Of a stretch of DNA of 64,000 bases, positions 1-64,000 are shown piece after piece. A program made the position numbers and the translations under genes. The number at the start of each line of letters is the position of its first letter. Position 1 is the stretch's first letter. Source of the DNA: Streptomyces chrestomyceticus JCM 4735 (lineage in GTDB: Bacteria; Actinomycetota; Actinomycetes; Streptomycetales; Streptomycetaceae); NCBI RefSeq assembly GCF_003865135.1, contig NZ_BHZC01000001.1, positions 8,680,001 to 8,744,000 on the forward strand, in the 5' to 3' direction. Below the pieces are notes generated by a model that ran no database searches, was not told where the DNA came from, and worked only from the letters and a program-made list of their open reading frames with translations.

Positions 1-224
1 ACCGGGTCCGTGGGCTGGAACTGTCCGGCGGGGTGTTCGGGATGCTCTCCGAGTCCGACGGCCTCAAGGCGGACTACGACAAGCAGTCCGAGGAAGCCGT
101 CAGCGATCTCCATGACGTCAAGGAGTCCCTGGGGGCCATCGCCGACGGCATGCGGCTGGCGGCCGACGGCTACGACACCAACGAGGACGACCAGGTCCGG
201 CTCATGGGCGGAGGCCAGGCGTGA
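1..224 (+). CDS. WXG100-like protein, 5' end outside window
   Basis: An open frame enters from the left edge (first complete codon at position 3) and stops at 222-224, leaving about 73 residues. The visible part is acidic and helical, with heptad-like spacing, as in the second helix of small WXG100/ESAT-6-type proteins. There is no membrane segment. The next gene starts on the overlapping GTGA at 221 and carries a W-T-G turn. The two together resemble the small helical protein plus larger WXG protein pairs of actinobacterial type VII secretion loci. The family call rests on context and helical character because the WXG turn would lie upstream of the window. An internal ATG at 42 is unlikely to be the start because coding sequence continues through it. 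Confidence 0.5.
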   Translation, partial: RVRGLELSGGVFGMLSESDGLKADYDKQSEEAVSDLHDVKESLGAIADGMRLAADGYDTNEDDQVRLMGGGQA

Positions 225-1240
225 GCCAGGCACTGGAACGTATCGGGTTCGACGTCGACTGGAGCAACCCGCTGGCGGGCGCGCTCGACTCCACGATCCG
301 CGGCGCGGTCAAGAGCCTCGGACTCGACGAGTACCTGGAGAAGGTCAGCGGCGACAACGAGAAGCTGATCGCCACCGCCCGCGAGTGGCGGACCGCCGCC
401 TCCGAGATGCAGGGCGTCGTCGACGACCTCCAGGCCGAGCGCCGAACGCTGCAGGCGTCCTGGACGGGGGAGGCGTCCACCGCCTTCGGCACGACCATGA
501 CCGAGTTCGAGCAGGCCCTGAAGGGCGAGGCCGAGGACATGATCACGGTCGCCGAACTCCTGGAGACGGCGGCGGAGGCCTGCACCGAGGCCGAGGAGAC
601 GATGATCGAGCTGATCACCGAGATCGTCGAGGCGCTGCTGGTGGCCGCCGCGACGGCGGCGATCGTCGCGATCCTCACGGCCGGCGTCGGCGCGGCCATC
701 GGCCCGCTGATCGGGGCCGCGGGGGCCACGCACCGGGCTCTGAAGGCCGTACGGATCACCGCCAAGCTCGCGGACAAGCTCAAGGATCTCGCCGACCGGA
801 TGCGCGCCCTGCAGAAGTTGCGGAGGGCACGTATCAAGGCCAAGGCGCTGTGGCGCAACAAGAACGCCCGCAAGAAGATCGGCAGGGGGGTCAAGCAGGT
901 CGTCAAGCGGGCCGCGGGAGCCAAGGCCGCCGGGGCCGTCATCGGCGCGGCGCCGCTCGCCAACAGCGTCATCGAGCACCACACCGGCGTGGATGTCGGC
1001 GAGAAGGTCGGCCAGTGGGCCGACAAGGGCGAGGCCGCGCTCCATGACGCGACCGGCCTCAAGGGGGTCCACGTCGGCGACCACCGGTGGGACGTGGAGC
1101 ACCAGGACGCGGGCAAGCCGCCGCCGCTCACGGAGCAGCAGAAGCAGTACGCCGACCGCCCCGACCCCAAGAGCTTCGACGAGCGGCTGGCCGAGGCGGC
1201 TCCGCGCGCGGCCAAGCCTGTACGCGAGGTGTTCGGATGA
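221..1240 (+). CDS. WXG-domain protein with central membrane segment (type VII secretion-like)
   Basis: This 339-residue protein starts at GTG 221, which overlaps the previous stop (GTGA). Residues about 1-130 form a helical hairpin with the turn motif W-T-G at residues 81-83, as in WXG100 domains exported by ESX/type VII systems. Residues about 139-168 are a long Ala/Val/Ile/Gly-rich hydrophobic stretch able to cross the membrane. A strongly basic helical region (about 172-225) follows, then a soluble tail rich in Lys, Asp and Pro. This layout of N-terminal WXG domain, hydrophobic centre and basic tail is typical of Streptomyces WXG-domain proteins and large T7SS-associated proteins. The substrate and effector role are unknown. 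No toxin domain is recognisable in the tail. The next gene overlaps by ATGA, so the three are co-translated. Confidence 0.6.
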   Translation: MSQALERIGFDVDWSNPLAGALDSTIRGAVKSLGLDEYLEKVSGDNEKLIATAREWRTAASEMQGVVDDLQAERRTLQASWTGEASTAFGTTMTEFEQALKGEAEDMITVAELLETAAEACTEAEETMIELITEIVEALLVAAATAAIVAILTAGVGAAIGPLIGAAGATHRALKAVRITAKLADKLKDLADRMRALQKLRRARIKAKALWRNKNARKKIGRGVKQVVKRAAGAKAAGAVIGAAPLANSVIEHHTGVDVGEKVGQWADKGEAALHDATGLKGVHVGDHRWDVEHQDAGKPPPLTEQQKQYADRPDPKSFDERLAEAAPRAAKPVREVFG

Positions 1241-1842
1241 GTCTGCGCGTCGCGCTGGGCAGGGTGCCGTACAAGGAAGCCAGGGAGCGGGCCGGCGAAG
1301 CGCTGCCGGGTGACGAGCGGCTCGTACAGAACGAAGTGGCCTTCCCCGGGCACCGGCTGCCCAAGCCGCGCCGGTGGAACCGCCCTCGCGTCCTGGCGGG
1401 CCGCCGACTGCCGGGCGACCGCTGGGAGGGCGCCAAACGGGTCTTCTGGCTGGTCGACGCCATCGTCCAGCCGATCCCCGATCTCTTCGGCGCCCGACGT
1501 AAGAAGGGCAAGCCCCTGGAGGGCGGCTGGGGAAGCCTGGCGGGCCAACTGGCCACCGCCCTGTGGCCGCGCGTACCGACCACCGACGCGCTGCCCGTAC
1601 TCCAGCTCACCGACCGCCACCTGCACGTCACCTATGTGCAGCGCGGCCGCCGCCGCGGCGAACTCGGCGCGGTCGAGGCGGGCTGGAGCACGCCCGCGTC
1701 CCGGGTGGCGTGGATCCGGCACCGTACGGACATCGACGCGGACACCTACGAAATCGGCTTCACGGACGCATCGTGGGTCCGGGTGGAGATGCGCAGCCAG
1801 CACGCCGTGTATTTCGTGGAGTGTTTTCCGCGGGGCGGTTGA
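1237..1842 (+). CDS. Conserved-type hypothetical protein coupled to WXG gene
   Basis: This 201-residue protein starts at ATG 1237 inside the ATGA overlap with the preceding stop. I do not recognise a named family. The N-terminal third is basic with W/R/P-rich motifs. The second half looks like a small beta-rich domain ending in a run of hydrophobic strands (VYFVECF). It has no signal peptide and no membrane helix. In type VII-like loci the gene after a WXG protein is often its chaperone or immunity partner. Strict translational coupling suggests a product needed in proportion to the WXG protein, but that is inference only. Confidence 0.5.
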   Translation: MSLRVALGRVPYKEARERAGEALPGDERLVQNEVAFPGHRLPKPRRWNRPRVLAGRRLPGDRWEGAKRVFWLVDAIVQPIPDLFGARRKKGKPLEGGWGSLAGQLATALWPRVPTTDALPVLQLTDRHLHVTYVQRGRRRGELGAVEAGWSTPASRVAWIRHRTDIDADTYEIGFTDASWVRVEMRSQHAVYFVECFPRGG

Positions 1843-1915
1843 GAAGGCCGGGCGGGCGCCTGGTTCCGGTTTCGTGACGGATTCCGGGCGCCACGTCCGG
1901 CGGGCGGCGTGACGG

Positions 1916-2125
1916 TCAGCCAGACATGGCGACGGCCGCGATGATGAAGGCGAAGAGGAGCAACGGAATCCCGCCCACGACGGCGGCCACGAGGAGCACG
2001 CCCTTTATCGCCTTCTCTGTCGCTTTCCGGTGGGGAGGGACGGGGGCCGGGGAGAATTGTTCATCGAGGGGCACGGCTTGATCTTGGTGGTCACGGGGAG
2101 CTAGGTCATCCGTATTTGTACTCAT
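1916..2125 (-). CDS. Small single-pass membrane protein
   Basis: A 69-residue product starts at ATG 2125: a hydrophilic acidic N-terminus, a basic KATEKAIKG junction, then one C-terminal hydrophobic helix of about 25 residues ending in AVAMSG. It resembles the many tail-anchored small membrane proteins of Streptomyces with no assigned function. The frame can be extended upstream to a TTG at 2263, but that part is Gly/Ser/Pro/Arg-rich and looks non-coding. No clear ribosome binding site precedes either start, so the start is uncertain. It lies downstream of the convergent hypothetical gene at 1237 and shares its strand with the whiB gene. Confidence 0.4.
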   Translation of the reverse strand: MSTNTDDLAPRDHQDQAVPLDEQFSPAPVPPHRKATEKAIKGVLLVAAVVGGIPLLLFAFIIAAVAMSG

Positions 2126-2306
2126 TGAAGAAGGTGGGCCGATCGCGCTGAAGAAGGGCGTCGGCGCCGTCCGGGAGGTCGTGTTCCGCCCAGTGCCGGA
2201 ATCGGGTAGCACCGGGCCTGAACCGGAACCGGTGCTACCCGCCTTGTCCCCGCCGGCACGCAAAGTCCCGGAGAAGTCCCCGAGAAGCTGACAGGGCCGT
2301 AGCCCT

Positions 2307-2555
2307 TCAGGCCACCCGGCGCTTACGTTGACGCCGTATGGTCAGCCTGCGCCGTTCCTCCTCGTCCGTGCCGCCCCAGATTCCGTAGTTCTGGCCTGTC
2401 TGGAGTGCCCATTCGAGGCATTCGCCGGCCACCGGGCATCGCCGGCACACCGCCTTCGCGTCGGCCTGCTGCTGGGCGGCCGGGCCCGTTACTCCTACGG
2501 GGAAGAAGAGTTCCGGGTCCTCGTCCAGGCACGCTGCTTTTTCCCACCACTCCAT
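2307..2555 (-). CDS. WhiB-family iron-sulfur transcription factor
   Basis: An 82-residue WhiB-like protein. The four cluster ligands are C9, C37, C40 and C46 (C-x2-C-x5-C in the second group). They are followed by the GIWGG turn (residues 58-62) and a basic tail (RRQRKRR) that contacts DNA. The DPELFFP block near the N-terminus is typical of WhiB1/WblE-type members. Such proteins bind a 4Fe-4S cluster and usually act together with the principal sigma factor on development or redox genes. ATG 2555 is preceded by GAGGGAAGG at a suitable distance. The gene stands alone with about 220 non-coding bases upstream, so it probably has its own promoter. Which Streptomyces wbl paralogue this is cannot be told from sequence alone. 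Confidence 0.9.
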   Translation of the reverse strand: MEWWEKAACLDEDPELFFPVGVTGPAAQQQADAKAVCRRCPVAGECLEWALQTGQNYGIWGGTDEEERRRLTIRRQRKRRVA

Positions 2556-2773
2556 GGCTGCCTTCCCTCGTGGAGATCTTTCAGGGGGTTGTGTGTTGTC
2601 GTCGCAGGTTCCACGGAGGCGCGTACGGGGGCAGTGCCCATACGTCATGACGGCACGTCGGACGGCCCGGACGCCTGGGGCGGCGGGCTGTGGCAGGGCG
2701 GCTCTGGTGGCCCCCTGTTGTCCTGGTCCGCACGTGGGAACCTGGATGTCCCGGGTTCCCGTGCGGGCTGGGT

Positions 2774-3814
2774 TCAATCGCGAGTGGCGGAGGGGAGTTC
2801 GCAGACGGCCAGTGCGTGTTCGTGGATGCTGCCCAGGACCAGGTGGCCGTCGTGTTCGCAGACGCTGGTCAGCATGCGGTAGTCCGGGCTGCGGCGCCGC
2901 AGGTCGTGGACGATGCGGCCGGAGGTGTCGACGGCCAGGACGCCCGTGAGGGGGCCGGGGCGGGGGCGGACGCGCCGGGCCACGCTCCACGCGGCGTGGC
3001 GAAGTGCCGGTTTTGCGCGGTGCAGGCGGTCCAGGCCGGTGGAGCGTGGCCCGGCCAGGGCCACCCAGAACAGGCCGCCGGGGCCGCGGGACATGTTGTC
3101 GGGGTAGCCCGGCAGGTCGGCGGCGAGTATGTCGTGCTGCCCTGCCTGCGGTCCGGTCAGCCAGAGCCTGGTCAGCCGGCGTGCGCCGGTCTCCGCCACG
3201 GTGACGTAGGACTCGTCCGGCGCCAGGGCGACGCCGTTGGCGAACTGGAGGCCGTCCAGGACGACTTCGGGCTCGCCGCCGGGGCGCAGCCGGACCAGGT
3301 GTCCGGTGCCGGTGTGCTCCAGGATGTCGCCGAGCCAGTCCTCCAGGGGGTAGCGGCGGCTGGAGACGCTGAAGTAGATCGTGCCGTCGGTGGCTGCCGC
3401 GGCGTTGCTGCAGAAGCGCAGCGGGGCGCCGTCGACGGTGTCGGCGAGCGTCCGTACCGTACCGTCGGACGGGTCCACGCGCAGCAGTCCCCGGCGCGCG
3501 TCGCACACCAGGACTTTGCCGTCCGGCAGCGGTTCCAGCCCGAGCGGGCGGCCGCCGGTACGGGCGATGACTTCGGCGCGGGGTGGGCCGGCGGGTGTGT
3601 GGTCGGGGGCCGGCGTCGGCGTACCGGTCGGGTCGTTGCCGGGGCCCTTCGAGAAGGGGTTCAGGCGCAGTACCCTGCCGTCCTCCAGGCCGGTGAGCAC
3701 CCGCCCGGCCGAGTCCACCACCACGTCCTCCGGACCTCTTCCGTCGAGCGGTACCGTCCGCAGCGGGGGCAGGGGCTCCGTCATCCGGCTGGTCTTGTCG
3801 TAAGCGTTGGCCAT
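2774..3814 (-). CDS. SMP-30/strictosidine-synthase-like six-bladed beta-propeller protein
   Basis: A 346-residue soluble protein with the repeated strand pattern of a six-bladed beta-propeller. The block FANGVALAPDESYVTVAET, followed by LPGYPDNMSRG and LFWVAL, is the hallmark of strictosidine-synthase-like/APMAP proteins and bacterial lactone hydrolases of the SMP-30 superfamily. The family usually hydrolyses lactones or arylesters with a metal in the propeller tunnel. The substrate here is unknown. There is no signal peptide, so it is probably cytoplasmic. The start at ATG 3814 has only a weak AGCAGG upstream; ATG 3784 is a possible alternative. It is transcribed after the amino-acid permease gene on the same strand with a short gap, but no shared function is evident. 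Confidence 0.75.
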   Translation of the reverse strand: MANAYDKTSRMTEPLPPLRTVPLDGRGPEDVVVDSAGRVLTGLEDGRVLRLNPFSKGPGNDPTGTPTPAPDHTPAGPPRAEVIARTGGRPLGLEPLPDGKVLVCDARRGLLRVDPSDGTVRTLADTVDGAPLRFCSNAAAATDGTIYFSVSSRRYPLEDWLGDILEHTGTGHLVRLRPGGEPEVVLDGLQFANGVALAPDESYVTVAETGARRLTRLWLTGPQAGQHDILAADLPGYPDNMSRGPGGLFWVALAGPRSTGLDRLHRAKPALRHAAWSVARRVRPRPGPLTGVLAVDTSGRIVHDLRRRSPDYRMLTSVCEHDGHLVLGSIHEHALAVCELPSATRD

Positions 3815-3881
3815 GACCTGCTGACTACCCGGCGCCGGGGCCCTCTACCAGGGGGAGGGGCAGGGGGCGGAGGTTGGCCGG

Positions 3882-5471
3882 TTATTTGGTGGCTTGGTGT
3901 GGACTGTGCTGCGTGGGGGTGTCGCTATCCGGGTTGGGGCCGGGCTCGGGGAGGCGGTAGGTACGGCGGCCCGCGACGGCCCACCAGACGGTGGCCAGGG
4001 TGAGGACGAGGAACAGGGCCACGGGGGCGTAGTTGAAGGTGGCCAGGGCGACGGGGTGGGTCTGGGGGAGGCAGAAGAGGATGGTGACGAAGGCGACCCA
4101 GAGGACGGCTACCCGGCCGACCGGGACACCCCAGCGGCCCAGGTTCCACGGGCCGGGACGGAACGTGCGGCGGTGGCGGAGGCGCAGGTAGATGGGGATC
4201 GCGTACGCCGGGGTGATGCCGATGATGTTGATGGAGGTCACGGCCGCGTACGCCGCCGAGGAGTAGAGGGAGGGGAGGGCGAGGACGGCGGCCACGGCCA
4301 CGGAGAGCAGGACGGCCCGGGTCGGTGTGCCGGTACGCGGAGAGACGTGCCGCCACCATACGGAACCGGGCAGCGCGCCGTCGCGGGAGAACGCGAACAC
4401 CATGCGGGAGGTGGCCGCCACCTCCGCGTTGCCGCAGAACAACTGCGCGACGATCACCACCAGCAGCAGCGCCTTCGCCCCGCTGACGCCGAGCGCGTCG
4501 AGGAAGATCTGCGCGGGCGGCACGCCGGTCGGGGTGTTCTGCACGCCGGCGTAGTCCTGGATGGCGAACGTCAGCCCGGCCAGCAGGAAGAAGCCCGCGA
4601 CCCAGGACCAGCGGATGGCCCGTACGATCCCGCGGGCCGCGTTCACCTGCGCACCGGTGGTCTCCTCGCTCAGGTGCGCCGACGCGTCATAGCCGCTGAA
4701 GGTGTACTGGGCCAGCAGCAGGCCGATCAGCGCCACGTACAGCGTGCTGTTCCAGCCGGTGCCGTTGACGAAGGTGGTGAAGACGAAGGAGGGGGACTGG
4801 TGGTGGGCGGGCACCAGCCACAGGACGCCGACGATGAGCGCGACCCCGGCCAGGTGCCACCACACGGAGACGGTGTTGAGGATGCTGACCAGGCGTACGC
4901 CGAAGAGGTTCAGCGTCGCGTGCAGCGCCAGGATGCAGACGTAGATGACCATGAGTGAGCCGGGGGTGGGCTCGAAGCCCCACTGCAGCCCGGCGAACGC
5001 GCCCGCGAACAGGGCGCAGCCGTAGTCGATGCCGGCGATCGCGCCGAGCAGGCCGAGGAGGTTCAGCCAGCCGGTGTACCAGCCCCAGCGCTTGCCGCCG
5101 AGCCGGTCGGCCATGAAGTACAGGGCGCCGGACGTCGGGTAGGCGCTGGTGACTTCGGCCAGTCCGGCGCCGACGAACATGACCATGATGCCGACGACGA
5201 TCCAGCCCCACATCATCACCGCGGGGCCGCCGGTGACCAGGCCGAATCCGTACAGCGTCAGACAGCCGGAGAGGACGGAGATCACGGAGAAGGAGATGGC
5301 GAAGTTCGCGAACGGGCCCATCCGCCGTTTCAGTACGGGGGTGTAGCCCAGCTTGCGGAGGAAGTCGTGGTCGGAGCAGGGGTTGGCGGGGGCCTGGCTG
5401 TCAGGGGTGGATTGCGATTGCCTGGCGGGGGCGGGCCGCCTGGCCGGGTCGGGTCGCCTTGCGCGCGTCAC
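3882..5471 (-). CDS. APC-family amino acid permease (GABA/BAT1-type)
   Basis: A 529-residue integral membrane protein with about twelve hydrophobic helices. It has the N-terminal signature of the APC superfamily (LGYTPVLKRRMGPFANFAISFSVIS region) and a conserved unwound helix 1 region followed by GGPAVMMWGW. This subgroup includes eukaryotic BAT1/UGA4-like and bacterial GABA/choline/amino-acid permeases, which import amino acids or gamma-aminobutyrate by proton symport. The start is GTG 5471, because GGAGG lies eight bases upstream of it. A longer reading from TTG 5513 has no such site and adds only 14 residues. The N-terminal 40 residues are Arg/Pro/Ser-rich and probably cytoplasmic. A large perfect dyad lies 133 bases upstream and could be its operator. 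The substrate is not determinable here. Confidence 0.85.
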   Translation of the reverse strand: MTRARRPDPARRPAPARQSQSTPDSQAPANPCSDHDFLRKLGYTPVLKRRMGPFANFAISFSVISVLSGCLTLYGFGLVTGGPAVMMWGWIVVGIMVMFVGAGLAEVTSAYPTSGALYFMADRLGGKRWGWYTGWLNLLGLLGAIAGIDYGCALFAGAFAGLQWGFEPTPGSLMVIYVCILALHATLNLFGVRLVSILNTVSVWWHLAGVALIVGVLWLVPAHHQSPSFVFTTFVNGTGWNSTLYVALIGLLLAQYTFSGYDASAHLSEETTGAQVNAARGIVRAIRWSWVAGFFLLAGLTFAIQDYAGVQNTPTGVPPAQIFLDALGVSGAKALLLVVIVAQLFCGNAEVAATSRMVFAFSRDGALPGSVWWRHVSPRTGTPTRAVLLSVAVAAVLALPSLYSSAAYAAVTSINIIGITPAYAIPIYLRLRHRRTFRPGPWNLGRWGVPVGRVAVLWVAFVTILFCLPQTHPVALATFNYAPVALFLVLTLATVWWAVAGRRTYRLPEPGPNPDSDTPTQHSPHQATK

Positions 5472-5603
5472 GGATGCAGCCTCCAGTACGGGGTGGATGA
5501 GCCGTTGGCGCAAGGAAAGGACCCGGGAGGTGGGTGTGTCGAGGCTTTTCCGGTCGAGTGGCCGGATCAGTGGGGCGGCATCTGTATCGGTACGACGGGC
5601 CGT

Positions 5604-5651
5604 CCCCGTTACGTCGTTACGTGGGCGTGTCGACGTAACGACGTAACGGGG
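5604..5651. repeat. Perfect 19-bp inverted repeat built from tandem 8-bp units
   Basis: The arms 5604-5622 (CCCCGTTACGTCGTTACGT) and 5633-5651 are exact reverse complements with a 10-base loop. Each arm itself holds two tandem copies of CGTTACGT/ACGTAACG. It sits between the stop of the DUF5685 gene (5693) and the start of the permease (5471), both read leftward. It could end DUF5685 transcription (no T-run follows) or serve as a multi-site operator for the permease. Multiple half-sites in an exact dyad favour protein binding. Confidence 0.8.
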
Positions 5652-5692
5652 GCGGATGGGGAAGGCGGGTTGGGGAGTGGCGGCCGTGCGGG

Positions 5693-7125
5693 TCAGCAGT
5701 CGCAGCAGCAGCCGTCACAACAGCAGGAGTCCGGGCAGCAGTTGCAGCATTCGCAACTGTCACAGCAGTCGCAGTCCCGGCAGCAGCCCTCGTGCTTCTT
5801 GCGCGACCACGGGCCCTCGTACTCCTCGGCGCAGCAGAGCTGGCAGGTGCAGCAGAGTCCGACGGCGACCGCGCAGCCGGTCAGGAGGCCGCGGGGCTTT
5901 TTCGGCGGGTGGGGGATGCCAGGCCCGCCAGAGCCGCCGTGGCCGCCGAAGCCGCCATGCCAGCCATGTCCACCGTCGCTTCCGTGGCCCCCATGCCCGC
6001 CGGAATCACCGTGGCCCCCATGGCCCCCGTAACCCCCATAGCCCCCACTCCCCCGAAACCACCCTGCCCGCCCTGCGGCACCGCTCCGCCCGCGTACGGG
6101 TTCTGCGGCCCGTTCAGGTGCTGTGGGCCGTGGGCGTACGGGCCGCTGGGCGGCGCCTGGCCGTACGAAGGTGGCGCGGGGTACGGCTGCGGTTGAGGCT
6201 GCGGCTGCCCGTACGGATTGCCGGTCCCGCCGTCGTACGGGCCCGCCCCGTGCCCCTGGTGCGAGCACGACGCCGTACCGAAGGCGCGGTCCACGGACCG
6301 CCGCAGCTCGTGCACGAGCAGCGCGTGCACCAGCGCGGAGTCGGTGAACTCCACGTCGCGCAGCGCGAGGCGGATGCCGTGCAGCGCGTCGTCGCACAGC
6401 CGGCGGGCCTGTGCGGGGGAGGCACCGGTGGCGGTCAGCGGGTTCCAGGCGCCCTCGGCGGCGTCCGCCGCGCGGTCCTCCACGGCGTCGAGGAGGTGGG
6501 CCAGGCGTCCGAAGAGCCGGCCGGCCTCGGCCAGCGGTGCGGCGTTCCCGGGGCGGCCCGCGAGGACCGCGGTGTGCGCGAAGGCGGCGGCGGTCGCCGT
6601 CTCGGTGGGTTCGGTGATGACGGTCAACGGGGTGCCGGGACCCGCGAGTTGTTCGATGCCCACCTGCCGGTCGACGACGTCGACGAGGACGGACGTGTCG
6701 AAGCCGAGGGTCGCGCCGGTACGGGCGCCCGCCCGGTCCCAGCCGGCGGCGACCTTGCGTGCCGCGGCGGCCACCGGGCGGCGGCGCAGCAGCCCGTTCC
6801 GGTCGGCGACGTGGTCGCGTATCTTCGCCGAGGCGAGCACCAGCGAGACCGAAGCGGCCAGCCGGGCGCCCTCGCCGTTCGCCACCGAGGCGGTCCGCAT
6901 GCCGCGCAGCGGGCAGGGCCCGGCGGTACGGCGCTGTGCTGCCGCCCGGCCGGACTGGGCGTCCGTCAGGACGGACACGATCAAGCCATCGTAATTGGTG
7001 ACCACCCGGGCGAACTGCCCGTGATCACCGCGCAGGGCGAGGCACAGCCCGCACAGATGGGCCATCCACTCGGCCTTGAGCCCGTTGGACAGGCGATGGG
7101 TGCAGGGCCTGACGATTCCGAACAC
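5693..7125 (-). CDS. DUF5685-family protein with Gly/His-rich linker and Cys-rich tail, one frameshift
   Basis: The gene starts at GTG 7125 (FGIVRPCTHRLS follows), with a GGGGGAT ribosome binding site, and begins with the domain typical of Streptomyces DUF5685 proteins: CxxC-type MAHLCGLCLALRGDHGQF and NYDGLIVSVLTDAQ, then helical blocks to about residue 310. A Pro/Gln/Tyr/Gly-rich linker follows. In the + sequence the run of five C at 6050-6054 appears one base short. Adding one base joins the first frame to a second that reads a Gly/Tyr/His-rich segment, PHPPKKPRG, a hydrophobic GCAVAVGLCCTCQLCC segment and a tail with about two dozen cysteines ending at 5693. That ending matches the family's usual Cys-rich C-terminus, so a single-base loss or sequencing error is likely. 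Restored length is 477 residues. Function is unknown; metal binding is a reasonable guess. Confidence 0.75.
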
Positions 7126-7325
7126 GTGACGAGATCCCCCGTTGGACGTCGATGAAGAGCGGTCGTGGCTGGACATCGTATGACCCGGCGGGGGCGGGTG
7201 ACGGCGGTGGTGGCCCGCGCGGCGGAGGTGGCCGCGGGGTTCGACCGGATCGGGCGGCGGGCGTGCCGGGGTGGGCAGGACGGGGCATAGCAGGAGGCAC
7301 GACGACACAAGCCGGAGGAGACGCC

Positions 7326-7460
7326 ATGAGGGACACCGCGACGGTGCCGACCGGACCAGCCGGAGCCCAGGCCCGCCCCGGGCAGGCCTGCCCGCCCACC
7401 CGTATCGCCCGCGTGCCCCGCAGCCGTACCGCGTATGCCGCGTGGCCGGAGACGCGGTGA
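7326..7460 (+). CDS. 44-residue peptide coupled to ABC exporter (possible precursor or leader)
   Basis: ATG 7326 is preceded by GGAGGAG at six bases, one of the best ribosome binding sites in the window. The 44-codon frame has strong Streptomyces third-position G/C bias and ends in the GTGA at 7457-7460, which starts the exporter gene. The product is Pro/Ala/Thr/Arg-rich with a single Cys near the middle and ends in AYAAWPETR. It has no membrane helix and no recognised RiPP leader motif, and no maturation enzyme is adjacent. It may be a small exported peptide, a precursor peptide, or just a leader that couples translation to the transporter. Coupling and the binding site are seen directly; the role is inferred. 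Confidence 0.55.
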   Translation: MRDTATVPTGPAGAQARPGQACPPTRIARVPRSRTAYAAWPETR

Positions 7461-9424
7461 GGCGCCGCGGCGTCCGCCCCCGGAGCCGGCTGCCCGTCTC
7501 CGAGAGCGAGCGGGTGCTGTTCGGCGGTGCGCTGCGCTACGACCTGTCGTTCACGCGGCACGAGATGCCGATCCTGCGGATGGGACTGTGGTCGATGGCC
7601 CGCCAGTTCCCCGCCATGATGGGCGCCGTCGCGAAGGCGGCCTGGCGTGAGGACCGCGCCGCGCTGTCGGTGCTGCTCGGCGCGGAGGCCGGCCAGGGCG
7701 TCCTGCGGGCCTTCACCCTGGTGGCCACCAATCAGGCGCTCGTGGCGCTGTTCGCGGCCGGGCCCACGCCCGAGCGGCTGCGGCAGGCGCTGCCCGCCCT
7801 GGTGGCCGTGGCTGTCGTCGCGGTGCTCTCGGCTCTCCTGGCGGCGGTGTCCACTGCGGCGTCCGGGCAACTGGAGCCCAAGATCGAGCGCGTCTGCACG
7901 GCCCGCTTCTACCACGGTGTGATCCACGTCGAACTCGCCGCCCTGGAGGACCAGCAGGTCCACCGCACGCTCGACGCGGGCCGGTTCGGCACCGACTCCA
8001 TCCGGATGATGCTCGGATCCTCGATCCTGGTCCTCAACGCGCTGATCGGTCTGCTCGCCGCGGCCGGTGTGCTGCTCATGCTGCACCCGCTGCTCGTGCT
8101 GATGCTGTTCCTGGTGGCCGCCCCCAAGGGGTGGGGCGCGGTGCTCTCGGCCCGTAGGCAGTACGAGTCCCGGCACACGTGGATCGAGCACCGCCGGGCC
8201 ATCTCCGTCATCACCCAGAAGCTCACCGACCAGGCGTGCGCCGCCGAGATCCGGGTGCACGGAGCGGGGCGGATGCTGGTGGACGCGTACGCGGACATGT
8301 CGAAGACGGTGGAGCGGGAGCAGCAGCGGCTGGCCCGCGCCGAGGCCCGCACCCAGACCGTCGCCTCGGCGGCCTCGGGCCTGGCGTCCCTGGGCGCCTA
8401 CGGCGTGCTGTGGCTGCTGCTGATTGGCGGCGGTATGCCGCTGGCCGTGGCCGGTACCGCCGTGATCGCCGTACGGACGTCCAGCGCCGGCCTGATGTCG
8501 CTGGTCATGCAGTTCAACCGCCTCTACGAGGAGGCCATGTACCTCAAGGACTGGGAGGACGCGTGCAGCACCGCCAAGCGGCACGCCATTCCCGGCGGGG
8601 GCGCCCCGTTGACCGGGCCGCTGGAGGAAGTCCGCCTGGAGAACGTGTCGTTCACGTATCCCGGCGCCACCTCGCCCGCCCTGGACAAGGTGGACCTGAC
8701 GATTGCCCGCGCCACGGTGGTGGCGCTGGTCGGGGCGAACGGTTCGGGCAAGTCCACCCTCGCCAAACTGGTGGCGGGCCTGTACCTGCCCAGTGACGGA
8801 CGCCTGCTCTGGAACGGCACCGACACCCGGGACGCCGACCGTGCGGACGTCTTCGACCAGGTGGCCCTGCTGGCCCAGGACTTCCCGCACTGGCCGATGA
8901 CCGCCCGCGCCAACATCCACATCGGGCGCAGCGACCAGCGGCTCGAACAGTGGCGCGTCGAGCGGGCGGCCGACAGCGCGGACGCGACCGATGTCGTCAC
9001 CTCCCTGCCGCACGGCTGGGACAGCCTGGTCGTCAAGGGCTTCGAGCGCGGCACCCAGCTCTCCGGCGGGCAGTGGCAGCGCATCGGCACCGCCCGTGCC
9101 CACTACCGCGAAGCCCCGCTGCTGGTCGTGGACGAGCCGACGTCCGCGCTCGACCCACGGGCCGAGGTCGAGGCGTTCCAGGCCCTGCGTGCCCTCACGG
9201 ACGACGGCACCACCGTCCTGCTGATCACCCACCGGCTCGCCGCCACCGCGACCGCCGACCTCATCTACGTCCTCGACGAAGGCCGCCTCATCGAGCAGGG
9301 CACTCATGCTCAACTGATGGCTCTCGACGGCGGTCATTACCGGTCGCTCTACGAGATTCAGGCCGCTCAGTACGCGAGTGCCGTCCCCGATTCCAAGGGG
9401 CGTGGCGCGGGGGAGGGGGGATGA
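7457..9424 (+). CDS. ABC transporter, fused permease and ATPase (peptide-exporter type)
   Basis: A 655-residue half-transporter starting at GTG 7457 inside the stop of the small peptide gene. The N-terminal 350 residues contain about six membrane helices with an exporter (type IV) fold. The ATPase domain follows: Walker A GANGSGKST near residue 425, Q-loop ALLAQDF, signature LSGGQ near 534, Walker B LLVVDEPTSALD near 555 and switch ITHR near 590. There is no N-terminal C39 peptidase, so it would not cleave a double-glycine leader. The N-terminal FGGALRYD segment and the overall layout resemble NisT/SpaT-like transporters found beside actinobacterial peptide clusters. Longer upstream reading (from 7271) is Arg-rich antisense-type sequence and is rejected. 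A convergent hairpin follows at 9470. Confidence 0.85.
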   Translation: MRRRGVRPRSRLPVSESERVLFGGALRYDLSFTRHEMPILRMGLWSMARQFPAMMGAVAKAAWREDRAALSVLLGAEAGQGVLRAFTLVATNQALVALFAAGPTPERLRQALPALVAVAVVAVLSALLAAVSTAASGQLEPKIERVCTARFYHGVIHVELAALEDQQVHRTLDAGRFGTDSIRMMLGSSILVLNALIGLLAAAGVLLMLHPLLVLMLFLVAAPKGWGAVLSARRQYESRHTWIEHRRAISVITQKLTDQACAAEIRVHGAGRMLVDAYADMSKTVEREQQRLARAEARTQTVASAASGLASLGAYGVLWLLLIGGGMPLAVAGTAVIAVRTSSAGLMSLVMQFNRLYEEAMYLKDWEDACSTAKRHAIPGGGAPLTGPLEEVRLENVSFTYPGATSPALDKVDLTIARATVVALVGANGSGKSTLAKLVAGLYLPSDGRLLWNGTDTRDADRADVFDQVALLAQDFPHWPMTARANIHIGRSDQRLEQWRVERAADSADATDVVTSLPHGWDSLVVKGFERGTQLSGGQWQRIGTARAHYREAPLLVVDEPTSALDPRAEVEAFQALRALTDDGTTVLLITHRLAATATADLIYVLDEGRLIEQGTHAQLMALDGGHYRSLYEIQAAQYASAVPDSKGRGAGEGG

Positions 9425-9469
9425 GCCCGCCGGGCGGGCGCGTCCTGCGAGGTGCTTCAAGTACGCGAC

Positions 9470-9503
9470 CGCGGGGCCCGGGATGTACGTCCAGGGCCCC
9501 GCG
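9470..9503. terminator. Bidirectional hairpin between convergent genes
   Basis: The arms CGCGGGGCCC (9470-9479) and GGGCCCCGCG (9494-9503) pair perfectly around a 14-base loop. It lies between the stop of the ABC exporter (9424) and the stop of the leftward gene (9552). It has no T-run, which is usual for Streptomyces terminators. Confidence 0.65.
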
Positions 9504-9551
9504 ATATCCGTGCCTGGTGTGCCTGCCGCGTCTGCCGACACGGCGGTGCCG

Positions 9552-10846
9552 CTATTCGGTCAGTGACTTGGCGAACAGGCCGTACAGCTTCTTGTACGCC
9601 TCGTCCTGCGTCGGAATGAGCACCAGGACGCGAAGGGTCAGATGGCCCTTGGCCGGGACGATGTGGACGCCCTCCGGAGGCGAGCCGAGGACGACGTTTC
9701 CGTCGGAGCCGTCACTGATGACCATTCCCCAGAAACTCGCCTCGAATTCCGGTGCCAGTACCGAGCCGTCCGGGAGCTGGCCGAAGCCGACGTGCCAGTG
9801 CTTCACATCGGTGTCACCGGCATACAAAGTGACGTCGTAGGAGTGGATGTACTTGTGGGTCTGCCAGTCCTGCCAGGAGGAGTTGAAGGTGCTTTCCACC
9901 GTGAGATTCTTGTTGGCCGCCGTGAAATTCACGGTTTCCGGCGCGGATTCCTGGCCGCCGCGCACGGCCTTCGCCGTCACGCTGTGCTTCCCGGGCGACC
10001 AGCCGCCTTCGCGGGCGAAACTCCACAGGTTGCTGGTCACCTTGGCGGTGCCGAGCGGGCTCGCGCCCTCGGTGAGCGTCACCGAGTCGGCGTTGAACGC
10101 GACACCGTCGACGGTGGCGCCGCTGTCCACCTCGGTGCCTTCCTTGGGCGACCGGATGTCCACGACGGGCGTCGGGAGGATGACGTAGAACCGCAGCGGT
10201 GCCTTGCCGGACAGGACGTCGTCGCGCACCGCGATGGCGGAGAGGTCGTGCTGGCCGAGCGGCCAGTCGGTGTCCGGGGTGTACTCCCACGTGCTGTCCT
10301 TGACCGGGCAGGTGCCCAGCAGCGTGGTCCCTTCGTAGAGCAGCACCTGCTGGACGTCGGGGGCCGCGTTGCCCTGGACCGCCTGCCGGCGCTCCTGGGT
10401 CTGCGCGCTGGGCTTCGGCGCGGTGAAGACCGGCAGCGGCACCGGCTTGTTGAAGGCGAGGGCGGACTGGGCCTGGTCGTTCCAGGTGCTGGTGGGGCTC
10501 CCGGAGAGGGGAATGCGCGTCAGGTCGGTGATCGAGGAGTTGGCGGGACGGGTAACTGCGAACCGCCCTGGTTGGTCCGCGTGAAGAGGATGTTGTCCCG
10601 GTCGGTGTTGTTGACGACGCTGCTCACACCGTCGTCGCTCTGGTCGAAGCCGTAATCGCTGAAGTTGTTCGCCGTACCGTTGGCCGGGATGACGAGGATT
10701 TTGGTGCGGGGTCCTCCCACGTTGTAGTTGACGTCGGCAAACAGGGAGAAGGCGTTCTTGGGGGCGGCGTCCTGCCCCCGGCCGGTGATGACGTACGGTT
10801 CGTCGGCGTTCTTGCCATTTCCTTCGGCGGTCACTCGCGTCCCCAT
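9552..10846 (-). CDS. Ig-like repeat protein of unknown function, one frameshift
   Basis: Two leftward frames join into one protein of about 431 residues if one G is added in the GGGCGG run near 10563-10568. The first frame reads from ATG 10846 to ...FTRTNQGG, and the second continues with FAVTRPANSSITDLTRIPL. The N-terminal part is polar (VITGRGQD, NAFSLFADVNYNVGG). The middle has at least two bacterial Ig-like beta-sandwich modules (PTPVVDIRSPKEGTEV, VDGVAFNADSVTLTEG). The C-terminal 120 residues are Trp/Asp/Gly-rich (DVKHWHVGFGQLPDGS, SFWGMVISDGSDG) and match nothing I recognise. There is no signal peptide or membrane helix, which is odd for an adhesion-like module set. It could be a cytoplasmic structural or contractile-system component. 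Start choice is uncertain because no clear ribosome binding site is seen. Confidence 0.55.
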
Positions 10847-11196
10847 CTCGTCGCTGTGGCGGTGAATGCAAGGCTGCCCGCGGCATGTGGCGCCGTCAAT
10901 TACGGAAGGCTTGTTCGACCGTGTTCAGGCCATATGCGGAGCTGGCTCGATTCCGAACGGTACGGGGCCGGGAAATAACGTTTATTCCGTCGCTGCCGAC
11001 TCATTCGGCACGCGGCAGTACACGGCAGGAGGGGACGGTCGGCCACCGGCAACCCGCCACCGGTAGCCCGTAACCGGTCACCCGCCACCGGCATCCAGCG
11101 GTCCGCGGGACGCCGCGATCCCGTGATTCATCGGCGCACCACGGGGCACCCGCAACGGCACGTCACCCGGTACGGGTTTGCGACCAGGAGGTCTCG
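10847..11196. other. Intergenic region, divergent promoters expected
   Basis: This 350-base gap separates the leftward Ig-like gene and the rightward lipoprotein gene, so both promoters should lie here. It is locally AT-richer around 10970-11000 (AATAACGTTTATTCCG). The distal half is occupied by a four-copy 14-bp tandem repeat (listed separately). No convincing small gene was found. Confidence 0.5.
11041..11096. repeat. Four-copy 14-bp imperfect tandem repeat
   Basis: The units at 11041, 11055, 11069 and 11083 are GGCCACCGGCAACC, CGCCACCGGTAGCC, CGTAACCGGTCACC and CGCCACCGGCATCC. Each contains ACCGG at the same phase. It lies about 100 bases upstream of the lipoprotein start. It may be a slippage-born spacer or a repeated protein-binding site. 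Confidence 0.8.
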
Positions 11197-12084
11197 ATGA
11201 GAACAGTGAGCAAACGTCCGCGTCTCTTAGCGGTGGCGGCAACCGGGACGCTGTCCCTGGCCTTTGTCACCGGCTGCGGCGGAGGGAACGACCAGGCATC
11301 GGACAAGGACCCCGGGAAGCAGGGCGGAGCATCGGCCTCGCAGGGCGGCGCGGCGGACGGGCCGCAGGCGGTACGGGCCGCGCACCAGAAGACCACCGCC
11401 GCCAAGACCGCCAAGATGACGCTCCTCACGCGGGCCCAGAGTGGCGGCAACAACGCGGAGGTCCGCGGGTCCGGGGTCGTGGACCTCGGCAACGGCAGCA
11501 GTGAAATGGTGCTGCTGACCGGCAACCAGCAGATCCATCAGCGGACGGTGGACGGCGTCCTCTACCAGCAGCCGCCCGCCGCCCAGCGGCAGCAGCTACC
11601 GCAGGGCAAGTCGTGGCTCAAGGTCGATCTGAAGAAGCTGACGCAGCAGTCCGGCGGCAGCTCGCAGTACGCGGACCCGACGTCCTCCTTCAACTACACC
11701 AAGGGCATCAGCGACAAGGACGTCACCAAGGTCGGCACCGAGACCGTCGACGGTACGGCCACGACCCACTACAAGGTGTCCGTCGACGTGGCGGAGCTGG
11801 CCAAGGACAACACCCAGCAGGCCAAGCAGCTCCGCGCGCAGCTCGGCGACCGGCTGCCGCTCGACATCTGGCTGGACGCGCAGGGCCGGGTCCGCCAGGA
11901 GAAGATCGAGGTCAAGCCGCAGGGCGGCAAACAGGGCAGCAGCGGCGCACGGACCAGCGTCAGCACCACGCTCAAGTTCAGCGACTTCGGTACGGACGTG
12001 AACGTGACCGCGCCCCCGGCGAAGGACACGGTCGACATCACCGACAAGGCGGCGAAGCAGGGGCAGCAGGCGACACAGTCCTGA
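11197..12084 (+). CDS. LppX/LprAFG-like lipoprotein
   Basis: A 295-residue lipoprotein. ATG 11197 follows AGGAGG at six bases. The signal peptide ends in the lipobox FVTGC (Cys at about residue 27), then a Gly/Ser/Gln-rich tether. The mature domain shows the pattern of actinobacterial LppX/LprG-type proteins and DUF1396-like lipoproteins: an early Lys/Thr-rich helix, ...VDLGNGSSEMVLL..., VDGVLYQQ, KSWLKVDLKKL, then DIWLDAQGRVRQEKIEV. In mycobacteria such proteins carry lipids across the envelope; many Streptomyces homologues are uncharacterised. It is anchored on the outer face of the membrane. It is followed at once by a strong terminator hairpin, so it appears to be a single-gene transcript. 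Confidence 0.8.
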   Translation: MRTVSKRPRLLAVAATGTLSLAFVTGCGGGNDQASDKDPGKQGGASASQGGAADGPQAVRAAHQKTTAAKTAKMTLLTRAQSGGNNAEVRGSGVVDLGNGSSEMVLLTGNQQIHQRTVDGVLYQQPPAAQRQQLPQGKSWLKVDLKKLTQQSGGSSQYADPTSSFNYTKGISDKDVTKVGTETVDGTATTHYKVSVDVAELAKDNTQQAKQLRAQLGDRLPLDIWLDAQGRVRQEKIEVKPQGGKQGSSGARTSVSTTLKFSDFGTDVNVTAPPAKDTVDITDKAAKQGQQATQS

Positions 12085-12101
12085 CGGCCCGCCGATGTAC
12101 C

Positions 12102-12135
12102 CCGAAGGCGCCGGTGGGTGGACCGGCGCCTTCGG
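12102..12135 (+). terminator. Hairpin terminator after lipoprotein gene
   Basis: The 14-bp perfect stem CCGAAGGCGCCGGT / ACCGGCGCCTTCGG has a six-base loop and begins 18 bases after the lipoprotein stop. No T-run follows. Confidence 0.8.
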
Positions 12136-12365
12136 TGCGTCCGGGGCGGAGGCGCCGGCTGGCGGTGCGCGAGGAGGCGGCACCCGGTCCAGCGGCTTCC
12201 GGACGGCCAGGCCGCTGAAGGTGTCCATCCTGGGCAGGGCGCATTTCGCGGCCCTAACGTGAGCCCCACCGCGGCGAGTGTCCGGCGGTCGACGCGTGAC
12301 GCTGCGAACTGCGGCTATCACGTCCAGTGACCGGGCGCTGTCAGACCTTCAGGAGGTGGCGGGCT

Positions 12366-12656
12366 GTGCGGAAGCCTACATTCCGGCGCGTGTGCGGGGC
12401 AGGGGCAGGGGCAGTGGTGACGGGGATCGCGGCCTTGGCCGTTCGGAGGTTGCTCTCGGCCGAGTCGCCGGAGGCCGGCGGCGGTGTGTCGGGCGAAGAA
12501 GGGGAAACGATCACCTCGGAGACGTCACAGGACCCTGAAGCGGTGCGGCGCTATTGGACGCCCGAACGTAGGGAAGCGGCCGAACCCGCCCCATGCCCGA
12601 GAGCGAATAGCCCTTCCCCCGCCGAGCCCGCAGTAGCCCTCCGCCGAGGCCAGTGA
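12366..12656 (+). CDS. Small secreted-type protein resembling a protease propeptide
   Basis: The 96-residue frame starts at GTG 12366 with AGGAGG nine bases upstream. The N-terminus is Arg-rich followed by a hydrophobic Ala/Val/Gly core (about residues 8-28), like a signal peptide or membrane anchor. The segment QDPEAVRRYWTPERREAAEP closely resembles the pro-region motif found just before the catalytic domain of many secreted V8/trypsin-like serine proteases of Streptomyces. The frame ends shortly afterwards with no protease domain. It is therefore either a truncated relic of such a protease gene or a free-standing propeptide-like protein. The similarity is from memory of the family pattern, so the identity is tentative. 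Confidence 0.45.
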   Translation: MRKPTFRRVCGAGAGAVVTGIAALAVRRLLSAESPEAGGGVSGEEGETITSETSQDPEAVRRYWTPERREAAEPAPCPRANSPSPAEPAVALRRGQ

Positions 12657-12769
12657 GGGACAAGAGACCCGCAGAGACTAAAGTCGGTCGTGCTGATATG
12701 CAGGCTCGTGCCGACCCGGTGCCGAGCCGGTGCCCGGGGAAGGACGAAGATGCAGGCCGGAGTGTCGCT

Positions 12770-13936
12770 GTGAGATTTCTGCACACCTCCGACTGGCACC
12801 TCGGGCGCTCGTTCCACCGGGTGAACCTGCTCACCGCGCAGCGCGCCTTTCTCGATCATCTCGTCGAGACGGTCCGTACACAGCGGGTCGACGCGGTCCT
12901 CGTCGCGGGCGACGTCTACGACCGCGCCGTACCGCCGCTGGCCGCCGTAGAGCTCTTCGACGACGCCCTGCACCGGCTCGCCGGGCTGGGCGTGCCCACC
13001 GTCATGATCTCCGGTAACCACGACTCCGCCCGCCGCCTCGGGGTCGGCTCCGGGCTGATGGGGCAGGCCGGCATCCACCTGCGGACCGACCCGGCGGCCT
13101 GCGCCACCCCGGTCGTGCTGCGCGACGCGTACGGCGAGGTCGCCCTGTACGGACTGCCGTACCTGGAACCGGCCCTGGTCAAGGACGAGTTCGGCGCCGA
13201 GCGGGCCGACCACGCGCACGTACTGGGCGCCGCCATGGACCGGGTGCGCGACGACCTGGCGGCCCGGCCCGCGGGCACCCGGTCGGTGGTGCTCGCGCAC
13301 GCCTTCGTCACCGGTGGCGCGCCCAGTGACAGTGAGCGGGACATCACGGTCGGTGGCGTGGAGTCGGTGCCCGCCGCCGTCTTCGAGGGCGTCGACTACG
13401 CGGCCCTCGGGCACCTGCACGGCTGCCAGACGATCACCGACCGGGTCCGTTACTCCGGCTCCCCGCTCGCCTACTCCTTCTCCGAGGAACGGCACCGCAA
13501 GTCCATGTGGCTGGTCGACCTGGACGCCGCGGGCACGGTGACCGCCGAGCGCCTGGACTGCCCGGTGCCCCGCCCGCTGGCCCGCCTCCGCGGCAAGCTG
13601 GAGGAGCTGCTGGCCGACCCGGCGCACGACGTCCACGAGGAGGCGTGGGTGGAGGCGACGCTGACCGACTCCGCCCGCCCGCACGAACCCATGGCCCGGC
13701 TCGCCGCCCGCTTCCCGCACATCCTCAGCCTCGCCTTCGAACCGGAGGAGGGAGCCGCCCGCGCCCTCGCCTCGTACGCGCAGCGGCTGCGCGGCCGCAG
13801 CGACCAGGAGATCGCCGAGGACTTCGTCGCCCACGTACGGCCGGGGCGCGGCGTGGACGACGAGGAGCGGGACGTACTGCGCTCGGCGCTCGACGAGGTA
13901 CGCGCCGACGACGTGCTGCGGGAGGCGGCGGGATGA
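12770..13936 (+). CDS. sbcD: Exonuclease SbcD (Mre11-like nuclease subunit)
   Basis: A 388-residue Mre11/SbcD nuclease. It starts FLHTSDWHLGRSF (metal ligands D8 and H10), followed by GDVYDRA near residue 47, GNHDSARR near 83, a later LAHAFVTGG, and YAALGHLHG. These are the phosphoesterase motifs that bind two Mn ions. With SbcC it cleaves hairpins and DNA-protein blocked ends and degrades duplex DNA from ends. The start is GTG 12770, with GGAG eight bases upstream; a seven-codon frame (ATG 12750) ends on the same GTGA and may couple ribosomes. A longer upstream reading lacks conservation. It overlaps sbcC by ATGA at 13933. Confidence 0.95.
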   Translation: MRFLHTSDWHLGRSFHRVNLLTAQRAFLDHLVETVRTQRVDAVLVAGDVYDRAVPPLAAVELFDDALHRLAGLGVPTVMISGNHDSARRLGVGSGLMGQAGIHLRTDPAACATPVVLRDAYGEVALYGLPYLEPALVKDEFGAERADHAHVLGAAMDRVRDDLAARPAGTRSVVLAHAFVTGGAPSDSERDITVGGVESVPAAVFEGVDYAALGHLHGCQTITDRVRYSGSPLAYSFSEERHRKSMWLVDLDAAGTVTAERLDCPVPRPLARLRGKLEELLADPAHDVHEEAWVEATLTDSARPHEPMARLAARFPHILSLAFEPEEGAARALASYAQRLRGRSDQEIAEDFVAHVRPGRGVDDEERDVLRSALDEVRADDVLREAAG

Positions 13937-16900
13937 GGCTGCACCGGCTGTCGGTCACGGCCTTCGGGCCGTTCGGACGGACCCAGACCATCGACTTCGA
14001 CCGGCTCGCGCGGGCCGGTCTCTTCCTGCTCCACGGGCCGACCGGCGCGGGCAAGACCTCCATCCTGGACGCTGTCTGCTTCGCCCTGTACGGGACCGTG
14101 CCGGGGACGCGGCAGAGCGGCCAGGCGCTGCGCAGCGACCTCGCCGACCCGTCGACGCCGACCGAGGTGGTCCTCGAACTGACCGTCGGCGGACGGCGGC
14201 TGGAGATCACCCGGCTGCCGGAGCAGCCCCGCCCGAAGAAGCGCGGGACCGGCACGACCCGCGAGAAGGCGCAGAGCCGGCTGCGCGAGTACGTGACCGG
14301 CGACGGCGGAACAGGCACAGGCCCCGCCCAGGGCGGGCACTGGAAGGCGCTCAGCCGCTCCCACCAGGAGATCGGCGAGGAGATCGGCCAGTTGCTCGGC
14401 ATGAACAAGGAGCAGTTCTGCCAGGTCGCCCTGCTGCCCCAGGGGGACTTCGCGCGTTTCCTGCGCGCGGACGCCGAGGCCCGCGCCCGGTTGCTGGGAC
14501 GGCTCTTCGACACCCGTCGGTTCGCCGCCCTCGAAGAGCAACTGGCCACCCGTCGCAAGGCCGCGGCCGACCAGGTGTCCGCCGGGGACGACCGGCTGCT
14601 GGGGCTCGCCCACCGGATGGACCAGGCGGCGGGCGAGTCGGCCGATCTCGTCGACCCCTCGGTCCCCGCGCCGGGGCGCGCCCCGGAAGCGGCCCCGGCC
14701 CCGGGCCGCCGGGGCAGCACGGGCAGGGGTACGGGCCGGGCGGCGCGCGCTGCCGGTACGGCCGCGTCTTCCCGAGGTACGGCGACCGCCACCGCGCTCG
14801 TACCAGGGCAGTACGGGCCGGGGCAGTACGGGTCGGAGCACGGGCCGGACTCCGCTAAGACCGCCACCGCTCAGGCCGCCGAGGCGCCGAGCCCCGGCGA
14901 GCCGGGCTTCGCCGAAGCCGTACTGGTACGGGCGGCCGTCGCCAGGGCCAACGCGCGCGAGCGGTACGACATCGCCCGGCTCGCCGTACGCTCTGCCGAG
15001 GCGGCGGAGGCCGCCGCCCGCGCGCGGGCGGACGAGGAGCGTGAGCGGGACCGCCTCCAGCGCCGGTACGCCGAGGCGCAGCGGCGCGCGGCGGAGCTGG
15101 CGGCGCAGTCCGGTGAGCGGGACCGGGCCCGGGACCGGCTGGCGCGGGCCCGCGCGGCCGCCGAGGTCGCCCCTGCCCTGGCGCTGCGCGACGCGGCCTG
15201 GCGCGAGCACGGGACGGCACAGGCCGAGGAGCGGCGCGGACGCGCCAAGCTGCCGCCCGATCTGGCCGGCGCGGACGCCGAACGGCTCGCCGCTCTCGAA
15301 CGCGAACTACGGCAGGACCTCGGTTCGCTGACGGCGGCCCGCCGGGCCGAGAACCGCGCCGCCGAGATCGCCGCGGAACGCGCCGGGATCGAGCGGGAGG
15401 CGCGGGCCGACGAGCAGACGCTGGTGGACGCCGCCGCGTGGCTCGCGAACCGGGAGTCGGCGCACCAGGAGAACCAGCGGCGCATCGAGGCCGCCCAGGA
15501 AGCCGCGGCGCGTGCCGAACAACTGCACGCGCAGCTCGACCCGGCCCGGCAGCGGCTGGCGGCCGCGCGGCGGCGCGACCACCTCACGGAGAGCCTGCGG
15601 GCCGCCGACGAAGACGTGCTGCGCGCCCGGGAGCGTGCGGCGGCGGCCCACGAACACTGGCTCGACCTCAAGGACCGCCGCCTGCGCGGCATCGCGGCCG
15701 AACTCGCCGCCGGACTGGAGGACGGCACCGCCTGCGCCGTGTGCGGCGCCACCGAGCACCCCGCCCCGGCCCGTACCGGAGCCGGACACGTGGACCGTAC
15801 GGCCGAGGAAGCGGCGCTGGACGCCTACCGGCAGGCCGAGTCCGCGCGTCAGGACGCCGAGCGCGCCCAGCAGTCCCTGAAGGAGGAACGGGCCGCCGCT
15901 GCGGCGACCGCCGGGGACACTCCCGTCGCCGAACTCTCGCGCGCCGAAGAAGAGTTGCGCGAGACGTACGCGCGCGAGCGGGCCGCGGGAGCCGACCTGC
16001 ATGCCGCCCGCGAAGCGTCCGCGCGCGCCGACCGCGAGTACGAGCGCCGCCGCACCGAGCAGCAGGAGGCCGAGCGCCGCGCTGCCGCACGTACCTCCCA
16101 CCGTGAAGCCCTGGACCGTGAACTTGCCTCGCTCGACAGCGCGCTGGAGGAGGCGCGCGGCGGCTTCGCGAGCGTCGCCGAGCGTGCCCGCCGCCTGGAG
16201 CGGCAGGTCGCGTTGCTGGCCGAGGCCGCAGGCGCAGCCCGTACGGCCGAGGCGTGCGCCCAGCGCCTTAAGGAGACCGACGCCCAGCTCTCCGACGCCG
16301 CCTACCGCGCCGGATTCGACACCCCGCAGGACGCGTCCGCCGCGCTGCTGAGCGACGCCGACTGGAACGCCCTGCAGCAGCGCCTCGACCGCCACCAAGC
16401 CGAGACGGCCGCGGTGGAAGCCGAGCTGGCCGACCCCGAGGCGGTCGCCGCAGCAAGCCTTCCGCCGGCGGACCCGGGCCGCGCGCAGGCCGAACTGGAG
16501 CACGCCGGCCGCAGACTGCGTACTGCCAGTACGGCTTGTGCCGCCGCCGAGGAACGCTGCACCGAACTCGACCGTCTCAGCGCGCGGGCCCACTCCGATG
16601 CCCGGCAGTTGGCCCCCCTGCGTACCGAGTACGAGCGCATTGCCCGCCTCGCCGCCCTTGCCGCCGGTACGTCGGCGGAGAACGAACGGCGGATGCGCCT
16701 GGAGTCCTACGTCCTGGCCGCCCGCCTCGAACAGGTCGCGGCCGCCGCCAGCGCGCGCCTGCACCGCATGTCCTCCGGCCGCTACACACTCGTGCACTCC
16801 GACGAACGGGCCGGCGGCGCGCGCCGCTCCGGCCTGGGACTGCACGTCATCGACGCCTGGACCGGCCACGAACGCGACACCGCCAGCCTCTCCGGCGGCG

Positions 16901-17184
16901 AGACGTTCTTCGCGTCACTGGCCCTGGCACTCGGCCTCGCCGACGTCGTCACCGACGAGGCGGGCGGCACCCGCCTGGACACCCTCTTCATCGACGAGGG
17001 CTTCGGCAGCCTGGACGAACAGACCCTGGACGAGGTGCTGGACGTCCTGGACTCACTGCGCGAACGGGACCGCAGCGTCGGCATCGTCAGCCACGTCGCC
17101 GACCTCCGGCAGCGCATCCCGGCCCAGTTGGAGGTCGTCAAGGACCGCGCGGGGTCGTCCATACGCCACCGGGTGCCGGGCTGA
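13933..17184 (+). CDS. sbcC: Exonuclease SbcC (SMC-like ATPase subunit)
   Basis: A 1083-residue Rad50-like ATPase. ATG 13933 overlaps the sbcD stop. Walker A is GPTGAGKT near residue 34. Long Arg/Glu/Ala-rich coiled coils follow, with the zinc-hook CAVCGA near residue 600. The C-terminal half has signature LSGGE near 985 and Walker B TLFIDEGFGSLD near 1017. It forms the clamp that feeds DNA ends to SbcD. An oddity is a Gly/Ala/Pro/Thr-rich, non-coiled insertion at about residues 240-320 in the first coiled-coil arm (GQYGPGQYGSEHG), which would break the coil. The genes are co-translated and no SOS-type operator was recognised upstream. Confidence 0.95.
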   Translation: MRLHRLSVTAFGPFGRTQTIDFDRLARAGLFLLHGPTGAGKTSILDAVCFALYGTVPGTRQSGQALRSDLADPSTPTEVVLELTVGGRRLEITRLPEQPRPKKRGTGTTREKAQSRLREYVTGDGGTGTGPAQGGHWKALSRSHQEIGEEIGQLLGMNKEQFCQVALLPQGDFARFLRADAEARARLLGRLFDTRRFAALEEQLATRRKAAADQVSAGDDRLLGLAHRMDQAAGESADLVDPSVPAPGRAPEAAPAPGRRGSTGRGTGRAARAAGTAASSRGTATATALVPGQYGPGQYGSEHGPDSAKTATAQAAEAPSPGEPGFAEAVLVRAAVARANARERYDIARLAVRSAEAAEAAARARADEERERDRLQRRYAEAQRRAAELAAQSGERDRARDRLARARAAAEVAPALALRDAAWREHGTAQAEERRGRAKLPPDLAGADAERLAALERELRQDLGSLTAARRAENRAAEIAAERAGIEREARADEQTLVDAAAWLANRESAHQENQRRIEAAQEAAARAEQLHAQLDPARQRLAAARRRDHLTESLRAADEDVLRARERAAAAHEHWLDLKDRRLRGIAAELAAGLEDGTACAVCGATEHPAPARTGAGHVDRTAEEAALDAYRQAESARQDAERAQQSLKEERAAAAATAGDTPVAELSRAEEELRETYARERAAGADLHAAREASARADREYERRRTEQQEAERRAAARTSHREALDRELASLDSALEEARGGFASVAERARRLERQVALLAEAAGAARTAEACAQRLKETDAQLSDAAYRAGFDTPQDASAALLSDADWNALQQRLDRHQAETAAVEAELADPEAVAAASLPPADPGRAQAELEHAGRRLRTASTACAAAEERCTELDRLSARAHSDARQLAPLRTEYERIARLAALAAGTSAENERRMRLESYVLAARLEQVAAAASARLHRMSSGRYTLVHSDERAGGARRSGLGLHVIDAWTGHERDTASLSGGETFFASLALALGLADVVTDEAGGTRLDTLFIDEGFGSLDEQTLDEVLDVLDSLRERDRSVGIVSHVADLRQRIPAQLEVVKDRAGSSIRHRVPG

Positions 17185-17251
17185 CCGGAACAGCGGGACG
17201 GCCGGACGGTGGGGCGGCCAGACGTGGGGCGACCGGACGTGGGCGAGCGCC

Positions 17252-17698
17252 TCAGGCGCTGATCGGACGCCGGGGGAGCGGCGAGGAGTACACGACGCTG
17301 GTCGTCACCGCGCCCAGCCCCCCGATCCGGCCCGACACCTCCTCCAGGTGCTTCATCGAGCGGGCGGCGACCTTCAGGACGAAGCAGTCGTCGCCCGTGA
17401 CGTGGTGCGCCTCCAGAATCTCGGGCGTGCTCTCCAGCAGGCCGTGGAAGGCGGCGTCGCTGCCGTTCGGATAGCGCAGCCGGACGAAGGCCAGGACCGA
17501 CAGCCCGACGCGCGCCGGGTCGACCACCGCGGCGTACCCGGATATCACCCCGGCCTCCTCCAGCCGCCGTACCCGCTCGGTCACCGCGCTCGCGGACATG
17601 TTCACGGCGCGGGCCAGTTCGGCGTACCCCGCGCGGCCGTTGCGCTGCAGGACGTCGAGGATGCGCCAGTCGGTGGCGTCAGGGGAATAGCCGGTCAT
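17252..17698 (-). CDS. Lrp/AsnC-family transcriptional regulator
   Basis: A 148-residue protein. The N-terminal winged helix-turn-helix (DATDWRILDVLQRNGRAGY, then LARAVNMSASAVTERVRRLE) is followed by a RAM/AsnC ligand-binding domain (VLAFVRLRYP, HHVTGDDCFVLKVAARSM, TTSVVYSSPL). Such regulators respond to amino acids and often control the divergent neighbour. The gene upstream on the opposite strand is a methyltransferase (17832), with 133 bases between them. It is convergent with sbcC, whose stop lies 67 bases away. ATG 17698 is the only sensible start because the HTH begins ten residues later. Confidence 0.9.
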   Translation of the reverse strand: MTGYSPDATDWRILDVLQRNGRAGYAELARAVNMSASAVTERVRRLEEAGVISGYAAVVDPARVGLSVLAFVRLRYPNGSDAAFHGLLESTPEILEAHHVTGDDCFVLKVAARSMKHLEEVSGRIGGLGAVTTSVVYSSPLPRRPISA

Positions 17699-17831
17699 GG
17701 GAGGTGTCTAGCAGTGGAATCCCCTGTGGATCAAGGCTTTTGCCGGTGATCGTCACTTCCGGGCTCCGTCTTCGCTACCCCAGAAGGGGGTTCTGGTACG
17801 CAAGCGATGTACCGGCCGCGAACGGGCTGGC

Positions 17832-18701
17832 ATGGTGCTGAAGGTGAGCAATGCGAGCAACGTACGCGAAGTCATCCGATATTACCGTCAGCCGGGTTCT
17901 CGGCTGGGATACCGGCTCTTTCTGAACGGCACCAAGCATTTCGGCTTCTACCGCTCGACGGATTCCCCGTGGGCCTGGTCGAAAGCGCTGCGCCGAATGG
18001 AAGACAGAATGGGGGAGACGCTCGCACAGCCGGCGGGCGCGCGCGTGCTGGACGCCGGATGCGGCGTGGGCGACGTGGCTGGCCGGCTGGCGGGCCGTTT
18101 CGGACTGCGCATTCACGGGGTGGACCTGCTCGACGCCCATGTCGGCCAGGCCCGGCGCCGGGCACGCCGCCGCAACCTCGACCATCTGCTCACCTTCTCG
18201 CAGAGCGACTACGCGACCCTGGACTTCCCCGACGAGAGCTTCGACGCCGTCTACACCATGGAGACACTGGTGCACGCGGCGGACGCCGAGGCGGTGCTGG
18301 AGCAGTTCCACCGGGTGCTCAAACCCGGTGGTCGGCTCGTCATGTTCGAGTACGCCCGGGAGGCCGCCGCCCGGATGCCGGCACCGGCGGCCGACATGTT
18401 CCGGGAGCTGAACGACTGGGCCGCGATGCCGTCGTTCCAGCGTTTCACCTACGGCACGCTGGAACGCCTGACCGCCGAAGCCGGATTCTCGGTGCGCGGC
18501 GTGGAGGACATCTCCCGCGGTATGTGGCCGATGCTCCGGTGCTTCGCCGTGATCGGAACGCTGCCCGGTGCGGGATTCCGGGCCGCGCGGCTGCGCCGGC
18601 ATTCCGTGAACACCCTGTCGGCCGTGGAATTCTGGCGGCACCGCGCTTTCTGGCGGTACGAGATCCATACCGCCGACAAAGTCCGTACCGCCGGCACCTG
18701 A
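17832..18701 (+). CDS. SAM-dependent methyltransferase (sterol/terpenoid C-methyltransferase-like)
   Basis: A 289-residue class I methyltransferase. Motif I VLDAGCGVGD lies near residue 71, GVDLL marks strand 2, FPDESFDAVYTMETLVHA is motif II, and HRVLKPGGRLVMFEY is motif III. The N-terminal helix block NVREVIRYYRQPGSRLGYRLF and the LNGTKHFGFY segment resemble small-molecule C-methyltransferases of the sterol/tocopherol type. Residues 200-289 carry a substrate-cap-like region rich in Arg and Phe. The substrate is unknown. Start is ATG 17832, but a GTG at 17844 is nearly as likely because neither has a strong binding site. A convergent hairpin at 18732 separates it from the DUF885 gene. Confidence 0.75.
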   Translation: MVLKVSNASNVREVIRYYRQPGSRLGYRLFLNGTKHFGFYRSTDSPWAWSKALRRMEDRMGETLAQPAGARVLDAGCGVGDVAGRLAGRFGLRIHGVDLLDAHVGQARRRARRRNLDHLLTFSQSDYATLDFPDESFDAVYTMETLVHAADAEAVLEQFHRVLKPGGRLVMFEYAREAAARMPAPAADMFRELNDWAAMPSFQRFTYGTLERLTAEAGFSVRGVEDISRGMWPMLRCFAVIGTLPGAGFRAARLRRHSVNTLSAVEFWRHRAFWRYEIHTADKVRTAGT

Positions 18702-18731
18702 GCCGGACGACCGGAATGCGGTACGGATGCG

Positions 18732-18763
18732 CGCGGGGGCAGCGGAAACCCGCGGCCCCCGCG
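18732..18763. terminator. Convergent hairpin
   Basis: The arms CGCGGGGGC (18732-18740) and GCCCCCGCG (18755-18763) pair perfectly. The hairpin lies between the convergent methyltransferase and DUF885 genes, with 14 loop bases. Confidence 0.6.
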
Positions 18764-18774
18764 AACGCGGCCCC

Positions 18775-20469
18775 TCAGATCCGTGACAGCTCGGCCAGCA
18801 GATCGTCCAGACCCAGCGACCCCTGCGACAGCGCCGCCATGTGCCACGCCTTGAGGTCGAAGTCCGCGCCGTGCCGCTGCCGCGCCGCCTCGCGCCCGGC
18901 GAGCCACGTCCGCTCGCCCAGCTTGTAGCCGATGGCCTGGCCCGGCATGCCCTGGTAGCGGATGATCTCGCTCTCGACGAAGTCCGCGGGGCGGCTGCAG
19001 TGCCGGGCGAGGAACTGGTGGGCCAGCTCCGGCGTCCAGCGCTCACCCGGGTGGAACGGCGAGTCCGCCGGAATGGTCAGTTCCAGGTGCATACCGATGT
19101 CGATGATGACGCGGACCGCCCGCATCATCTGCGCGTCCAGGTAGCCGAGCCGGCGTTCGGCGCTGGTCAGGAAGCCCAGTTCGTCCATCAGCCGCTCGGC
19201 GTACAGTGCCCAGCCCTCGGCGTTGGCGCTGACCATGCCCACCGTCGTCTGGTAGCGCGAGAGGTCCTCGGCGACGTGCGCCCACTGCGCCAACTGGAGG
19301 TGGTGGCCCGGCACGCCCTCGTGGTACCAGGTCGAGACCAGGTCGTACGCCGGGAAGCGGGTCTTGCCCATCGTCGGCAGCCAGGTGCGGCCGGGGCGGG
19401 AGAAGTCCAGTGACGGGCCGGTGTAGTACGGGGCCGCGGCGCCGCCGGGCGGCGCGATCCGCGACTCGACGTGCTTGACCCGTTCCGCCAGGTCGAAGTG
19501 GGTGCCGTCCAGCGCCTCGATGGCCTGGTCCATCAGCGCCTGGAGCCACTGGCGGGTCTCCTCGACGCCCACCACGGCCTCACCGTTCTCGTCCAGCCAG
19601 GCCAGCGCATCCCACGGGGTCTTCGCGCCGGGCAGGACCTTCTCGGCCTCCTTGACCATCTCGGCGTGCAGCCGGTGGAACTCCGACCAGCCGTACGTGT
19701 AGGCCTCGTCCAGGTCCAGGTCGGCGCCGTTGAAGAAGCGGGCGAGGAGGGCGTAGCGCTCGCGGCCCACCACGTCCGGCGCACCCTCGACCGCCGGGGC
19801 GTACCGGTCGCGGAACCAGTCGCGCAGCTCCACCAGCGCGCCGGTCGCCAGCGCCGCCGCCGCGTCCAGCTCGGCGCGCAGCGCCGCGGGGCCCGGCTCG
19901 GTCAGGTCGGCGAACCAACTGCGGTCCGTACCGATCCATGTGTCCAACTGGCCGATGACGGTCTCGACTTGCCGCGGCCCGCCGAGCAGGTTCCGCTGCA
20001 GGCCGGCCTCCAGCGAGGCGCGGTAGCCCGCCAGCGCGGCGGGCATCGCCCGCAGCCGCTGGGCGAGCGCCGCCCAGTCGTCGTCCGTCTCGACCGGCGT
20101 GATCATCAGGACCTCGCGTGCCGAGTGCAGCGGCGTGTGCAGGTTGCTCACCGTGCGCAGCCCTTCGCCCGACTCGTGCACCGCGAGTTCCGCGGTCAGC
20201 CGCTCCCGCAGCAGCCGGGCGCAACGTCGTTCGATCTCGCTGTCCCCGCCCGGCCGCCGCTCGGCCTCGGCGAGCCGGTCCAGCGTCGTACGGGCCAGTT
20301 GGGCCACGGCTTCCTGGCCGGCGGGTGAGAAGTCGGGCAGCCGGCTCGAACTCTCCGGGACGCCGAGGAAGGTACCGGTGATGGGGTCCAGGTCGACCAG
20401 GGCGTCGACGTAGGCGTCGGCGACCTGGCGGGGGAGGGGCGCGTTGTCGGAAGCAGTGGTGTGGGACAT
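18775..20469 (-). CDS. DUF885-family zinc metallopeptidase
   Basis: A 564-residue protein with the HEGVPGHH motif (HExxxxH type) near residue 382, preceded by STWY, and a downstream ANAEGWALYAERLMDELG block. These are the zinc-binding and catalytic signature of DUF885 proteins, distant relatives of carboxypeptidase/gluzincin peptidases. No signal peptide is present, so it acts in the cytoplasm. The N-terminal two-thirds are alpha-helical and form the usual cap. Start is taken at ATG 20469 (SHTTASD), three codons inside a longer alternative from 20478. It stands alone. The natural substrate of the family is not well established. Confidence 0.85.
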   Translation of the reverse strand: MSHTTASDNAPLPRQVADAYVDALVDLDPITGTFLGVPESSSRLPDFSPAGQEAVAQLARTTLDRLAEAERRPGGDSEIERRCARLLRERLTAELAVHESGEGLRTVSNLHTPLHSAREVLMITPVETDDDWAALAQRLRAMPAALAGYRASLEAGLQRNLLGGPRQVETVIGQLDTWIGTDRSWFADLTEPGPAALRAELDAAAALATGALVELRDWFRDRYAPAVEGAPDVVGRERYALLARFFNGADLDLDEAYTYGWSEFHRLHAEMVKEAEKVLPGAKTPWDALAWLDENGEAVVGVEETRQWLQALMDQAIEALDGTHFDLAERVKHVESRIAPPGGAAAPYYTGPSLDFSRPGRTWLPTMGKTRFPAYDLVSTWYHEGVPGHHLQLAQWAHVAEDLSRYQTTVGMVSANAEGWALYAERLMDELGFLTSAERRLGYLDAQMMRAVRVIIDIGMHLELTIPADSPFHPGERWTPELAHQFLARHCSRPADFVESEIIRYQGMPGQAIGYKLGERTWLAGREAARQRHGADFDLKAWHMAALSQGSLGLDDLLAELSRI

Positions 20470-20663
20470 GCGCCCCATCCTCGTACGGATGCCCCCGGTA
20501 CGTCATCATCAGCGCGCCGTACGTTCCCGCCGGGGCGCCGCGTCCGCGCAGGGCGAACGGGAGCGGAGGGCCGCGGCACCGGCCGCCGCGCCTGGTGACA
20601 CGGCCGTCATTGGTCCGTACCGGACTCTTGCTCCCGCCCGGAGCGGACCACCAAGCTCACAGA

Positions 20664-21713
20664 ATGGACCTGGAATTGCGGCATTTGAAGACGATCCGGA
20701 CTATTGCCGACGCGGGCAGCCTGACCAAGGCCGCCGCCCGGCTCGGTCTCGCCCAGCCCGCCCTGAGCGCCCAGCTCAAACGCATCGAGCGCACCCTGGG
20801 CGGCCGGCTCTTCGAGCGCGGCCGCTTCGGCGTGCGGCCCACCGCCCTGGGGGAGTTCGTGCTCGAACGCGCCCGCGTGGTGCTGCCCGCGATCAGCGAA
20901 CTCCAGCAGGAGGCCGTACGGTTCACCAGCGCCGGCCGCGCCGTGACGGGCCTCCGGCTCGGCGGCACCCACGGACCGCTGCTCGGCGGGCTGGTGGACC
21001 GGCTTGCCACCGTCCGCCCGGGCGTGCCGGTGACCACGTTCACCACCTGGTCCGAGCGTGAGATCGCCGCGTCCGTCACCGCCGGACGGCTGGACTTCGC
21101 CCTGATCGGGGCGTGCGGGGAGAGCCCGGCCCCCGAGCCCGAACGGCTCACCTGGCGGGAGGTCGCGGTGGACCCGGTCTTCGTCATGCTCGCCGAGCGC
21201 CACCCGCTGGCCGGCAAGCGGGAGATCGGTTTGGCGGAACTGGCGGCGGAAGCCTGGGCGGACGTACCGGGTGACGGCTGCTTCGCGGACTGCTTCACGC
21301 TCGCCTGCGCCCGCGCCGGCTTCACCCCCACCCGCGTCTACGAGACCGACACCGCGTCCTGCATCCACCTCGTCCAGGTCGGCCGGGCCGCCGGCCTGTG
21401 CCGCGCGACGCTGCCCCCCACTCCCGGCATGGTGACCAGACCGCTGGCCGGCACGCCCCTGACCTGGCGCCATCTCGTCGGCTGGCACCCGGGCACTCCC
21501 GCCGCCGACTCGGCCGCCGAGGTCGTCGCCCAGGCACGCGCCGCGCACGCCGACGCCGCCGCGCGCAGCGACAGCTACACGCAGTGGCTCGCCGACCACG
21601 GCGACCCGGCCGATCACCGGGACGCGGCCGATCCCGGGCCACCGTGGAGCGCGGAGGGGCGGTCGGCGGCTCCCGGCCGCCCGTGGCCGCCGAGAGCCAC
21701 CGACCACCCGTAA
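20664..21713 (+). CDS. LysR-family regulator, protease-regulator (MprR/SnpR) type
   Basis: A 349-residue LysR regulator. The N-terminal HTH (MDLELRHLKTIRTIADAGSL, AAARLGLAQPALSAQLKRIE) is followed by an effector domain. The N-terminal pattern closely resembles the LysR regulators that sit beside secreted protease genes in Streptomyces (small neutral protease regulatory proteins). Here the next gene on the same strand, 158 bases on, is a streptogrisin-like protease, which supports a role in protease control. The start is ATG 20664; upstream codons add no HTH similarity. The last 40 residues are Asp/Pro/Arg-rich, and the stop lies inside a 20-bp tandem repeat. LysR genes are usually divergent from their targets, so the co-directional order is slightly unusual. 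Confidence 0.85.
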   Translation: MDLELRHLKTIRTIADAGSLTKAAARLGLAQPALSAQLKRIERTLGGRLFERGRFGVRPTALGEFVLERARVVLPAISELQQEAVRFTSAGRAVTGLRLGGTHGPLLGGLVDRLATVRPGVPVTTFTTWSEREIAASVTAGRLDFALIGACGESPAPEPERLTWREVAVDPVFVMLAERHPLAGKREIGLAELAAEAWADVPGDGCFADCFTLACARAGFTPTRVYETDTASCIHLVQVGRAAGLCRATLPPTPGMVTRPLAGTPLTWRHLVGWHPGTPAADSAAEVVAQARAAHADAAARSDSYTQWLADHGDPADHRDAADPGPPWSAEGRSAAPGRPWPPRATDHP

Positions 21714-21774
21714 GGCCCACCGACCACCTGTAAGCCCCATCGACTACCCGTGAGTCCCACCCGCCATCCATAAC
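21695..21774 (+). repeat. Four-copy 20-bp degenerate tandem repeat over the LysR stop codon
   Basis: The unit cores CGACCACCCG (21701), CGACCACCTG (21721), CGACTACCCG (21741) and CCGCCATCCA (21761) recur every 20 bases. The unit is roughly CCCACCGACCACCYGTAAG. The first copy includes the stop codon of the LysR gene, and the array ends about 100 bases before the protease start. It may be replication slippage or serial binding sites for the regulator. Confidence 0.75.
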
Positions 21775-21870
21775 ACCTGGCAGAAGGACAACTGACATCT
21801 TCTCCGGGCCGGCACACGGCACCTACTTTTTCGGCACCTCCACCCCCCCGAGACCGAGGAGACCTCCCCC

Positions 21871-23256
21871 ATGCGCCACAGACACGCCCGAACCAGCGCG
21901 TGTGCCGTCATCGCCGCCGTCGGAGCGCTCGTCCTGACCGCGCTGCCCGGCTCGGCGACGGCCCAGACCGTACGGGCGGACTCGACGTCCCCGCAGGCCC
22001 CCCACCGCTCGGCCGCCGAGACCCTGTCCGTCAGCGCCACGTCCGACGCCGTGTTCCAGGCGATGAAGCGCGACCTCGGCCTCGACCGGGCACAGGCCGA
22101 ACGACGCCTGGCGAACGAGGCGGAAGCCGGCGCGGTCGCCGGACGCCTGCACAACGCGCTGGGCGCGTCCTTCGCCGGCGCCTGGGTCAGCGGCACCGAG
22201 TCCGCCACCCTCACCGTGGCCACCACCGACGCCGCACGCCTGGCGGCCGTACGGGCGGCGGGTGCGCGCGCCGTCCACGTACCGCACAGCCTCGCCCAAC
22301 TCGACGCCGCGAAGGACAAGCTGGACCGCGCGTCGGCGCGCCGGGCCGCTCCCGAAGCGTCCTCCTGGGCCGTCGACGTCCGGACGAACACCGTGCAACT
22401 GCGCGCCGCCGACCCGGCCGCCGCCCGGTCGTTCGTCGCGGCCAGCGGAGCGGACCGCGGCCTCGTCAGCGTCGGCGCGACCGCCGAACGCCCGCGCCCG
22501 CTCTACGACATCCGCGGCGGCGACGCGTACTACATGGGCGGCGGACGCTGCTCCGTCGGCTTCGCGATCACCCGCGGCACCCAGCAGGGCTTCGCCACCG
22601 CCGGCCACTGCGGCCGCGCCGGGACCTCCACCACCGGCTACAACCAGGCCGCTCAGGGCAGCTTCCAGGCGTCCACCTTCCCGGGCCGGGACACCGCCTG
22701 GGTCGCCGCCAACAGCAGTTGGACCTCGACGCCGTACGTCAAGGGACAGGGCGGCCAGAACGTACGGGTCGCCGGCTCCACCCAGGCGGCGGTCGGCGCC
22801 TCGATCTGCCGCTCCGGCTCCACCACCGGCTGGCACTGCGGCACGGTCCAGCAGCACAACACCAGCGTCACCTACCCGCAGGGCACCGTCAGCGGCGTGA
22901 CCAAGACCTCGGTCTGCGCCGAGCCGGGCGACTCCGGCGGCTCCTTCATCTCCGGCAGCCAGGCGCAGGGTGTCACCTCCGGCGGGTCCGGCAACTGCCG
23001 CTCCGGCGGCACGACCTACTACCAGCCCATCAACCCGCTGCTCCAGGGTTACGGCCTGACCCTGAAGACCGGCACCAGCGGCTCCGAGAACCCCGGCCCC
23101 GGCCAGCCGGGCGAGACCACCTGGGCCGCCGGCACCGTCTACGAGGCGGGCACCGAGGTCACGTACGACGGCACCACCTACCGCTGCCTCCAGGGCCACC
23201 AGGCGCAGTCCGGCTGGGAGCCCGCGAACACACCGTCGCTGTGGGAGCAGGTCTGA
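21871..23256 (+). CDS. Secreted streptogrisin C-type serine protease with chitin-binding domain
   Basis: A 461-residue S1E (alpha-lytic/streptogrisin) protease. ATG 21871 follows GAGGAG. It has a Sec signal peptide of about 31 residues (ALPGSATA), an inhibitory pro-region to about residue 210 with two alpha-lytic pro-domain modules, and a catalytic domain from YDIRGGDAYYMGGG. The triad is visible as ATAGHCG (His near 245), GRDTAWV (Asp near 273) and EPGDSGGS (Ser near 354). Paired cysteines flank the active site. A Gly/Pro linker joins residues 415-461, a carbohydrate-binding module 5/12 chitin-binding domain (WAAGTVYEAGTEVTYDG, YRCLQGHQAQSGWEP). The architecture matches streptogrisin C. It is probably used on protein-coated chitin. 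A preceding LysR gene suggests local regulation. Confidence 0.95.
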   Translation: MRHRHARTSACAVIAAVGALVLTALPGSATAQTVRADSTSPQAPHRSAAETLSVSATSDAVFQAMKRDLGLDRAQAERRLANEAEAGAVAGRLHNALGASFAGAWVSGTESATLTVATTDAARLAAVRAAGARAVHVPHSLAQLDAAKDKLDRASARRAAPEASSWAVDVRTNTVQLRAADPAAARSFVAASGADRGLVSVGATAERPRPLYDIRGGDAYYMGGGRCSVGFAITRGTQQGFATAGHCGRAGTSTTGYNQAAQGSFQASTFPGRDTAWVAANSSWTSTPYVKGQGGQNVRVAGSTQAAVGASICRSGSTTGWHCGTVQQHNTSVTYPQGTVSGVTKTSVCAEPGDSGGSFISGSQAQGVTSGGSGNCRSGGTTYYQPINPLLQGYGLTLKTGTSGSENPGPGQPGETTWAAGTVYEAGTEVTYDGTTYRCLQGHQAQSGWEPANTPSLWEQV

Positions 23257-23327
23257 GCAGCACGCCGGGTCCTCGACGAGCCGCTGAGGACCGCGGGACG
23301 GGCTGAGCGGGACGGCACCGACAGGAC

Positions 23328-23399
23328 GGCCCGGAATCACAGAATGGCCCGGGATCACAGAATGGCCCGGAACCGCAGAACGGCCCAGAACCACCGAGG
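23328..23399. repeat. Four-copy 18-bp tandem repeat downstream of protease
   Basis: The units start at 23328, 23346, 23364 and 23382: GGCCCGGAATCACAGAAT, GGCCCGGGATCACAGAAT, GGCCCGGAACCGCAGAAC and a diverged fourth. The repeat lies between the protease stop and its terminator, with no coding function seen. Confidence 0.85.
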
Positions 23400-23433
23400 T
23401 ACGGCACCGATCCGCACCGGTTTCCGTACCGCC

Positions 23434-23473
23434 GGGGCCGGCTGGTACGAGCGCTCGCGTACCGGCCGGCCCC
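23434..23473. terminator. Strong convergent hairpin after protease gene
   Basis: A 16-bp stem (23434-23449 with 23458-23473, one G-T pair) has an eight-base loop and is followed by CACTTTCC. It lies between the rightward protease and the leftward ACT-GNAT gene. Confidence 0.8.
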
Positions 23474-23512
23474 ACTTTCCTTCGCGCACCCGGGCGCCGC
23501 GCGGTCACGCCG

Positions 23513-24922
23513 TCACGGCGCCTGCGGCCCGGCCCCCGGCACGACGCGGGCCGCCGCCTCCGGCCGTACGGGCTCCCGCCGGGCAGGCAGCCCCTTCGGC
23601 CGGGCGCTGATCACCAGCGTCCCTTCCTCGATCTGGTAGTCCAGCGGCAGCCCCAGGCCCCGCATCGCCGCCACCATGCCGGTGTTCGACGCCTGCGTGA
23701 TCACGTACACGCTCGCGCAGCCCGCGTCGGCCGCCATGCCGACCAGCCGGCGCAGCAGTTCCGAGCCGATGCCGCGCCGCTGCCACGCGTCCTCCACCAG
23801 CAGCGCGACCTCCGTCTCCTCGCCGTCCCACAGCAGGTGGCCGAGGGCCACCAGCCGGCCGGACGCCGTCTCGACCGCGAGGGTGCGGCCGAAGCGGGGG
23901 GTGAGCAGATGGTTCAGGTAGCGCTCGGCGTCGGCGACCGGGCCCTGGTAGCGCAGTGCCAGCGTCCGGGCCGAGCAGCGGTCGTGCATCTCACGGGCGG
24001 CGGCCAGGTCCGAGGTGTCGGCGCGGCGGACCGTGATGGCGTTGCCCTCGGGCAGGGTCAGCACGTCGCGGCGCGGCGGCACCCGCTGGCCGAGCCGGGC
24101 GTCCAGCTCGACGAGCGCCCGTACCCGCGCGAACTCGGTGGGCGTGAAGGGCAGATGCGGGCGTTCGATGGTGACGGTTCCCCCGGACGGGTCACGGAAT
24201 GTCATGCGGTGCTCTTCGAGGATGCCCGCGTCCGGCACCTGTTCGGCGGGCGGGCGGCCTTTCAGGGCCGCCGCGGGCACCGAACGGATGGTGCAGCGGC
24301 CCAGCAACTGGCGTAGCGCGAGCGGCAGCTCGGCGGAGTCCAGCGCCGTACGGGTGGCCAGCCCCAGCATCCGGGTGGGGGCGTCCACCAGGTCGTGGGC
24401 GTCCGCGCGCTCCAGCCAGGTGTGGGAGCCGCCCGCCGCGGCGACCGTCCGGGTCAGTTCGGTGGCGGGCAGCGGGACGGGGGCGCGCAGCAGGAACTCG
24501 TCCACCGTCCCTTCCGACAGCGGATGGGTCTGCAGGCTGAGGATGTCCACCTGGTGCCCGGCCAGGGCCGTGCACAGCGCGGCGAGACTGCCCGGCTGGT
24601 CCCGTACGGTCGTACGCATCCGCCACAGCGCCGTCTCCTGCCGCTGCCCCTCGGGAACGGCCGGAGCGGTGGGCGCTGCGGCGCCCGTATCGGTCGGCGG
24701 CGGAGCGTGGTCGTGGCGCCGTGACCACCAGGTGTGGAACCCGGCCGTGGCGAGCAGGACGACGGCCGAGCAGCACAGCAGCACCGGCCCCGACGGGCCG
24801 TGCACGATGGTGTTGGCGACGGCGTCCGCCACCGACACCGCGGTGAACAGGGCCGCCAGCTCGACCAGGTCCCGCCGCCAGTGGTGGCGGCGGGCGCTCT
24901 TGGCAGATGTCGCGTCAGTCAT
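23513..24922 (-). CDS. Membrane-anchored protein with ACT and GNAT acetyltransferase domains
   Basis: A 469-residue protein starting at ATG 24922. Residues about 15-65 hold two hydrophobic helices. Residues about 100-170 form an ACT-like regulatory domain (TVRDQPGSLAALCTALAGHQ, VDILSLQTHPL). Residues about 300-450 form a GNAT domain (ITVRRADTSDLAAAREMHDR, AWQRRGIGSELLRRLVGMAA as the acetyl-CoA loop, VYVITQASNTGMVAAMRGLG). ACT-GNAT fusions are known in actinobacteria, where amino-acid binding can control protein acetylation. The membrane anchor and the substrate are unassigned here. The frame stays open for another 2 kb upstream, opposite and beside the PhoD gene, but that part has no domain similarity and is an antisense artefact. 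Confidence 0.75.
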   Translation of the reverse strand: MTDATSAKSARRHHWRRDLVELAALFTAVSVADAVANTIVHGPSGPVLLCCSAVVLLATAGFHTWWSRRHDHAPPPTDTGAAAPTAPAVPEGQRQETALWRMRTTVRDQPGSLAALCTALAGHQVDILSLQTHPLSEGTVDEFLLRAPVPLPATELTRTVAAAGGSHTWLERADAHDLVDAPTRMLGLATRTALDSAELPLALRQLLGRCTIRSVPAAALKGRPPAEQVPDAGILEEHRMTFRDPSGGTVTIERPHLPFTPTEFARVRALVELDARLGQRVPPRRDVLTLPEGNAITVRRADTSDLAAAREMHDRCSARTLALRYQGPVADAERYLNHLLTPRFGRTLAVETASGRLVALGHLLWDGEETEVALLVEDAWQRRGIGSELLRRLVGMAADAGCASVYVITQASNTGMVAAMRGLGLPLDYQIEEGTLVISARPKGLPARREPVRPEAAARVVPGAGPQAP

Positions 24923-25122
24923 GCAGACCAGCGTCGCCGACGGGTGTTGCCTGATCGAGAACGCTCTGTGACCGATGGGTAAAGGACACAATCGCGGCAA
25001 AGGCGGCGGGGCGCGCCGGTCACCTCGTCGGGCGCGGTGCTTGCCACCTGCCCGCTTGCGGCCCGGCCGGCACGGTGCGCTTCTCCCACCCGGTACGCCT
25101 CTCCCACCCCGTACACCGCTCC

Positions 25123-26748
25123 CTACCGTCCCGGCTGCCCCACCCGCCCCGGCTGCAGCGACCGGCTGAACAGAACCTGCCCGCTGTCCTGGCGCAGCCG
25201 TACGGTCAGCTCGCCGCTGTCCCCGTCGATGTCCACCTCGCCGAAGTACTGCGGACTCTCGGCGGGGGAGACGTTCGCCCGCTGCGGCGCCTTGACGAAG
25301 GGCTGGGCGGGGCCGAACGTGCCGTCCAGCGGCACGGCCGGGAAGCCGCCCGCGTTCAGTGGGCCCGAGACGAACTCCCAGAACGGCGCGAAGTCCTTGA
25401 AGGCGGCGCGCGACGGGTCGTAGTGCTGGGCGGAGGTGTAATGCACGTCGGTGGTCAGCCAGACCGTACCGGTGACGCGGTGGTGCTTGATGTGCCGCAG
25501 CAGCTCGGCGATCTGCAGCTCCCGGCCCAGCGGCGCGCCCGGGTCCCCCTGCGCCACCGCCTCGAAGTCCGTCTTGCCGTCCGCCACCACGAGTCCCAGC
25601 GGCAGGTCGGAGGCGATCACCTTCCACACGGCGCGCGACCGCGACAGCGCGCGCTTGAGCCAGGCCAACTGCTCGGCGCCGAGGATGCCCTGCCGGTCGT
25701 CGGTCTGCCGGTTGGGGGAGTTGGCGTTCCGGTACGTGCGCATGTCGAGTACGAAAACGTCCAGCAACGGACCGTGATTGATCACCCGGTAGACCCGGCC
25801 GCCCCGGTCCGACCGGAGCGTACGGATGGGGAAGTACTCCCGGAACGCCCGCAGCGACCGGGCCGCGAGCACGTCCACGTCCTTCTCCGTGTACCGGGCG
25901 TCGTCCAGGATCTGGCCCGGGTACCAGTTGTTGCGCACCTCGTGGTCGTCCCACTGGATGATGGTGGGGACCTGCGCGTTGAAGCGGCGCAGGTTCGCGT
26001 CCAGCAGGTTGTAGCGGAACGCGCCGCGGTACTCCGCCAGCGTCTCGGCGACCTTCGACTTCTCCTCGGTGGTCACATTGCGCCAGATCCTGCCGTCGGG
26101 CAGTCGCACACTGGCCTCGATCGGACCGTCGGCGTAAATGTTGTCGCCGCTGCACAGGAAGAAGTCCGGATCGCGGCGGCGCATCTCCTCGTAGATCCGG
26201 TAGCCGCCCAGCTCCGGGTTGATGCCCCAGCCCTGCCCGGCGAGGTCGCCCGACCAGGTGAAGCGCACACCGTCGCGGCGCCGGTCCGAGGCGGTACGGA
26301 ACGTTCCGGTGACCGGCTCGCCCGTACGCCGGTAGTCGTACGGGTCGGCCAGCAGCACCCGGTAGTGGATCTGCTCGCCGGACGGCAGACCGTGCAGCGC
26401 GGTGGTGCCGGTGAAGTCCGTACCGGGGCCGAGCACCGGGCCGTGCCAGGTACGGGCGTTGCGGAACGACTCGGTCGCCGCCGTCTGCACCACCATCCGG
26501 GCCGGCCGGTCGGACCGCACCCACACCAGCCCGGAGGAGGTCGTCACATCCCCGGTCTGCACACCCCACGGAGCACTCGGCCGCCCGGCCCGCGCCTGCG
26601 CCACTGCTGTACGGGGCACGGCGCCCGCTGCCGAACCGCCCGCGCCCGCGGCGTTCGCGGCGGCGGGAAGGGCCAGTGCCGCGGTGCCGAGCGCCGCGCC
26701 GTGCAGCACCGACCGCCGGTTGACGGCTCTGCCGGATCCCTGCGCCAT
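25123..26748 (-). CDS. phoD: PhoD-family alkaline phosphatase, Tat-exported
   Basis: A 541-residue protein. ATG 26748 follows GGGAGG at six bases. The N-terminus has a twin-arginine signal (NRRSVLHGAALGTAALALPA). A fibronectin-like PhoD N-terminal domain (residues 60-160) is followed by the calcineurin-like core: CSGDNIYAD, IIQWDDHEVRNNW, IASDLPLG and TTDVHYTS. These match the iron/calcium-dependent PhoD phosphodiesterase/monoesterase that releases phosphate from organic esters and teichoic acids outside the cell. Three 11-base direct repeats resembling a PHO box lie 54-86 bases upstream, consistent with PhoR-PhoP control, as known for phoD in Streptomyces. It is divergent from the ECF41 sigma factor gene. 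Confidence 0.9.
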   Translation of the reverse strand: MAQGSGRAVNRRSVLHGAALGTAALALPAAANAAGAGGSAAGAVPRTAVAQARAGRPSAPWGVQTGDVTTSSGLVWVRSDRPARMVVQTAATESFRNARTWHGPVLGPGTDFTGTTALHGLPSGEQIHYRVLLADPYDYRRTGEPVTGTFRTASDRRRDGVRFTWSGDLAGQGWGINPELGGYRIYEEMRRRDPDFFLCSGDNIYADGPIEASVRLPDGRIWRNVTTEEKSKVAETLAEYRGAFRYNLLDANLRRFNAQVPTIIQWDDHEVRNNWYPGQILDDARYTEKDVDVLAARSLRAFREYFPIRTLRSDRGGRVYRVINHGPLLDVFVLDMRTYRNANSPNRQTDDRQGILGAEQLAWLKRALSRSRAVWKVIASDLPLGLVVADGKTDFEAVAQGDPGAPLGRELQIAELLRHIKHHRVTGTVWLTTDVHYTSAQHYDPSRAAFKDFAPFWEFVSGPLNAGGFPAVPLDGTFGPAQPFVKAPQRANVSPAESPQYFGEVDIDGDSGELTVRLRQDSGQVLFSRSLQPGRVGQPGR

Positions 26749-26801
26749 GTGAAACCTCCCGTAATACGACCGATCTTGGTGACGTTCCCGTTCGTACCGG
26801 C

Positions 26802-26834
26802 ACCCGGTGCCCCGCCGCCGAACGGACGGTGAAC
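26802..26834 (-). promoter_or_regulatory. PHO-box-like direct repeats upstream of phoD
   Basis: Read leftward, three consecutive 11-base units start GTTCACC, GTTCGGC and GGGCACC (5' ends at 26834, 26823 and 26812). The PhoP box of Streptomyces is an array of 11-nt units with consensus GTTCACC. The first unit is exact and the others match partly. The position 54-86 bases before the phoD start fits activation. Confidence 0.45.
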
Positions 26835-26986
26835 TCCGGGAGGCTTGCAGAGTACGGCGGAACGGGCGCCACGGCGGCCGCACCGGTCCCGGTTCTTCCG
26901 GCCGGTGCCCGCACACCACGCCCGAACCGGCCACCTCACGGGTGTCCCCGCTGGACAACGCCCGGCCGGCCCGTTGGGATGAAGGC

Positions 26987-27874
26987 GTGCGCACCGACTC
27001 CGCGACCGACGTCTTCCAGGAGCACCGACCCGTACTGCTGGGCGTGGCCTACCGGATGCTCGGCCGGGCGGCCGACGCCGAGGACGTGGTGCAGGAGGCA
27101 TGGCTGCGCTGGTCGTCCGCCGACCGGCAGCAGGTCCGCGAACCGCGTGCCTATCTGGTGCGTGTCACGACCCGGCTGGCCATCGACCGGCTGCGGCAGG
27201 TCCAAGCGCGCCGCGAGGCGTACGTAGGCCCCTGGCTGCCCGAGCCGCTGGCCACCGACTTCGGCGACACGGCCGCCGACACCGCGGAACGCGCCGTTCT
27301 CGCCGAGTCCGTCACCCTCGCCATCCTGGTGGTGCTGGAGTCGCTGTCGCCGCTGGAGCGCGCGGTGTTCGTGCTGCGCGAGGCATTCGGCTACCCGTAC
27401 GCCGAGATCGCCGCCATCCTGGAGCGCGGCGAGGCGGCGGTGCGCCAACTGGCGGGCCGCGCCCGGCGCCACGTCGAAGAGCGCCGCCCGCGCTTCGAGG
27501 TCGACCCGGCCCGGCAGCGCGACCTGACCGAGCGCTTCCTCGCGGCAGCGGCGGGTGACGACCTGCAAGGGCTGCTGAGTCTGCTGGCCGAGGACGTACG
27601 GCTGGTCGGCGACAGCGGTGGCAAGGCCAAGGCGCCGCTGCGGATCATCGAGACCGCCGACAAGGTCGGCCGCTTCCTGCTCGGCGTGGCCCGGGCCGGC
27701 ATCCCGTCGGCCGAGTTCGTCTTCCGGGAGCTGAATGGTGGAGTCGCGCTGCTGGTGCTCTCCGGGGGCAAGGCCGATGCGGTCTTCCAGGTCGATGTGG
27801 TGGACGGTCGGATCCAGACCGTGTACATCATCCGTAACCCGGACAAGCTGGGGTCACTCGCCGAGCCGGTGTGA
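26987..27874 (+). CDS. ECF41-type RNA polymerase sigma factor with SnoaL-like C-terminal domain
   Basis: A 295-residue sigma factor. Sigma region 2 (VFQEHRPVLLGVAYRMLGRA, AEDVVQEAWLRW) is followed by the linker motif YVGPWLPEPL, sigma region 4 (LSPLERAVFVLREAFGYPYA) and a fused SnoaL/NTF2-like domain. That domain carries DSGGKAKAPL and ends near NPDKLGSL. WLPEP, DGGGK-like and NPDKL are the conserved signatures of ECF41, whose C-terminal domain acts in place of an anti-sigma factor. ECF41 genes normally neighbour an oxidoreductase, epimerase or carboxymuconolactone decarboxylase-like gene, but none is adjacent here. GTG 26987 is chosen because sigma region 2 begins seven residues later. The binding site (GATGAAGG) is weak. 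Confidence 0.85.
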   Translation: MRTDSATDVFQEHRPVLLGVAYRMLGRAADAEDVVQEAWLRWSSADRQQVREPRAYLVRVTTRLAIDRLRQVQARREAYVGPWLPEPLATDFGDTAADTAERAVLAESVTLAILVVLESLSPLERAVFVLREAFGYPYAEIAAILERGEAAVRQLAGRARRHVEERRPRFEVDPARQRDLTERFLAAAAGDDLQGLLSLLAEDVRLVGDSGGKAKAPLRIIETADKVGRFLLGVARAGIPSAEFVFRELNGGVALLVLSGGKADAVFQVDVVDGRIQTVYIIRNPDKLGSLAEPV

Positions 27875-28078
27875 GCCTTCCGCCGCCCTGGCCTCGGCCC
27901 GGCCCCCGCCCCGGGGCTTTCACCAGCCCGTCCCGTACCGCTGTCCCGACCGGGGAGTCCTCGTCACGCAGCGCGTCGGCGGCCGGAACGTGAACGGACC
28001 AGATGTGCAGCGGCGTGAGCATGATCGGCAGGCCGACCGGCCGCGGTCGCGGTCACCGGCCGTGAACGGATCGGTCGA

Positions 28079-28092
28079 TTGGTCTTGACCAA
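28079..28092. promoter_or_regulatory. DasR/GntR-type operator-like palindrome TTGGTCTTGACCAA
   Basis: The exact dyad TTGGTC-TT-GACCAA lies 149 bases upstream of the GntR gene start. The DasR (dre) consensus is TGGTCTAGACCA; this site differs by only one of twelve core bases. It could be a site for DasR itself or for autoregulation by the adjacent GntR-family protein. Confidence 0.55.
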
Positions 28093-28240
28093 GGGTGGGG
28101 GCGGCCATATCGTCACAGGGATACTGCAACAACCTTTAATAAAGAAGCGCTCATATCCGGGCGCACGTACGGGCTCGGGACGGGCCCGCACTCCGGTGGG
28201 GACCACCTCCGCCGGGAAGACGGCCATGGCGGAGGACAGG

Positions 28241-29002
28241 GTGGGGACCACGCAGCTCGAAACGGCGCCGGAGCCGAAGTACTGGCACCTCAAGACCGTG
28301 CTCAGCGAGGCGCTGGACTCGGAGTTCTCGGTCGGTGAGATCCTGCCCAACGAGCGCGAGCTGGCGGCGCGGTTCGGCGTCGCGCGCGCCACCCTGCGGC
28401 AGGCGCTGGAACAGTTGGAGCTGGAAGGCCGGCTGCAGCGCCGTCGCGGTGTGGGTACGACCGTCGCGCCGCCCCGCGTGGGCGTGGCCGTCGACCCCGC
28501 GCGCCACACCTGGCCGGGCACGCCCGGTGACGACTGGCAGCCCGTCGACGCCGTCGAGTCGCAGAACGTGCCCGCGGCCGTGGCGCGCCATCTGGAACTG
28601 GCGCCCGGCGAGCAGGTGCACGTCGTGCACCGCAGCCGCGTCACCCACGGCCAGCCGGTCGCCGCCGAGCAGCTCTACGTACCCGCCCGCTCCGTACCGG
28701 AGGCCGAAACGGCCGCCGGCGCCGCCGTGGACGCCCCGGCGCGGGCCCGTACCGTCCTGCGTGAGCTCCAGCAGCTCGAACTGGAAGGCCAGGACCGGTC
28801 CGTGGAACTCGGCTCGGCCCGCGCGGACGACGCCAAGGAACTGGACCGCCTGCCCGGCGCCCCCGTCCTCGTCGTCACCACCCGCTACTTCGCGGGCGGC
28901 CGCACCGCAGCCGTCGCCCTGTCCACCTACCGCGCCGACACCTGCCGGCTCACCTTCGGCGACAACGAGACGGACGCGGGAGTCACTGTCCTCGCGAGCT
29001 AG
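28241..29002 (+). CDS. GntR-family regulator (HutC/UTRA type)
   Basis: A 253-residue regulator with an N-terminal winged helix (YWHLKTVLSEALDSEFSVGE, LAARFGVARATLRQALEQLE, RRRGVGTTVAPPR) and a C-terminal UTRA ligand domain (VPAAVARHLELAPGEQVHVV, LVVTTRYFAGGRTAAVALST), as in DasR and other HutC-type repressors. These sense sugar phosphates or other small metabolites. GTG 28241 is preceded by GGAGG at five bases; ATG 28226 would add five residues and is a possible alternative. A TGGTC/GACCA palindrome lies upstream (28079), so autoregulation is plausible. Around 28120-28145 the DNA is unusually AT-rich (AACCTTTAATAAAG), as expected of a promoter. The VOC gene follows 55 bases later. Confidence 0.85.
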   Translation: MGTTQLETAPEPKYWHLKTVLSEALDSEFSVGEILPNERELAARFGVARATLRQALEQLELEGRLQRRRGVGTTVAPPRVGVAVDPARHTWPGTPGDDWQPVDAVESQNVPAAVARHLELAPGEQVHVVHRSRVTHGQPVAAEQLYVPARSVPEAETAAGAAVDAPARARTVLRELQQLELEGQDRSVELGSARADDAKELDRLPGAPVLVVTTRYFAGGRTAAVALSTYRADTCRLTFGDNETDAGVTVLAS

Positions 29003-29057
29003 GACATACTGGAGCATCCCTGCCGCCACCGGAGCGCCGCTGCGCGACAATCGCCCC

Positions 29058-29426
29058 ATGCTGAAGATCGGATCGGTCGTGCTGGGTGCTTCGGACGTGC
29101 GGCGTGCGGCCGCCTTCTGGGCGGACGCCCTGGGGTACGAGCCACGCGAGGAGACGGAAGACGACTGGGTGGTCCTGAAGCCCGCGCAGGGGGCCGGGGT
29201 CCAGGTGTCGATCGGCCGGAGCGAGACGCCCGTCCAGGAGCATCCACGGGTCCACCTGGACCTGTACGCCGGCGACGCCGCCGACCAGGCCGCCGAGGTC
29301 GAGCGCCTGGTGTCCCTGGGTGCCCGGCGGGTCGACTGGGACCGCTACCCGGACGACGCCGACTTCGTCGTCCTGGCGGACCCCGAGGGCAACCGCTTCT
29401 GCGTGATCGACACCGGACGCGGCTGA
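29058..29426 (+). CDS. VOC-family (glyoxalase/bleomycin-resistance-like) protein
   Basis: A 122-residue small protein of the vicinal-oxygen-chelate fold. It begins IGSVVLGASDVRRAAAFWAD, continues with ALGYEP, WVVLKPAQGAGVQVSIGR, HPRVHLDLYAGD and AAEVERLVSLGARRVDW, and ends VVLADPEGNRFCVIDT. The metal-ligand positions usual in such proteins are His in HLDL and Glu in DPEGN. Members act as glyoxalases, dioxygenases or drug-binding proteins. No substrate can be assigned. ATG 29058 is inside good coding sequence with no strong ribosome binding site. It runs in the same direction as the GntR gene and may be co-transcribed with it. Confidence 0.85.
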   Translation: MLKIGSVVLGASDVRRAAAFWADALGYEPREETEDDWVVLKPAQGAGVQVSIGRSETPVQEHPRVHLDLYAGDAADQAAEVERLVSLGARRVDWDRYPDDADFVVLADPEGNRFCVIDTGRG

Positions 29427-29469
29427 GCGGGGGAGTGCGGGAAGCGGGGGCGGCGCGGGGGCTCATCGG

Positions 29470-30300
29470 TCACCGGCTCCCCTCCGCCGTACCGGTCGGC
29501 GACGCGTCGGCCGACGGTGCCAGGAAGGCCCGCACCATCGGCACGACGAGGTCGGCGCGCCGCGGCAGATTGCTGTGGGTCGTCCCCGGGAGCACCCCGA
29601 GCTGTGAGCCGGGGATCAGCTCATGCATCTCGACGGCGTGTTCCAGCCGGACGAAGTCGGTGTCCCCCACCAGCAGCAGGACGGACGCTTCCAGGCCGGC
29701 CAGGTCCCGGGCGGGCCAGCCCTCGAAGGCATGCACCGTCGGTTGCAGCTTCTCGGCGAACGCCTCGAAGCGTCCGGGGTCGGGGGCGACCTTCGCGTAC
29801 GCCTCGTACATCTCCTGGAAGTCGCTCTCGGTGGGCATCCGCCGGGAGCCCAACTGGGCCCGCGGGTCGAGAATGTCCGGGTGGTAGCCGTCGGGCCGGT
29901 AGTGGGTGGAGGCGAGCACCAGCCGGTTCACCCGAGCGGGACAGGTGACCGCAAGCTGAAGGGCGGTCAGTCCGCCGAGGCTGAATCCGAAAAAATCCGC
30001 CCGGTCGATCCCGAGGTGGTCCAGCAGCCCCACCACGTCGTCGGCCAGATACGCGAGCGTCGGGTCCCGGTCGATGTCACCGGTGTGCCCGTGCCCTTGC
30101 AGCTCGACGGCGACGACCTGCCGCGTCGCGGCGAGCGCGGGCAGTATGCCGCCGAAGGTGAGGTCGATGGTGAGCAGCCCGCCGTGCAGCAGGACCAGCG
30201 GCTGCCCCGTGCCGTGGGCCTCGTAGTACAGCTCCAGCCCGTTGACCCGCGCATATCCGGCGGACGACGGATACGTGGCCGACTCCTGTCCCTCACTCAT
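29470..30300 (-). CDS. Alpha/beta hydrolase
   Basis: A 276-residue protein with HGGLLTIDLTFGGI as the oxyanion strand, nucleophile elbow GFSLGG (Ser near residue 112), acid in VGDTDFV and catalytic His in PGTTHSNLPRR. The core strands (LELYYEAHGTGQPLVLLHGG) are those of the epoxide hydrolase/haloperoxidase group. It is cytoplasmic. The cap region contains YHPDILDPRAQLGSRRMPTE. The substrate is unknown. ATG 30300 is the only start before conserved sequence. The gene is convergent with the VOC gene. Confidence 0.85.
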   Translation of the reverse strand: MSEGQESATYPSSAGYARVNGLELYYEAHGTGQPLVLLHGGLLTIDLTFGGILPALAATRQVVAVELQGHGHTGDIDRDPTLAYLADDVVGLLDHLGIDRADFFGFSLGGLTALQLAVTCPARVNRLVLASTHYRPDGYHPDILDPRAQLGSRRMPTESDFQEMYEAYAKVAPDPGRFEAFAEKLQPTVHAFEGWPARDLAGLEASVLLLVGDTDFVRLEHAVEMHELIPGSQLGVLPGTTHSNLPRRADLVVPMVRAFLAPSADASPTGTAEGSR

Positions 30301-30369
30301 CGCGCTCTCCCCGGCTCGGCCCCGTGACCGGCCCTGTGACGCCTGCGTGGCCGGTCTCCGAGGTAACTG

Positions 30370-31040
30370 TCAGCACACTAGCCGGGGGTCTGACAACGCC
30401 TCCGCGTCACGCCGGGGCGGGTTGAGGACAGCGTGGGCGCGGCGGTTGTTGCTGTCGTCATCGGTGATGCCCAGTTCGCCGGGCCTGGAGGCGGCGCGCT
30501 TGCTGATGGAGCTCTCACTGAGGAAGAGTCGCTGCCCGATGGTCTGGTTGGACAGTGCCTCGACTATGAGGCCGGGCACGGAGAGCTCACGTTCGGTCAG
30601 GCTCGCGAGACGCCGGTTTGGGGACAGGGCCGGCGGGCGCCTTGGCCTGGTCGGGGCGGTCGCCGCCGGCCTATCCGCGGTCGCCAGGGACAGCCCGAGT
30701 GGTACCAGCCGGGCCTTGGCCCCGCCGTGCAGGTGCCGTTCGTTCCGTCGGATCTCGGCAGCCTGCGCGACCGTCGTGTCCGCGCGCCGGGCAGGCAGCT
30801 CGTCTATCCGGTTCGCTGGCACCATCGCCCGCGAAGGGCCCAGGAGGCGGAGAGTCACCGGACCTACGGAACGCCAGGTGTACGGAGCGCTCACGACGGC
30901 CACGGCGGAGCCAGCCACCCTGGCCAGGCGCGCGACGAGCTACGGCCGGCCGAACCCGAGCACCGCGGTCGCGACCCCGGTCGGCGGGGTGGCCGAGACG
31001 ACACCCGTGGTGAACGGTGCGAGGACCGCGAAGCACGGGT
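30370..31040 (-). pseudogene. Decayed two-component relic: histidine-kinase helices fused to LuxR-type HTH
   Basis: The leftward reading gives pieces of two genes of a NarL-type two-component system. First comes a membrane segment (FAVLAPFTTGVVSATPPTGV, in a different frame). Next comes the kinase dimerisation block NRIDELPARRADTTVAQAAE / IRRNERHLHGGAKARLVPLG, where intact kinases read IERDLHDGAQARLVALG. After a deletion come the response-regulator HTH (LASLTERELSVPGLIVEALS, NQTIGQRLFLSESSISKRAA) and LGITDDDSNNRRAHAVL. The histidine kinase ATPase domain, the receiver domain and the intergenic boundary are gone. The single open frame from 30918 to the stop at 30370 is a chance fusion of remnants. 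Confidence 0.7.
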
Positions 31041-31347
31041 CGCAGGATCGTTCCAGCGGGTGCGTCGCCGCTGGCCTATGAGGGCGTCTTGCCGCGTGCG
31101 GTGGGCAAGGCGGTGTCCGTCCCTTGCGCGTCGAGGAAGCGGACAGCTCGGCAGATGGGGCGGGGGCAGGGCGAGCGTGCCCCCGCAGATCAGTACGAGC
31201 GGCGCCCCCCAGGATCACGGATTGTCCGCTCCCCATCAGAGGCCCAGCGCTACGGCGGCGGCCCATACCGCGGGGCCGCCAGGGCGACGACCATTACGGC
31301 GCACCCGGCGCACCCTATTCACCTGGGCCCCGCCTCACCTGCGCCCC
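31041..31347. other. Gene-free stretch upstream of two-component relic
   Basis: No intact gene. The part next to 31041 may hold more of the decayed sensor-kinase N-terminus. The rest shows no clear coding bias, hairpin or repeat. Confidence 0.4.
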
Positions 31348-32523
31348 TCACCCCCGCGCCGTGACCGCTCCGTCCACCGCGAACAGTTCACCCTCCACAT
31401 GGTCCAGCGCGAGCCGCAGCGCGCCCGTGGCCACCGCCGCTTCGCCGAGTACGGACAGGGCCACCCGGGGCGGCCGCAGGCAGTAGCGGGCCAGTTCGGC
31501 GCGGAGGGGTTCCAGTACGTCGTCCAGGCCGGCGGCCCAGCCACCGACGATCACCAGTTCCGGGTCGAGGGCCAGCACCAGCGCCGCGACGTCGTGCACC
31601 AGCCGCTGGAGGAAACGGTCCATCGCGTCCCGGGCCCGCGCGTCCCCGTCACGCGCGAGGGCGAACACCCGCGCCACCTGTGCCTCGTCCAACGGGTGCA
31701 GCGGCTGCCCGGTCGTGGACAGCAGCTTCTCCGGGGTGGCCTCGCGCCCCAGTAGGTGCAGTGCGCCGATCTCCCCGGCGGCGCCGCCGAAGCCCCGGTG
31801 CAGCCGCCCGCCGATCAGCGCGCCCGCCCCCGGGCTCAGCCCGGCGAGGACGAACACGATGTCGTCCGAAGCGGCGGCCGCGCCCTTCCAGTGCTCGGCC
31901 ACGGCGGCGGCGTTCGCGTCGTTCTCCACCAGGACGGGGCACCGGAAGGAGCGGCGCAGCCGGTCGCCCAGCGGCAGGCCGGTCCAGCCCGGGAGCGCCG
32001 TGCCCAGCCGTACGGTGCCGTCCGCCTCCACGATGCCGGGACTGCCCACCCCGACCGCCCGCAGCGAACTGCGGGCCACGCCCGCCCGCCGCAGCAGCTC
32101 GGCCACCGCGGCCCGTACCTTCTCCAGCCGGTCGTCGGCGGACGCCGACTCCTCGACCGCCCGCTGCGCGGAGCCGAGCACCCGCCCGCCGAGGTCCGAC
32201 AGCAGGGCGGCCACCCGGTGCGGGCCGATCTCGATGCCGAGCAGATGCCCGGCCTCCGTACGGAAGCGGAAGCGGCGAGCCGGGCGGCCCTGGCGGCGGG
32301 CGGTGCCTTCGTCGGCGGGCGCCTCGGCCACCAGGCCGGCCTCGATGAGGCCCTCGACCACGCCCTCGACGGTGGGCCGGGACAGGCCGGTCACTTCCAC
32401 GAGGTGGGTGAGCGTCGGGGAGTCTGCGGCGCGCAGCGCGTGCAGTACCACCGCGGAGTTGATCCGTCGCAGCAGGGAGGGGTCCCCGCCGGTTAGCCGC
32501 CCCAACGTCCGTCTCCCTCGCAT
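31348..32523 (-). CDS. ROK-family transcriptional repressor without zinc motif
   Basis: A 391-residue protein. The N-terminal MarR-like HTH (LLRRINSAVVLHALRAADSP, LVEVTGLSRPTVEGVVEGLI) is followed by a ROK sugar-kinase-like domain (LLGIEIGPHRVAALLSDLGG, VGVGSPGIVEADGTVRLG, VLVENDANAAAVAEHWKGAA). The usual zinc-binding CxCGxxGCxE motif is replaced by FGGAAGEIGALHLLGRE, so it probably has no kinase activity and acts as a sugar-responsive repressor (NagC/XylR type). ATG 32523 is chosen because HTH residues begin a few codons on; there is no visible binding site. Its target is unknown. The nearest divergent gene is the 151-residue hypothetical protein. Confidence 0.85.
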   Translation of the reverse strand: MRGRRTLGRLTGGDPSLLRRINSAVVLHALRAADSPTLTHLVEVTGLSRPTVEGVVEGLIEAGLVAEAPADEGTARRQGRPARRFRFRTEAGHLLGIEIGPHRVAALLSDLGGRVLGSAQRAVEESASADDRLEKVRAAVAELLRRAGVARSSLRAVGVGSPGIVEADGTVRLGTALPGWTGLPLGDRLRRSFRCPVLVENDANAAAVAEHWKGAAAASDDIVFVLAGLSPGAGALIGGRLHRGFGGAAGEIGALHLLGREATPEKLLSTTGQPLHPLDEAQVARVFALARDGDARARDAMDRFLQRLVHDVAALVLALDPELVIVGGWAAGLDDVLEPLRAELARYCLRPPRVALSVLGEAAVATGALRLALDHVEGELFAVDGAVTARG

Positions 32524-32732
32524 TGCGTGTGTGGCGGATCGTAGCCGGTCAGCCGGTGTGCGGCGAGTCCCGGGCACCGCGCCGGGGCTTCCCGGCGGGC
32601 TGTACGGGCGGCTGCACGGTGGCCGTGGGCCGGTGCGCGTTCCGCCGATTTTCGGAACTCGGCGGGAGCCGCCGAGATCCCCCGGAGCCTGACGCGGAGC
32701 CAATTGTCAGACCCTGGCTGTTTACTGACGGC

Positions 32733-33188
32733 ATGACGCACACGACCACCACCGCACAGCATCTCACCGCCATCGACCTCCTCCTCCGCCGCGACTTCCC
32801 CGACGAGCCGGTCCGCTCCGCCATGGTCCAGAGCGGCCCGGGATTCCACGTCGCCCAGTTGCGCGGCGACGAGCAGCTCTGGGACGCCGACCCGGCGGAC
32901 GTCGAGGAGACCGCGCAGGAGTACCGCGCCGAGCTGGAGGGACTCATATCGGCTCTCTGTTTACGCTGGGGCGAGCCCGAGCTGCTCGACCTCGCGGGCC
33001 ATCTGGAGCGGGTGGCCATGGGGATGCCGGTCCGGCCGCCGCTCGACGTCCTGTGCGGCCAGGTCCCGCGGGTGCACGCCTGGCGTGCCGAAGGGCGCTG
33101 GATCGCGGTCGGCCTGGGGGAGGGCGGGCCGGAGATGCCGGTCTTCCAACTGCTGGCGGCGGTGGGCCGGGCGGATGCGGTGCGCTGA
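32733..33188 (+). CDS. Conserved-type hypothetical protein, 151 residues
   Basis: A soluble alpha/beta protein with no recognised family name. The features are a Thr-rich start (THTTTTAQHL), LLRRDFPDEPVRSAMVQSG, VEETAQEYRAELEGLISALC, RWGEPELLDL, and a C-terminal strand pair around VHAWRAEGRWIAVGLGEGG and MPVFQLLAAVGRADAV. The overall shape suggests a small single-domain protein of the kind common near toxin-immunity or Imm-like genes, but there is no partner toxin here. Good coding bias. ATG 32733 begins after non-coding DNA. Confidence 0.65.
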   Translation: MTHTTTTAQHLTAIDLLLRRDFPDEPVRSAMVQSGPGFHVAQLRGDEQLWDADPADVEETAQEYRAELEGLISALCLRWGEPELLDLAGHLERVAMGMPVRPPLDVLCGQVPRVHAWRAEGRWIAVGLGEGGPEMPVFQLLAAVGRADAVR

Positions 33189-33281
33189 CCACGGGAAACG
33201 GGTGGCGGCGGCGGTGCCGCCGGCCCGGTGTGGACCAGTTGCACCGCCACCGCCACCCGTTCGGGGCCCGTGGGATGCGGG

Positions 33282-33310
33282 GGCCGCGCGCGGACCGTAC
33301 CGGCGCGGCC
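33282..33310. terminator. Possible convergent hairpin
   Basis: The arms GGCCGCGC (33282-33289) and GCGCGGCC (33303-33310) pair over eight bases between the convergent hypothetical gene and proP-like gene. Confidence 0.4.
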
Positions 33311-33349
33311 GTCCCTGCCTCGTTCTGCGGGCTGTCCGCCCGGCTCGGC

Positions 33350-34963
33350 CTACTTGTCCTGGTCGTGCTGCTTGTCGCGGTGGTGCGCCCAGGGGTGCCG
33401 CAGCCGGATCCAGATGTCCCGGGCCTGGCGTCCCGCCTCGGTCCGGCTGTGCGCCACCAGCTCGCGGGCCTGTTCCGGGGTCTCGACCATCGGGCCGGAG
33501 CCCCGCAGCGGCTTGCCCGCCGTCTCGTGCAGGAAGAAGGCGGCGATGAAGCCGATGACACCCGCGATCATCAGGTAGTACGCGGGAATCATGTGACTGC
33601 CCGTGGACTCCACCAGCGCGGAGGCGACCAGCGGGGTGGTACCGCCGAAGAGCGAGACGGAGATGTTGAACGCGATGGACAGCGCCCCGTAACGCAGATG
33701 GGTGGGGAAGAGCGCCGGCAGCGTCGAGGCGGAGGTGCCCGCGAAGCACACCAGCAGCAGACCCAGGATGAGGCACCCGAAGGCCGGCATCAGGATGCCG
33801 CCTTCGCGGATCAGCAGGAACGCCGGATAGGCCAGCGCGACGAGCGCGATGCTGGACGCCATGAACACCGGCCGGCGGCCCCACCGGTCCGAGGTACGGC
33901 CCACGGTCGTGATCGTCAGGGCGACGACGACCATGGTGCCCAGGACCATGAGCTGGGCGGTCGTGGCGTCCTCGCCGAGCGTCTCGGTCATGAAGGTCGG
34001 GAGGTAGGACGTCACCATGTAGTTGGTGACGTTGTACAGCAGTACCAGTCCCATGCAGATCAGCACGGCTTCCCAGTGCCCGGCGAAGATCTCCTTCAGC
34101 CGGCCCTTGCCGGACTGCCGGGCCTCCTCGACGGGCGTGTCGCCGGAGCTCGCGTTCTCGGCCTGCTGCCGCGCGGCTTCCGCCTCCTGCTTGAAGGCCG
34201 GGGTCTCCTCCAGCTTCATGCGCATGTAGAGGCCGATCAGACCGAGCGGCCCGGCCACCATGAAGGGAATGCGCCAGCCCCAGCTCTCCAATCCGTCCGT
34301 GCCCAGTACGGCGGTGAGCACGGTGACCAGGCCCGAGCCGAGGGCGTAGCCGACGAAGGTGCCGAAGTCGAGCCAGCTACCGAGGAAGCCGCGGCGCTTG
34401 TCCGGGGCGTATTCGGCGATGTAGGTCGTGGCACCGGCGTACTCACCACCGGTCGAGAAGCCCTGCACCAGTCGGCACAGGAGCAGCAGCAGCGGCGCCG
34501 CGAAGCCGATGGAGTCGTAGCCGGGCAGGAAGCCGACCGCGAAGGTGCTGATCGCCATCATGATCATGGTGGCGGCCAGCACCCGCTGCCGTCCGATGCG
34601 GTCGCCCAGCGGTCCGAAGACCAGACCGCCGAGCGGCCGCACGAGGAAGGCGGCGGCGAAGGTGGCGAAAGTGGAGACGAGCTGGGCGCCGGGGGAGCTG
34701 GACGGGAAGAAGACCTTGCCCATCGTGGCCGCCAGATAGGCGTAGACCCCGAAGTCGAACCACTCCATCATGTTGCCGAGGGCGGCCGCCGTGACCGCGC
34801 GGCGTACCTGCGGTCCGGGGGTGACGGTGACTTCCTCGACACTGAGCTGGTGTTTGCGTCGGCGCAGCAGGGTGCGCAGCAGCCGGTCGGTGTCGGAGTT
34901 TCTTCCTCCGTCCGACCGCTTGTTCCGCCGGACGCGCGGCGGCTGAGGCTGACCGGTAGTCAT
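33350..34963 (-). CDS. MHS-family MFS transporter (ProP-like osmolyte/proton symporter)
   Basis: A 537-residue twelve-helix transporter of the metabolite:H+ symporter family. It shows NMMEWFDFGVYAYLAATMGK at helix 1, the MFS loop GDRIGRQRVLA, RLVQGFSTGGEYAGATTYIA at helix 4/5, and VGRTSDRWGRRPVF between helices 8 and 9. These match ProP, the proline/glycine-betaine/ectoine symporter, and related carboxylate carriers such as KgtP. The C-terminus is extended and hydrophilic with Arg/His/Asp-rich sequence, reminiscent of the osmosensing tail of ProP but without an obvious coiled coil. ATG 34963 is preceded by AGGACGAG. The substrate among osmolytes or dicarboxylates cannot be decided. Confidence 0.85.
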   Translation of the reverse strand: MTTGQPQPPRVRRNKRSDGGRNSDTDRLLRTLLRRRKHQLSVEEVTVTPGPQVRRAVTAAALGNMMEWFDFGVYAYLAATMGKVFFPSSSPGAQLVSTFATFAAAFLVRPLGGLVFGPLGDRIGRQRVLAATMIMMAISTFAVGFLPGYDSIGFAAPLLLLLCRLVQGFSTGGEYAGATTYIAEYAPDKRRGFLGSWLDFGTFVGYALGSGLVTVLTAVLGTDGLESWGWRIPFMVAGPLGLIGLYMRMKLEETPAFKQEAEAARQQAENASSGDTPVEEARQSGKGRLKEIFAGHWEAVLICMGLVLLYNVTNYMVTSYLPTFMTETLGEDATTAQLMVLGTMVVVALTITTVGRTSDRWGRRPVFMASSIALVALAYPAFLLIREGGILMPAFGCLILGLLLVCFAGTSASTLPALFPTHLRYGALSIAFNISVSLFGGTTPLVASALVESTGSHMIPAYYLMIAGVIGFIAAFFLHETAGKPLRGSGPMVETPEQARELVAHSRTEAGRQARDIWIRLRHPWAHHRDKQHDQDK

Positions 34964-35165
34964 CTCGTCCTGTCGCTAGGGGCTGAGCGGCACATCGGTA
35001 ACTCCGAGTATCAACGTAAAGGTCGAAATCGGCATAACCAGCATAGGAGCGGCACGAATGGGGCTAACGGAACGCCGGGCGGACTGTCGGCTCACTGGCC
35101 GTATCCACCCGGCGCAACGTTCCCGAACGGGCTAAACGCTCGGCACGGCCCCACTATCCCGTGCG

Positions 35166-35219
35166 CCCTACACATAACGCACGCCTTACCCGTAACGCGC
35201 GCCTCACACGTCCCGCGCG
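35166..35219. repeat. Three-copy 18-bp tandem repeat over the mug stop codon
   Basis: The units at 35166, 35184 and 35202 are CCCTACACATAACGCACG, CCTTACCCGTAACGCGCG and CCTCACACGTCCCGCGCG. The mug stop codon (35204-35206) is in the last copy. Because 18 is a multiple of three, each copy carries an in-frame stop on the mug strand. Confidence 0.7.
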
Positions 35220-35779
35220 TCACCTTCCTCGGCTTCGTCGGCGAAAGCCGCCACACGCAGCCGGGCATACTCCTCCGCCAGCGCGGCCGGCGGATAGTGC
35301 GCGTTGAGCCCACTGGGGTTGGGCAGCACCCAGACGCGGGTGTCGCCGATCGTCCGCTCCTGCGGCCCGACCTTGGCGTGCTTGTCGTCGAAAGCCACCC
35401 GATAGGCCGTCACCCCGGCCACCGCGAGCCACTCCGGCCGCAGCCGCCGCACCTTCTCGGCCAGCTCCTGCCCGCCCTCGCGGAACTCCTCCGTGGTCAG
35501 CTCGTCGGCCCGGGCGCTGGCCCGCTTCACGACATTGGTGATGCCCAGGCCGTAGTCGAGCAGCTCCTGCTCCTCGGCGGGCTTGAGGACCCGCGGGGTG
35601 AAGCCGGACGCGTGCAGGGTGGGCCAGAAGCGGTTGCCGGGCCGGGCGAAGTGATGACCGGTCGCGGCCGACAGCAACCCGGGATTGATACCGCAGAAAA
35701 GCACCCGCAGGCCGGGCGCCGCCACGTCGGGGACGAGGCGGCCGCGCGCGGCCTGCAGTTCCTCGGGAGTGAATCCCAT
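35204..35779 (-). CDS. mug: G/U mismatch-specific uracil-DNA glycosylase (Mug)
   Basis: A 191-residue family 2 uracil-DNA glycosylase. The motif GINPGLLSAATGHHFARPGN carries the catalytic Asn of the GINPG box, and PNPSGLNAHY is the second family motif; FWPTLHASGFTP and ITNVVKRASA also match. It removes uracil or 3,N4-ethenocytosine opposite guanine. It starts 12 bases after the purB stop, so it is probably the second gene of a purB-mug transcript. The C-terminus is Asp/Glu-rich, and the stop falls in a tandem repeat. Confidence 0.9.
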   Translation of the reverse strand: MGFTPEELQAARGRLVPDVAAPGLRVLFCGINPGLLSAATGHHFARPGNRFWPTLHASGFTPRVLKPAEEQELLDYGLGITNVVKRASARADELTTEEFREGGQELAEKVRRLRPEWLAVAGVTAYRVAFDDKHAKVGPQERTIGDTRVWVLPNPSGLNAHYPPAALAEEYARLRVAAFADEAEEGDARDV

Positions 35780-35791
35780 CTCAGCAGAGCC

Positions 35792-37225
35792 TCACAGGAT
35801 CGAGCCCGGCGCGTACGCCGCGGCCTCGGGGTACTGCTTGGTGATCTCCTCGATCCGCGACACGACGGCGGCCACCTGGTCGGCGGCGGCGCCGGTGAAG
35901 GACAGCTTGTCCGCCATCAGCGCGTCCAACTGCGCACGGTCCAGCGGAATCCGGTCGTCCGCCGCCAGCTTGTCGAGCAGTTCGTTGCGCTCCGCACCCT
36001 GTTCGCGCATGGCGAGCGCCGCGGCGACCGCGTTCTCCTTGATCGCCTCGTGCGCCACCTCACGGCCCACCCCGGCCCGTACGGCACCCATGAGCACCTT
36101 GGTCGTGGCGAGGAAGGGCAGATAGCGGTCCAGCTCGCGCGCGACGACGGCGGGGAAGGCGCCGAACTCGTCCAGCACGGTCAGGAACGTCTCCAGCAGA
36201 CCGTCCAGGGCGAAGAAGGAGTCCGGCAGCGCGACCCGGCGCACCACCGAGCAGGACACGTCGCCCTCGTTCCACTGGTCGCCGGACAGCTCGGCGGCCA
36301 TCGAGGCGTAACCGCGCAGGATGACCATCAGGCCGTTGACGCGCTCGCAGGAGCGGGTGTTCATCTTGTGCGGCATCGCGGACGAGCCCACCTGACCGGG
36401 CTTGAAGCCCTCGGTCACCAGCTCGTGGCCGGCCATCAGCCGGATCGTCTTGGCGATCGAGGACGGCGCCGCGGCGAGCTGCACCAGCGCGGTGACCACG
36501 TCGTAGTCCAGCGAGCGCGGGTAGACCTGCCCGACGGAGGTGAACGCCTGGCCGAAGCCGAGGTGCCCGGCGATCCGCTGCTCCAGCTCGGCCAGCTTCG
36601 CGGCGTCGCCGCCCAGCAGGTCCAGCATGTCCTGCGCGGTGCCGACCGGGCCCTTGATGCCGCGCAGCGGGTAGCGGGTCAGCAGGTCGGTCAGCCGCCC
36701 GTAGGCCACCAGCAGCTCGTCGGCGGCGGTCGCGAAGCGCTTGCCCAGCGTGGTGGCCTGCGCCGCGACGTTGTGCGAACGCCCCGCCATGACCAGCTCG
36801 GCATGCTCACCGGCGAGTCGCCCCAGCCGTGCCAGGACGGCGACCGTACGGTCGCGCATCAGCTCCAGCGACAGCCGGATCTGCAACTGCTCGACGTTCT
36901 CGGTCAGGTCGCGGGAGGTCATGCCCTTGTGGACCTGCTCGTGCCCGGCGAGGGCGTTGAACTCCTCGATACGGGCCTTCACGTCGTGCCGGGTGACCTT
37001 CTCCCGCTCGGCGATCGAGGCCAGGTCGACGTCGTCCAGCACCCGCTCGTAGTCGGCGAGCGCCTGCTCCGGCACCTCCACCCCGAGGTCCTTCTGCGCG
37101 CGGAGCACCGCCAGCCACAGCTTGCGCTCCAGCTTGACCTTGTACTCGGGGGACCACAGGACGGCGAGCTCCGCGGAGGCGTAGCGGCCGGCCAGGACAT
37201 TCGGAATGCGGGGCTTGGCAGTCAC
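35792..37225 (-). CDS. purB: Adenylosuccinate lyase
   Basis: A 477-residue enzyme of the fumarase/aspartase superfamily. Its signature SSAMPHKMNTRSCERVNGLM contains the SSxMPxKxN motif, with the mobile-loop catalytic Ser. AGRSHNVAAQATTLGKRFA and MTSRDLTENVEQLQIRLSLE are the other two conserved regions. It splits adenylosuccinate and SAICAR in purine biosynthesis. GTG 37225 (TAKPRIPNVLAGRYAS follows) is the start; upstream sequence in the frame is not conserved. The N-terminal length fits the actinobacterial type. It is followed by mug 12 bases downstream. Confidence 0.97.
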   Translation of the reverse strand: MTAKPRIPNVLAGRYASAELAVLWSPEYKVKLERKLWLAVLRAQKDLGVEVPEQALADYERVLDDVDLASIAEREKVTRHDVKARIEEFNALAGHEQVHKGMTSRDLTENVEQLQIRLSLELMRDRTVAVLARLGRLAGEHAELVMAGRSHNVAAQATTLGKRFATAADELLVAYGRLTDLLTRYPLRGIKGPVGTAQDMLDLLGGDAAKLAELEQRIAGHLGFGQAFTSVGQVYPRSLDYDVVTALVQLAAAPSSIAKTIRLMAGHELVTEGFKPGQVGSSAMPHKMNTRSCERVNGLMVILRGYASMAAELSGDQWNEGDVSCSVVRRVALPDSFFALDGLLETFLTVLDEFGAFPAVVARELDRYLPFLATTKVLMGAVRAGVGREVAHEAIKENAVAAALAMREQGAERNELLDKLAADDRIPLDRAQLDALMADKLSFTGAAADQVAAVVSRIEEITKQYPEAAAYAPGSIL

Positions 37226-37533
37226 GTAACGAGAGCTTACCTGCCGTCCCTGGTACCCATGACGCCCAGGCGGGGCACCTACGGGCCAGGTCAGCGCACG
37301 GCCACCGACCCCTCGGCTCACGCATACGAGACGCATGTGAGTCGGACCGGCTGCTCGCCGCACGGAAGCGGAGCCGCGTCACCGTCCGTGCCGATGCGGG
37401 TCTGCAGCGTAGCTCCGGCGGGCGCCGCGTGCGAGGCGTCCGCCGCGCGAGCGGATGGAGCTGGGGTTCCTCCCCGAGGAGCGGTCCTCGACGGTCTGAG
37501 CCAGGCGCGACGATCGGAGTTCCGGTCGCTCTC
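37226..37533. other. Region upstream of purB, no gene recognised
   Basis: This 308-base stretch between purB and the broken HEPN-like gene should contain the purB promoter. No clear palindrome, repeat or small gene was seen. Confidence 0.4.
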
Positions 37534-38479
37534 TCAGCGTCTGGCGGGAGCGGCGGGGCCCCACCCAACACCTGCCCGTCTGCTTGCAGCGCCGGGGCTT
37601 CGGCCAAGTCGCTGCCCGGGGGCCTCGTGCGGGTCCGTTCTTTCCGCGATGACGCAGCTCCCGAACAGCGACCGGGACAAGCTCGGCGCATCGGCCAGCA
37701 GCACCCAGACCTCCAGCAGCGCATCGTCGGTGCCGCACTGCGGACAGGTGATCTGGGGGCGCTGATCGGCATCGCCCCAGTTGGCCTTCCTCCAGGAGAC
37801 GAGGGCGGTCGTCGGGCGGGACCACCGGGCGTGGCAGAAACGGCAGACCCGCCCTTGCCGCCGCCGGTGACCAGGGCCCACTCGCTACAGATGGGGCAGG
37901 CGAGGGTGCGGTCCGTGACAAGGGCCAGTTCGCCCTGCAGACGGGCGAGGCGGGTCGCGGGGCAGACGGGCACCTGCAGGGCCGTGTACGAGGTCAGCCG
38001 CAGCCGGCAGTTTGCGAGGTCCACCTCGCGCTCGGGAATGGCGGGCAAAAGCTCGGCCAGGATGAAGTCGATGAGGAAATCGAGAACCTGGCCCACGCGG
38101 GTTTCGATCTCCCGGGTCGAGATCGAGTGCAGGCCGTGGTGCAGAAGTGCGTTGTCCAGGCGGCGAGGATGCTCAGACTCTTGGCCGCCCGGGCGCCGAC
38201 GGTGACGTCGGCGATCTTCTTCAGGCGCTCAAGAGTATGGGTGAGGGTGCAGCTCTCGAAGCCGCCGGACCCATAGCGGCGGTGGCTGGCGGTGCCGAGG
38301 TCTCGGAAGACCTGGGTCCAGTGCACCCGGGCGAGGAGAGCCTTGAGCAGGACCTCGGTGTCGGCGTGCAGGTTCAGCACCACGTACTCCAGCTTTCGCG
38401 GGCTCGGCGGGGCGCGGCGGAGGTTCTTCGAGACCGACCGCAGGTAGTCGATGGCGTTGGGCACCGACGGAAAGCGCAC
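37534..38479 (-). pseudogene. HEPN-like/zinc-ribbon protein gene broken by frameshifts
   Basis: Three leftward frames combine into one protein. Frame one from about GTG 38479 reads VPNAIDYLRSVSKNL, LEYVVLNLHADTEVLLKALL and ARVHWTQVFRDLGTASHR. After a one-base gap near 38158-38166, frame two reads LDNALLHHGLHSISTREIET, RVGQVLDFLIDFILAELLPA and CPICSEW. After another missing G near 37848-37850, frame three reads VCRFCHARW and ITCPQCGTDDALLE. The first two parts look like an all-helical HEPN-type domain (R/LDN-x4-HHG). The rest is a double zinc ribbon with CPIC, CRFC and CPQC pairs. I recall an unnamed Streptomyces family with this same order of domains. Either this copy is inactivated or the sequence has two base errors. 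Confidence 0.6.
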
Positions 38480-38675
38480 CTCGTGGCCGGCCGGCGGCGG
38501 GGGCTTCGGCGGGCGGCCGGGTCGGCCGCCCGCGAGGTCAAAAGGCCGTTTGACCTGGGGAAATGCGATCTGTCCACGACCCTGCCGCCCCGTTACGCCA
38601 TTCATGACCGCCGCTATCCCGCGATGCGGGCGGCGGCGTGATGAGGCCCCCGTCACGGCGGGAGCCGCGTCGTGT

Positions 38676-39167
38676 CTACAGGTCCAGCAGGGCCCACAGA
38701 CGGCGTCCGTCGGGCGCGCTGTCGGTGCCGCAACTGGTGGCGCCGAGTGCGGCGAGGCGGGGCAGGACGGTGTCGTCGGGTGCGGGGCCGGGCTGGTGGC
38801 TGAGCACCAGGACGAGGGCCTGCTGATCCTGGTCGGCGAGATGGAGGCTGACGCGCCGGCCGCCGTCACCGACCGCGGCCTCCACCATGAGGACGACCAT
38901 GGCGCCCACGGCCTCGCCGTCGGGCCGGTACCCCCACTTCTGCAACTGCTTCACGACGCGTTTGCGGGCCCCGGCGGGTGCCCACGGCTGGGATTCCAGC
39001 GGCCAGTTCGCGCCGCGCCGGTTGGCCATGCTGACCCGGTGCCGGTTCGCGGGCGCCGGGACGTGCTTGGGTTGGTTGGGCCGCGGGGGTTCGACCGGGC
39101 GCTTCGGTGGCGGAGGCGTTTTCGGCGGGTAGTCGGGCCGCTTCCCGGTGTTCAGTGGCGATGTCAC
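38676..39167 (-). CDS. Pro-rich protein with degenerate ATPase-like (GHKL-related) C-terminus
   Basis: A 163-residue protein. GTG 39167 has GGGAGG five bases upstream. A Pro/Lys/Arg-rich N-terminus (PPKTPPPPKRPVEPPRPNQ) leads to ARKRVVKQLQKWGYRPDGEA, VGAMVVLMVEAAVGDGGRRV, SLHLADQDQQALVLVLSHQP and LGATSCGTDS. This sequence of motifs resembles the small ATP-binding proteins of the anti-sigma-factor/GHKL type that are numerous in Streptomyces, but the N-box asparagine and glycine loops are not evident. It may be a regulatory relative without ATP binding. A perfect hairpin lies just upstream. A longer reading from TTG 39236 has no binding site. Confidence 0.55.
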   Translation of the reverse strand: MTSPLNTGKRPDYPPKTPPPPKRPVEPPRPNQPKHVPAPANRHRVSMANRRGANWPLESQPWAPAGARKRVVKQLQKWGYRPDGEAVGAMVVLMVEAAVGDGGRRVSLHLADQDQQALVLVLSHQPGPAPDDTVLPRLAALGATSCGTDSAPDGRRLWALLDL

Positions 39168-39192
39168 GGCGGCCTCCCAGGTGGAGAAGTGC

Positions 39193-39216
39193 GCCAGGGG
39201 AACGGTACCCCCTGGC
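39193..39216. promoter_or_regulatory. Perfect 8-bp dyad upstream of ATPase-like gene
   Basis: GCCAGGGG (39193-39200) and CCCCTGGC (39209-39216) pair around AACGGTAC, ending 26 bases before the start of the leftward gene. It is a possible operator or leader hairpin. Confidence 0.55.
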
Positions 39217-39576
39217 AGGTGCCACTCCTCCCTCAAGAGTGTGTGTCCGGTTCGTACGGTTGCACGGTGCTGCAGTACGAGGCGTCGCTGACGCTTGGGA
39301 GTGCGGCGCCAGAGAAAAACTTAGCCTCGGGGCAACACGCAGAGGCCACGGCGCAGGGGCCCGAGAAGGCGTCCGATGCGATCAAGTGCCGCGTGGCGGG
39401 TGAGCAGCGGTATGCGCTGTAGTCGGCCGCTCTGCCGCTCTCAAGTGATAGTGCTCTCATATGATTGGTATTCCTCAAACCGCTCGTGCGAGGGATTTTC
39501 GCATTACCTCCTGGAGAGTAGTTTCTTAATTGAACCTGCTCGTCCAATGCATCATCGATAGGCCACAGGAGGAAAT

Positions 39577-39990
39577 GTGCGAAAGGTTCTGATGTTCGCG
39601 TTCGCGGGCGCTCTTCTCGCGGGCACTGCTGTCACCGCGGTGGCAGAGGACGGCGACGGCGGACCCGGGGGCGGAGCCGACCCCGTCGTCCGTGCGCTCA
39701 CCTGCACTGACCGGAAGGTAGAAATCGGCTACGACGGCCAGCGCAGGGGATACCAGGACTGGTATGGCCTGTACAACGGCCAGGCGGACAAGAACGACTG
39801 GAAGAAGAACATCGTCAGCACGGTCGAGGGGGTCGGCTGGAAGTACGCGCGTAACGGAAGCTCGCTTCTGACGAACACGCAGCAGGGGGAGCGGCTGCAC
39901 GCGGTGTACTGGAAGTGGTCGTCGGCCACGAACGGGTGGGCAGTTCAGAGTGACGGGACCGAGGAGGACAAGGACTGCACCAAGAGCTAG
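39577..39990 (+). CDS. Small secreted protein in AT-rich DNA
   Basis: A 137-residue protein. GTG 39577 follows AGGAGG at four bases. It has a Sec signal peptide (RKVLMFAFAGALLAGTAVTA). The mature part begins with Gly/Asp-rich sequence, then CTDRKVEIGYDGQRRGYQDW, YGLYNGQADKNDWKKNIVST and VYWKWSSATNGWAVQSDG, ending near KDCTKS. Two cysteines could pair. I do not recognise the family. The upstream 150 bases and the coding region are less GC-rich and use more A/T third positions than neighbours, which suggests horizontal origin. Function is unknown; small secreted bacteriocin-like or immunity-related roles are guesses only. Confidence 0.65.
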   Translation: MRKVLMFAFAGALLAGTAVTAVAEDGDGGPGGGADPVVRALTCTDRKVEIGYDGQRRGYQDWYGLYNGQADKNDWKKNIVSTVEGVGWKYARNGSSLLTNTQQGERLHAVYWKWSSATNGWAVQSDGTEEDKDCTKS

Positions 39991-40010
39991 TGGTGTCTGA
40001 TATGCCTTCG

Positions 40011-40036
40011 CATTAACCCGTTGATGGTGGTTAATG
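40011..40036 (+). terminator. Hairpin after small secreted gene
   Basis: CATTAACC (40011-40018) pairs with GGTTAATG (40029-40036). It begins 20 bases after the stop of the secreted protein gene and is followed by moderately T-rich sequence (TTCTGATTTCTC). Confidence 0.55.
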
Positions 40037-40154
40037 TGTCAGGGGTTCTGATTTCTCTAAATTGGTTTTCTTGGCGCGACCGAATGAGCCATTCTTGATT
40101 ATGGGGACGATCTTGCCAAGATGGCTTTCATGTGTGGCGTGGAGGTAACCATGT

Positions 40155-40190
40155 CTGCGCCCTGTCGGCCGAGTGGTTGACAGGGCGCAG
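40155..40190. terminator. 12-bp perfect hairpin in gene-poor stretch
   Basis: CTGCGCCCTGTC (40155-40166) and GACAGGGCGCAG (40179-40190) pair exactly with a 12-base loop. No T-run is present. It may be a terminator for the decayed leftward integrase or a mobile-element relic. Confidence 0.55.
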
Positions 40191-40773
40191 CGCTCGTCCG
40201 GCGACGCCCTGAAAGCGTGCGGGGGGGGCGTCTCGGTGACCAGTGCTCGGCCTGTGTCGTGCGTCGGCGCCTTCGTCCTGGGCCCTGCCCGTGGTCGGTC
40301 TCGGCTTCGGCGACGGCCCAGCACGTGCCATGCAGCGTCCCGAAATGCCAGGGTGACGGCTGTACGGAGGGGCTGCCAGGTTGCTGGCCGGCTGAGGTTC
40401 CGCTGGCCGTGATGTGAGGCGACGGCTCCGTGTCCGTGCAAGTACCTCCATGGGATAACGCGCGCCGATCAGTTCAGCGCAGACGGCCCGTAAGGCGCAG
40501 CAGTTGGATGCCGGTGAGCACCAACGCACCCGCTCCTGGACGAGTGGCAGGTGCAGCGCGTTTGGCCGAGGTGCATCCGCGGCCCGCGCACTGCTCGGGC
40601 GAGTGCGCCACGATCCAGGCGTGGCGAGCCAACAGCGGCGGAAGGCCATCGGCGAACACGTCACGCGCGGACTCGCCCCGCGCGGCTGGGACGTCAGTCC
40701 CTGGGGGTAGAGCAGTCTTACCGCGAACGTCCGCCGGGGCTCCGAGGGGGCTGACGCGGTTCTCATGCTCGGG

Positions 40774-41300
40774 GCGGGCGTACCGCTCCACGGAGCGGAC
40801 GGAGGCGTGGCGGGAGCGGGCCAGCGGTATCGGGTTGGAAGTGCCGTCCTCCGCGTCGTGGGTCAGGGCGCTGTGGCGGAGCCGATGGAGTGTTCAGCCG
40901 TCCAGGCTCTCGAAGTCGTCGGGTGAGGCGAGGGGGGTGGCCAGCACTGCGTCTTCTCCCGTAGCGCGATGTCGAGGCGCCACAAGGCGGCGATCTGGTT
41001 TTCCGCGAGGGCCTTGGTGCGGTCCGGCGGCGCCGGCCGCCGCTCGATGCCGACCGTCGGATCCCCGGTGATCCAGCCCTGGCACTGCTCCCGGCCGATC
41101 GCCTGGTCGGCGACGGACAGTTCGCGGTTGACGGTGTCGGTGTCCATCTCGTCCGCTCGCGCCGCCGCCAGTTCGGCCCGTACCTTTCCGGCTGCGCCCA
41201 GTTGTCGATCGCGGTGACGGGGAAGGTGGGCGGCTTCGCGCCGCGGCGTGCGGGGCCGGTCGGCGCCGGTTCGCCGGTGAGCATCCACCCCCTGGTCGTC
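40774..41300 (-). pseudogene. Tyrosine integrase relic with internal deletion
   Basis: The leftward reading shows an N-terminal core-binding piece (DTDTVNRELSVADQAIG, then GWITGDPTVGIERRPAPPD, RTKALAENQIAALWRLDIAL), as in Streptomyces phage/ICE integrases. A break follows. Further on comes the C-terminal catalytic piece LHRLRHSALTHDAEDGTSNP, LARSRHASVRSVERYARP, with the catalytic Arg-His box and the terminal Tyr. The middle of the catalytic domain is missing and the two pieces are in different frames. It is dead. Confidence 0.75.
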
Positions 41301-41635
41301 AGCGAGTTCGGCAGGGCTGCGCGAAGGATTTCGCGATGTCGGCGCCGGTGAGGTACGGCTCGACAGTCGCGATGTACGACGACGGCGGGGCGGATAATGG
41401 CACCGTCCGGGCGCGCGGGAGCCGAAGCGCGCCCCGTTACCGGACTCGGTCACTGGTTCGATCATTACGTCCGTCTCACCCCTCCATTGCCGCCGCAGGT
41501 CGCGGTGATCACCGTAGAGGCCCTTGCGGACGCGTCTTCGCGATCGAGCATCCGCCCGAATGCGCTTCTGCTGTGTGGGCTTGAGGGGAGGGGGCTGTCA
41601 GTGCCTGACGCCGACCAGGCCCGACGCCAGCATGC
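41301..41635. other. No gene recognised between integrase relic and hydrolase
   Basis: This 335-base gap shows no consistent coding frame and no repeat. It probably belongs to the decay zone. Confidence 0.35.
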
Positions 41636-42382
41636 TTACCTGGGGCACGCCCCTAGCTCCTCCATCACTGGCAGGCACTCGGCGAGCAGGGCGACGACAT
41701 CGCGCCAGGCTCGCTGCGCGTGCCGTGCGTGGTAGCCGACGCCGGGGACCGCAGGATGGTCGACCGGCGGGTGGTGGAAGGCGTGCAAGGCGCCGCCGTA
41801 AACCGTGAGGCGCCAGTCGACGCCCGCGGCCTGCATCTCGGCGGTGAACGCGTTCCGTTGCGCGGGCGGCATGATCGGGTCTTCCGACCCGACCCCGGCC
41901 CACACCGGGCAGCGAATGTGCGCCGCCTCGCCCGGTCGGCCCGTGGTCAGTGCGTTGACTGTGCCGATCGCGCGCAGATCGACACCATCGCGACCGAGTT
42001 CGAGCCCGACGGCGCCCCCAGTGCCGTAGCCGACGGCGGCGATCCGGTCGGGGTCGGTCCGCGGTTCGGTGCGTAACACGTCGAGCGCCGCATGGCCGAT
42101 GCCCCGCATCCGGTCGGGATCAGCGAGCAGTGGCATGCAACGGGCCAGCATCTCCTCGGGGTCATCCAAATAGCGCCCGCCGTGGAGGTCGAAGGCCAGC
42201 GCTACGTATCCCAGCTCGGCGAGAGCATCGGCCCGGCGGCGCTCGACGTCGCTGAGCCCCATGCCCTCTGGTCCGAGCAGCACTGCGGGCCGGCGGTCGA
42301 CACCGGCCGGGAGGGCGAGGTGCCCGATCATCGTCAAACCGTCGGCCGGGTATTCGACCGTCCGCGTCGTAATCTTCGTCAT
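41636..42382 (-). CDS. Dienelactone hydrolase-family protein lacking the usual nucleophile
   Basis: A 248-residue alpha/beta-hydrolase of the dienelactone hydrolase family (HLALPAGVDRRPAVLLGPEG, LAFDLHGG, YLDDPEEMLARCMPLL, CPVWAGVGSEDPIMPPAQRN with the acid, GGALHAFHHP with the His). The nucleophile elbow, normally GYCxGG, reads GYGTGG, so the catalytic Cys is replaced by Gly (near residue 119). The rest is well kept, with the His and Asp of the triad. It may bind but not turn over ester/lactone substrates. It is cytoplasmic. ATG 42382 fits. It sits in a region of gene decay but has normal Streptomyces codon use. Confidence 0.75.
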   Translation of the reverse strand: MTKITTRTVEYPADGLTMIGHLALPAGVDRRPAVLLGPEGMGLSDVERRRADALAELGYVALAFDLHGGRYLDDPEEMLARCMPLLADPDRMRGIGHAALDVLRTEPRTDPDRIAAVGYGTGGAVGLELGRDGVDLRAIGTVNALTTGRPGEAAHIRCPVWAGVGSEDPIMPPAQRNAFTAEMQAAGVDWRLTVYGGALHAFHHPPVDHPAVPGVGYHARHAQRAWRDVVALLAECLPVMEELGACPR

Positions 42383-43321
42383 GAGACTGGACTGTAGTGA
42401 TCGTCGAGCCCATTCCGGCCGCTGTTCTGCCGCTGGCAGAACAGCACGGCGCGGGTGTCCCTCTGAAATTCGGCGAGGGCTCGCAAGAACCGGAACCAGC
42501 CCCCGTTCTCACGGCAGCGCTGTCGGATCACCTGCCCGGGCCTAAGGTGTTGGAGGCTGACCCTCGCGGCAGGATTCTGGCGTATATCGGCCCGCTCCTG
42601 CGCTCGGTGCCCCTACGTCGCCCGTCCGGCCCCCTTCGTCGGGATGATGCTGGACTACCTGGGCCGCCGGGCCCCGGACAGCCCATGCCCCCGGAAGCGC
42701 TGGAACTCCGGCTCCGCCAACTGCGCTTTCTCACCCAGCGGGGACGCACCGCGGCAAGCCGCCAGGTCGACACCATCCCATCCACTCAAGAACGCAGCAC
42801 TCTTGCCGGCTGTGGCTCGCTTGCGGTCCCGTTGTCGCAGGCATGGTTCATCGGAACAGCAATGCAAGGAGCGATGGAGACCGAGACGCAACGGATCACC
42901 GTTGCAGTCACAAGTCACACTCAGCGGAGTCATCAGCGCCTGAAGGCATACGTGGGACCTTCGATGGCCGGCTCGGATCTGACGATGCCTCCAGGCGAGC
43001 TGATACAGAATCTCGGTGGTGCGAACTGCGAACCGAGCTCAGGAAGAGCTACAACCAAGTGGCGCTCTTCGGCGCCAGCGAAGCTCGCGCTGCCGGTTTG
43101 GAGATGTGGCAAGTATCGCGAAATGGAGGTAACGAATTCCTTCGCGCCCTCGATTCCGCAACGGAGACTGAAACGATCTACAGGCTGGCTGACCTGATAT
43201 CAGGCGGGAGCTCCAAGCGCCCTTGGAAACCTTCGCTGTCGTTCCAGCAAACCCCGCATCGTCACCAAAGCATCGCGCACTTGGCGGTCACTCATGGTGA
43301 CCGTGAACGCTCAGCGGCTTA
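42383..43321. other. Gene remnants of unclear origin
   Basis: No intact gene. The rightward frame from about 42397 holds VLPLAEQHGAGVPLKFGEGS and PKVLEADPRGRILAYIGPLL, then shifts to YVARPAPFVGMMLDYLGRRA. A second fragment at about 42975-43200 reads ELRTELRKSYNQVALFGASE and LEMWQVSRNGGNEFLRALDS, which looks like the C-terminal helices of a small bacterial protein. From 42800 the base composition falls below that of neighbours. The frames disagree, so these are pieces of at least two decayed genes. Confidence 0.4.
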
Positions 43322-43520
43322 GGTATACGCGACTCCCGAATATGCGAGGTCGCCAGTTTCACACCAAAACCGCTCAGCCTGTATCAGCACCGAAGTCTGA
43401 AGACAGGGTGCTACCTGGCGGATGTCCTCCCCCCCGGCAGCCCTGCTTCGCGCAGTTCCCGTACGTCCAGCATCTGGTGCACCGCGCGCTCGTCGTAGGT
43501 CCGTCATTGACGTCCACGGC
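43322..43520 (-). pseudogene. MerR-family regulator fragment
   Basis: Leftward, RTYDERAVHQMLDVRELREA, then GLP, and in the next frame EDIRQVAPCLQTS. This is the end of helix 2 and the wing/coiled-coil start of MerR-family proteins. A run of seven G (C at 43429-43435) at the junction lacks one base to keep the frame. An in-frame TGA precedes RTYDE, and the first HTH helix and the end are missing. Confidence 0.55.
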
Positions 43521-43565
43521 CAAAAACGATCACCGGAACCGGGGTCCGGGGGCGATAATGAGCAG

Positions 43566-44327
43566 ATGGCTGTCAGCTCACGTGCTCATGCGTTCAATTC
43601 CGCTGCCGCCCAGTACGGGGCGAGCCGTCCTTCGTATCCTCCGGCGCTCTTCGACGCGGTCGAGGAGTTCCTGCAGCGTCCTTGGGCCGAGGTGCGCGCC
43701 GCCGATGTCGGTGCGGGCACGGGCCTTGCGACCGCGCTCCTGCGCGAGCGGGGCGCCGAGGTGATCGGCGTGGAACCCGGGGAGGCGATGGCTGCCGAGT
43801 TCCGCCGGGGTCTGCCGGACGTACCGATCGTCCGCGGTGACGGCAACCGTCTGCCCCTCGCGGGTTCCTCGCACGACCTCATCACCTACGCGCAGTCCTG
43901 GCAGTGGACCGACACCAGCCGCTCGGTCCCAGAGGCACTGCGGGTCCTGCGACCGGGCGGTGTGCTCGCCGTCTGGTGGAACACCACAGCCTTCGACGTG
44001 CCGTGGATCCACGCCCAGCACCAGCGCATCGCGCAGCACTGCGGGGTGCCCCCGCGCTCTGCGGCGCGTCCCGATGACCATGAAGCCGTCCGGCTCGCCG
44101 GTCTGACCGGCCTACAGGTCACGCGCCGGCACATCCGCTGGCAGCGCACCGTCTCCCTCGACACCCACCTCGCCAACATCAGCAGCCACTCCGCCTTCCT
44201 CATCCTCGACCAGAGCGCAAACCGTGCCTTCCTCACCGAGGAGCGCGAACGACTGCGTGCGGATTTCCCTCAGGAAGTGGTGGATGAGACCTATGTTGTC
44301 GATCTGCTGGTAGCCGTTCGCCCATGA
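43566..44327 (+). CDS. Class I SAM-dependent methyltransferase
   Basis: A 253-residue protein similar to the small-molecule methyltransferases with an N-terminal YGASRPSYPPALFDAVEEFL segment. It shows motif I AADVGAGTGLATALL, GVEPGEAMAAEF, ITYAQSWQWTD and LRVLRPGGVLAVWWN. The C-terminal part (LTGLQVTRRHIRWQRTVSLD, THLANISSHSAFLILD) resembles the TehB/UbiE-like class. The substrate is unknown. ATG 43566 fits the conserved start, with no strong ribosome binding site. The gene is intact although its neighbours are relics, and it points rightward against the 2-MIB operon. Confidence 0.8.
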   Translation: MAVSSRAHAFNSAAAQYGASRPSYPPALFDAVEEFLQRPWAEVRAADVGAGTGLATALLRERGAEVIGVEPGEAMAAEFRRGLPDVPIVRGDGNRLPLAGSSHDLITYAQSWQWTDTSRSVPEALRVLRPGGVLAVWWNTTAFDVPWIHAQHQRIAQHCGVPPRSAARPDDHEAVRLAGLTGLQVTRRHIRWQRTVSLDTHLANISSHSAFLILDQSANRAFLTEERERLRADFPQEVVDETYVVDLLVAVRP

Positions 44328-44380
44328 CGCGTGCTGTGGCCTGACGCCCCGCGAAAGGTTGCACCTTCGCGCGCTGGCGG

Positions 44381-44590
44381 CTACGCGATGAACTTGCGGT
44401 AGCCTTCGGGCAGTTCCGCGACCTTCGCCGAGGCATACCACCAGCGGTCATGGTCGTAGCCCTCGCAGTGGATGAATGCATGGGCCGTACTGCGAGCCGC
44501 TGCCACTCGCGCACGACACCAGACAACTCGATCCGCTGGATGAGCTGCGCAGCCAGCGCTGGGCTGGTGCTGCCGCCGCTCAAGTCGCCG
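44381..44590 (-). pseudogene. Short frameshifted gene fragment
   Basis: Leftward, ALAAQLIQRIELSGVVREWQ, then with a frame change STAHAFIHCEGYDHDRWWYA and SAKVAELPEGYRKFIA, with a stop at 44381. The two halves look like one coding tail broken by an indel near 44480-44490. The family is not recognised. It precedes the terminator of the 2-MIB operon. Confidence 0.45.
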
Positions 44591-44627
44591 TGGAAGGTGC
44601 TGAAGAGAGCCCCGGAAAACGCGGCGG

Positions 44628-44661
44628 CCCCGCCGGGCGGCCCGTGGCCGGCCCGGCGGGG
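44628..44661 (-). terminator. Hairpin terminator of the 2-MIB operon
   Basis: CCCCGCCGGGC (44628-44638) pairs with GCCCGGCGGGG (44651-44661), 11 perfect pairs and a 12-base loop. It lies just past the methyltransferase stop (44676) in leftward reading. Confidence 0.75.
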
Positions 44662-44675
44662 TTCCGGAGTGTTCC

Positions 44676-45551
44676 TCAGATCCGGTCGGCGGCGATCAGC
44701 AGGTATTGGAAGCTGCCGTTGCGGTACGCGGTCAGAAAGGTTTCCTCAATGCCCGTGACCAGGTGGTCGGCCTGGCTGCGCAGTTCCCAGTACGGCAGGG
44801 TGGCCTCGGTGAGGTCCTGGACGTGTACGGGGACCAGCCGGTGGCGGGCCATCGCGCGGAAGTACGCCGACCGTGGGTGGATGTCGCAGATGTAGTGGGC
44901 GTTGATGAGGGACACCTCGCGGGAGGCGCGCCCGTAGGCGTCGTTGTAACAGCCGGTGATCGTCACATAGCGACCGCCGCGCCGCAGCAGCCGCGCGTGT
45001 TCGGCGAACAGCAGGTCGAGCTCGACGTACATGGTCGACTCGTTGTTCCAGGACGCCGCGTACGCGCCGGTCGCGAAGCCGGTGTCGAGCATGTTGCGGT
45101 GGTGGTAGCGCACCTTGTCGGCGATACCGCGCTTGCGGGCCTGCTCGTTGGCGAAGTCGGCCTGCTTGGCGGAGATGGTGGCCCCGTCGGTGTGGCAGCC
45201 GTGGCGCAGGTGCGCGACCACGCTGCCGCCGCCGCGCCCGCACCCGGCGTCGAAGACGCGGTCGCCGGGCGTCAGCGCACCGAGGTGGGAGGCGAGCAGT
45301 TCGGCCTGGGCGTGTTCGAGGCGGTGCAGTTCACCGGTGAGGCGTTCGCGGCGCCGGACGGGGTCCGGCTCGTCCAGTACGGACCGGTCGGCCTCGCCGA
45401 TGCCGTAGTGGTGGTGGTACAGGTCGTCGATCTTGCCGAGCTCCAGGTTGACCGGGTTCTCCTCGGTGTTCCAGTAGTCCGCGACGCGGGCCTGGTACGT
45501 GGAGTGGGTCGGCATGAGCGGGCGTGCGGTGGGGACGTGCGCAGTGGTCAA
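44676..45551 (-). CDS. gpmt: Geranyl diphosphate 2-C-methyltransferase (2-MIB biosynthesis)
   Basis: A 291-residue SAM-dependent C-methyltransferase matching the actinobacterial enzyme that methylates geranyl diphosphate at C2 to give 2-methyl-GPP, the precursor of 2-methylisoborneol. It shows YQARVADYWNTEENPVNLEL, YHHHYGIGEADRSVLDEPDP, VFDAGCGRGGG (SAM motif I), RHGCHTDGATISAKQADFAN, NNESTMYVELDLLFAEHARL, RGGRYVTITGCYNDAYG and INAHYICDIHPRSAYF. The start is TTG 45551, because AAGGAG lies six bases upstream; this rare start may lower its level relative to the cyclase. It is third in the encapsulin-cyclase-methyltransferase operon, 33 bases after the cyclase stop. Confidence 0.93.
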   Translation of the reverse strand: MTTAHVPTARPLMPTHSTYQARVADYWNTEENPVNLELGKIDDLYHHHYGIGEADRSVLDEPDPVRRRERLTGELHRLEHAQAELLASHLGALTPGDRVFDAGCGRGGGSVVAHLRHGCHTDGATISAKQADFANEQARKRGIADKVRYHHRNMLDTGFATGAYAASWNNESTMYVELDLLFAEHARLLRRGGRYVTITGCYNDAYGRASREVSLINAHYICDIHPRSAYFRAMARHRLVPVHVQDLTEATLPYWELRSQADHLVTGIEETFLTAYRNGSFQYLLIAADRI

Positions 45552-45584
45552 CGGTGACTCCTTGCCGTGGTGCGCTGGATCGGT

Positions 45585-46649
45585 CTACCAGTAGTTGGGC
45601 AGGTGGTAGCGGTCGCTGTTGGTGGCGTGCCATTCGTGGTTGCCGGCCACCCAGTCGGACAGGCTCCGGGTGTAGCGCTCCACGAGCGGGGAGGTTTCGG
45701 CCAGCTCGGCCGCCTCCGTCTCGTACGCCTCCATGATCTGGTTGTGGATGTCGACGCTCTTCAGGTAGGCGGCCTTCAGGCCGCGCCGGTCGTTGGCGGC
45801 CACCACCTGGGGCAGGTTCAGATGGTCCGGGTCGCTCGCCAGCTCCTTGGTGAAGGAGTACAGGTCGTTGACGATGGTGGTGGCGTTGCAGGCCAGGGCG
45901 GTGATCCGCTGGATCTCCGGGCGGGCGTACACGGCCTCGGGCAGCTCGTAGCCGTCCACGGCGTCGACGATCGACAGGCAGGGGCGGAAGTTGTTGAACT
46001 GCCGCATGACCAGGTACTCCCAGACACGCGGCATGTGCCGTGCCTCCGCCCAGGACGCCTCGGCGAGATAGCCGAGGTGCAGCCGGGCCATGTCGTGGAC
46101 GAACCGGCCGGCCTGGCTGGGGGTCGCCAGGGCCGCGTAGTCCTTCAGGGCCCAGTAGTACGAGCGCAGGGGCCCGTCGGCCTGCACGCCCTGGCGCCAC
46201 TCCTGCTCCGTCTCCGGAGTGCCGTGGAACGGGTCCAGGGCCGACTGGGCGATGATCAGCCGGCCGCCCAGGCCGCGGCGCGCGCCGCCCTTGCCCTCGT
46301 CCTCCTCGCAGTAGCAGGTGTCGACGATGTTCTCAGCCAGCAGCAGCTTGCCCGCGGCGGTGAGGCGTTCGAGGTCGGCCGCGGCGGGGTGCTGCAGGAC
46401 GACGGCCCGGCCGAACTGGAAGCCGGTGAAGTCGCCGGTCCACTGCGCGGGGAACAGGTCCAGCGCGCGGGCCCACTCCTCCAGTCTGCGGTCGATCTCC
46501 GCGGCCTTCTCCGGGTCGGCCGGGGCGGCCGGCCGGTACCGCAGCCCGGGGACGGCGCCGCCGCGCCGGGTCGGCCGGGCCGGGGCGAGGCTCGGCGGGC
46601 CGGGCATCCTGAACGCGGCGTTGGTGGCGGTGGTACTGGATGTGCTCAT
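45585..46649 (-). CDS. 2-Methylisoborneol synthase (terpene cyclase), likely encapsulin cargo
   Basis: A 354-residue class I terpene cyclase of the 2-MIB synthase group. It ionises 2-methyl-GPP and cyclises it to 2-methylisoborneol. The Asp-rich metal motif appears as NIVDTCYCEEDEGKGG and the second metal motif as NDLYSFTKELASD. The pyrophosphate-sensor region (RFVHDMARLHLGYLAEASWA) is present and the C-terminus ends in HEWHATNSDRYHLPNYW, as in known enzymes. The first 45 residues are Ala/Pro/Ser/Arg-rich and disordered (AFRMPGPPSLAPARPTRRG). Such an extension precedes the catalytic domain in related cyclases and has been described as the targeting segment for family 2B encapsulins. ATG 46649 follows GGAG; the gene starts 17 bases after the shell stop. 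Confidence 0.95.
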   Translation of the reverse strand: MSTSSTTATNAAFRMPGPPSLAPARPTRRGGAVPGLRYRPAAPADPEKAAEIDRRLEEWARALDLFPAQWTGDFTGFQFGRAVVLQHPAAADLERLTAAGKLLLAENIVDTCYCEEDEGKGGARRGLGGRLIIAQSALDPFHGTPETEQEWRQGVQADGPLRSYYWALKDYAALATPSQAGRFVHDMARLHLGYLAEASWAEARHMPRVWEYLVMRQFNNFRPCLSIVDAVDGYELPEAVYARPEIQRITALACNATTIVNDLYSFTKELASDPDHLNLPQVVAANDRRGLKAAYLKSVDIHNQIMEAYETEAAELAETSPLVERYTRSLSDWVAGNHEWHATNSDRYHLPNYW

Positions 46650-46666
46650 GGTCCGTACTCCACTGG

Positions 46667-48139
46667 TCAGTCGGCGGTCCGGCCGAGCTGGACGTTCTCC
46701 AGGACACCGGCCGCGTCCGGCACGAGGATGGCCAGCGAGTAGTAGGCGGTGACGAGGTAGTTGATGACGGCGGACTGGTCGATGCCCATGAAGCGGACGT
46801 TCAGGCCGGGCTGGTGCTCCTCGGGGAGACCCGTCCGGTACAGGCCGACGACGCCCTGGTCGTCCTCGCCGGTCCGCAGCGCGATGATGCTGCTGGTGTG
46901 CGTCTCGCCGACGGGGATCTTGCCGCACGGGAAGATCGGGACGCCGCGCCAGGCCGGGACCTGGTGCCCGTTGACGTCCGCCGAGCCCGGCACCAGGCCG
47001 CGCTTGTTGCACTGCCGGAAGAAGGCGGCGATCGCCTTCGGATGGGCCAGGAAGAGCCGGGTCTTACGGCGCATGGACAGCAGCTCGTCCATGTCGTCGG
47101 GGGTGGGCGGGCCGGTGCGGGTACTGATGCGCTGCCCGTAGTCGGTGTTGTGCAGCAGCCCGAACTCCCGGTTGTTCACCAGCTCCCACTCCTGGCGTTC
47201 GCGGATCTCCTCGACCGTGAGCCGGAGTTGCTGCTGCGTCTGGTCCATCGGCTCGTTGTAGAGATCGGCGACCCGGGAGTGCACGCGCAGCACGCTCTGG
47301 GTCAGCGAGAGTTCGTACTCCCGAGGGGTGAGGTCGTAGTCGACGTAGCCGCCGGGCAGTGACGGTTCTCCGACGTGTCCGGCCTGCACCGGTACGTCCG
47401 CCTCGCCCCGGCGGTTCATCGGCCTCCGCTGCCGCTCCGCGTACGCGGCCAGGTGCGCGGCCAGGGAGGGCGCGCGGTCGGTGACCTCCCGGACCGTGTC
47501 CCAGGGCAGCGCCAGCAGGACGCCTGCGGTCTCGGCCCGTACCGACGTCAGCCACCGTGGGTCGGGGCGGCCGATCGCCTCGTCCCCGATCTGGTCGCCG
47601 TCCGTGACGACGCCGACGACCTCCTCCTCGCCGTACTTGCCGGGCGCGTAGCGGAGGAACCGGCCGTGGACGACGAGGTACGCCTCGGTGGCGGGCTGCC
47701 CCGCCTCGAAGAGGACCTGACCGGGCCGGACCTCCCGGACCCGGAAGCGTCCGGCGAGGTCCTTGAGCACCTCGGTGTCGCAGTAGCCGCGCAGGACCGG
47801 CAGCTCGGTGAGGGTCCGCGGGATCACCTTGATGTCGTCCGCGCCGTTGTGCTCGAACTGGACGCGGCCACGGCCGGTACGGAGCTGCAGGCGCCGGTTG
47901 ACCCGGTAGGTGCCACCCTTGACGTCCACCCACGGCAGCATCTTCAGCAGCCATCGGGACGTGATGGCCTGCATCTGGGGCGGTGTCTTGGTGGTGGTCG
48001 CCAGTTGGCGCGCGGCCCGGGTGCTGAGACTGGTGAGCACGCTGTCCGGGGACGGGCCGGACGGATCGGACGGGTCGGGGGCGCTCTCTTCGGCTGCGGA
48101 ACCGGGGACACGGTCGGGGACGCGGTCCGGTACGGGCAC
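46667..48139 (-). CDS. Family 2B encapsulin shell protein with cyclic-nucleotide-binding insert
   Basis: A 490-residue protein. Residues about 1-115 are a disordered Pro/Asp/Ser-rich start followed by an HK97-like N-arm. Residues about 120-225 form a cNMP-binding domain ([36 protein letters not shown] as the phosphate-binding cassette). From residue about 260 the HK97-fold resumes ([81 protein letters not shown], [20 protein letters not shown]). This domain order defines family 2B encapsulins, which form large icosahedral shells and in several actinobacteria and cyanobacteria sit beside 2-MIB synthase. GTG 48139 follows GGAGG at four bases. It is first in the operon and probably houses the cyclase. 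Confidence 0.93.
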
Positions 48140-48366
48140 ATTTCCTCCGGAGGTGAACAGGAGTGAGGCGAACGGCCGTTGGTGAACAAGGGGGCCGTGT
48201 GCGGCAATAAGCGAAACAGGTGGAAGTGTGCCGCCGGTACGGCGTGAAAGGGGGCGCCTTTGCGTTCGCGAGGCGTAAACATCTGATGGTTGCTAAAAGG
48301 GGCGCGGTGGTGCTGACGCGCGCCCCCTTGGAAGGGTGGGGTGACTGTCGGGTGTCGTACTGATCA

Positions 48367-48395
48367 GCGGCCCCGGGTCCGAAGCCCGGGGCCGC
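48367..48395 (-). terminator. Hairpin terminator after ene-reductase gene
   Basis: GCGGCCCCGGG (48367-48377) pairs exactly with CCCGGGGCCGC (48385-48395) around a seven-base loop. It lies 25 bases past the stop of the leftward ene-reductase gene and separates it from the encapsulin operon. Confidence 0.75.
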
Positions 48396-48420
48396 GTGGG
48401 CCGGTTGCTCCGGCCCCGGA

Positions 48421-49488
48421 TCAGTACTGGTGGCTCGTGAAGTCGAGGTATCCGGTGTCGCCGCCCTTCTGCCATGTCTCCGGATCGGTGTCGCGCAGTG
48501 GCAGCCCGGCCCGGAAACGTTCGACCAAGTCAGGGTTGGTGAGGTAGGAGCGTCCGTAGCTGATGAGGTCCGCCCCGAGGCCGAGCCAGTGCTCGCCGAG
48601 TTCCCGGTTGCCCGGTCGCGGTGCGATCTGGCCCCCGGGGTTGAGGATGAAGGCGTTCGGCCATGCCTTGCGCAGGGAGACGAGCAGGTCTTCCTCCGCG
48701 GTGGCCATGACGTGGACATAGGCGAGACCGAGCGGGGAGAGCGCGTCGAACAGGGCGCCGTACAGTCGGGGCACGTCGTCCTCGGTGATGTCCCAGATGG
48801 TGCCGCCGGGTGAGAGGCGGATGCCGACGCGGTCGGCGCCGATGGCGTCGGCGGCGGCCTCCGCGGCCTCGACGGCGAAACGGATGCGACCGGTGACGGA
48901 GCCGCCGTAGGCATCGGTGCGCAGGTTCGCGTTCGAGGAGAGGAACTGCTGGATGAGGTAGCCGTTCGCCCCGTGCAGCTCGACGCCGTCGAACCCGGCG
49001 TCGACCGCCCGCCGCGCCGCGTCGGCGAAGGCCCGTACCTCACCCGGCACTTCGCCGGTGGACAGGGCGCGGGGGACGGGGGCGGGCAGCCGCCCCTCGG
49101 GGCCGAACACCGTGCCCCGCAGGGCCACCGCGGACGGCGCCACGGGGTGGTGGCCGGCGACCGCCGGGTGGCCGACCCGGCCGGCGTGCATGAGCTGGGC
49201 GAAGATCCGGCCGCCGTTGGCGTGCACCGCGTGGGTCACCGGCCGCCAGGCGGCGACCTGCGCGTCGTTGTGCAGGCCGGGTGTGCGGGGGTTCGACTGG
49301 CTCTGCGCGCTCGGCTGCACGCCCTCGCTGACGATCAGTCCGGCGGTGGCCCGCTGTGCGTAGTAGGCCGCCGCCGAGGCGTTCGGTATGCCGTCGGCGA
49401 AGGCGCGGGACCGGGTCATCGGGGCCATCACCAGGCGGTTGGGCAGCCGCAGGCCGCTGAGCGAAAAACTGTCGAAGAGGCTGGTCAC
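48421..49488 (-). CDS. Old yellow enzyme-family ene-reductase
   Basis: A 355-residue FMN-dependent NAD(P)H:flavin oxidoreductase of the NemA/Old Yellow Enzyme group. It shows LPNRLVMAPMTRSRA at the start, AQLMHAGRVGHP, the substrate-binding His-Asn pair in GVELHGANGYLIQQFLSSN, and RTDAYGGSVTGRIRF. The C-terminal phosphate-binding loop is ADLISYGRSYLTNPDLVERF. It reduces activated alkenes or nitro-esters, often in detoxification. The start is GTG 49488 with AAGGA seven bases upstream. It is divergent from a MerR-family gene and has a MerR-type promoter (20-bp spacer with dyad), so it is probably induced by an electrophile or thiol stress. Confidence 0.92.
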   Translation of the reverse strand: MTSLFDSFSLSGLRLPNRLVMAPMTRSRAFADGIPNASAAAYYAQRATAGLIVSEGVQPSAQSQSNPRTPGLHNDAQVAAWRPVTHAVHANGGRIFAQLMHAGRVGHPAVAGHHPVAPSAVALRGTVFGPEGRLPAPVPRALSTGEVPGEVRAFADAARRAVDAGFDGVELHGANGYLIQQFLSSNANLRTDAYGGSVTGRIRFAVEAAEAAADAIGADRVGIRLSPGGTIWDITEDDVPRLYGALFDALSPLGLAYVHVMATAEEDLLVSLRKAWPNAFILNPGGQIAPRPGNRELGEHWLGLGADLISYGRSYLTNPDLVERFRAGLPLRDTDPETWQKGGDTGYLDFTSHQY

Positions 49489-49535
49489 AGGGGTGTCCTT
49501 AAGGCGTACGGGAAGGGGTCGGTGGTGCGTTCGCT

Positions 49536-49567
49536 ACGCTAAAAGCTGACGTTGACGTCAGAGGCAA
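49536..49567 (-). promoter_or_regulatory. MerR-type promoter with dyad in a 20-bp spacer
   Basis: Read leftward, TTGCCT (-35, 49562-49567) and TAGCGT (-10, 49536-49541) are 20 bases apart. The spacer contains the perfect dyad CTGACGTCAACGTCAG (49546-49561). Overlong spacers holding a dyad are diagnostic of MerR-activated promoters. The site serves the ene-reductase gene. Confidence 0.75.
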
Positions 49568-49613
49568 GCCCTGTGAGGCGGAGCACATGGGGCGGGACAT
49601 CCCAGGGGGCGCG

Positions 49614-49982
49614 ATGCGGATCGGTGAACTCGCCACGAGGACGGGCGTGAGCGTGCGCGCTCTGCGCTACTACGAGGAGCAGCAACTGCTCTCCTCGGAA
49701 CGCAGTCCCAGTGGCCAGCGGCTCTACCAGGACGCCGCGGTGGACCGCGTCCGGCTGATCCGGCAGCTCTACGCCGCCGGGCTGCCCAGCAAGTCGATCC
49801 GAACGCTGCTGGCGTGCGAGAGCAGCGTCGCCACCCCGGAACTGCTCACGTGGTTCTCCGGTGAGCGGGACCGCATCGACCGGCAGATCGACGACTTGGT
49901 GCAGGCCCGGGAACGGCTCGACGGCCTGATCGCCACCGCCACCGCGGCGGTGGGCGCGGGGACTTCCTGCTACGCGTCATGA
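49614..49982 (+). CDS. MerR-family transcriptional regulator
   Basis: A 122-residue regulator. The winged HTH (MRIGELATRTGVSVRALRYY, EEQQLLSSERSPSGQRLY) is followed by RVRLIRQLYAAGLPSKSIRT and a coiled-coil dimer helix ending in TATAAVGAGTSCYAS, with one Cys near the end. It lacks the effector-binding domain of larger MerR proteins. ATG 49614 is preferred to an upstream ATG (49587) because the HTH starts immediately. It is divergent from the ene-reductase, whose promoter has the matching MerR architecture. Confidence 0.9.
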   Translation: MRIGELATRTGVSVRALRYYEEQQLLSSERSPSGQRLYQDAAVDRVRLIRQLYAAGLPSKSIRTLLACESSVATPELLTWFSGERDRIDRQIDDLVQARERLDGLIATATAAVGAGTSCYAS

Positions 49983-50149
49983 GCGCGGGGGAGGGCGGCT
50001 CGCCGGCCGGCTGGAACTGCCGCCGGAGGCGCGGGTGTGACGGGAGTCACGACGTGATCCGATCATGTTCGCGATAGCGTGAACATCGAGCGCGGGTGCC
50101 CCGTACGGGCGCCCCGCGCGGACACCGGACCGGCCCGAGGCGGGGGACG

Positions 50150-51022
50150 ATGGACAACGCACTCTTCGACTACAGCCCGATCGTCGACCGGGAGCCGATC
50201 CGCTGGCCGGGCGGCGCCCGCGTCGCCTTCTACGTGGGGCTGAACGTCGAGCACTACCAGGTCGACCGTCCCTCGACCAGCATCTTCCCGGGCACCGCGG
50301 GTCTGGCGCCCGACCCGCTGAACTACGGCTGGCGCGACTACGGTCCCCGGGTGGGCATCTGGCGGCTCATCGAGAGCCTCGACCGGCACGGCCTGCGCGC
50401 CAGCGTGATGCTCAACTCCGACGTCACCCGCCATTACCCGCAGATCATCGAGGCGGGCCGCGCGCGCGGCTGGGCGTGGGTCGCGCACGGCCGGGACAAC
50501 TCCACCTTCCAGGCGGACATGAGCGTCGAGGACGAGCGCGCCTACCTGACGGAGGTCGTCGGCACCATCGAGGCGGCCACCGGCCGGCGTCCCCGCGGCT
50601 GGCTCGGCCCGGCGCTCACCGAGACCTTCCGTACGCCGGAGCTGCTCGCCGGACTCGGCCTGGACTACGTGCTCGACTGGGCCAACGACGACCAGCCGTA
50701 CCGGCTGAACGTCCCGGGCATGCTGAGCGTGCCGTACTCCATCGAGGTCAACGACATCAGCCTGTTCGTCGGCAAGAGCCTCAGCGGGCCGGACTTCGTC
50801 CGGATCGTCGAGGACCAGCTCGACCAGCTCTACGCCGACTCCGCGACGAGCGGCCGGGTGATGTCCCTGGTCCTGCACCCGTTCGTGATCAACCAGCCGT
50901 TCCGGCACAAGTACCTGGACCAGGCGCTGGAGCACATCGCGAATCACCCCGGCGTGTGGCTGACGACCAGCGACGAGATCGCCGAGCACTACGCACGGAC
51001 GACGGCCCGCTCGGGGGAGTGA
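50150..51022 (+). CDS. Polysaccharide deacetylase-family (PuuE/allantoinase-like) protein
   Basis: A 290-residue NodB-fold protein. VAFYVGLNVEHYQVDRPST is typical of the PuuE/allantoinase and peptidoglycan-deacetylase-like branch, followed by RLIESLDRHGLRASVMLNSD, AHGRDNSTFQADM, GWLGPALTETFRTPELLAGL and SLVLHPFVINQPFRHKYLD. No signal peptide is present, so a small-molecule amidase role (such as ureide or formamide-type hydrolysis) is more likely than cell-wall deacetylation. ATG 50150 follows GGGGGACG. It is isolated between the MerR gene and the SGNH hydrolase. Confidence 0.75.
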   Translation: MDNALFDYSPIVDREPIRWPGGARVAFYVGLNVEHYQVDRPSTSIFPGTAGLAPDPLNYGWRDYGPRVGIWRLIESLDRHGLRASVMLNSDVTRHYPQIIEAGRARGWAWVAHGRDNSTFQADMSVEDERAYLTEVVGTIEAATGRRPRGWLGPALTETFRTPELLAGLGLDYVLDWANDDQPYRLNVPGMLSVPYSIEVNDISLFVGKSLSGPDFVRIVEDQLDQLYADSATSGRVMSLVLHPFVINQPFRHKYLDQALEHIANHPGVWLTTSDEIAEHYARTTARSGE

Positions 51023-51053
51023 GGGCGCACGGGCCGGACAGGCTCCGTCCCCC

Positions 51054-51842
51054 TCAGTCCTCCCGCTGCCGCACGTCCTCGTACGGCAGCAGCTCAGGAC
51101 GCTTAGGCGCGCGGCCGTCCCCGCTGGACCGGCCGGTCAGGCGCCGGCCGATCCACGGTACGAGGTGCTGCCGCGCGAAGCGCACGTCCGACGTGCGCCG
51201 GGCCGCCCATCCCGGTGGGACGAAGGCGGGCAGCGGCGCGTCCCAGTCGGACTCGGCGGGGAAGCCGAGGGCCTGCCAGACGGCCTCGGCCACCCGCTCG
51301 TGCCCCGCCGTGTTCAGGTGGAGCCGGTCCTCGGCCCACATCCGGGGGTCGGCCAGTGCGCGGGAGGAGAAGAGGTCCACCACGATCGCGCCGTGCTGTA
51401 CGGCCAGCGCGTCGATGTGGGCGAAGAGCTGTTCCATACGGGGCCGGAACCGCTCCAGGACCGGCCCCTGCCGGCCGGGGCTGCGCATCAGGACGAGCCG
51501 GCCGCAGTCCTTGGCCAGCCGGCCCGCGGCCTCCTCCAGGAGGGCGCAGACCCGGTCCACGTCGCACTTGGGCCGCAGGACGTCGTTCAGCCCGCCCACC
51601 AGTGTGACCAGGTCGGCGCCGGTCGCGGCCGCCGGACCGGTCTGCTCGTCGAGGATCTGCCCGATCAGCTTGCCGCGCACCGCGAGATTGGCGTAGCGGA
51701 AGCCGGGGGTACGGGCCGCGAGCCGGGCGGCCAGCAGATCCGCCCAGCCCCGGTACGAGCCGTCCGGCAGCGCGTCGGACATGCCTTCGGTGAAGCTGTC
51801 GCCCACCGCGACGAAACTGGTGTAGGTGGCATTGATCTCCAT
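51054..51842 (-). CDS. SGNH/GDSL-family esterase
   Basis: A 262-residue cytoplasmic SGNH hydrolase. Block I reads AVGDSFTEG with the catalytic Ser, block II AVRGKLIGQI with Gly, block III GGLNDVLRPK with Asn, and block V DRLHLNTAGH with the Asp/His pair. It probably hydrolyses short acyl esters. ATG 51842 starts directly before the block I strand. The C-terminal 60 residues are Arg/Pro-rich. It ends opposite the deacetylase gene and is 12 bases from the CNNM gene stop. Confidence 0.9.
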   Translation of the reverse strand: MEINATYTSFVAVGDSFTEGMSDALPDGSYRGWADLLAARLAARTPGFRYANLAVRGKLIGQILDEQTGPAAATGADLVTLVGGLNDVLRPKCDVDRVCALLEEAAGRLAKDCGRLVLMRSPGRQGPVLERFRPRMEQLFAHIDALAVQHGAIVVDLFSSRALADPRMWAEDRLHLNTAGHERVAEAVWQALGFPAESDWDAPLPAFVPPGWAARRTSDVRFARQHLVPWIGRRLTGRSSGDGRAPKRPELLPYEDVRQRED

Positions 51843-51854
51843 GGCGGAGGAATC

Positions 51855-52907
51855 CTACCTCCGGGACGCCCCCGCGGCCGGTGCGGCCTTCGTGGGCTGC
51901 TGCTGGAGCACCAGCTCGCGCAGCACGTCCTCCATCGTGACCAGCCCCGCCAGGCGCCCGTCGTTGCCGATGACCGCCGCCAGATGCGTACGGGAGGCGC
52001 GCATCGCCGACAGGACGTCGTCCAGCGGTGTCCCGGCCCGTACCCGGGCGATCGGCCGCAGCGCGGAGAGCGGGAACGGCAGATCCCGCGGCGAGGCGTC
52101 CAGCGCGTCCTTGACGTGCAGGTACCCCAGGATGCGCCCGGTGCTGTCGACGACCGGGAAGCGCGAGAAACCGGATGTCGCGGTCAGCTCCTCCACGCCT
52201 TCCGGCGTGATGCCCAGCCGGGCCGTGACGACCTTCTCGACCGGCACCACCACGTCGGCGACCGGACGGCGGCCCAGCTCCAGGGCGTCCCGCAGACGCT
52301 CCTTCGCCCGGTCGTCCAGTAGCCCGGCGGCCTGCGAGTCCTCGACCATCTTCGCGAGCTGGTCGTCCGAGAACGTCGCGGCCACCTCGTCCTTCGCCTC
52401 CACCCGCAGCAGGCGCAGCAGCGTGTTGGCGAACGCGTTGATCGCGAAGATCACCGGCCGCAGCGCGCGGGTCAGCGCGACCAGCGGCGGCCCCAGCAGC
52501 AGCGCGGTACGCACCGGCTCGGCCAGCGCCACGTTCTTCGGCACCATCTCGCCGAAGAGCATGTGCAGGTACGTCGCCACGGCCAGCGCGAGCACGAAGG
52601 AGATGGGGTGCACCAGGGCGTCCGGCATGCCGACCGCGTCGAAGGCCGGCTCCAGGAGGTGGGCGATGGCAGGTTCGGCGACGGCGCCGAGCACCAGGGT
52701 GCACAGGGTGATGCCGAGCTGCGCGGCCGCCATCACGCCGGAGACGTGCTGGAGCCCCCACAGGACCCGGTCCGCACGGCGGTCGCCGTCCTCGGCGTAC
52801 GGCTCGATCTGGCTGCGGCGCACCGAGATCATCGCGAACTCGGCGCCCACGAAGAACGCGTTGACGACCAGCGTGAGCAGGCCGATGAACAACTGGAGCG
52901 CGGTCAT
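51855..52907 (-). CDS. CNNM/CorC-type membrane protein with CBS domains (second copy)
   Basis: A 350-residue protein. An N-terminal CNNM (DUF21) domain has three to four membrane helices (LQLFIGLLTLVVNAFFVGAE, FAMISVRRSQIEPYAEDGDR, VATYLHMLFGEMVPKNVALA), followed by a CBS pair (VTARLGITPEGVEELTATSG, FSRFPVVDSTGRILGYLHVK and later VIGNDGRLAGLVTMEDVLRE). The family exports or senses Mg2+/Co2+. It lacks the CorC-HlyC tail that its upstream partner carries. The start ATG 52907 overlaps the preceding stop (ATGA). The two genes are translated together as a pair, common in Streptomyces, and may form a heterodimer. Confidence 0.88.
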   Translation of the reverse strand: MTALQLFIGLLTLVVNAFFVGAEFAMISVRRSQIEPYAEDGDRRADRVLWGLQHVSGVMAAAQLGITLCTLVLGAVAEPAIAHLLEPAFDAVGMPDALVHPISFVLALAVATYLHMLFGEMVPKNVALAEPVRTALLLGPPLVALTRALRPVIFAINAFANTLLRLLRVEAKDEVAATFSDDQLAKMVEDSQAAGLLDDRAKERLRDALELGRRPVADVVVPVEKVVTARLGITPEGVEELTATSGFSRFPVVDSTGRILGYLHVKDALDASPRDLPFPLSALRPIARVRAGTPLDDVLSAMRASRTHLAAVIGNDGRLAGLVTMEDVLRELVLQQQPTKAAPAAGASRR

Positions 52908-54247
52908 CGGGTCTCCTCCCCGGTCTCGTCGGCAGCGCTGTCCGGCGGCGGCGCGTGCAGCAGCACCAGCGCCGCGCGGTGGCCGGAGGCGTCCAGGACG
53001 TCCATCCGCCAGCCCGCGGCCTCCAGGCTGTCCCCGGCGGCCGGGATACGGCCCAGCTCGGTGGCAATCAGGCCGGCCAGGGTCTCGTACGGGCCCTCCG
53101 GCAGCTTCAGGCCGATCTGTTCCAGTTGGTCGAGGCGGACCGCGCCGTCCGCCTCGTAGCGGGCGCGGCCGTCCGCGTCCTCGCCCGCCGGGGCCAGGTC
53201 CGGCGTCTCCATCGGGTCGTGCTCGTCGCGTACCTCGCCGACGACCTCCTCGACGATGTCCTCCAGCGTGACGACGCCCGCCGTACCGCCGTACTCGTCG
53301 ATCACCACGGCCATCGTCTGCCGGCCGGACAGCCGGTCCAGGAGCCGGTCGACGGTCAGCGTCTCCGGTACGAGCAGCGGCTCGCGCAGCAGCTCGGCGA
53401 CCGGGTGGCGGAAGCGCCGCTCGGCGGGCAGGGCCAGCACGTCCTTGATGTGCGCGACGCCCACCACGGTGTCCAGGCTGCCTCGGTAGACGGGGAAGCG
53501 GGACAGGCCGGTGGCGCGCGTCGCGACGGCCACGTCCTCCGCCGTGGACTGCACGTCCAGGGCGGTGACCTGCACGCGCGGTGTCATCACGTTCTCCGCG
53601 GTCAGGTCGGCCAGGGCGAGGGTGCGGACGAACAGCTCGGCGGTGTCCGGTTCCAGGGCGCCTTCCTTGGCGGAGTGCCGGGCCAGCGCGACCAGTTCCT
53701 GCGGGCCGCGGGCGGAGGCCAGTTCCTCGGCGGGCTCCATGCCCATCCGGCGGATCATCCGGTTCGCGGTGTTGTTCAGATGCCCGATGAGCGGCTTGAA
53801 GGCGGCGCTGAAGCCGCGCTGCGCGGTGGCGACCCGGCGGGCCACGGGCAGCGGGCTGGAGATGGCCCAGTTCTTGGGCACCAGCTCGCCGATGACCATC
53901 AGGACGACCGTGGAGACGGCCGTACCGAGGACCAGGGCCACGGAGTCGCCGGCGGCGGGCGGCAGGCCGAGGGCGTCGAGGGGGCCGGCCAGCAGGGCGG
54001 CGATCGACGGTTTGGCGAGCATGCCGATGACCAGGCCGGTCACGGTGATGCCGAGCTGGGCGCCGGACAACTGGAACGTCAGGCTGCGGACGGCCGTGAG
54101 GGCGCTGTCCGCGCCGCGTTCACCGCGCTCCGCGGCACGTTCGAGGTCGCTGCGCTCGACGGTCGTCAGCGAGAACTCGGCCGCGACGAAGACGCCGCAG
54201 GCCAGGGTCAGGAGCAGGGCCACGGCCAGGAGGAGCAGCTCGGTCAT
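52904..54247 (-). CDS. CNNM/CorC-type membrane protein with CBS and CorC/HlyC domains (first copy)
   Basis: A 447-residue protein. ATG 54247 follows GGAGG with a suitable spacer. CNNM domain (LLLLAVALLLTLACGVFVAA, EFSLTTVERSDLERAAERGE, LVPKNWAISSPLPVARRVAT), two CBS motifs (VQVTALDVQSTAEDVAVATR, VYRGSLDTVVGVAHIKDVLA, TMAVVIDEYGGTAGVVTLED) and the C-terminal CorC/HlyC domain (YEADGAVRLDQLEQIGLKLP, LAGLIATELGRIPAAGDSLE, MDVLDASGHRAALVLLH). Such proteins act as Mg2+ transport or homeostasis factors. The stop overlaps the start of the second CNNM gene. Confidence 0.9.
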   Translation of the reverse strand: MTELLLLAVALLLTLACGVFVAAEFSLTTVERSDLERAAERGERGADSALTAVRSLTFQLSGAQLGITVTGLVIGMLAKPSIAALLAGPLDALGLPPAAGDSVALVLGTAVSTVVLMVIGELVPKNWAISSPLPVARRVATAQRGFSAAFKPLIGHLNNTANRMIRRMGMEPAEELASARGPQELVALARHSAKEGALEPDTAELFVRTLALADLTAENVMTPRVQVTALDVQSTAEDVAVATRATGLSRFPVYRGSLDTVVGVAHIKDVLALPAERRFRHPVAELLREPLLVPETLTVDRLLDRLSGRQTMAVVIDEYGGTAGVVTLEDIVEEVVGEVRDEHDPMETPDLAPAGEDADGRARYEADGAVRLDQLEQIGLKLPEGPYETLAGLIATELGRIPAAGDSLEAAGWRMDVLDASGHRAALVLLHAPPPDSAADETGEETR

Positions 54248-54448
54248 CGGGTCACCTCCGTCCCATGATCGAACAGGACCGGGAGGTTCGCGCCCCGGGG
54301 GAGGACGGAAGGACAACTGGGAGGCTCGCCCATGGCTGGACGCTCACTCCTTTCATCGGGAGACAGAGAAGTATCCATGGTAAAGGATGAGCAAAACAGG
54401 TGGCGGGCTCCGGCACGGAGGGGGCAGGGCCGGGGGAGACGGGCCGGA

Positions 54449-54877
54449 TCAGGCCCCCGCCAGCGGCTTCACCCAGCGTCGCCAGTGGTCCTCGCGCCGG
54501 TAGCCGGCGGCCGACCACGCTCGCTGGGCCCGCTCGTTCGATTCCAGGACCATGGCGTCCCCGCGCCGGCCCCGCACGGCCAGGAAACGCCGCTCGGCCG
54601 CTTCGAGCAGCGCCGTCGCGACCCCCTGCCGACGGTACGCGGGCAGTACCGCGAGCCGGTACAGCGAACACCGCCAGCCGTCGTACCCGGCGATGACGGT
54701 CCCCACCAGGGTGCCGCCGGACTCCGCGAGGATCAGGGCCTGCGGGTCCCGCCCGATCAGCCGGGTCACCCCGTCCGCGTCGTCCGTGATGGAGGTGCCC
54801 TCCGCGGCCTCGCGCCAGAAGGCGAGCACCGCCTCCGCGTCGTCCGGTACGGCCGTCCGTATCTGCAGATCGATCAT
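54449..54877 (-). CDS. GNAT-family N-acetyltransferase
   Basis: A 142-residue single-domain acetyltransferase. IRTAVPDDAEAVLAFWREAA forms the first helices. The acetyl-CoA loop is LYRLAVLPAYRRQGVATALL (Q/RxxGxG/A as RRQGVA), followed by GDAMVLESNERAQRAWSAAG and YRREDHWRRWVKPL. This matches the RimI-like/AAC(6')-type simple GNATs. The substrate is unknown. It is in the gap between the CNNM pair and the LLM oxidoreductase with its own leftward orientation. Confidence 0.88.
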   Translation of the reverse strand: MIDLQIRTAVPDDAEAVLAFWREAAEGTSITDDADGVTRLIGRDPQALILAESGGTLVGTVIAGYDGWRCSLYRLAVLPAYRRQGVATALLEAAERRFLAVRGRRGDAMVLESNERAQRAWSAAGYRREDHWRRWVKPLAGA

Positions 54878-54995
54878 GTGGGTGAGCCAAGCACGGAACG
54901 GCGGAGCGCCGCCATCAGCTTTCGTATGACGAGACGCCGTACCCGTACGGAACGAAGGCCGCGCGTCCCGGTCCGTACGGCGGGCCGCGGCCGCG

Positions 54996-55886
54996 CTAAC
55001 TGCCCTTCAGCTCCTCGATGACCGGCGCGAACGCCTCCAGGGAGGGGTCCAGCACGGTGATGTACGAGAAGCCGTAGCGCTCGCGGTGCTCGCGGAGCTG
55101 TTCGGCCATCTGCGCGACCGTGCCGAACAGGAACGTCGGGATCCGCAGGGCCTGTTCCTCGTCCACGCCGAGGCCGTGCGCGGCGATCTCGCGGGCGAGG
55201 GCGCGCCGGTCGCCGGTGACCGTGACCCGCTGGACCAGGATGTTCAGTTCGGCCGGTGCCGGGCGGTCGGCGGCGGCCCGGTGGTAGACGGTGAGTGCGG
55301 CGTCGAGCTCGTCCGGCGTCAGGAGTGCGAGGGTGCCCTCCGGTTTGCCGGGCGCGGCCCGGCCGCCGGTGAAGGCCGCGATGTCGGCGTGCCGGGCGGC
55401 GAGGCGCAGCATGCGCGGACCGTTGCCGCCGATCAGCAGGGGCGGCCGGGGCTGCTGGGCCGCCTTCGGCGCGTGCTCCGGGTCGCCCAGCAGCCGCTCC
55501 AGCTCCTCGACCGTACGGGCGAGATGGTCCACCCGCTCGCCGGGGGTGCCCCAGGGCAGGCCCGCCCGGTCGTGCTCGGCGCGTACGTAGCCGGTGCCCA
55601 GGCCCAGTTCGAGTCTGCCGTCGGTGAGCAGATCGGTGGTGGCCACCTCGCGGGCGAGCAGGGCAGGGTTCCAGAAGCCCGCGTTGAGGACGAAGGTGCC
55701 CAGGCGCGGGCGCTCGGTGGCCTCGGCGGCGGCGACCAGGGCGGGAAAGGGCGCGGGCCGGCCCAGGTGGTCCGGGACGAGCAGCACGTCGTACCCGAGG
55801 GCTTCGGCCCGGCGGCACTTCTGCCGCCAGGCGGGCCCCGACTCGATGGTGATCATGTTGACGCCGAAGCGGAACGGGCGTGGCAT
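54996..55886 (-). CDS. LLM-class (F420-dependent) oxidoreductase
   Basis: A 296-residue luciferase-like monooxygenase fold. It shows FRFGVNMITIESGPAWRQKC, ALGYDVLLVPDHLGRPAPFP, LVAAAEATERPRLGTFVLNA, RLELGLGTGYVRAEHDRAGL, PPLLIGGNGPRMLRLAARHA, then DIAAFTGGRA. The TGYV region and VQRV block are typical of TIGR03621-like F420-dependent oxidoreductases of actinobacteria. ATG 55886 follows GAGGGGGC; an upstream ATG at 55952 adds only linker-like sequence. Its substrate is unknown. It overlaps the end of the ABC permease coding region in the upstream direction only by the longer alternative start. Confidence 0.85.
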   Translation of the reverse strand: MPRPFRFGVNMITIESGPAWRQKCRRAEALGYDVLLVPDHLGRPAPFPALVAAAEATERPRLGTFVLNAGFWNPALLAREVATTDLLTDGRLELGLGTGYVRAEHDRAGLPWGTPGERVDHLARTVEELERLLGDPEHAPKAAQQPRPPLLIGGNGPRMLRLAARHADIAAFTGGRAAPGKPEGTLALLTPDELDAALTVYHRAAADRPAPAELNILVQRVTVTGDRRALAREIAAHGLGVDEEQALRIPTFLFGTVAQMAEQLREHRERYGFSYITVLDPSLEAFAPVIEELKGS

Positions 55887-55944
55887 GGGGCCCCCTCGGG
55901 AAACGGGATGTGGGTCGGAGCCGGACGGGATGCGGGCGCGTCCG

Positions 55945-58521
55945 TCACTCATGGGCTATGGCGGCCAGCACGTCGAGCCGGGACGCGCGCAGCGCGGGCA
56001 GCAGGGCCGCCAGCAGCCCGACCAGGACCGACCCGACCACCACCGCGGCCACCGTGGGCCACGGCACCGCGAACGCCGTCAGCCCCTCCAGCGCCAGCAC
56101 CCGCTGTGTGGCGGCACCCCAGACCAGTCCCAGGCCGAGCCCGAGGACCGCGCCGAACAGGGCGATCACCACCGACTCCAGCCGGATCGTCCGGCGCAGT
56201 TGCTTCCGCGACAGGCCGACGGCGCGCAGCAGCCCGATCTCACGGGTGCGCTCCACGACCGCCAGCGCCAGCGTGTTGACGACGCCCAGCACCGCGATCA
56301 CGACGGCCAGCCCCAGCAGCCCGTACAGCAGGTTGAGCAGTCCCTGGATCTGACCACTGACCAGCTCCTTGTAGTCGGCCCGGTCGTGCACCTGGACCTG
56401 CGGGAACGGCTTCAGCGTCCGCTCCAGTCCGGCCCGCAACCGCGCCGGGTCGGTGCCGTCCGCGGCGTTCACGTACAGCACGGAATTCTGCCCGCCCGGC
56501 GCGTACTTCTCCAGGGTGGCCATCCCCATGAAGACACCGCCCCGGGTGCCTGGCCCGGAACCGGCGTTCTCGGTCAGCGCGCCGACCGTGAACCGGGCGG
56601 GCTTCCCGGACGGCAGCACCGCGTCCAGCCGGCTGCCCACCCGCAGGCCGTACTCCCGCGCGAACTCCGCCTGGATGCCGACGTGTCCGGGCGCCAGCGC
56701 CGCCTCGGTGTTCCCCGCCGCGTACGTCACCTTCGCCACGGCGTCGAAGTCCCGGTCGAAGGCCCCGGCCACCGTCGTGACCGACCGGCCGCCCGACAGC
56801 CGCAGCTTCAGCGGGACGATCCGCTGGCGTACGACCGTGCCGGCCCCCGGGGTCGCGCGCACCCGGTCGGTGACCTCGTCGGAGAACGGCGCGAGCGACG
56901 CGTTCTGCACGACGAAGTCGGCGCCCAGCGTCCGGTCGATCTGCTGGGCGATGGAGGCGGCCGCCGACGCCCCGGCGACCGACAGGCCGGCCACCAGCGC
57001 CAGCCCGATCATCAGGGCCGCCGCCGTCGCCCCCGTACGGCGGGGATTGCGCAGCGCGTTGCGGCGGCTCAGCCGCCCCACCACGCCGAACGCCGGCTCC
57101 AGGCCCCGCCCGAGCAACCGGATCACCGGACGCACCAGCAGCGGCCCCGTGATCACCCCGGCCACCAGCGTCAGCACCACCCCGAGCGCCAGCAGCGACC
57201 CGGCGACCGCCGTACGGTCACTCAGCGCACAGCCCGCCAGTGCGGCCAGCCCCGCGGCGCCCACCAGTGACCCGGCGGCGGCGCGCAGACGCAGCGGGCG
57301 CCCGGAACCCGGGAGTTCCAGGTCGGCGAGGGCGGCCATCGGGGAGACCCGGCTCGCCCGCAGCGCGGGGAGCAGCGCGGCGACGAAGGTCACGCCCACC
57401 CCGACGACGTACGCGACGACCACCGTCGGCCAGTTCAGCACCAGATCGGCCGCGTCCAGCCGCAGCCCGAACCAGCCCATCGCGACGACCAGCAGCACCG
57501 CGAGCCCGACGCCCGCCGCGAGCCCGGCCGTGGCACCGGCGACGCCCAGCAGCAACGCCTCCAGCAGCACCGAACGGCGCACCTGGCGGCGGTCGGCGCC
57601 GAGTGCCCGCAGCAGACCAAGCTCCCGGGTGCGCTGCGCGATCAGCATCGAGAAGGTGTTGACGATCAGGAAGACGCCGACCAGGACGGCGACCCCCGCG
57701 AAGCCCACCATCATGTACTTCAGCACGCGCAGGAAGTCGCCCAACTGCTCGGCCTGCGTCTTCTTCTGCTCGGCCCGCGTCCGGATGTCGTACGCGGCGG
57801 CGCCGGCCCCCAGCGCGGCGCTGATCCGCCGTTCGAGCACGCGGTCCGGCACACCGGGCGCGGCGTCCACGGACACTCCTGTCGCCCGGTCCGTACTGCC
57901 CAGCAGGCCGCGCTGGGCCGCCCGGGTCTCCAGGAAGACCAAGGAGGAGCCCGGGTTGGTGGTGGTGAAGGCGGCGATGCCGACGACCCGTACGGGGAAG
58001 GTGCCCGGCGGGGCGATGACGTGCAGCGTGTCACCGATCCGTACGCCGGCCCGGTCCGCGGTGTCCCGGTCGACCATCGCTTCGTCCGGTCCGCGCGGCG
58101 GGCGGCCCTCGGTCACCCGGACCGGGCTGCGCTCGCCCGGGGCCCAGTTGGTGGCGATGGACGGCGCGTTCCGGGTCGGTCCCACCGGCGTGTTGCGGGC
58201 GTCGGTGACGGTCACCCGCTCCACCTGTACGTCGAGCCGGGCGTCCGCCACGCCCCGTACCCCGGCGACCCGGTCCCGCAGGGCGGCCGGCACGGTCGGG
58301 GTCACGGCCGAACCGATGCCGCCCGGCGCGTCGAAGTCCTGCCGTGGCGTGATCTGGACGTCCGAAGCGGTCGAGGCGAAGAGCCGGTCGAAGGTGGCGC
58401 CGGTGGTGTCCGAGAAGATCAGGCTGCCCACCACGAACGCCACCGAGAGCACCACGGCGAGGGCGGAGAGCAGCAGCCGGCCCTTGTGCGCGAAGAAGCT
58501 CCGGAGCGTGGCCCGCAGCAC
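55945..58521 (-). CDS. FtsX-like ABC transporter permease (MacB type, two FtsX domains)
   Basis: An 858-residue permease. The N-terminal helix (LRATLRSFFAHKGRLLLSAL) is followed by a large extracytoplasmic domain and an FtsX domain (MMVGFAGVAVLVGVFLIVNT, FSMLIAQRTRELGLLRALGA, DRRQVRRSVLLEALLLGVAG). A second periplasmic domain precedes the C-terminal FtsX domain (LLNLLYGLLGLAVVIAVLGV, VVERTREIGLLRAVGLSRKQ, LRRTIRLESVVIALFGAVLG). Members form macrolide/lipoprotein or peptide-related transporters with an LolD-like ATPase. GTG 58521 starts six bases after the ATPase stop. The gene pair is a classic Streptomyces FtsX system whose substrate is not inferable. Confidence 0.9.
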   Translation of the reverse strand: MLRATLRSFFAHKGRLLLSALAVVLSVAFVVGSLIFSDTTGATFDRLFASTASDVQITPRQDFDAPGGIGSAVTPTVPAALRDRVAGVRGVADARLDVQVERVTVTDARNTPVGPTRNAPSIATNWAPGERSPVRVTEGRPPRGPDEAMVDRDTADRAGVRIGDTLHVIAPPGTFPVRVVGIAAFTTTNPGSSLVFLETRAAQRGLLGSTDRATGVSVDAAPGVPDRVLERRISAALGAGAAAYDIRTRAEQKKTQAEQLGDFLRVLKYMMVGFAGVAVLVGVFLIVNTFSMLIAQRTRELGLLRALGADRRQVRRSVLLEALLLGVAGATAGLAAGVGLAVLLVVAMGWFGLRLDAADLVLNWPTVVVAYVVGVGVTFVAALLPALRASRVSPMAALADLELPGSGRPLRLRAAAGSLVGAAGLAALAGCALSDRTAVAGSLLALGVVLTLVAGVITGPLLVRPVIRLLGRGLEPAFGVVGRLSRRNALRNPRRTGATAAALMIGLALVAGLSVAGASAAASIAQQIDRTLGADFVVQNASLAPFSDEVTDRVRATPGAGTVVRQRIVPLKLRLSGGRSVTTVAGAFDRDFDAVAKVTYAAGNTEAALAPGHVGIQAEFAREYGLRVGSRLDAVLPSGKPARFTVGALTENAGSGPGTRGGVFMGMATLEKYAPGGQNSVLYVNAADGTDPARLRAGLERTLKPFPQVQVHDRADYKELVSGQIQGLLNLLYGLLGLAVVIAVLGVVNTLALAVVERTREIGLLRAVGLSRKQLRRTIRLESVVIALFGAVLGLGLGLVWGAATQRVLALEGLTAFAVPWPTVAAVVVGSVLVGLLAALLPALRASRLDVLAAIAHE

Positions 58522-58527
58522 GGCCGG

Positions 58528-59358
<831 letters not shown>

Positions 59359-59509
59359 GTCAGCCTCCCGACGTCGGCCCCGTGCCTTACGGGGCGGCAA
59401 CTCCCGCATGGGCCACGACAGTAGGACAGCATCCGTCGTCCTGGCATCCCCCACGGGCCCGCTTCCGGACGCCGTGGCCCGGCCCGGGGACCGGCGGACG
59501 GCCCGGTCG

Positions 59510-60745
59510 TCAGCCGGCAGCCGGGGAGGCCGGTGCCGGACTGTGGAACATCACCTCCGGGTTGTCCTTCGTGGGGCCCTGGAGGAGACGTTGCGGCAGG
59601 TGCCGCAGGTGCTGGTCGAAGAACGCCGCCACGTAGGCACGGGTGAGGGCGACCGAGCGCTGCCCGGACAGCGGGGGCTGCTGGGGAGCGGAAGGCGGGG
59701 TGAGCGCGTCGGCGATGACGGGGGCGTCACTGAAGGTGAAATGGTCGGCCCCGGCCACGGTCAGCCAGCGCTTCCACCCGTTCAGCCGGCTCCAGGCCAG
59801 GTCCCAGGTACGGTCCCGGCCGCCCGGCCGGTGCACCTCGTTGTCGGTACCGAGCATCAGGAAGGGGCGGGAGCCGAGACCGGTGGTGGGTACGGGGTCC
59901 TGGAACGCGCCGTCCATGTTGACGCCGGCCCGTATGCGGCTGTCGTGCGCCATGGCGGAGACGGCGCTCGCGCCGCCGAGCGAGTGTCCGGCCATGCCGA
60001 TGCGCTTCTCGTCGATCAGGTGGGAGTAGCGCCAGGCGGACCCGGGCCCGGTGAGCCGGTCCAGGACGAACGAGACGTCCTGGCCCCGGCCGACGGCCGC
60101 GCGCCGGAAGCCGTCCTCGGTGCCGTACACCTGCTCACAGGCGGCGCAGGTCAGGATCCGGCCGCCGGGGAAGGCCGTGCCGGTGCTCTCGTAGGCGTGG
60201 TCGACCGTCGCGACGACATAGCCCCGGGAGGCCAGGTCCTCGGCGAGGCTGGTGAGGGAGTAGCCGGGCGCGGAGAAGCCGGGCGAGACGATCAGCAGCG
60301 GGTACGTGCCGGACGCGGGGCGGGCGTCCGTGCGGCTGTGTACGGCCGTGGCGCTCAAGTCCTCGGGAGTGATCGCGTTCTCCCAGCCCTGGGCCTTGAT
60401 CAGGTACCGGCTCTCCTCGACGGTGGCGTACCGCGCGGACGTGCCCGTACCGCGCCGCGCCGGGTAGTAGAGGCCGACCATCAGCTCGCGGGACGTCGCC
60501 GTGGGCACCCAGGGGTCGCGGCGGCTGTGGTCGGTGAGCGGGAGTGTGGAACGGCCGACCGCGTACGGGCCGGTGGGGGCGGGCAGGCGCAGCCGCGCGG
60601 TGGCCTTCGGGTCCGTACGGTCCGTACTGTGCGTGGCGGACGGGGACGCGGTGTCCGCTGCCGCAGCGAGCGGCTGGGGGAGCAGGGGAAGACCGAGCAT
60701 CAGGGACAGGGCGGCGGTTCCGGCCGCCCGGAAGAATCTGATCAT
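59510..60745 (-). CDS. Secreted PAF-acetylhydrolase-like lipase/esterase
   Basis: A 411-residue secreted alpha/beta hydrolase. The N-terminal signal ([20 protein letters not shown]) ends near [28 protein letters not shown] and the nucleophile elbow [16 protein letters not shown], with Ser near residue 257, indicate the platelet-activating-factor acetylhydrolase isoform II-like family. The acid is in [21 protein letters not shown] and the His is in [12 protein letters not shown]. It also carries a CxxC pair ([11 protein letters not shown]). ATG 60745 is at the start of the signal peptide. The function is probably extracellular ester hydrolysis of lipids or secondary metabolites. Confidence 0.85.
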
Positions 60746-60800
60746 GTGCCAGACGTTAGGGCGGGGCACCGGCCCGGCGCGTCAACCTCAGGTCTGGTCG

Positions 60801-61514
60801 TCAGCCGCCGGCCTCATCCTGTCGGCCCTCTTTCTCCCGCCGGTCCTCATCCTCCCGTCGGCCCTCTTCGGTTGGTCGCGCCACGCCCAGTACCGTCCAC
60901 GGCAGGGCGGGGCCGGGGCCCAGGATGCTGCTGCGGCGGTAGGTGCTGACGGTGAAGCCGGCGGTGCGCAGTTCGGCCAGCGGGTCGCGGGCCAGGTGGC
61001 AGTTGCCCATCAGCAGGGGCCACACCGTGCGGTCCAGGGCGCGCTGCACGGTGGCGGGGCCGTGGCGCAGGGAGCGTCCGTGTTCGAAGAAGCGCAGTTC
61101 GCCGTCCGGCCGCAGGACCCGCCGCAGCTCCGACAGGGAACGCTGCACGTCACGTACCGAGCAGAGCACCAGCGACACCACCGCGGCGTCGAAGGCTTCG
61201 CTCTTGACCGGCAGGGCTTCCGCCGTGGCCGGTACGACGTCCACCGGGATGCCGGCCCGAGCCGCCTCGGTCAAGGCCCGCTGCCGCAGGGTGCGTTCGG
61301 GTTCGACGGCCACGACCTCCGCGACGGTCCGGGGGTAGTGGGCGAAGTTCGCGCCCGTACCGGCACCGATCTCGATCACCCGGCCCGAGAGCCCGGCCAG
61401 CATGTCGCGCCGCAGCTCCGTGAGTCCGGCGCGATGGTCCGCGAGCCGCGCGTACCACCGGGCGAAGACCGGATGGTGCACGACTCCTCGCTCGACCCGC
61501 GTGCGCTGCGACAT
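60801..61514 (-). CDS. Class I SAM-dependent methyltransferase (UbiE-like)
   Basis: A 237-residue methyltransferase. It starts near [20 protein letters not shown] and has SAM motif [53 protein letters not shown] and [20 protein letters not shown]. The C-terminal region is Arg/Glu-rich ([20 protein letters not shown]) and probably disordered. ATG 61514 follows GGGATCC; the upstream ATG (61544) lies outside the conserved part. The substrate is unknown. It is 70 bases from bioD in the same direction but does not look like a biotin gene (BioC members have a different start). Confidence 0.82.
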
Positions 61515-61583
61515 GGCCGGATCCCTTCGCCGTACGACGTCCACCGGTTCGAGTGTCCGCCGTGCCGCGCCGGGACACCACTG

Positions 61584-62276
61584 TCAAAGCGCGGCGGTGC
61601 CGCCCAGAGCGGGGGCCAACCAGTCGGGAGCCTGCGCGCGGAACCGCTCCGGCGGCAGGCTCCCGGCGCCCTCCGGCACGCGGCCCAGCAGCGGAGCGCC
61701 GGCCGCCCGGGGGAAGTCGTCGAGGTTGCAGCGGGCGGCGAGGCCAGGGGCCTCGGGCCAGCTCCCCACCACCACTCCGGGGGAGTCGATCCCGTGGGTG
61801 CGCAGGGCCAGCGCGGTGAGCGCCACCGCGTTGAGCGCCCCCAGGCCCGCCTGGGCCACCACCAGTACGGGCGCTCCGGCCAGGCGCGCCGCGTCGGCGA
61901 GCGTCGCGCCCTGCTCGTCGAAGCGTACGAGCAGGCCGCCCGCGCCCTCGACCAGGACGAGGTCGTGCGAGGCCGCCAGTTTGGCCGCCGCCTCCGCGAT
62001 CTCCTCGGGGTGTACGGGCGGCAGGCCGGCGCGGCGCGCGGCCGTCTCGGGGGCCAGCGGCTCGGGATAGCGGGCCAGTTCGGCGGTGGTGACGCGGGGG
62101 CCCGCGAGCCGGGCGACTTCCGCAGCGTCGCCCGGTTCGTTCGCGGTGACTCCGGTCTGCGCCGGTTTGAGCACCGCGACGGAACGGCCTTGGGCGAGCG
62201 CCGTCGCGGCCAGGGCCGCGGTGGTCACGGTCTTGCCGATCTCTGTGCACGTTCCGGTCACGAACAGCACCGACAC
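61584..62276 (-). CDS. bioD: Dethiobiotin synthetase
   Basis: A 230-residue P-loop enzyme. The start is GTG 62276 with AGGAG six bases upstream. The P-loop GTCTEIGKTVTTAALAATAL replaces the usual GTDTxVGKT Asp with Cys. The residues KPAQTGV and EGAGGLLVRFDEQG (catalytic Glu/Lys regions) are present, and the C-terminal VVVGSWPEAPGL, NLDDF and APLLGRVP motifs match BioD. It carboxylates 7,8-diaminopelargonic acid with ATP and CO2. It follows bioA in the operon after a 94-base gap holding a strong hairpin, so its expression may be lowered relative to bioB-bioA. Confidence 0.92.
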   Translation of the reverse strand: MSVLFVTGTCTEIGKTVTTAALAATALAQGRSVAVLKPAQTGVTANEPGDAAEVARLAGPRVTTAELARYPEPLAPETAARRAGLPPVHPEEIAEAAAKLAASHDLVLVEGAGGLLVRFDEQGATLADAARLAGAPVLVVAQAGLGALNAVALTALALRTHGIDSPGVVVGSWPEAPGLAARCNLDDFPRAAGAPLLGRVPEGAGSLPPERFRAQAPDWLAPALGGTAAL

Positions 62277-62306
62277 GTCGTTCTCCTGTCGTCGAGCAGG
62301 GTGGTC

Positions 62307-62339
62307 ACCCCGGGGGCTCCGCGACGGAGCCCCCGGGGT
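62307..62339 (-). terminator. 15-bp hairpin between bioA and bioD
   Basis: ACCCCGGGGGCTCCG (62307-62321) pairs perfectly with CGGAGCCCCCGGGGT (62325-62339) around a three-base loop. It is 31 bases after the bioA stop and 31 bases before the bioD start in the same direction. There is no T-run, so it may be a partial terminator or a stabiliser of the bioA end. Confidence 0.75.
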
Positions 62340-62370
62340 CTGATGAATACGGGGGGTGGGCCGGGCCCTC

Positions 62371-63681
62371 TCAGCCCTCGCGCGCCACCGCGCGCATCGC
62401 GGCGCAGATCCGTGCCACGTCCTCGTCCCCGGTGATGTACGGCGGCATCGCGTACACGAGGTCGCGGAACGGGCGCAGCCACACGCCCTCCCGTACGGCG
62501 GCCCTCGTGGCGGCCGCCATGTCCACCTCGTGGTCGAGCTGGAGCACACCGATCGCGCCCAGGACCCGTACGTTCCGCACGCCTTCGACAGTGGTGGCGT
62601 CGGCGAGGCCGTCCCGCAGTCCGGCCTCGATCCGCTTGACCTCCCGTGCCCAGTCCTGGGACAGCAGCAGGTCCAGCGACGCGTTGGCCACCGAGGCGGC
62701 CAGCGGGTTGCCCATGAAGGTCGGCCCGTGCGCGAGCACCGGCACCTCGCCCCGGGAGATCCCGTCCGCCACGGCCGGCGTGCACAAGGTCGCCGCCATG
62801 GTCAGATACCCGCCGGTCAGCGCCTTGCCGACACACATCACATCCGGAGTGACGCCCGCGTGCCCGGCGGCGAACAGCGATCCCGTACGGCCGAAACCGG
62901 TGGCGATCTCGTCGAAGACCAGCAGAACGCCGTGCTCGTCGCACGCCTCGCGGAGCACCCGCAGGTAGCCGGGGGAGTGGAAGACCATGCCGCCCGCCCC
63001 CTGGACCACCGGCTCCACGATGACCGCGGCCAGTTCACCGGCGTGCCGCGCGACCAGCTCGCGCAAGTGCGCCTCGTACGCGGGGTCCGGCGGCGCGTCG
63101 AACCCCGGAGGCGGCGCGTCCGCGAACAGTTGCCGGGGCAGCGCGCCCTGCCAGAGCTCGTGCATCCCGCCGTCCGGGTCGCACACCGACATCGGCTGCC
63201 AGGTGTCGCCGTGGTAGCCGCCGCGCCAGGTCATCAGCCGCTGTTTGCGCGGCTTTCCGACCGAGCGCCAGTACTGGAGGCACATCTTCACGGCGACCTC
63301 GACCGACACCGAACCGGAGTCGGCGAGGAAGACGTGCTCCAGGCCGTCCGGGGCGATCTCCGCCAGTCGGGCGGCGAGCCGGACGGCGGGCTCGTGGGTG
63401 AGCCCGCCGAACATCACATGGCTCATCCGGTCCAACTGGCCGCAGGCGGCCTCGTTGAGCACGGGGTGGTTGTAACCGTGCACCGCCGACCACCAGGACG
63501 ACATTCCGTCGACCAGTTCGGTCCGGCCTTCGACCGGTTCGGCCAGCCGCAGTCGTACGCCGGACGCCGACGCGACGACCAGCGGATCGTCCCGGCCGGG
63601 CATCGGGCCGTACGGGTGCCAGACGTGCTGCCGGTCCAGGGCCAGCAGTTCGGGGACGGAGAGCTGCGCGGCCTCAGGCAT
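62371..63681 (-). CDS. bioA: Adenosylmethionine-8-amino-7-oxononanoate aminotransferase
   Basis: A 436-residue class III aminotransferase (DAPA synthase). Conserved blocks include [67 protein letters not shown], the [14 protein letters not shown] block, PLP-pocket [15 protein letters not shown], and Schiff-base Lys in [18 protein letters not shown]. It transfers the SAM amino group to 7-keto-8-aminopelargonate. The start ATG 63681 overlaps the bioB stop (eight bases), so the two are translationally coupled. The order bioB-bioA-bioD is typical of Streptomyces. Confidence 0.96.
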
Positions 63682-64000
63682 TCGGCGGCAGCTCCGTACC
63701 GGCGCCGCGGCGGCGTACGGAGACGAGGTCGGTACGGGCTTCACCGGACGGGGCGGCGGCCGGTGCCTCTTCGGTCCGCACCTCTTCGGCAGGTGCCGGA
63801 ACGGCCTCGGCCCGTACGGCCGGTTCCGCCGCCGCCTCACCGTCCCCGCACGGCCCGCAGCCGCCACCCCCGTGACCACCGCAGCCGCCGCCCGCGAGCG
63901 CGTCCGCACGGTGCTCCGGCAGCGTGGAGGTGTCCGTGCCCTCCACCTCGAAACCCGCGTCGGCGATCATCGCCAGGTCGTCCTTGCCCGCCTGGCCCTC
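63674..64000 (-). CDS. bioB: Biotin synthase C-terminus, runs off right edge
   Basis: Only the last 108 or so codons are in the window. The junction [20 protein letters not shown] is the conserved end of biotin synthase (radical SAM enzyme that inserts sulfur into dethiobiotin). It continues with [20 protein letters not shown] and then a Gly/Cys/His-rich stretch ([16 protein letters not shown]), followed by a long Ala/Glu/Pro-rich tail. E. coli BioB lacks this extension; Streptomyces enzymes often have it. Its Cys pattern resembles a metal-binding or cluster-sulfur reserve, which is inference. The bioA start lies within the last codons. Confidence 0.9.

Follow-up and report, generated by a model that had tools for sequence, protein, structure and literature searches.

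A short-tailed 2-methylisoborneol-type terpene cyclase beside a family 2B encapsulin shell in Streptomyces chrestomyceticus, with a PGPP tail motif as candidate shell tag

Background

The 2-methylisoborneol synthase (2-MIBS)-like cyclases associated with family 2B encapsulins usually carry 100-120 unannotated residues, a feature of most but not all of them according to the accessible text of PMC8346489. Short 2-methylisoborneol (2-MIB) synthases are already known (PMC10520479), and three clades of 2-MIB synthases, together with horizontal transfer, have been reported (PMC6604706). According to the available sections of PMC6428758, 2-MIB synthesis can proceed without eshA, and the literature that we found does not settle by what means family 2B shells select their terpene cyclases.

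Here we analyse a window of 64,000 nucleotides from Streptomyces chrestomyceticus JCM 4735, to which the coordinates in Table 1 refer. Its three-gene arrangement is the known eshA-mibA-mibB operon, as the initial annotation recognised in noting that family 2B shells beside 2-MIB synthase had already been described, while the variant that it represents (a short tail, a PGPP motif and another shell lineage) was not present in the literature found. We consider it reasonably probable that a single-component family 2B encapsulin encloses a 2-MIB synthase held by its short PGPP tail, and that this tag is paired with a different shell lineage.

The operon and its gene products

Shell, synthase and methyltransferase genes follow one another on the minus strand, separated by 17 and 33 bases, and the positions, strand, gaps and TTG start in the initial annotation all agree with our own. 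The operon contains one shell gene, and not the two of a two-component family 2B locus; an adjacent pair of shell genes lies elsewhere in the genome (L126). The closing hairpin stands in part: none of 200 shuffles of this stretch folds as well, yet it is absent from the listing of the terminator scan, and a run of four T sits 8 bases past the stem. An Rfam search of the region returned no family at gathering scores. We label the short-tailed clade S and the other types A, B and C, labels that rest on bit-score thresholds of our own choosing. The conserved blocks upstream of the shell gene, by eye not evident in nine stretches of types A, B and C, likely mark a promoter or leader. A phage origin of the operon was rejected, as phage records gave no match.

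Table 1 Features of the operon, with positions in the window
Feature	Position	Strand	Remarks
Shell gene, family 2B encapsulin (EshA-type)	46667..48139	-	490 aa; GTG start after GGAGG
2-methylisoborneol-type terpene cyclase, short-tailed clade	45585..46649	-	354 aa; ATG start
Geranyl diphosphate 2-C-methyltransferase	44676..45551	-	291 aa; TTG start
G+C-rich hairpin, 3' of methyltransferase gene	44628..44661	-	z -2.98 vs shuffles
Conserved upstream region, likely promoter or leader	48140..48270	-	blocks common to 58 aligned short-tailed-clade operons
HK97-type shell domain, SrpI-like, residues 236-486	46682..47434	-	PF19307, E 5.2e-133
Inserted cNMP-binding-fold domain, residues 135-221	47477..47737	-	Pfam cNMP_binding match
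Short N-terminal synthase tail, residues 1-29, predicted disordered	46563..46649	-	pLDDT < 50
Conserved tail motif PGPPSLA, residues 16-22, proposed shell tag	46584..46604	-	conservation
Metal-binding motif DTCYCEE, residues 110-116	46302..46322	-	D110 invariant, 43 aligned clade members
NSE metal-binding triad N261-S265-E269	45843..45869	-	invariant, 43 aligned clade members

The shell protein matches the family 2B profile (encap_f2b, NF041163) at 716.7 bits, against a curated cut-off of 400, and the solved shells 9bhu, 9bje and 9bix at 563-591 bits, aligned over residues 36-486 or more. Together with the Pfam matches, this bears out the earlier description of an HK97 fold interrupted by a cyclic-nucleotide-binding-type domain, and such a protein would be expected to self-assemble into an icosahedral particle with cargo inside.

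The initial annotation also asked whether cAMP or another nucleotide gates the shell. At the place of the phosphate-binding Arg82 of E. coli CRP this shell has Trp196, and the residue there is Trp, His, Tyr or Ala throughout the 150 shells compared, with arginine at 196 in none; the cassette Glu of cAMP-binding regulators is here Asp186. Binding of a cyclic nucleotide by the inserted domain, and gating of the shell by it, would be suggested by the Pfam match and by the neighbouring Arg195, kept in this copy at the position to which the arginine of a Crp-like protein from this genome aligns (with a one-residue alignment ambiguity). However, position 195 is Arg in 15/97 shells of the short-tailed clade, this one included, and Leu in 78/97, and according to the accessible text of PMC12407261 the domain does not bind cyclic nucleotides. 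Consequently, cAMP gating appears unlikely, and nucleotide gating in general we judge highly improbable.

For the two enzymes, the assigned identities hold: the synthase scores 410 against the encapsulin cargo terpene cyclase model NF041167, only just above the cut-off of 400, and the methyltransferase 459.2 against the GPP methyltransferase equivalog NF041943 (GPPMT; cut-off 400). The class I metal ligands of the synthase are kept, namely D110 and the triad N261-S265-E269, which we take to be its NSE metal ligands. The enzyme probably makes 2-MIB, an earthy odorant. The metal motif nevertheless reads DTCYCEED here and DDCYCEDYGG in a second operon of this genome, whose cyclase is 68% identical over 327 residues, as might be expected if the short-tailed cyclase yielded a C11 terpene other than 2-MIB and the two operons gave two products. 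That reading seems improbable to us: the NSE triad and the first aspartate are invariant, and S. parvulus, whose JCM 4068 genome yields a single NF041167 match at E <= 1e-60 (L099, short type), is given as a 2-MIB emitter in the accessible table of PMC7697265, which concerns another strain, B1682.

The synthase tail and its motif

AlphaFold2 (43-sequence alignment of close relatives) assigns residues 1-29 of the synthase the low pLDDT that disordered tails get. The disorder that the initial annotation had claimed for an unusual Ala/Pro/Arg-rich N-terminus is thus upheld as a prediction, but the main oddity is that this terminus is short: about 29 residues, lacking GPTGLGT, rather than the usual, though not universal, tail of 100-120 residues with GPTGLGT. 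A loose GPTGLGT pattern occurs in 64/67 long-tailed relatives (70 less three truncated or unread proteins, L159, L221 and L222), and the remaining three have altered forms.

A conserved motif had been sought in the tails of encapsulin-linked synthases and does exist in this clade, as PGPP rather than the published GPTGLGT. GPP is found in 102 of the 105 short-tailed-clade loci and PGPPx(L/I)A in 76; 80 named loci within this set overlap in part with a draw of 150 genomes. Among 65 thinned rows, 62 have P(G/E)PP, and synonymous codons vary freely there. The motif columns carry 3.9-4.1 bits and the three preceding residues 1.3-1.8. One locus, L061, has a 155-residue tail with three copies, one of them PEPP; a second copy in L081, a sequence with an uncertain start, was not counted. 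We considered and dropped a homology between PGPPxLA and GPTGLGT: a position matrix built from 60 long-tail motifs has its best window at the GPP-like site in 47/65 short tails, with scores no higher than in shuffled tails.

Searches of this genome with DNA patterns placed GPTGLGT at one site, the long-tailed operon (the reversed-pattern control also gave 1 and 1), and a looser version gave one GPTGLGS in a 147-codon frame elsewhere. The PGPP pattern gave six near-matches and its reversed-pattern controls 15 and 7, so that there is no excess; five near-matches beyond this synthase, in frames of GC3 0.55-0.76, were rejected as other tagged cargo. With an Arg codon added, the pattern had zero matches, this synthase included (it has Pro at that place). 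No tail motif is shared among the 12 methyltransferase N-termini printed.

Under the reading that we favour, the methyltransferase, outside the shell, would make 2-methyl-GPP in the cytoplasm; this would enter the shell and be cyclised there to 2-MIB, which would diffuse out. The disordered tail would hold the cyclase on the inner shell wall through (L)PGPPx(L/I)AR and the basic run after it. This tag would stand in for the GPTGLGT type seen in other 2-MIB synthases and accompany a different shell lineage.

A shell gene lies directly upstream of the synthase in 98/105 clade loci, with a median gap of 4 bases (24/25 within the draw of 150 genomes). Of the seven loci that lack one, six keep GPP and three PGPPx(L/I)A, while L050 has V for A; scraps of a shell 3' end are seen in L049 (E 3e-8), and L101 and L117 show them too, though as weak matches 15-16 residues long. 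The idea that the motif would decay once the shell is lost, which we had considered as support for a tag, therefore failed. If the motif served purely as a shell tag, it should have eroded in these loci, unless their cargo enters a different shell of the same genome, yet GPP persists in six. The reported dispensability of eshA in 2-MIB synthesis (PMC6428758) also counts against the favoured reading, as does the lack of significant similarity between the motif and GPTGLGT. Retention of GPP in shell-less loci would also fit a motif that serves the enzyme itself, in solubility, activity tuning or subunit contacts, with the shell adjacent for shared regulation or loading its cargo via the folded domain. 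We nonetheless think this unlikely, given the predicted disorder of residues 1-29, the three copies in L061, which would be odd for a structural element, and the different tail motif of long-tailed relatives.

Conflict between shell and cyclase trees

The thinned tree sets hold 65 S, 31 A, 21 B and 2 C synthases, and 58 S, 29 A, 14 B and 2 C shells with 2 others; the outgroup loci L218 and L219 were dropped. A second shell tree has 69 shells, of which the AU tests use 66, a methyltransferase tree 71 sequences and a second synthase tree 41. The short-tailed clade is recovered in both the first synthase tree (99) and the second shell tree (100/100). Its synthases are sister to a long-tailed synthase clade, yet its shells are not sister to the shells of the latter: the shell tree rejects S+C (AU p = 6e-5, 66 shells) and the synthase tree rejects C+B (p 0.03, 41 synthases), so that on the cyclase side the conflict is modest, and the methyltransferase tree leaves the matter undecided, as it fails to reject S+C (p 0.85, 71 sequences). 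This conflict suggests that shells were probably exchanged between lineages. The C shells fall among B-type shells, and SAAR or AAAR in C tails resembles the B motif. A rule that the motif follows the shell is nevertheless a hint only, as in L197 the B-like shell, encoded on the opposite strand, accompanies an A-like motif.

A potential alternative is that this is an ordinary eshA-mibA-mibB operon, in which tail and motif drifted within one lineage, and that the trees disagree through old paralogy and loss rather than shell exchange. The gene order, as in the accessible account of S. venezuelae (PMC6428758), the reported clades and transfer noted above, the modest cyclase signal and the undecisive methyltransferase tree would all be compatible with this. 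Against it stand the strong rejection of S+C by the shell tree, the information content of the motif columns relative to the three residues before them, and 43 shell positions at which a residue is shared by >= 90% of 97 S shells and <= 10% of 53 A, B and C shells; we therefore regard the alternative as rather doubtful. Returning to exchange, we tentatively suggest, as a possibility somewhat short of even, that tag and shell changed together: an ancestral GPTGLGT synthase may have joined another 2B shell lineage, its tag becoming PGPPx(L/I)AR, such that a short tag code sorts two cyclases to two shells in one cell.

The genome carries five family 2B shells, and its second operon (L125, G000:C1 about 745785-749385) is long-tailed and belongs to the sister synthase clade. 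Shell, cyclase and methyltransferase stand in the same order there (identities 59%, 68% and 68%), but its 419-aa cyclase bears a GPTGLGTSAAR tag and its shell groups with type B shells. The genome is consequently a natural paired experiment, with the same pathway twice and two tail motifs, and a natural test of the sorting of two related cyclases to two shells; the loading of foreign enzymes would also benefit from a minimal 2B-shell tag.

Comparison with known systems

The nearest solved cyclase relative by sequence, PDB 4ZQ8 ('Isoprenoid Synthase', 686 bits), is likewise short-tailed, with LPGPPTL; our literature search found no paper naming 4ZQ8, and we know of no product for it. The S. venezuelae eshA-mibA-mibB operon, as described in the accessible part of PMC6428758 and compared by gene order only, has the same succession of EshA-type shell, 2-MIB synthase and GPP methyltransferase, whereas the present operon is a member of the short-tailed clade, preceded by conserved blocks peculiar to it. 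With the family 2B terpene-cyclase encapsulins (the available text of PMC8346489; solved shell 9bhu) it shares an HK97-type shell with an inserted cNMP-like domain, a 2-MIBS-like cargo and a methyltransferase in the operon. It differs from them in a tail of about 29 rather than 100-120 residues, bearing PGPPx(L/I)A in place of GPTGLGT, and its shell belongs to none of the clades formed by the A, B and C shells that we examined.

The operon and its relatives

The initial annotation described a single minus-strand operon encoding an encapsulin shell, a 2-MIB-type synthase (a terpene cyclase, the proposed cargo) and a geranyl diphosphate methyltransferase, and this observation is confirmed: all three genes are present, separated by gaps of 17 and 33 bases, and the suggested profile check of the three proteins places each above its NCBIfam curated cut-off, the cyclase narrowly. 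In a domain search the shell shows an HK97-type domain together with a cNMP-like one, and it aligns with the solved family 2B shells 9bhu, 9bje and 9bix across most of its length. Regarding the hairpin said to close the operon, the fold holds, but it is weak as a terminator. The accompanying interpretation is partly supported; the cyclase may work inside the shell. Immediately upstream of the shell gene (48140-48270, minus strand) lie blocks common to 58 aligned short-type operons, with 23 columns at >=90%; these are not evident by eye in nine upstream stretches of types A, B and C (defined below).

Features of the operon in the window
Feature	Position	Strand	Evidence
Shell gene	46667-48139	-	NCBIfam family match above curated cut-off
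Terpene cyclase gene	45585-46649	-	NCBIfam family match, only 10 bits above curated cut-off
Methyltransferase gene	44676-45551	-	NCBIfam family match above curated cut-off
Hairpin	44628-44661		Fold supported by shuffling test; terminator support weak

Among 120 listed homologs of the 1293 that passed (8000 scored), 119 synthases are 340-357 aa long and one is 389 aa, and most carry PGPPx(L/I/P)(A/V) close to the N-terminus. Hits to the cargo profile (E <= 1e-60) occur in 83 of 150 drawn Streptomyces genomes; our set comprises all 97 matches of this draw (including the window synthase and L125, a second locus of the S. chrestomyceticus genome) and 80 of 140 named close relatives, which are partly the same strains, nine short-type synthases being repeats over their last 300 residues. 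Types, assigned from the bit scores obtained with the two S. chrestomyceticus synthases as references, number 105 S (short-tailed, as in the window), 41 A, 27 B and 2 C (all long-tailed), with two outgroup loci; the draw alone gives 25, 41, 27, 2 and 2, respectively. Short-type synthases also occur on the very large plasmid-filed records NZ_AP026074.1 and NZ_CP081497.1 (86% and 80% identity, 97% of the query), and transfer of the gene from strain to strain is therefore possible.

Five family 2B shells exceed the cut-off in a profile search of the 9.38 Mb S. chrestomyceticus genome, the window copy included. Locus L125 (5786-9386) is a second full operon of shell, cyclase and methyltransferase, whose cyclase is long-tailed and carries GPTGLGTSAAR; L126 (6654-9701) holds two adjoining family 2B shell genes, downstream of a gene (4502-5965) resembling by eye a xylulose-kinase-type sugar kinase; and L127 (7191-8540) is a divergent, distant shell of family 2B, scoring 642.7 bits against the profile and lying on the longest branch of the shell tree. 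A GPTGLGS word also lies in a 147-codon open frame of GC3 0.95 on the same genome's contig (L273, G000:C1 4396165-4396184). Seven of the 25 S genomes of the draw contain another hit to the cargo profile (E <= 1e-60).

Evidence for 2-MIB as the product of the short type is strongest in S. parvulus, for which a table reports emission by strain B1682 at three stars (PMC7697265); in the genome of a different strain, JCM 4068, the profile finds a single match (E <= 1e-60), the short-type L099.

A candidate targeting tag

A conserved tail motif in encapsulin-linked relatives, for which the initial annotation proposed a search, was found, but it is of PGPP type and not the published GPTGLGT. GPP is present in 102 of 105 S tails (all except L049, L057 and L116) and PGPPx(L/I)A in 76, with GP(T/S)GxG in none of the 105, while a loose GPTGLGT-type pattern is matched by 64 of the 67 A, B and C proteins (from 70) long enough for judgement, the other three having altered forms. 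In 65 thinned S tails aligned on PGP, the commonest residues are (L/P/M)-P-G-P-P-(N/S/D)-(L/I/P)-A-R-(S/T)-L-R-A-R-R, and synonymous change in the PGPP codons is free. The median length of the S tail ahead of VPGL is 28 residues (range 23-155; <=36 in 96 of 105). The 155-residue tail of L061 (S. acidicola) contains three motif copies, one as PEPP, a sequence pattern that suggests a multiplied binding unit. An AlphaFold2 prediction with 43 close relatives gives pLDDT < 50 for residues 1-29, followed by an all-helical domain (mean pLDDT 76.9). A conserved word in a tail predicted to be disordered fits a binding tag, without proving one.

Seven S loci, scattered over four or five places in the synthase tree, are missing the adjacent shell (L049, L050, L065, L081, L101, L117 and L202, with L065 judged on 1.5 kb of upstream sequence only). 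Cyclase and methyltransferase are retained at L049, where shell scraps remain just upstream of the synthase, and at L101 and L117, where 15-16 residues there resemble the shell end (weak matches). GPP is kept in six of the seven and PGPPx(L/I)A in three, and such retention without an adjacent shell counts against a tag role, as do L197, whose motif is A-like but whose shell is B-like, and the lack of significant similarity between the S-tail motif and GPTGLGT. However, all 74 genomes searched (of the 83 picked for a cargo-profile match) encode at least one 2B shell, and so an orphaned cyclase may still meet another shell of its genome.

Shell and cyclase histories

In the synthase tree S adjoins C (support 98 for S+C and 99 for S; 98/96 for S+C in a careful tree). 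In the shell tree the S shells (100/100) adjoin two shells, from L185 and L189, which are other terpene cyclase loci, and the C shells fall among B-type and other shells. Constraint tests, for which groups were picked after a first view of the trees, rejected S+C shells together (p 6e-5) and S+C+A shells together (p 2e-4); C+B synthases together were rejected at p 0.03 only, and the methyltransferase tree is undecided on S+C (p 0.85). At 43 shell positions one residue occurs in >=90% of S shells and <=10% of others. We read these patterns as a probable exchange of shells when the S clade arose or close to that point, old paralogy with loss being a possible alternative source of the tree conflict. 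Family 2B shells number two at each of L185 and L189, alongside a 2-MIBS-like cyclase with no methyltransferase match and a protein of 737-749 aa that resembles, by eye, a geosmin-synthase-type cyclase.

Gating of the shell by cAMP, raised in the initial annotation, appears unlikely from the aligned sequences. The place of Arg82 of E. coli CRP is occupied by another residue, mostly Trp, in all 150 aligned shells. A Crp-like protein of the S. chrestomyceticus genome has its Arg aligned one residue earlier, a position that is Arg in the window shell, but Leu in 78 of 97 S shells.

Comparison with known systems

Streptomyces 2-MIB synthases have been divided into three clades with signs of horizontal transfer (PMC6604706), and both short and long forms are already known (PMC10520479); we found no link of the short-tailed clade to another motif or shell lineage in the open-licence literature searched. 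Descriptions of family 2B operons that combine 2-MIBS-like cyclases with C-methyltransferases date from 2021, the cyclases usually having tails of 100-120 residues with the consensus GPTGLGT (PMC8346489), and a two-component 2B shell was described in 2025, with the statement, citing a preprint, that the inserted domain does not bind cyclic nucleotide (PMC12407261). The gene order reported for S. venezuelae, eshA-mibA-mibB (PMC6428758), is identical to that of the window operon, which is a variant of this known type of arrangement.
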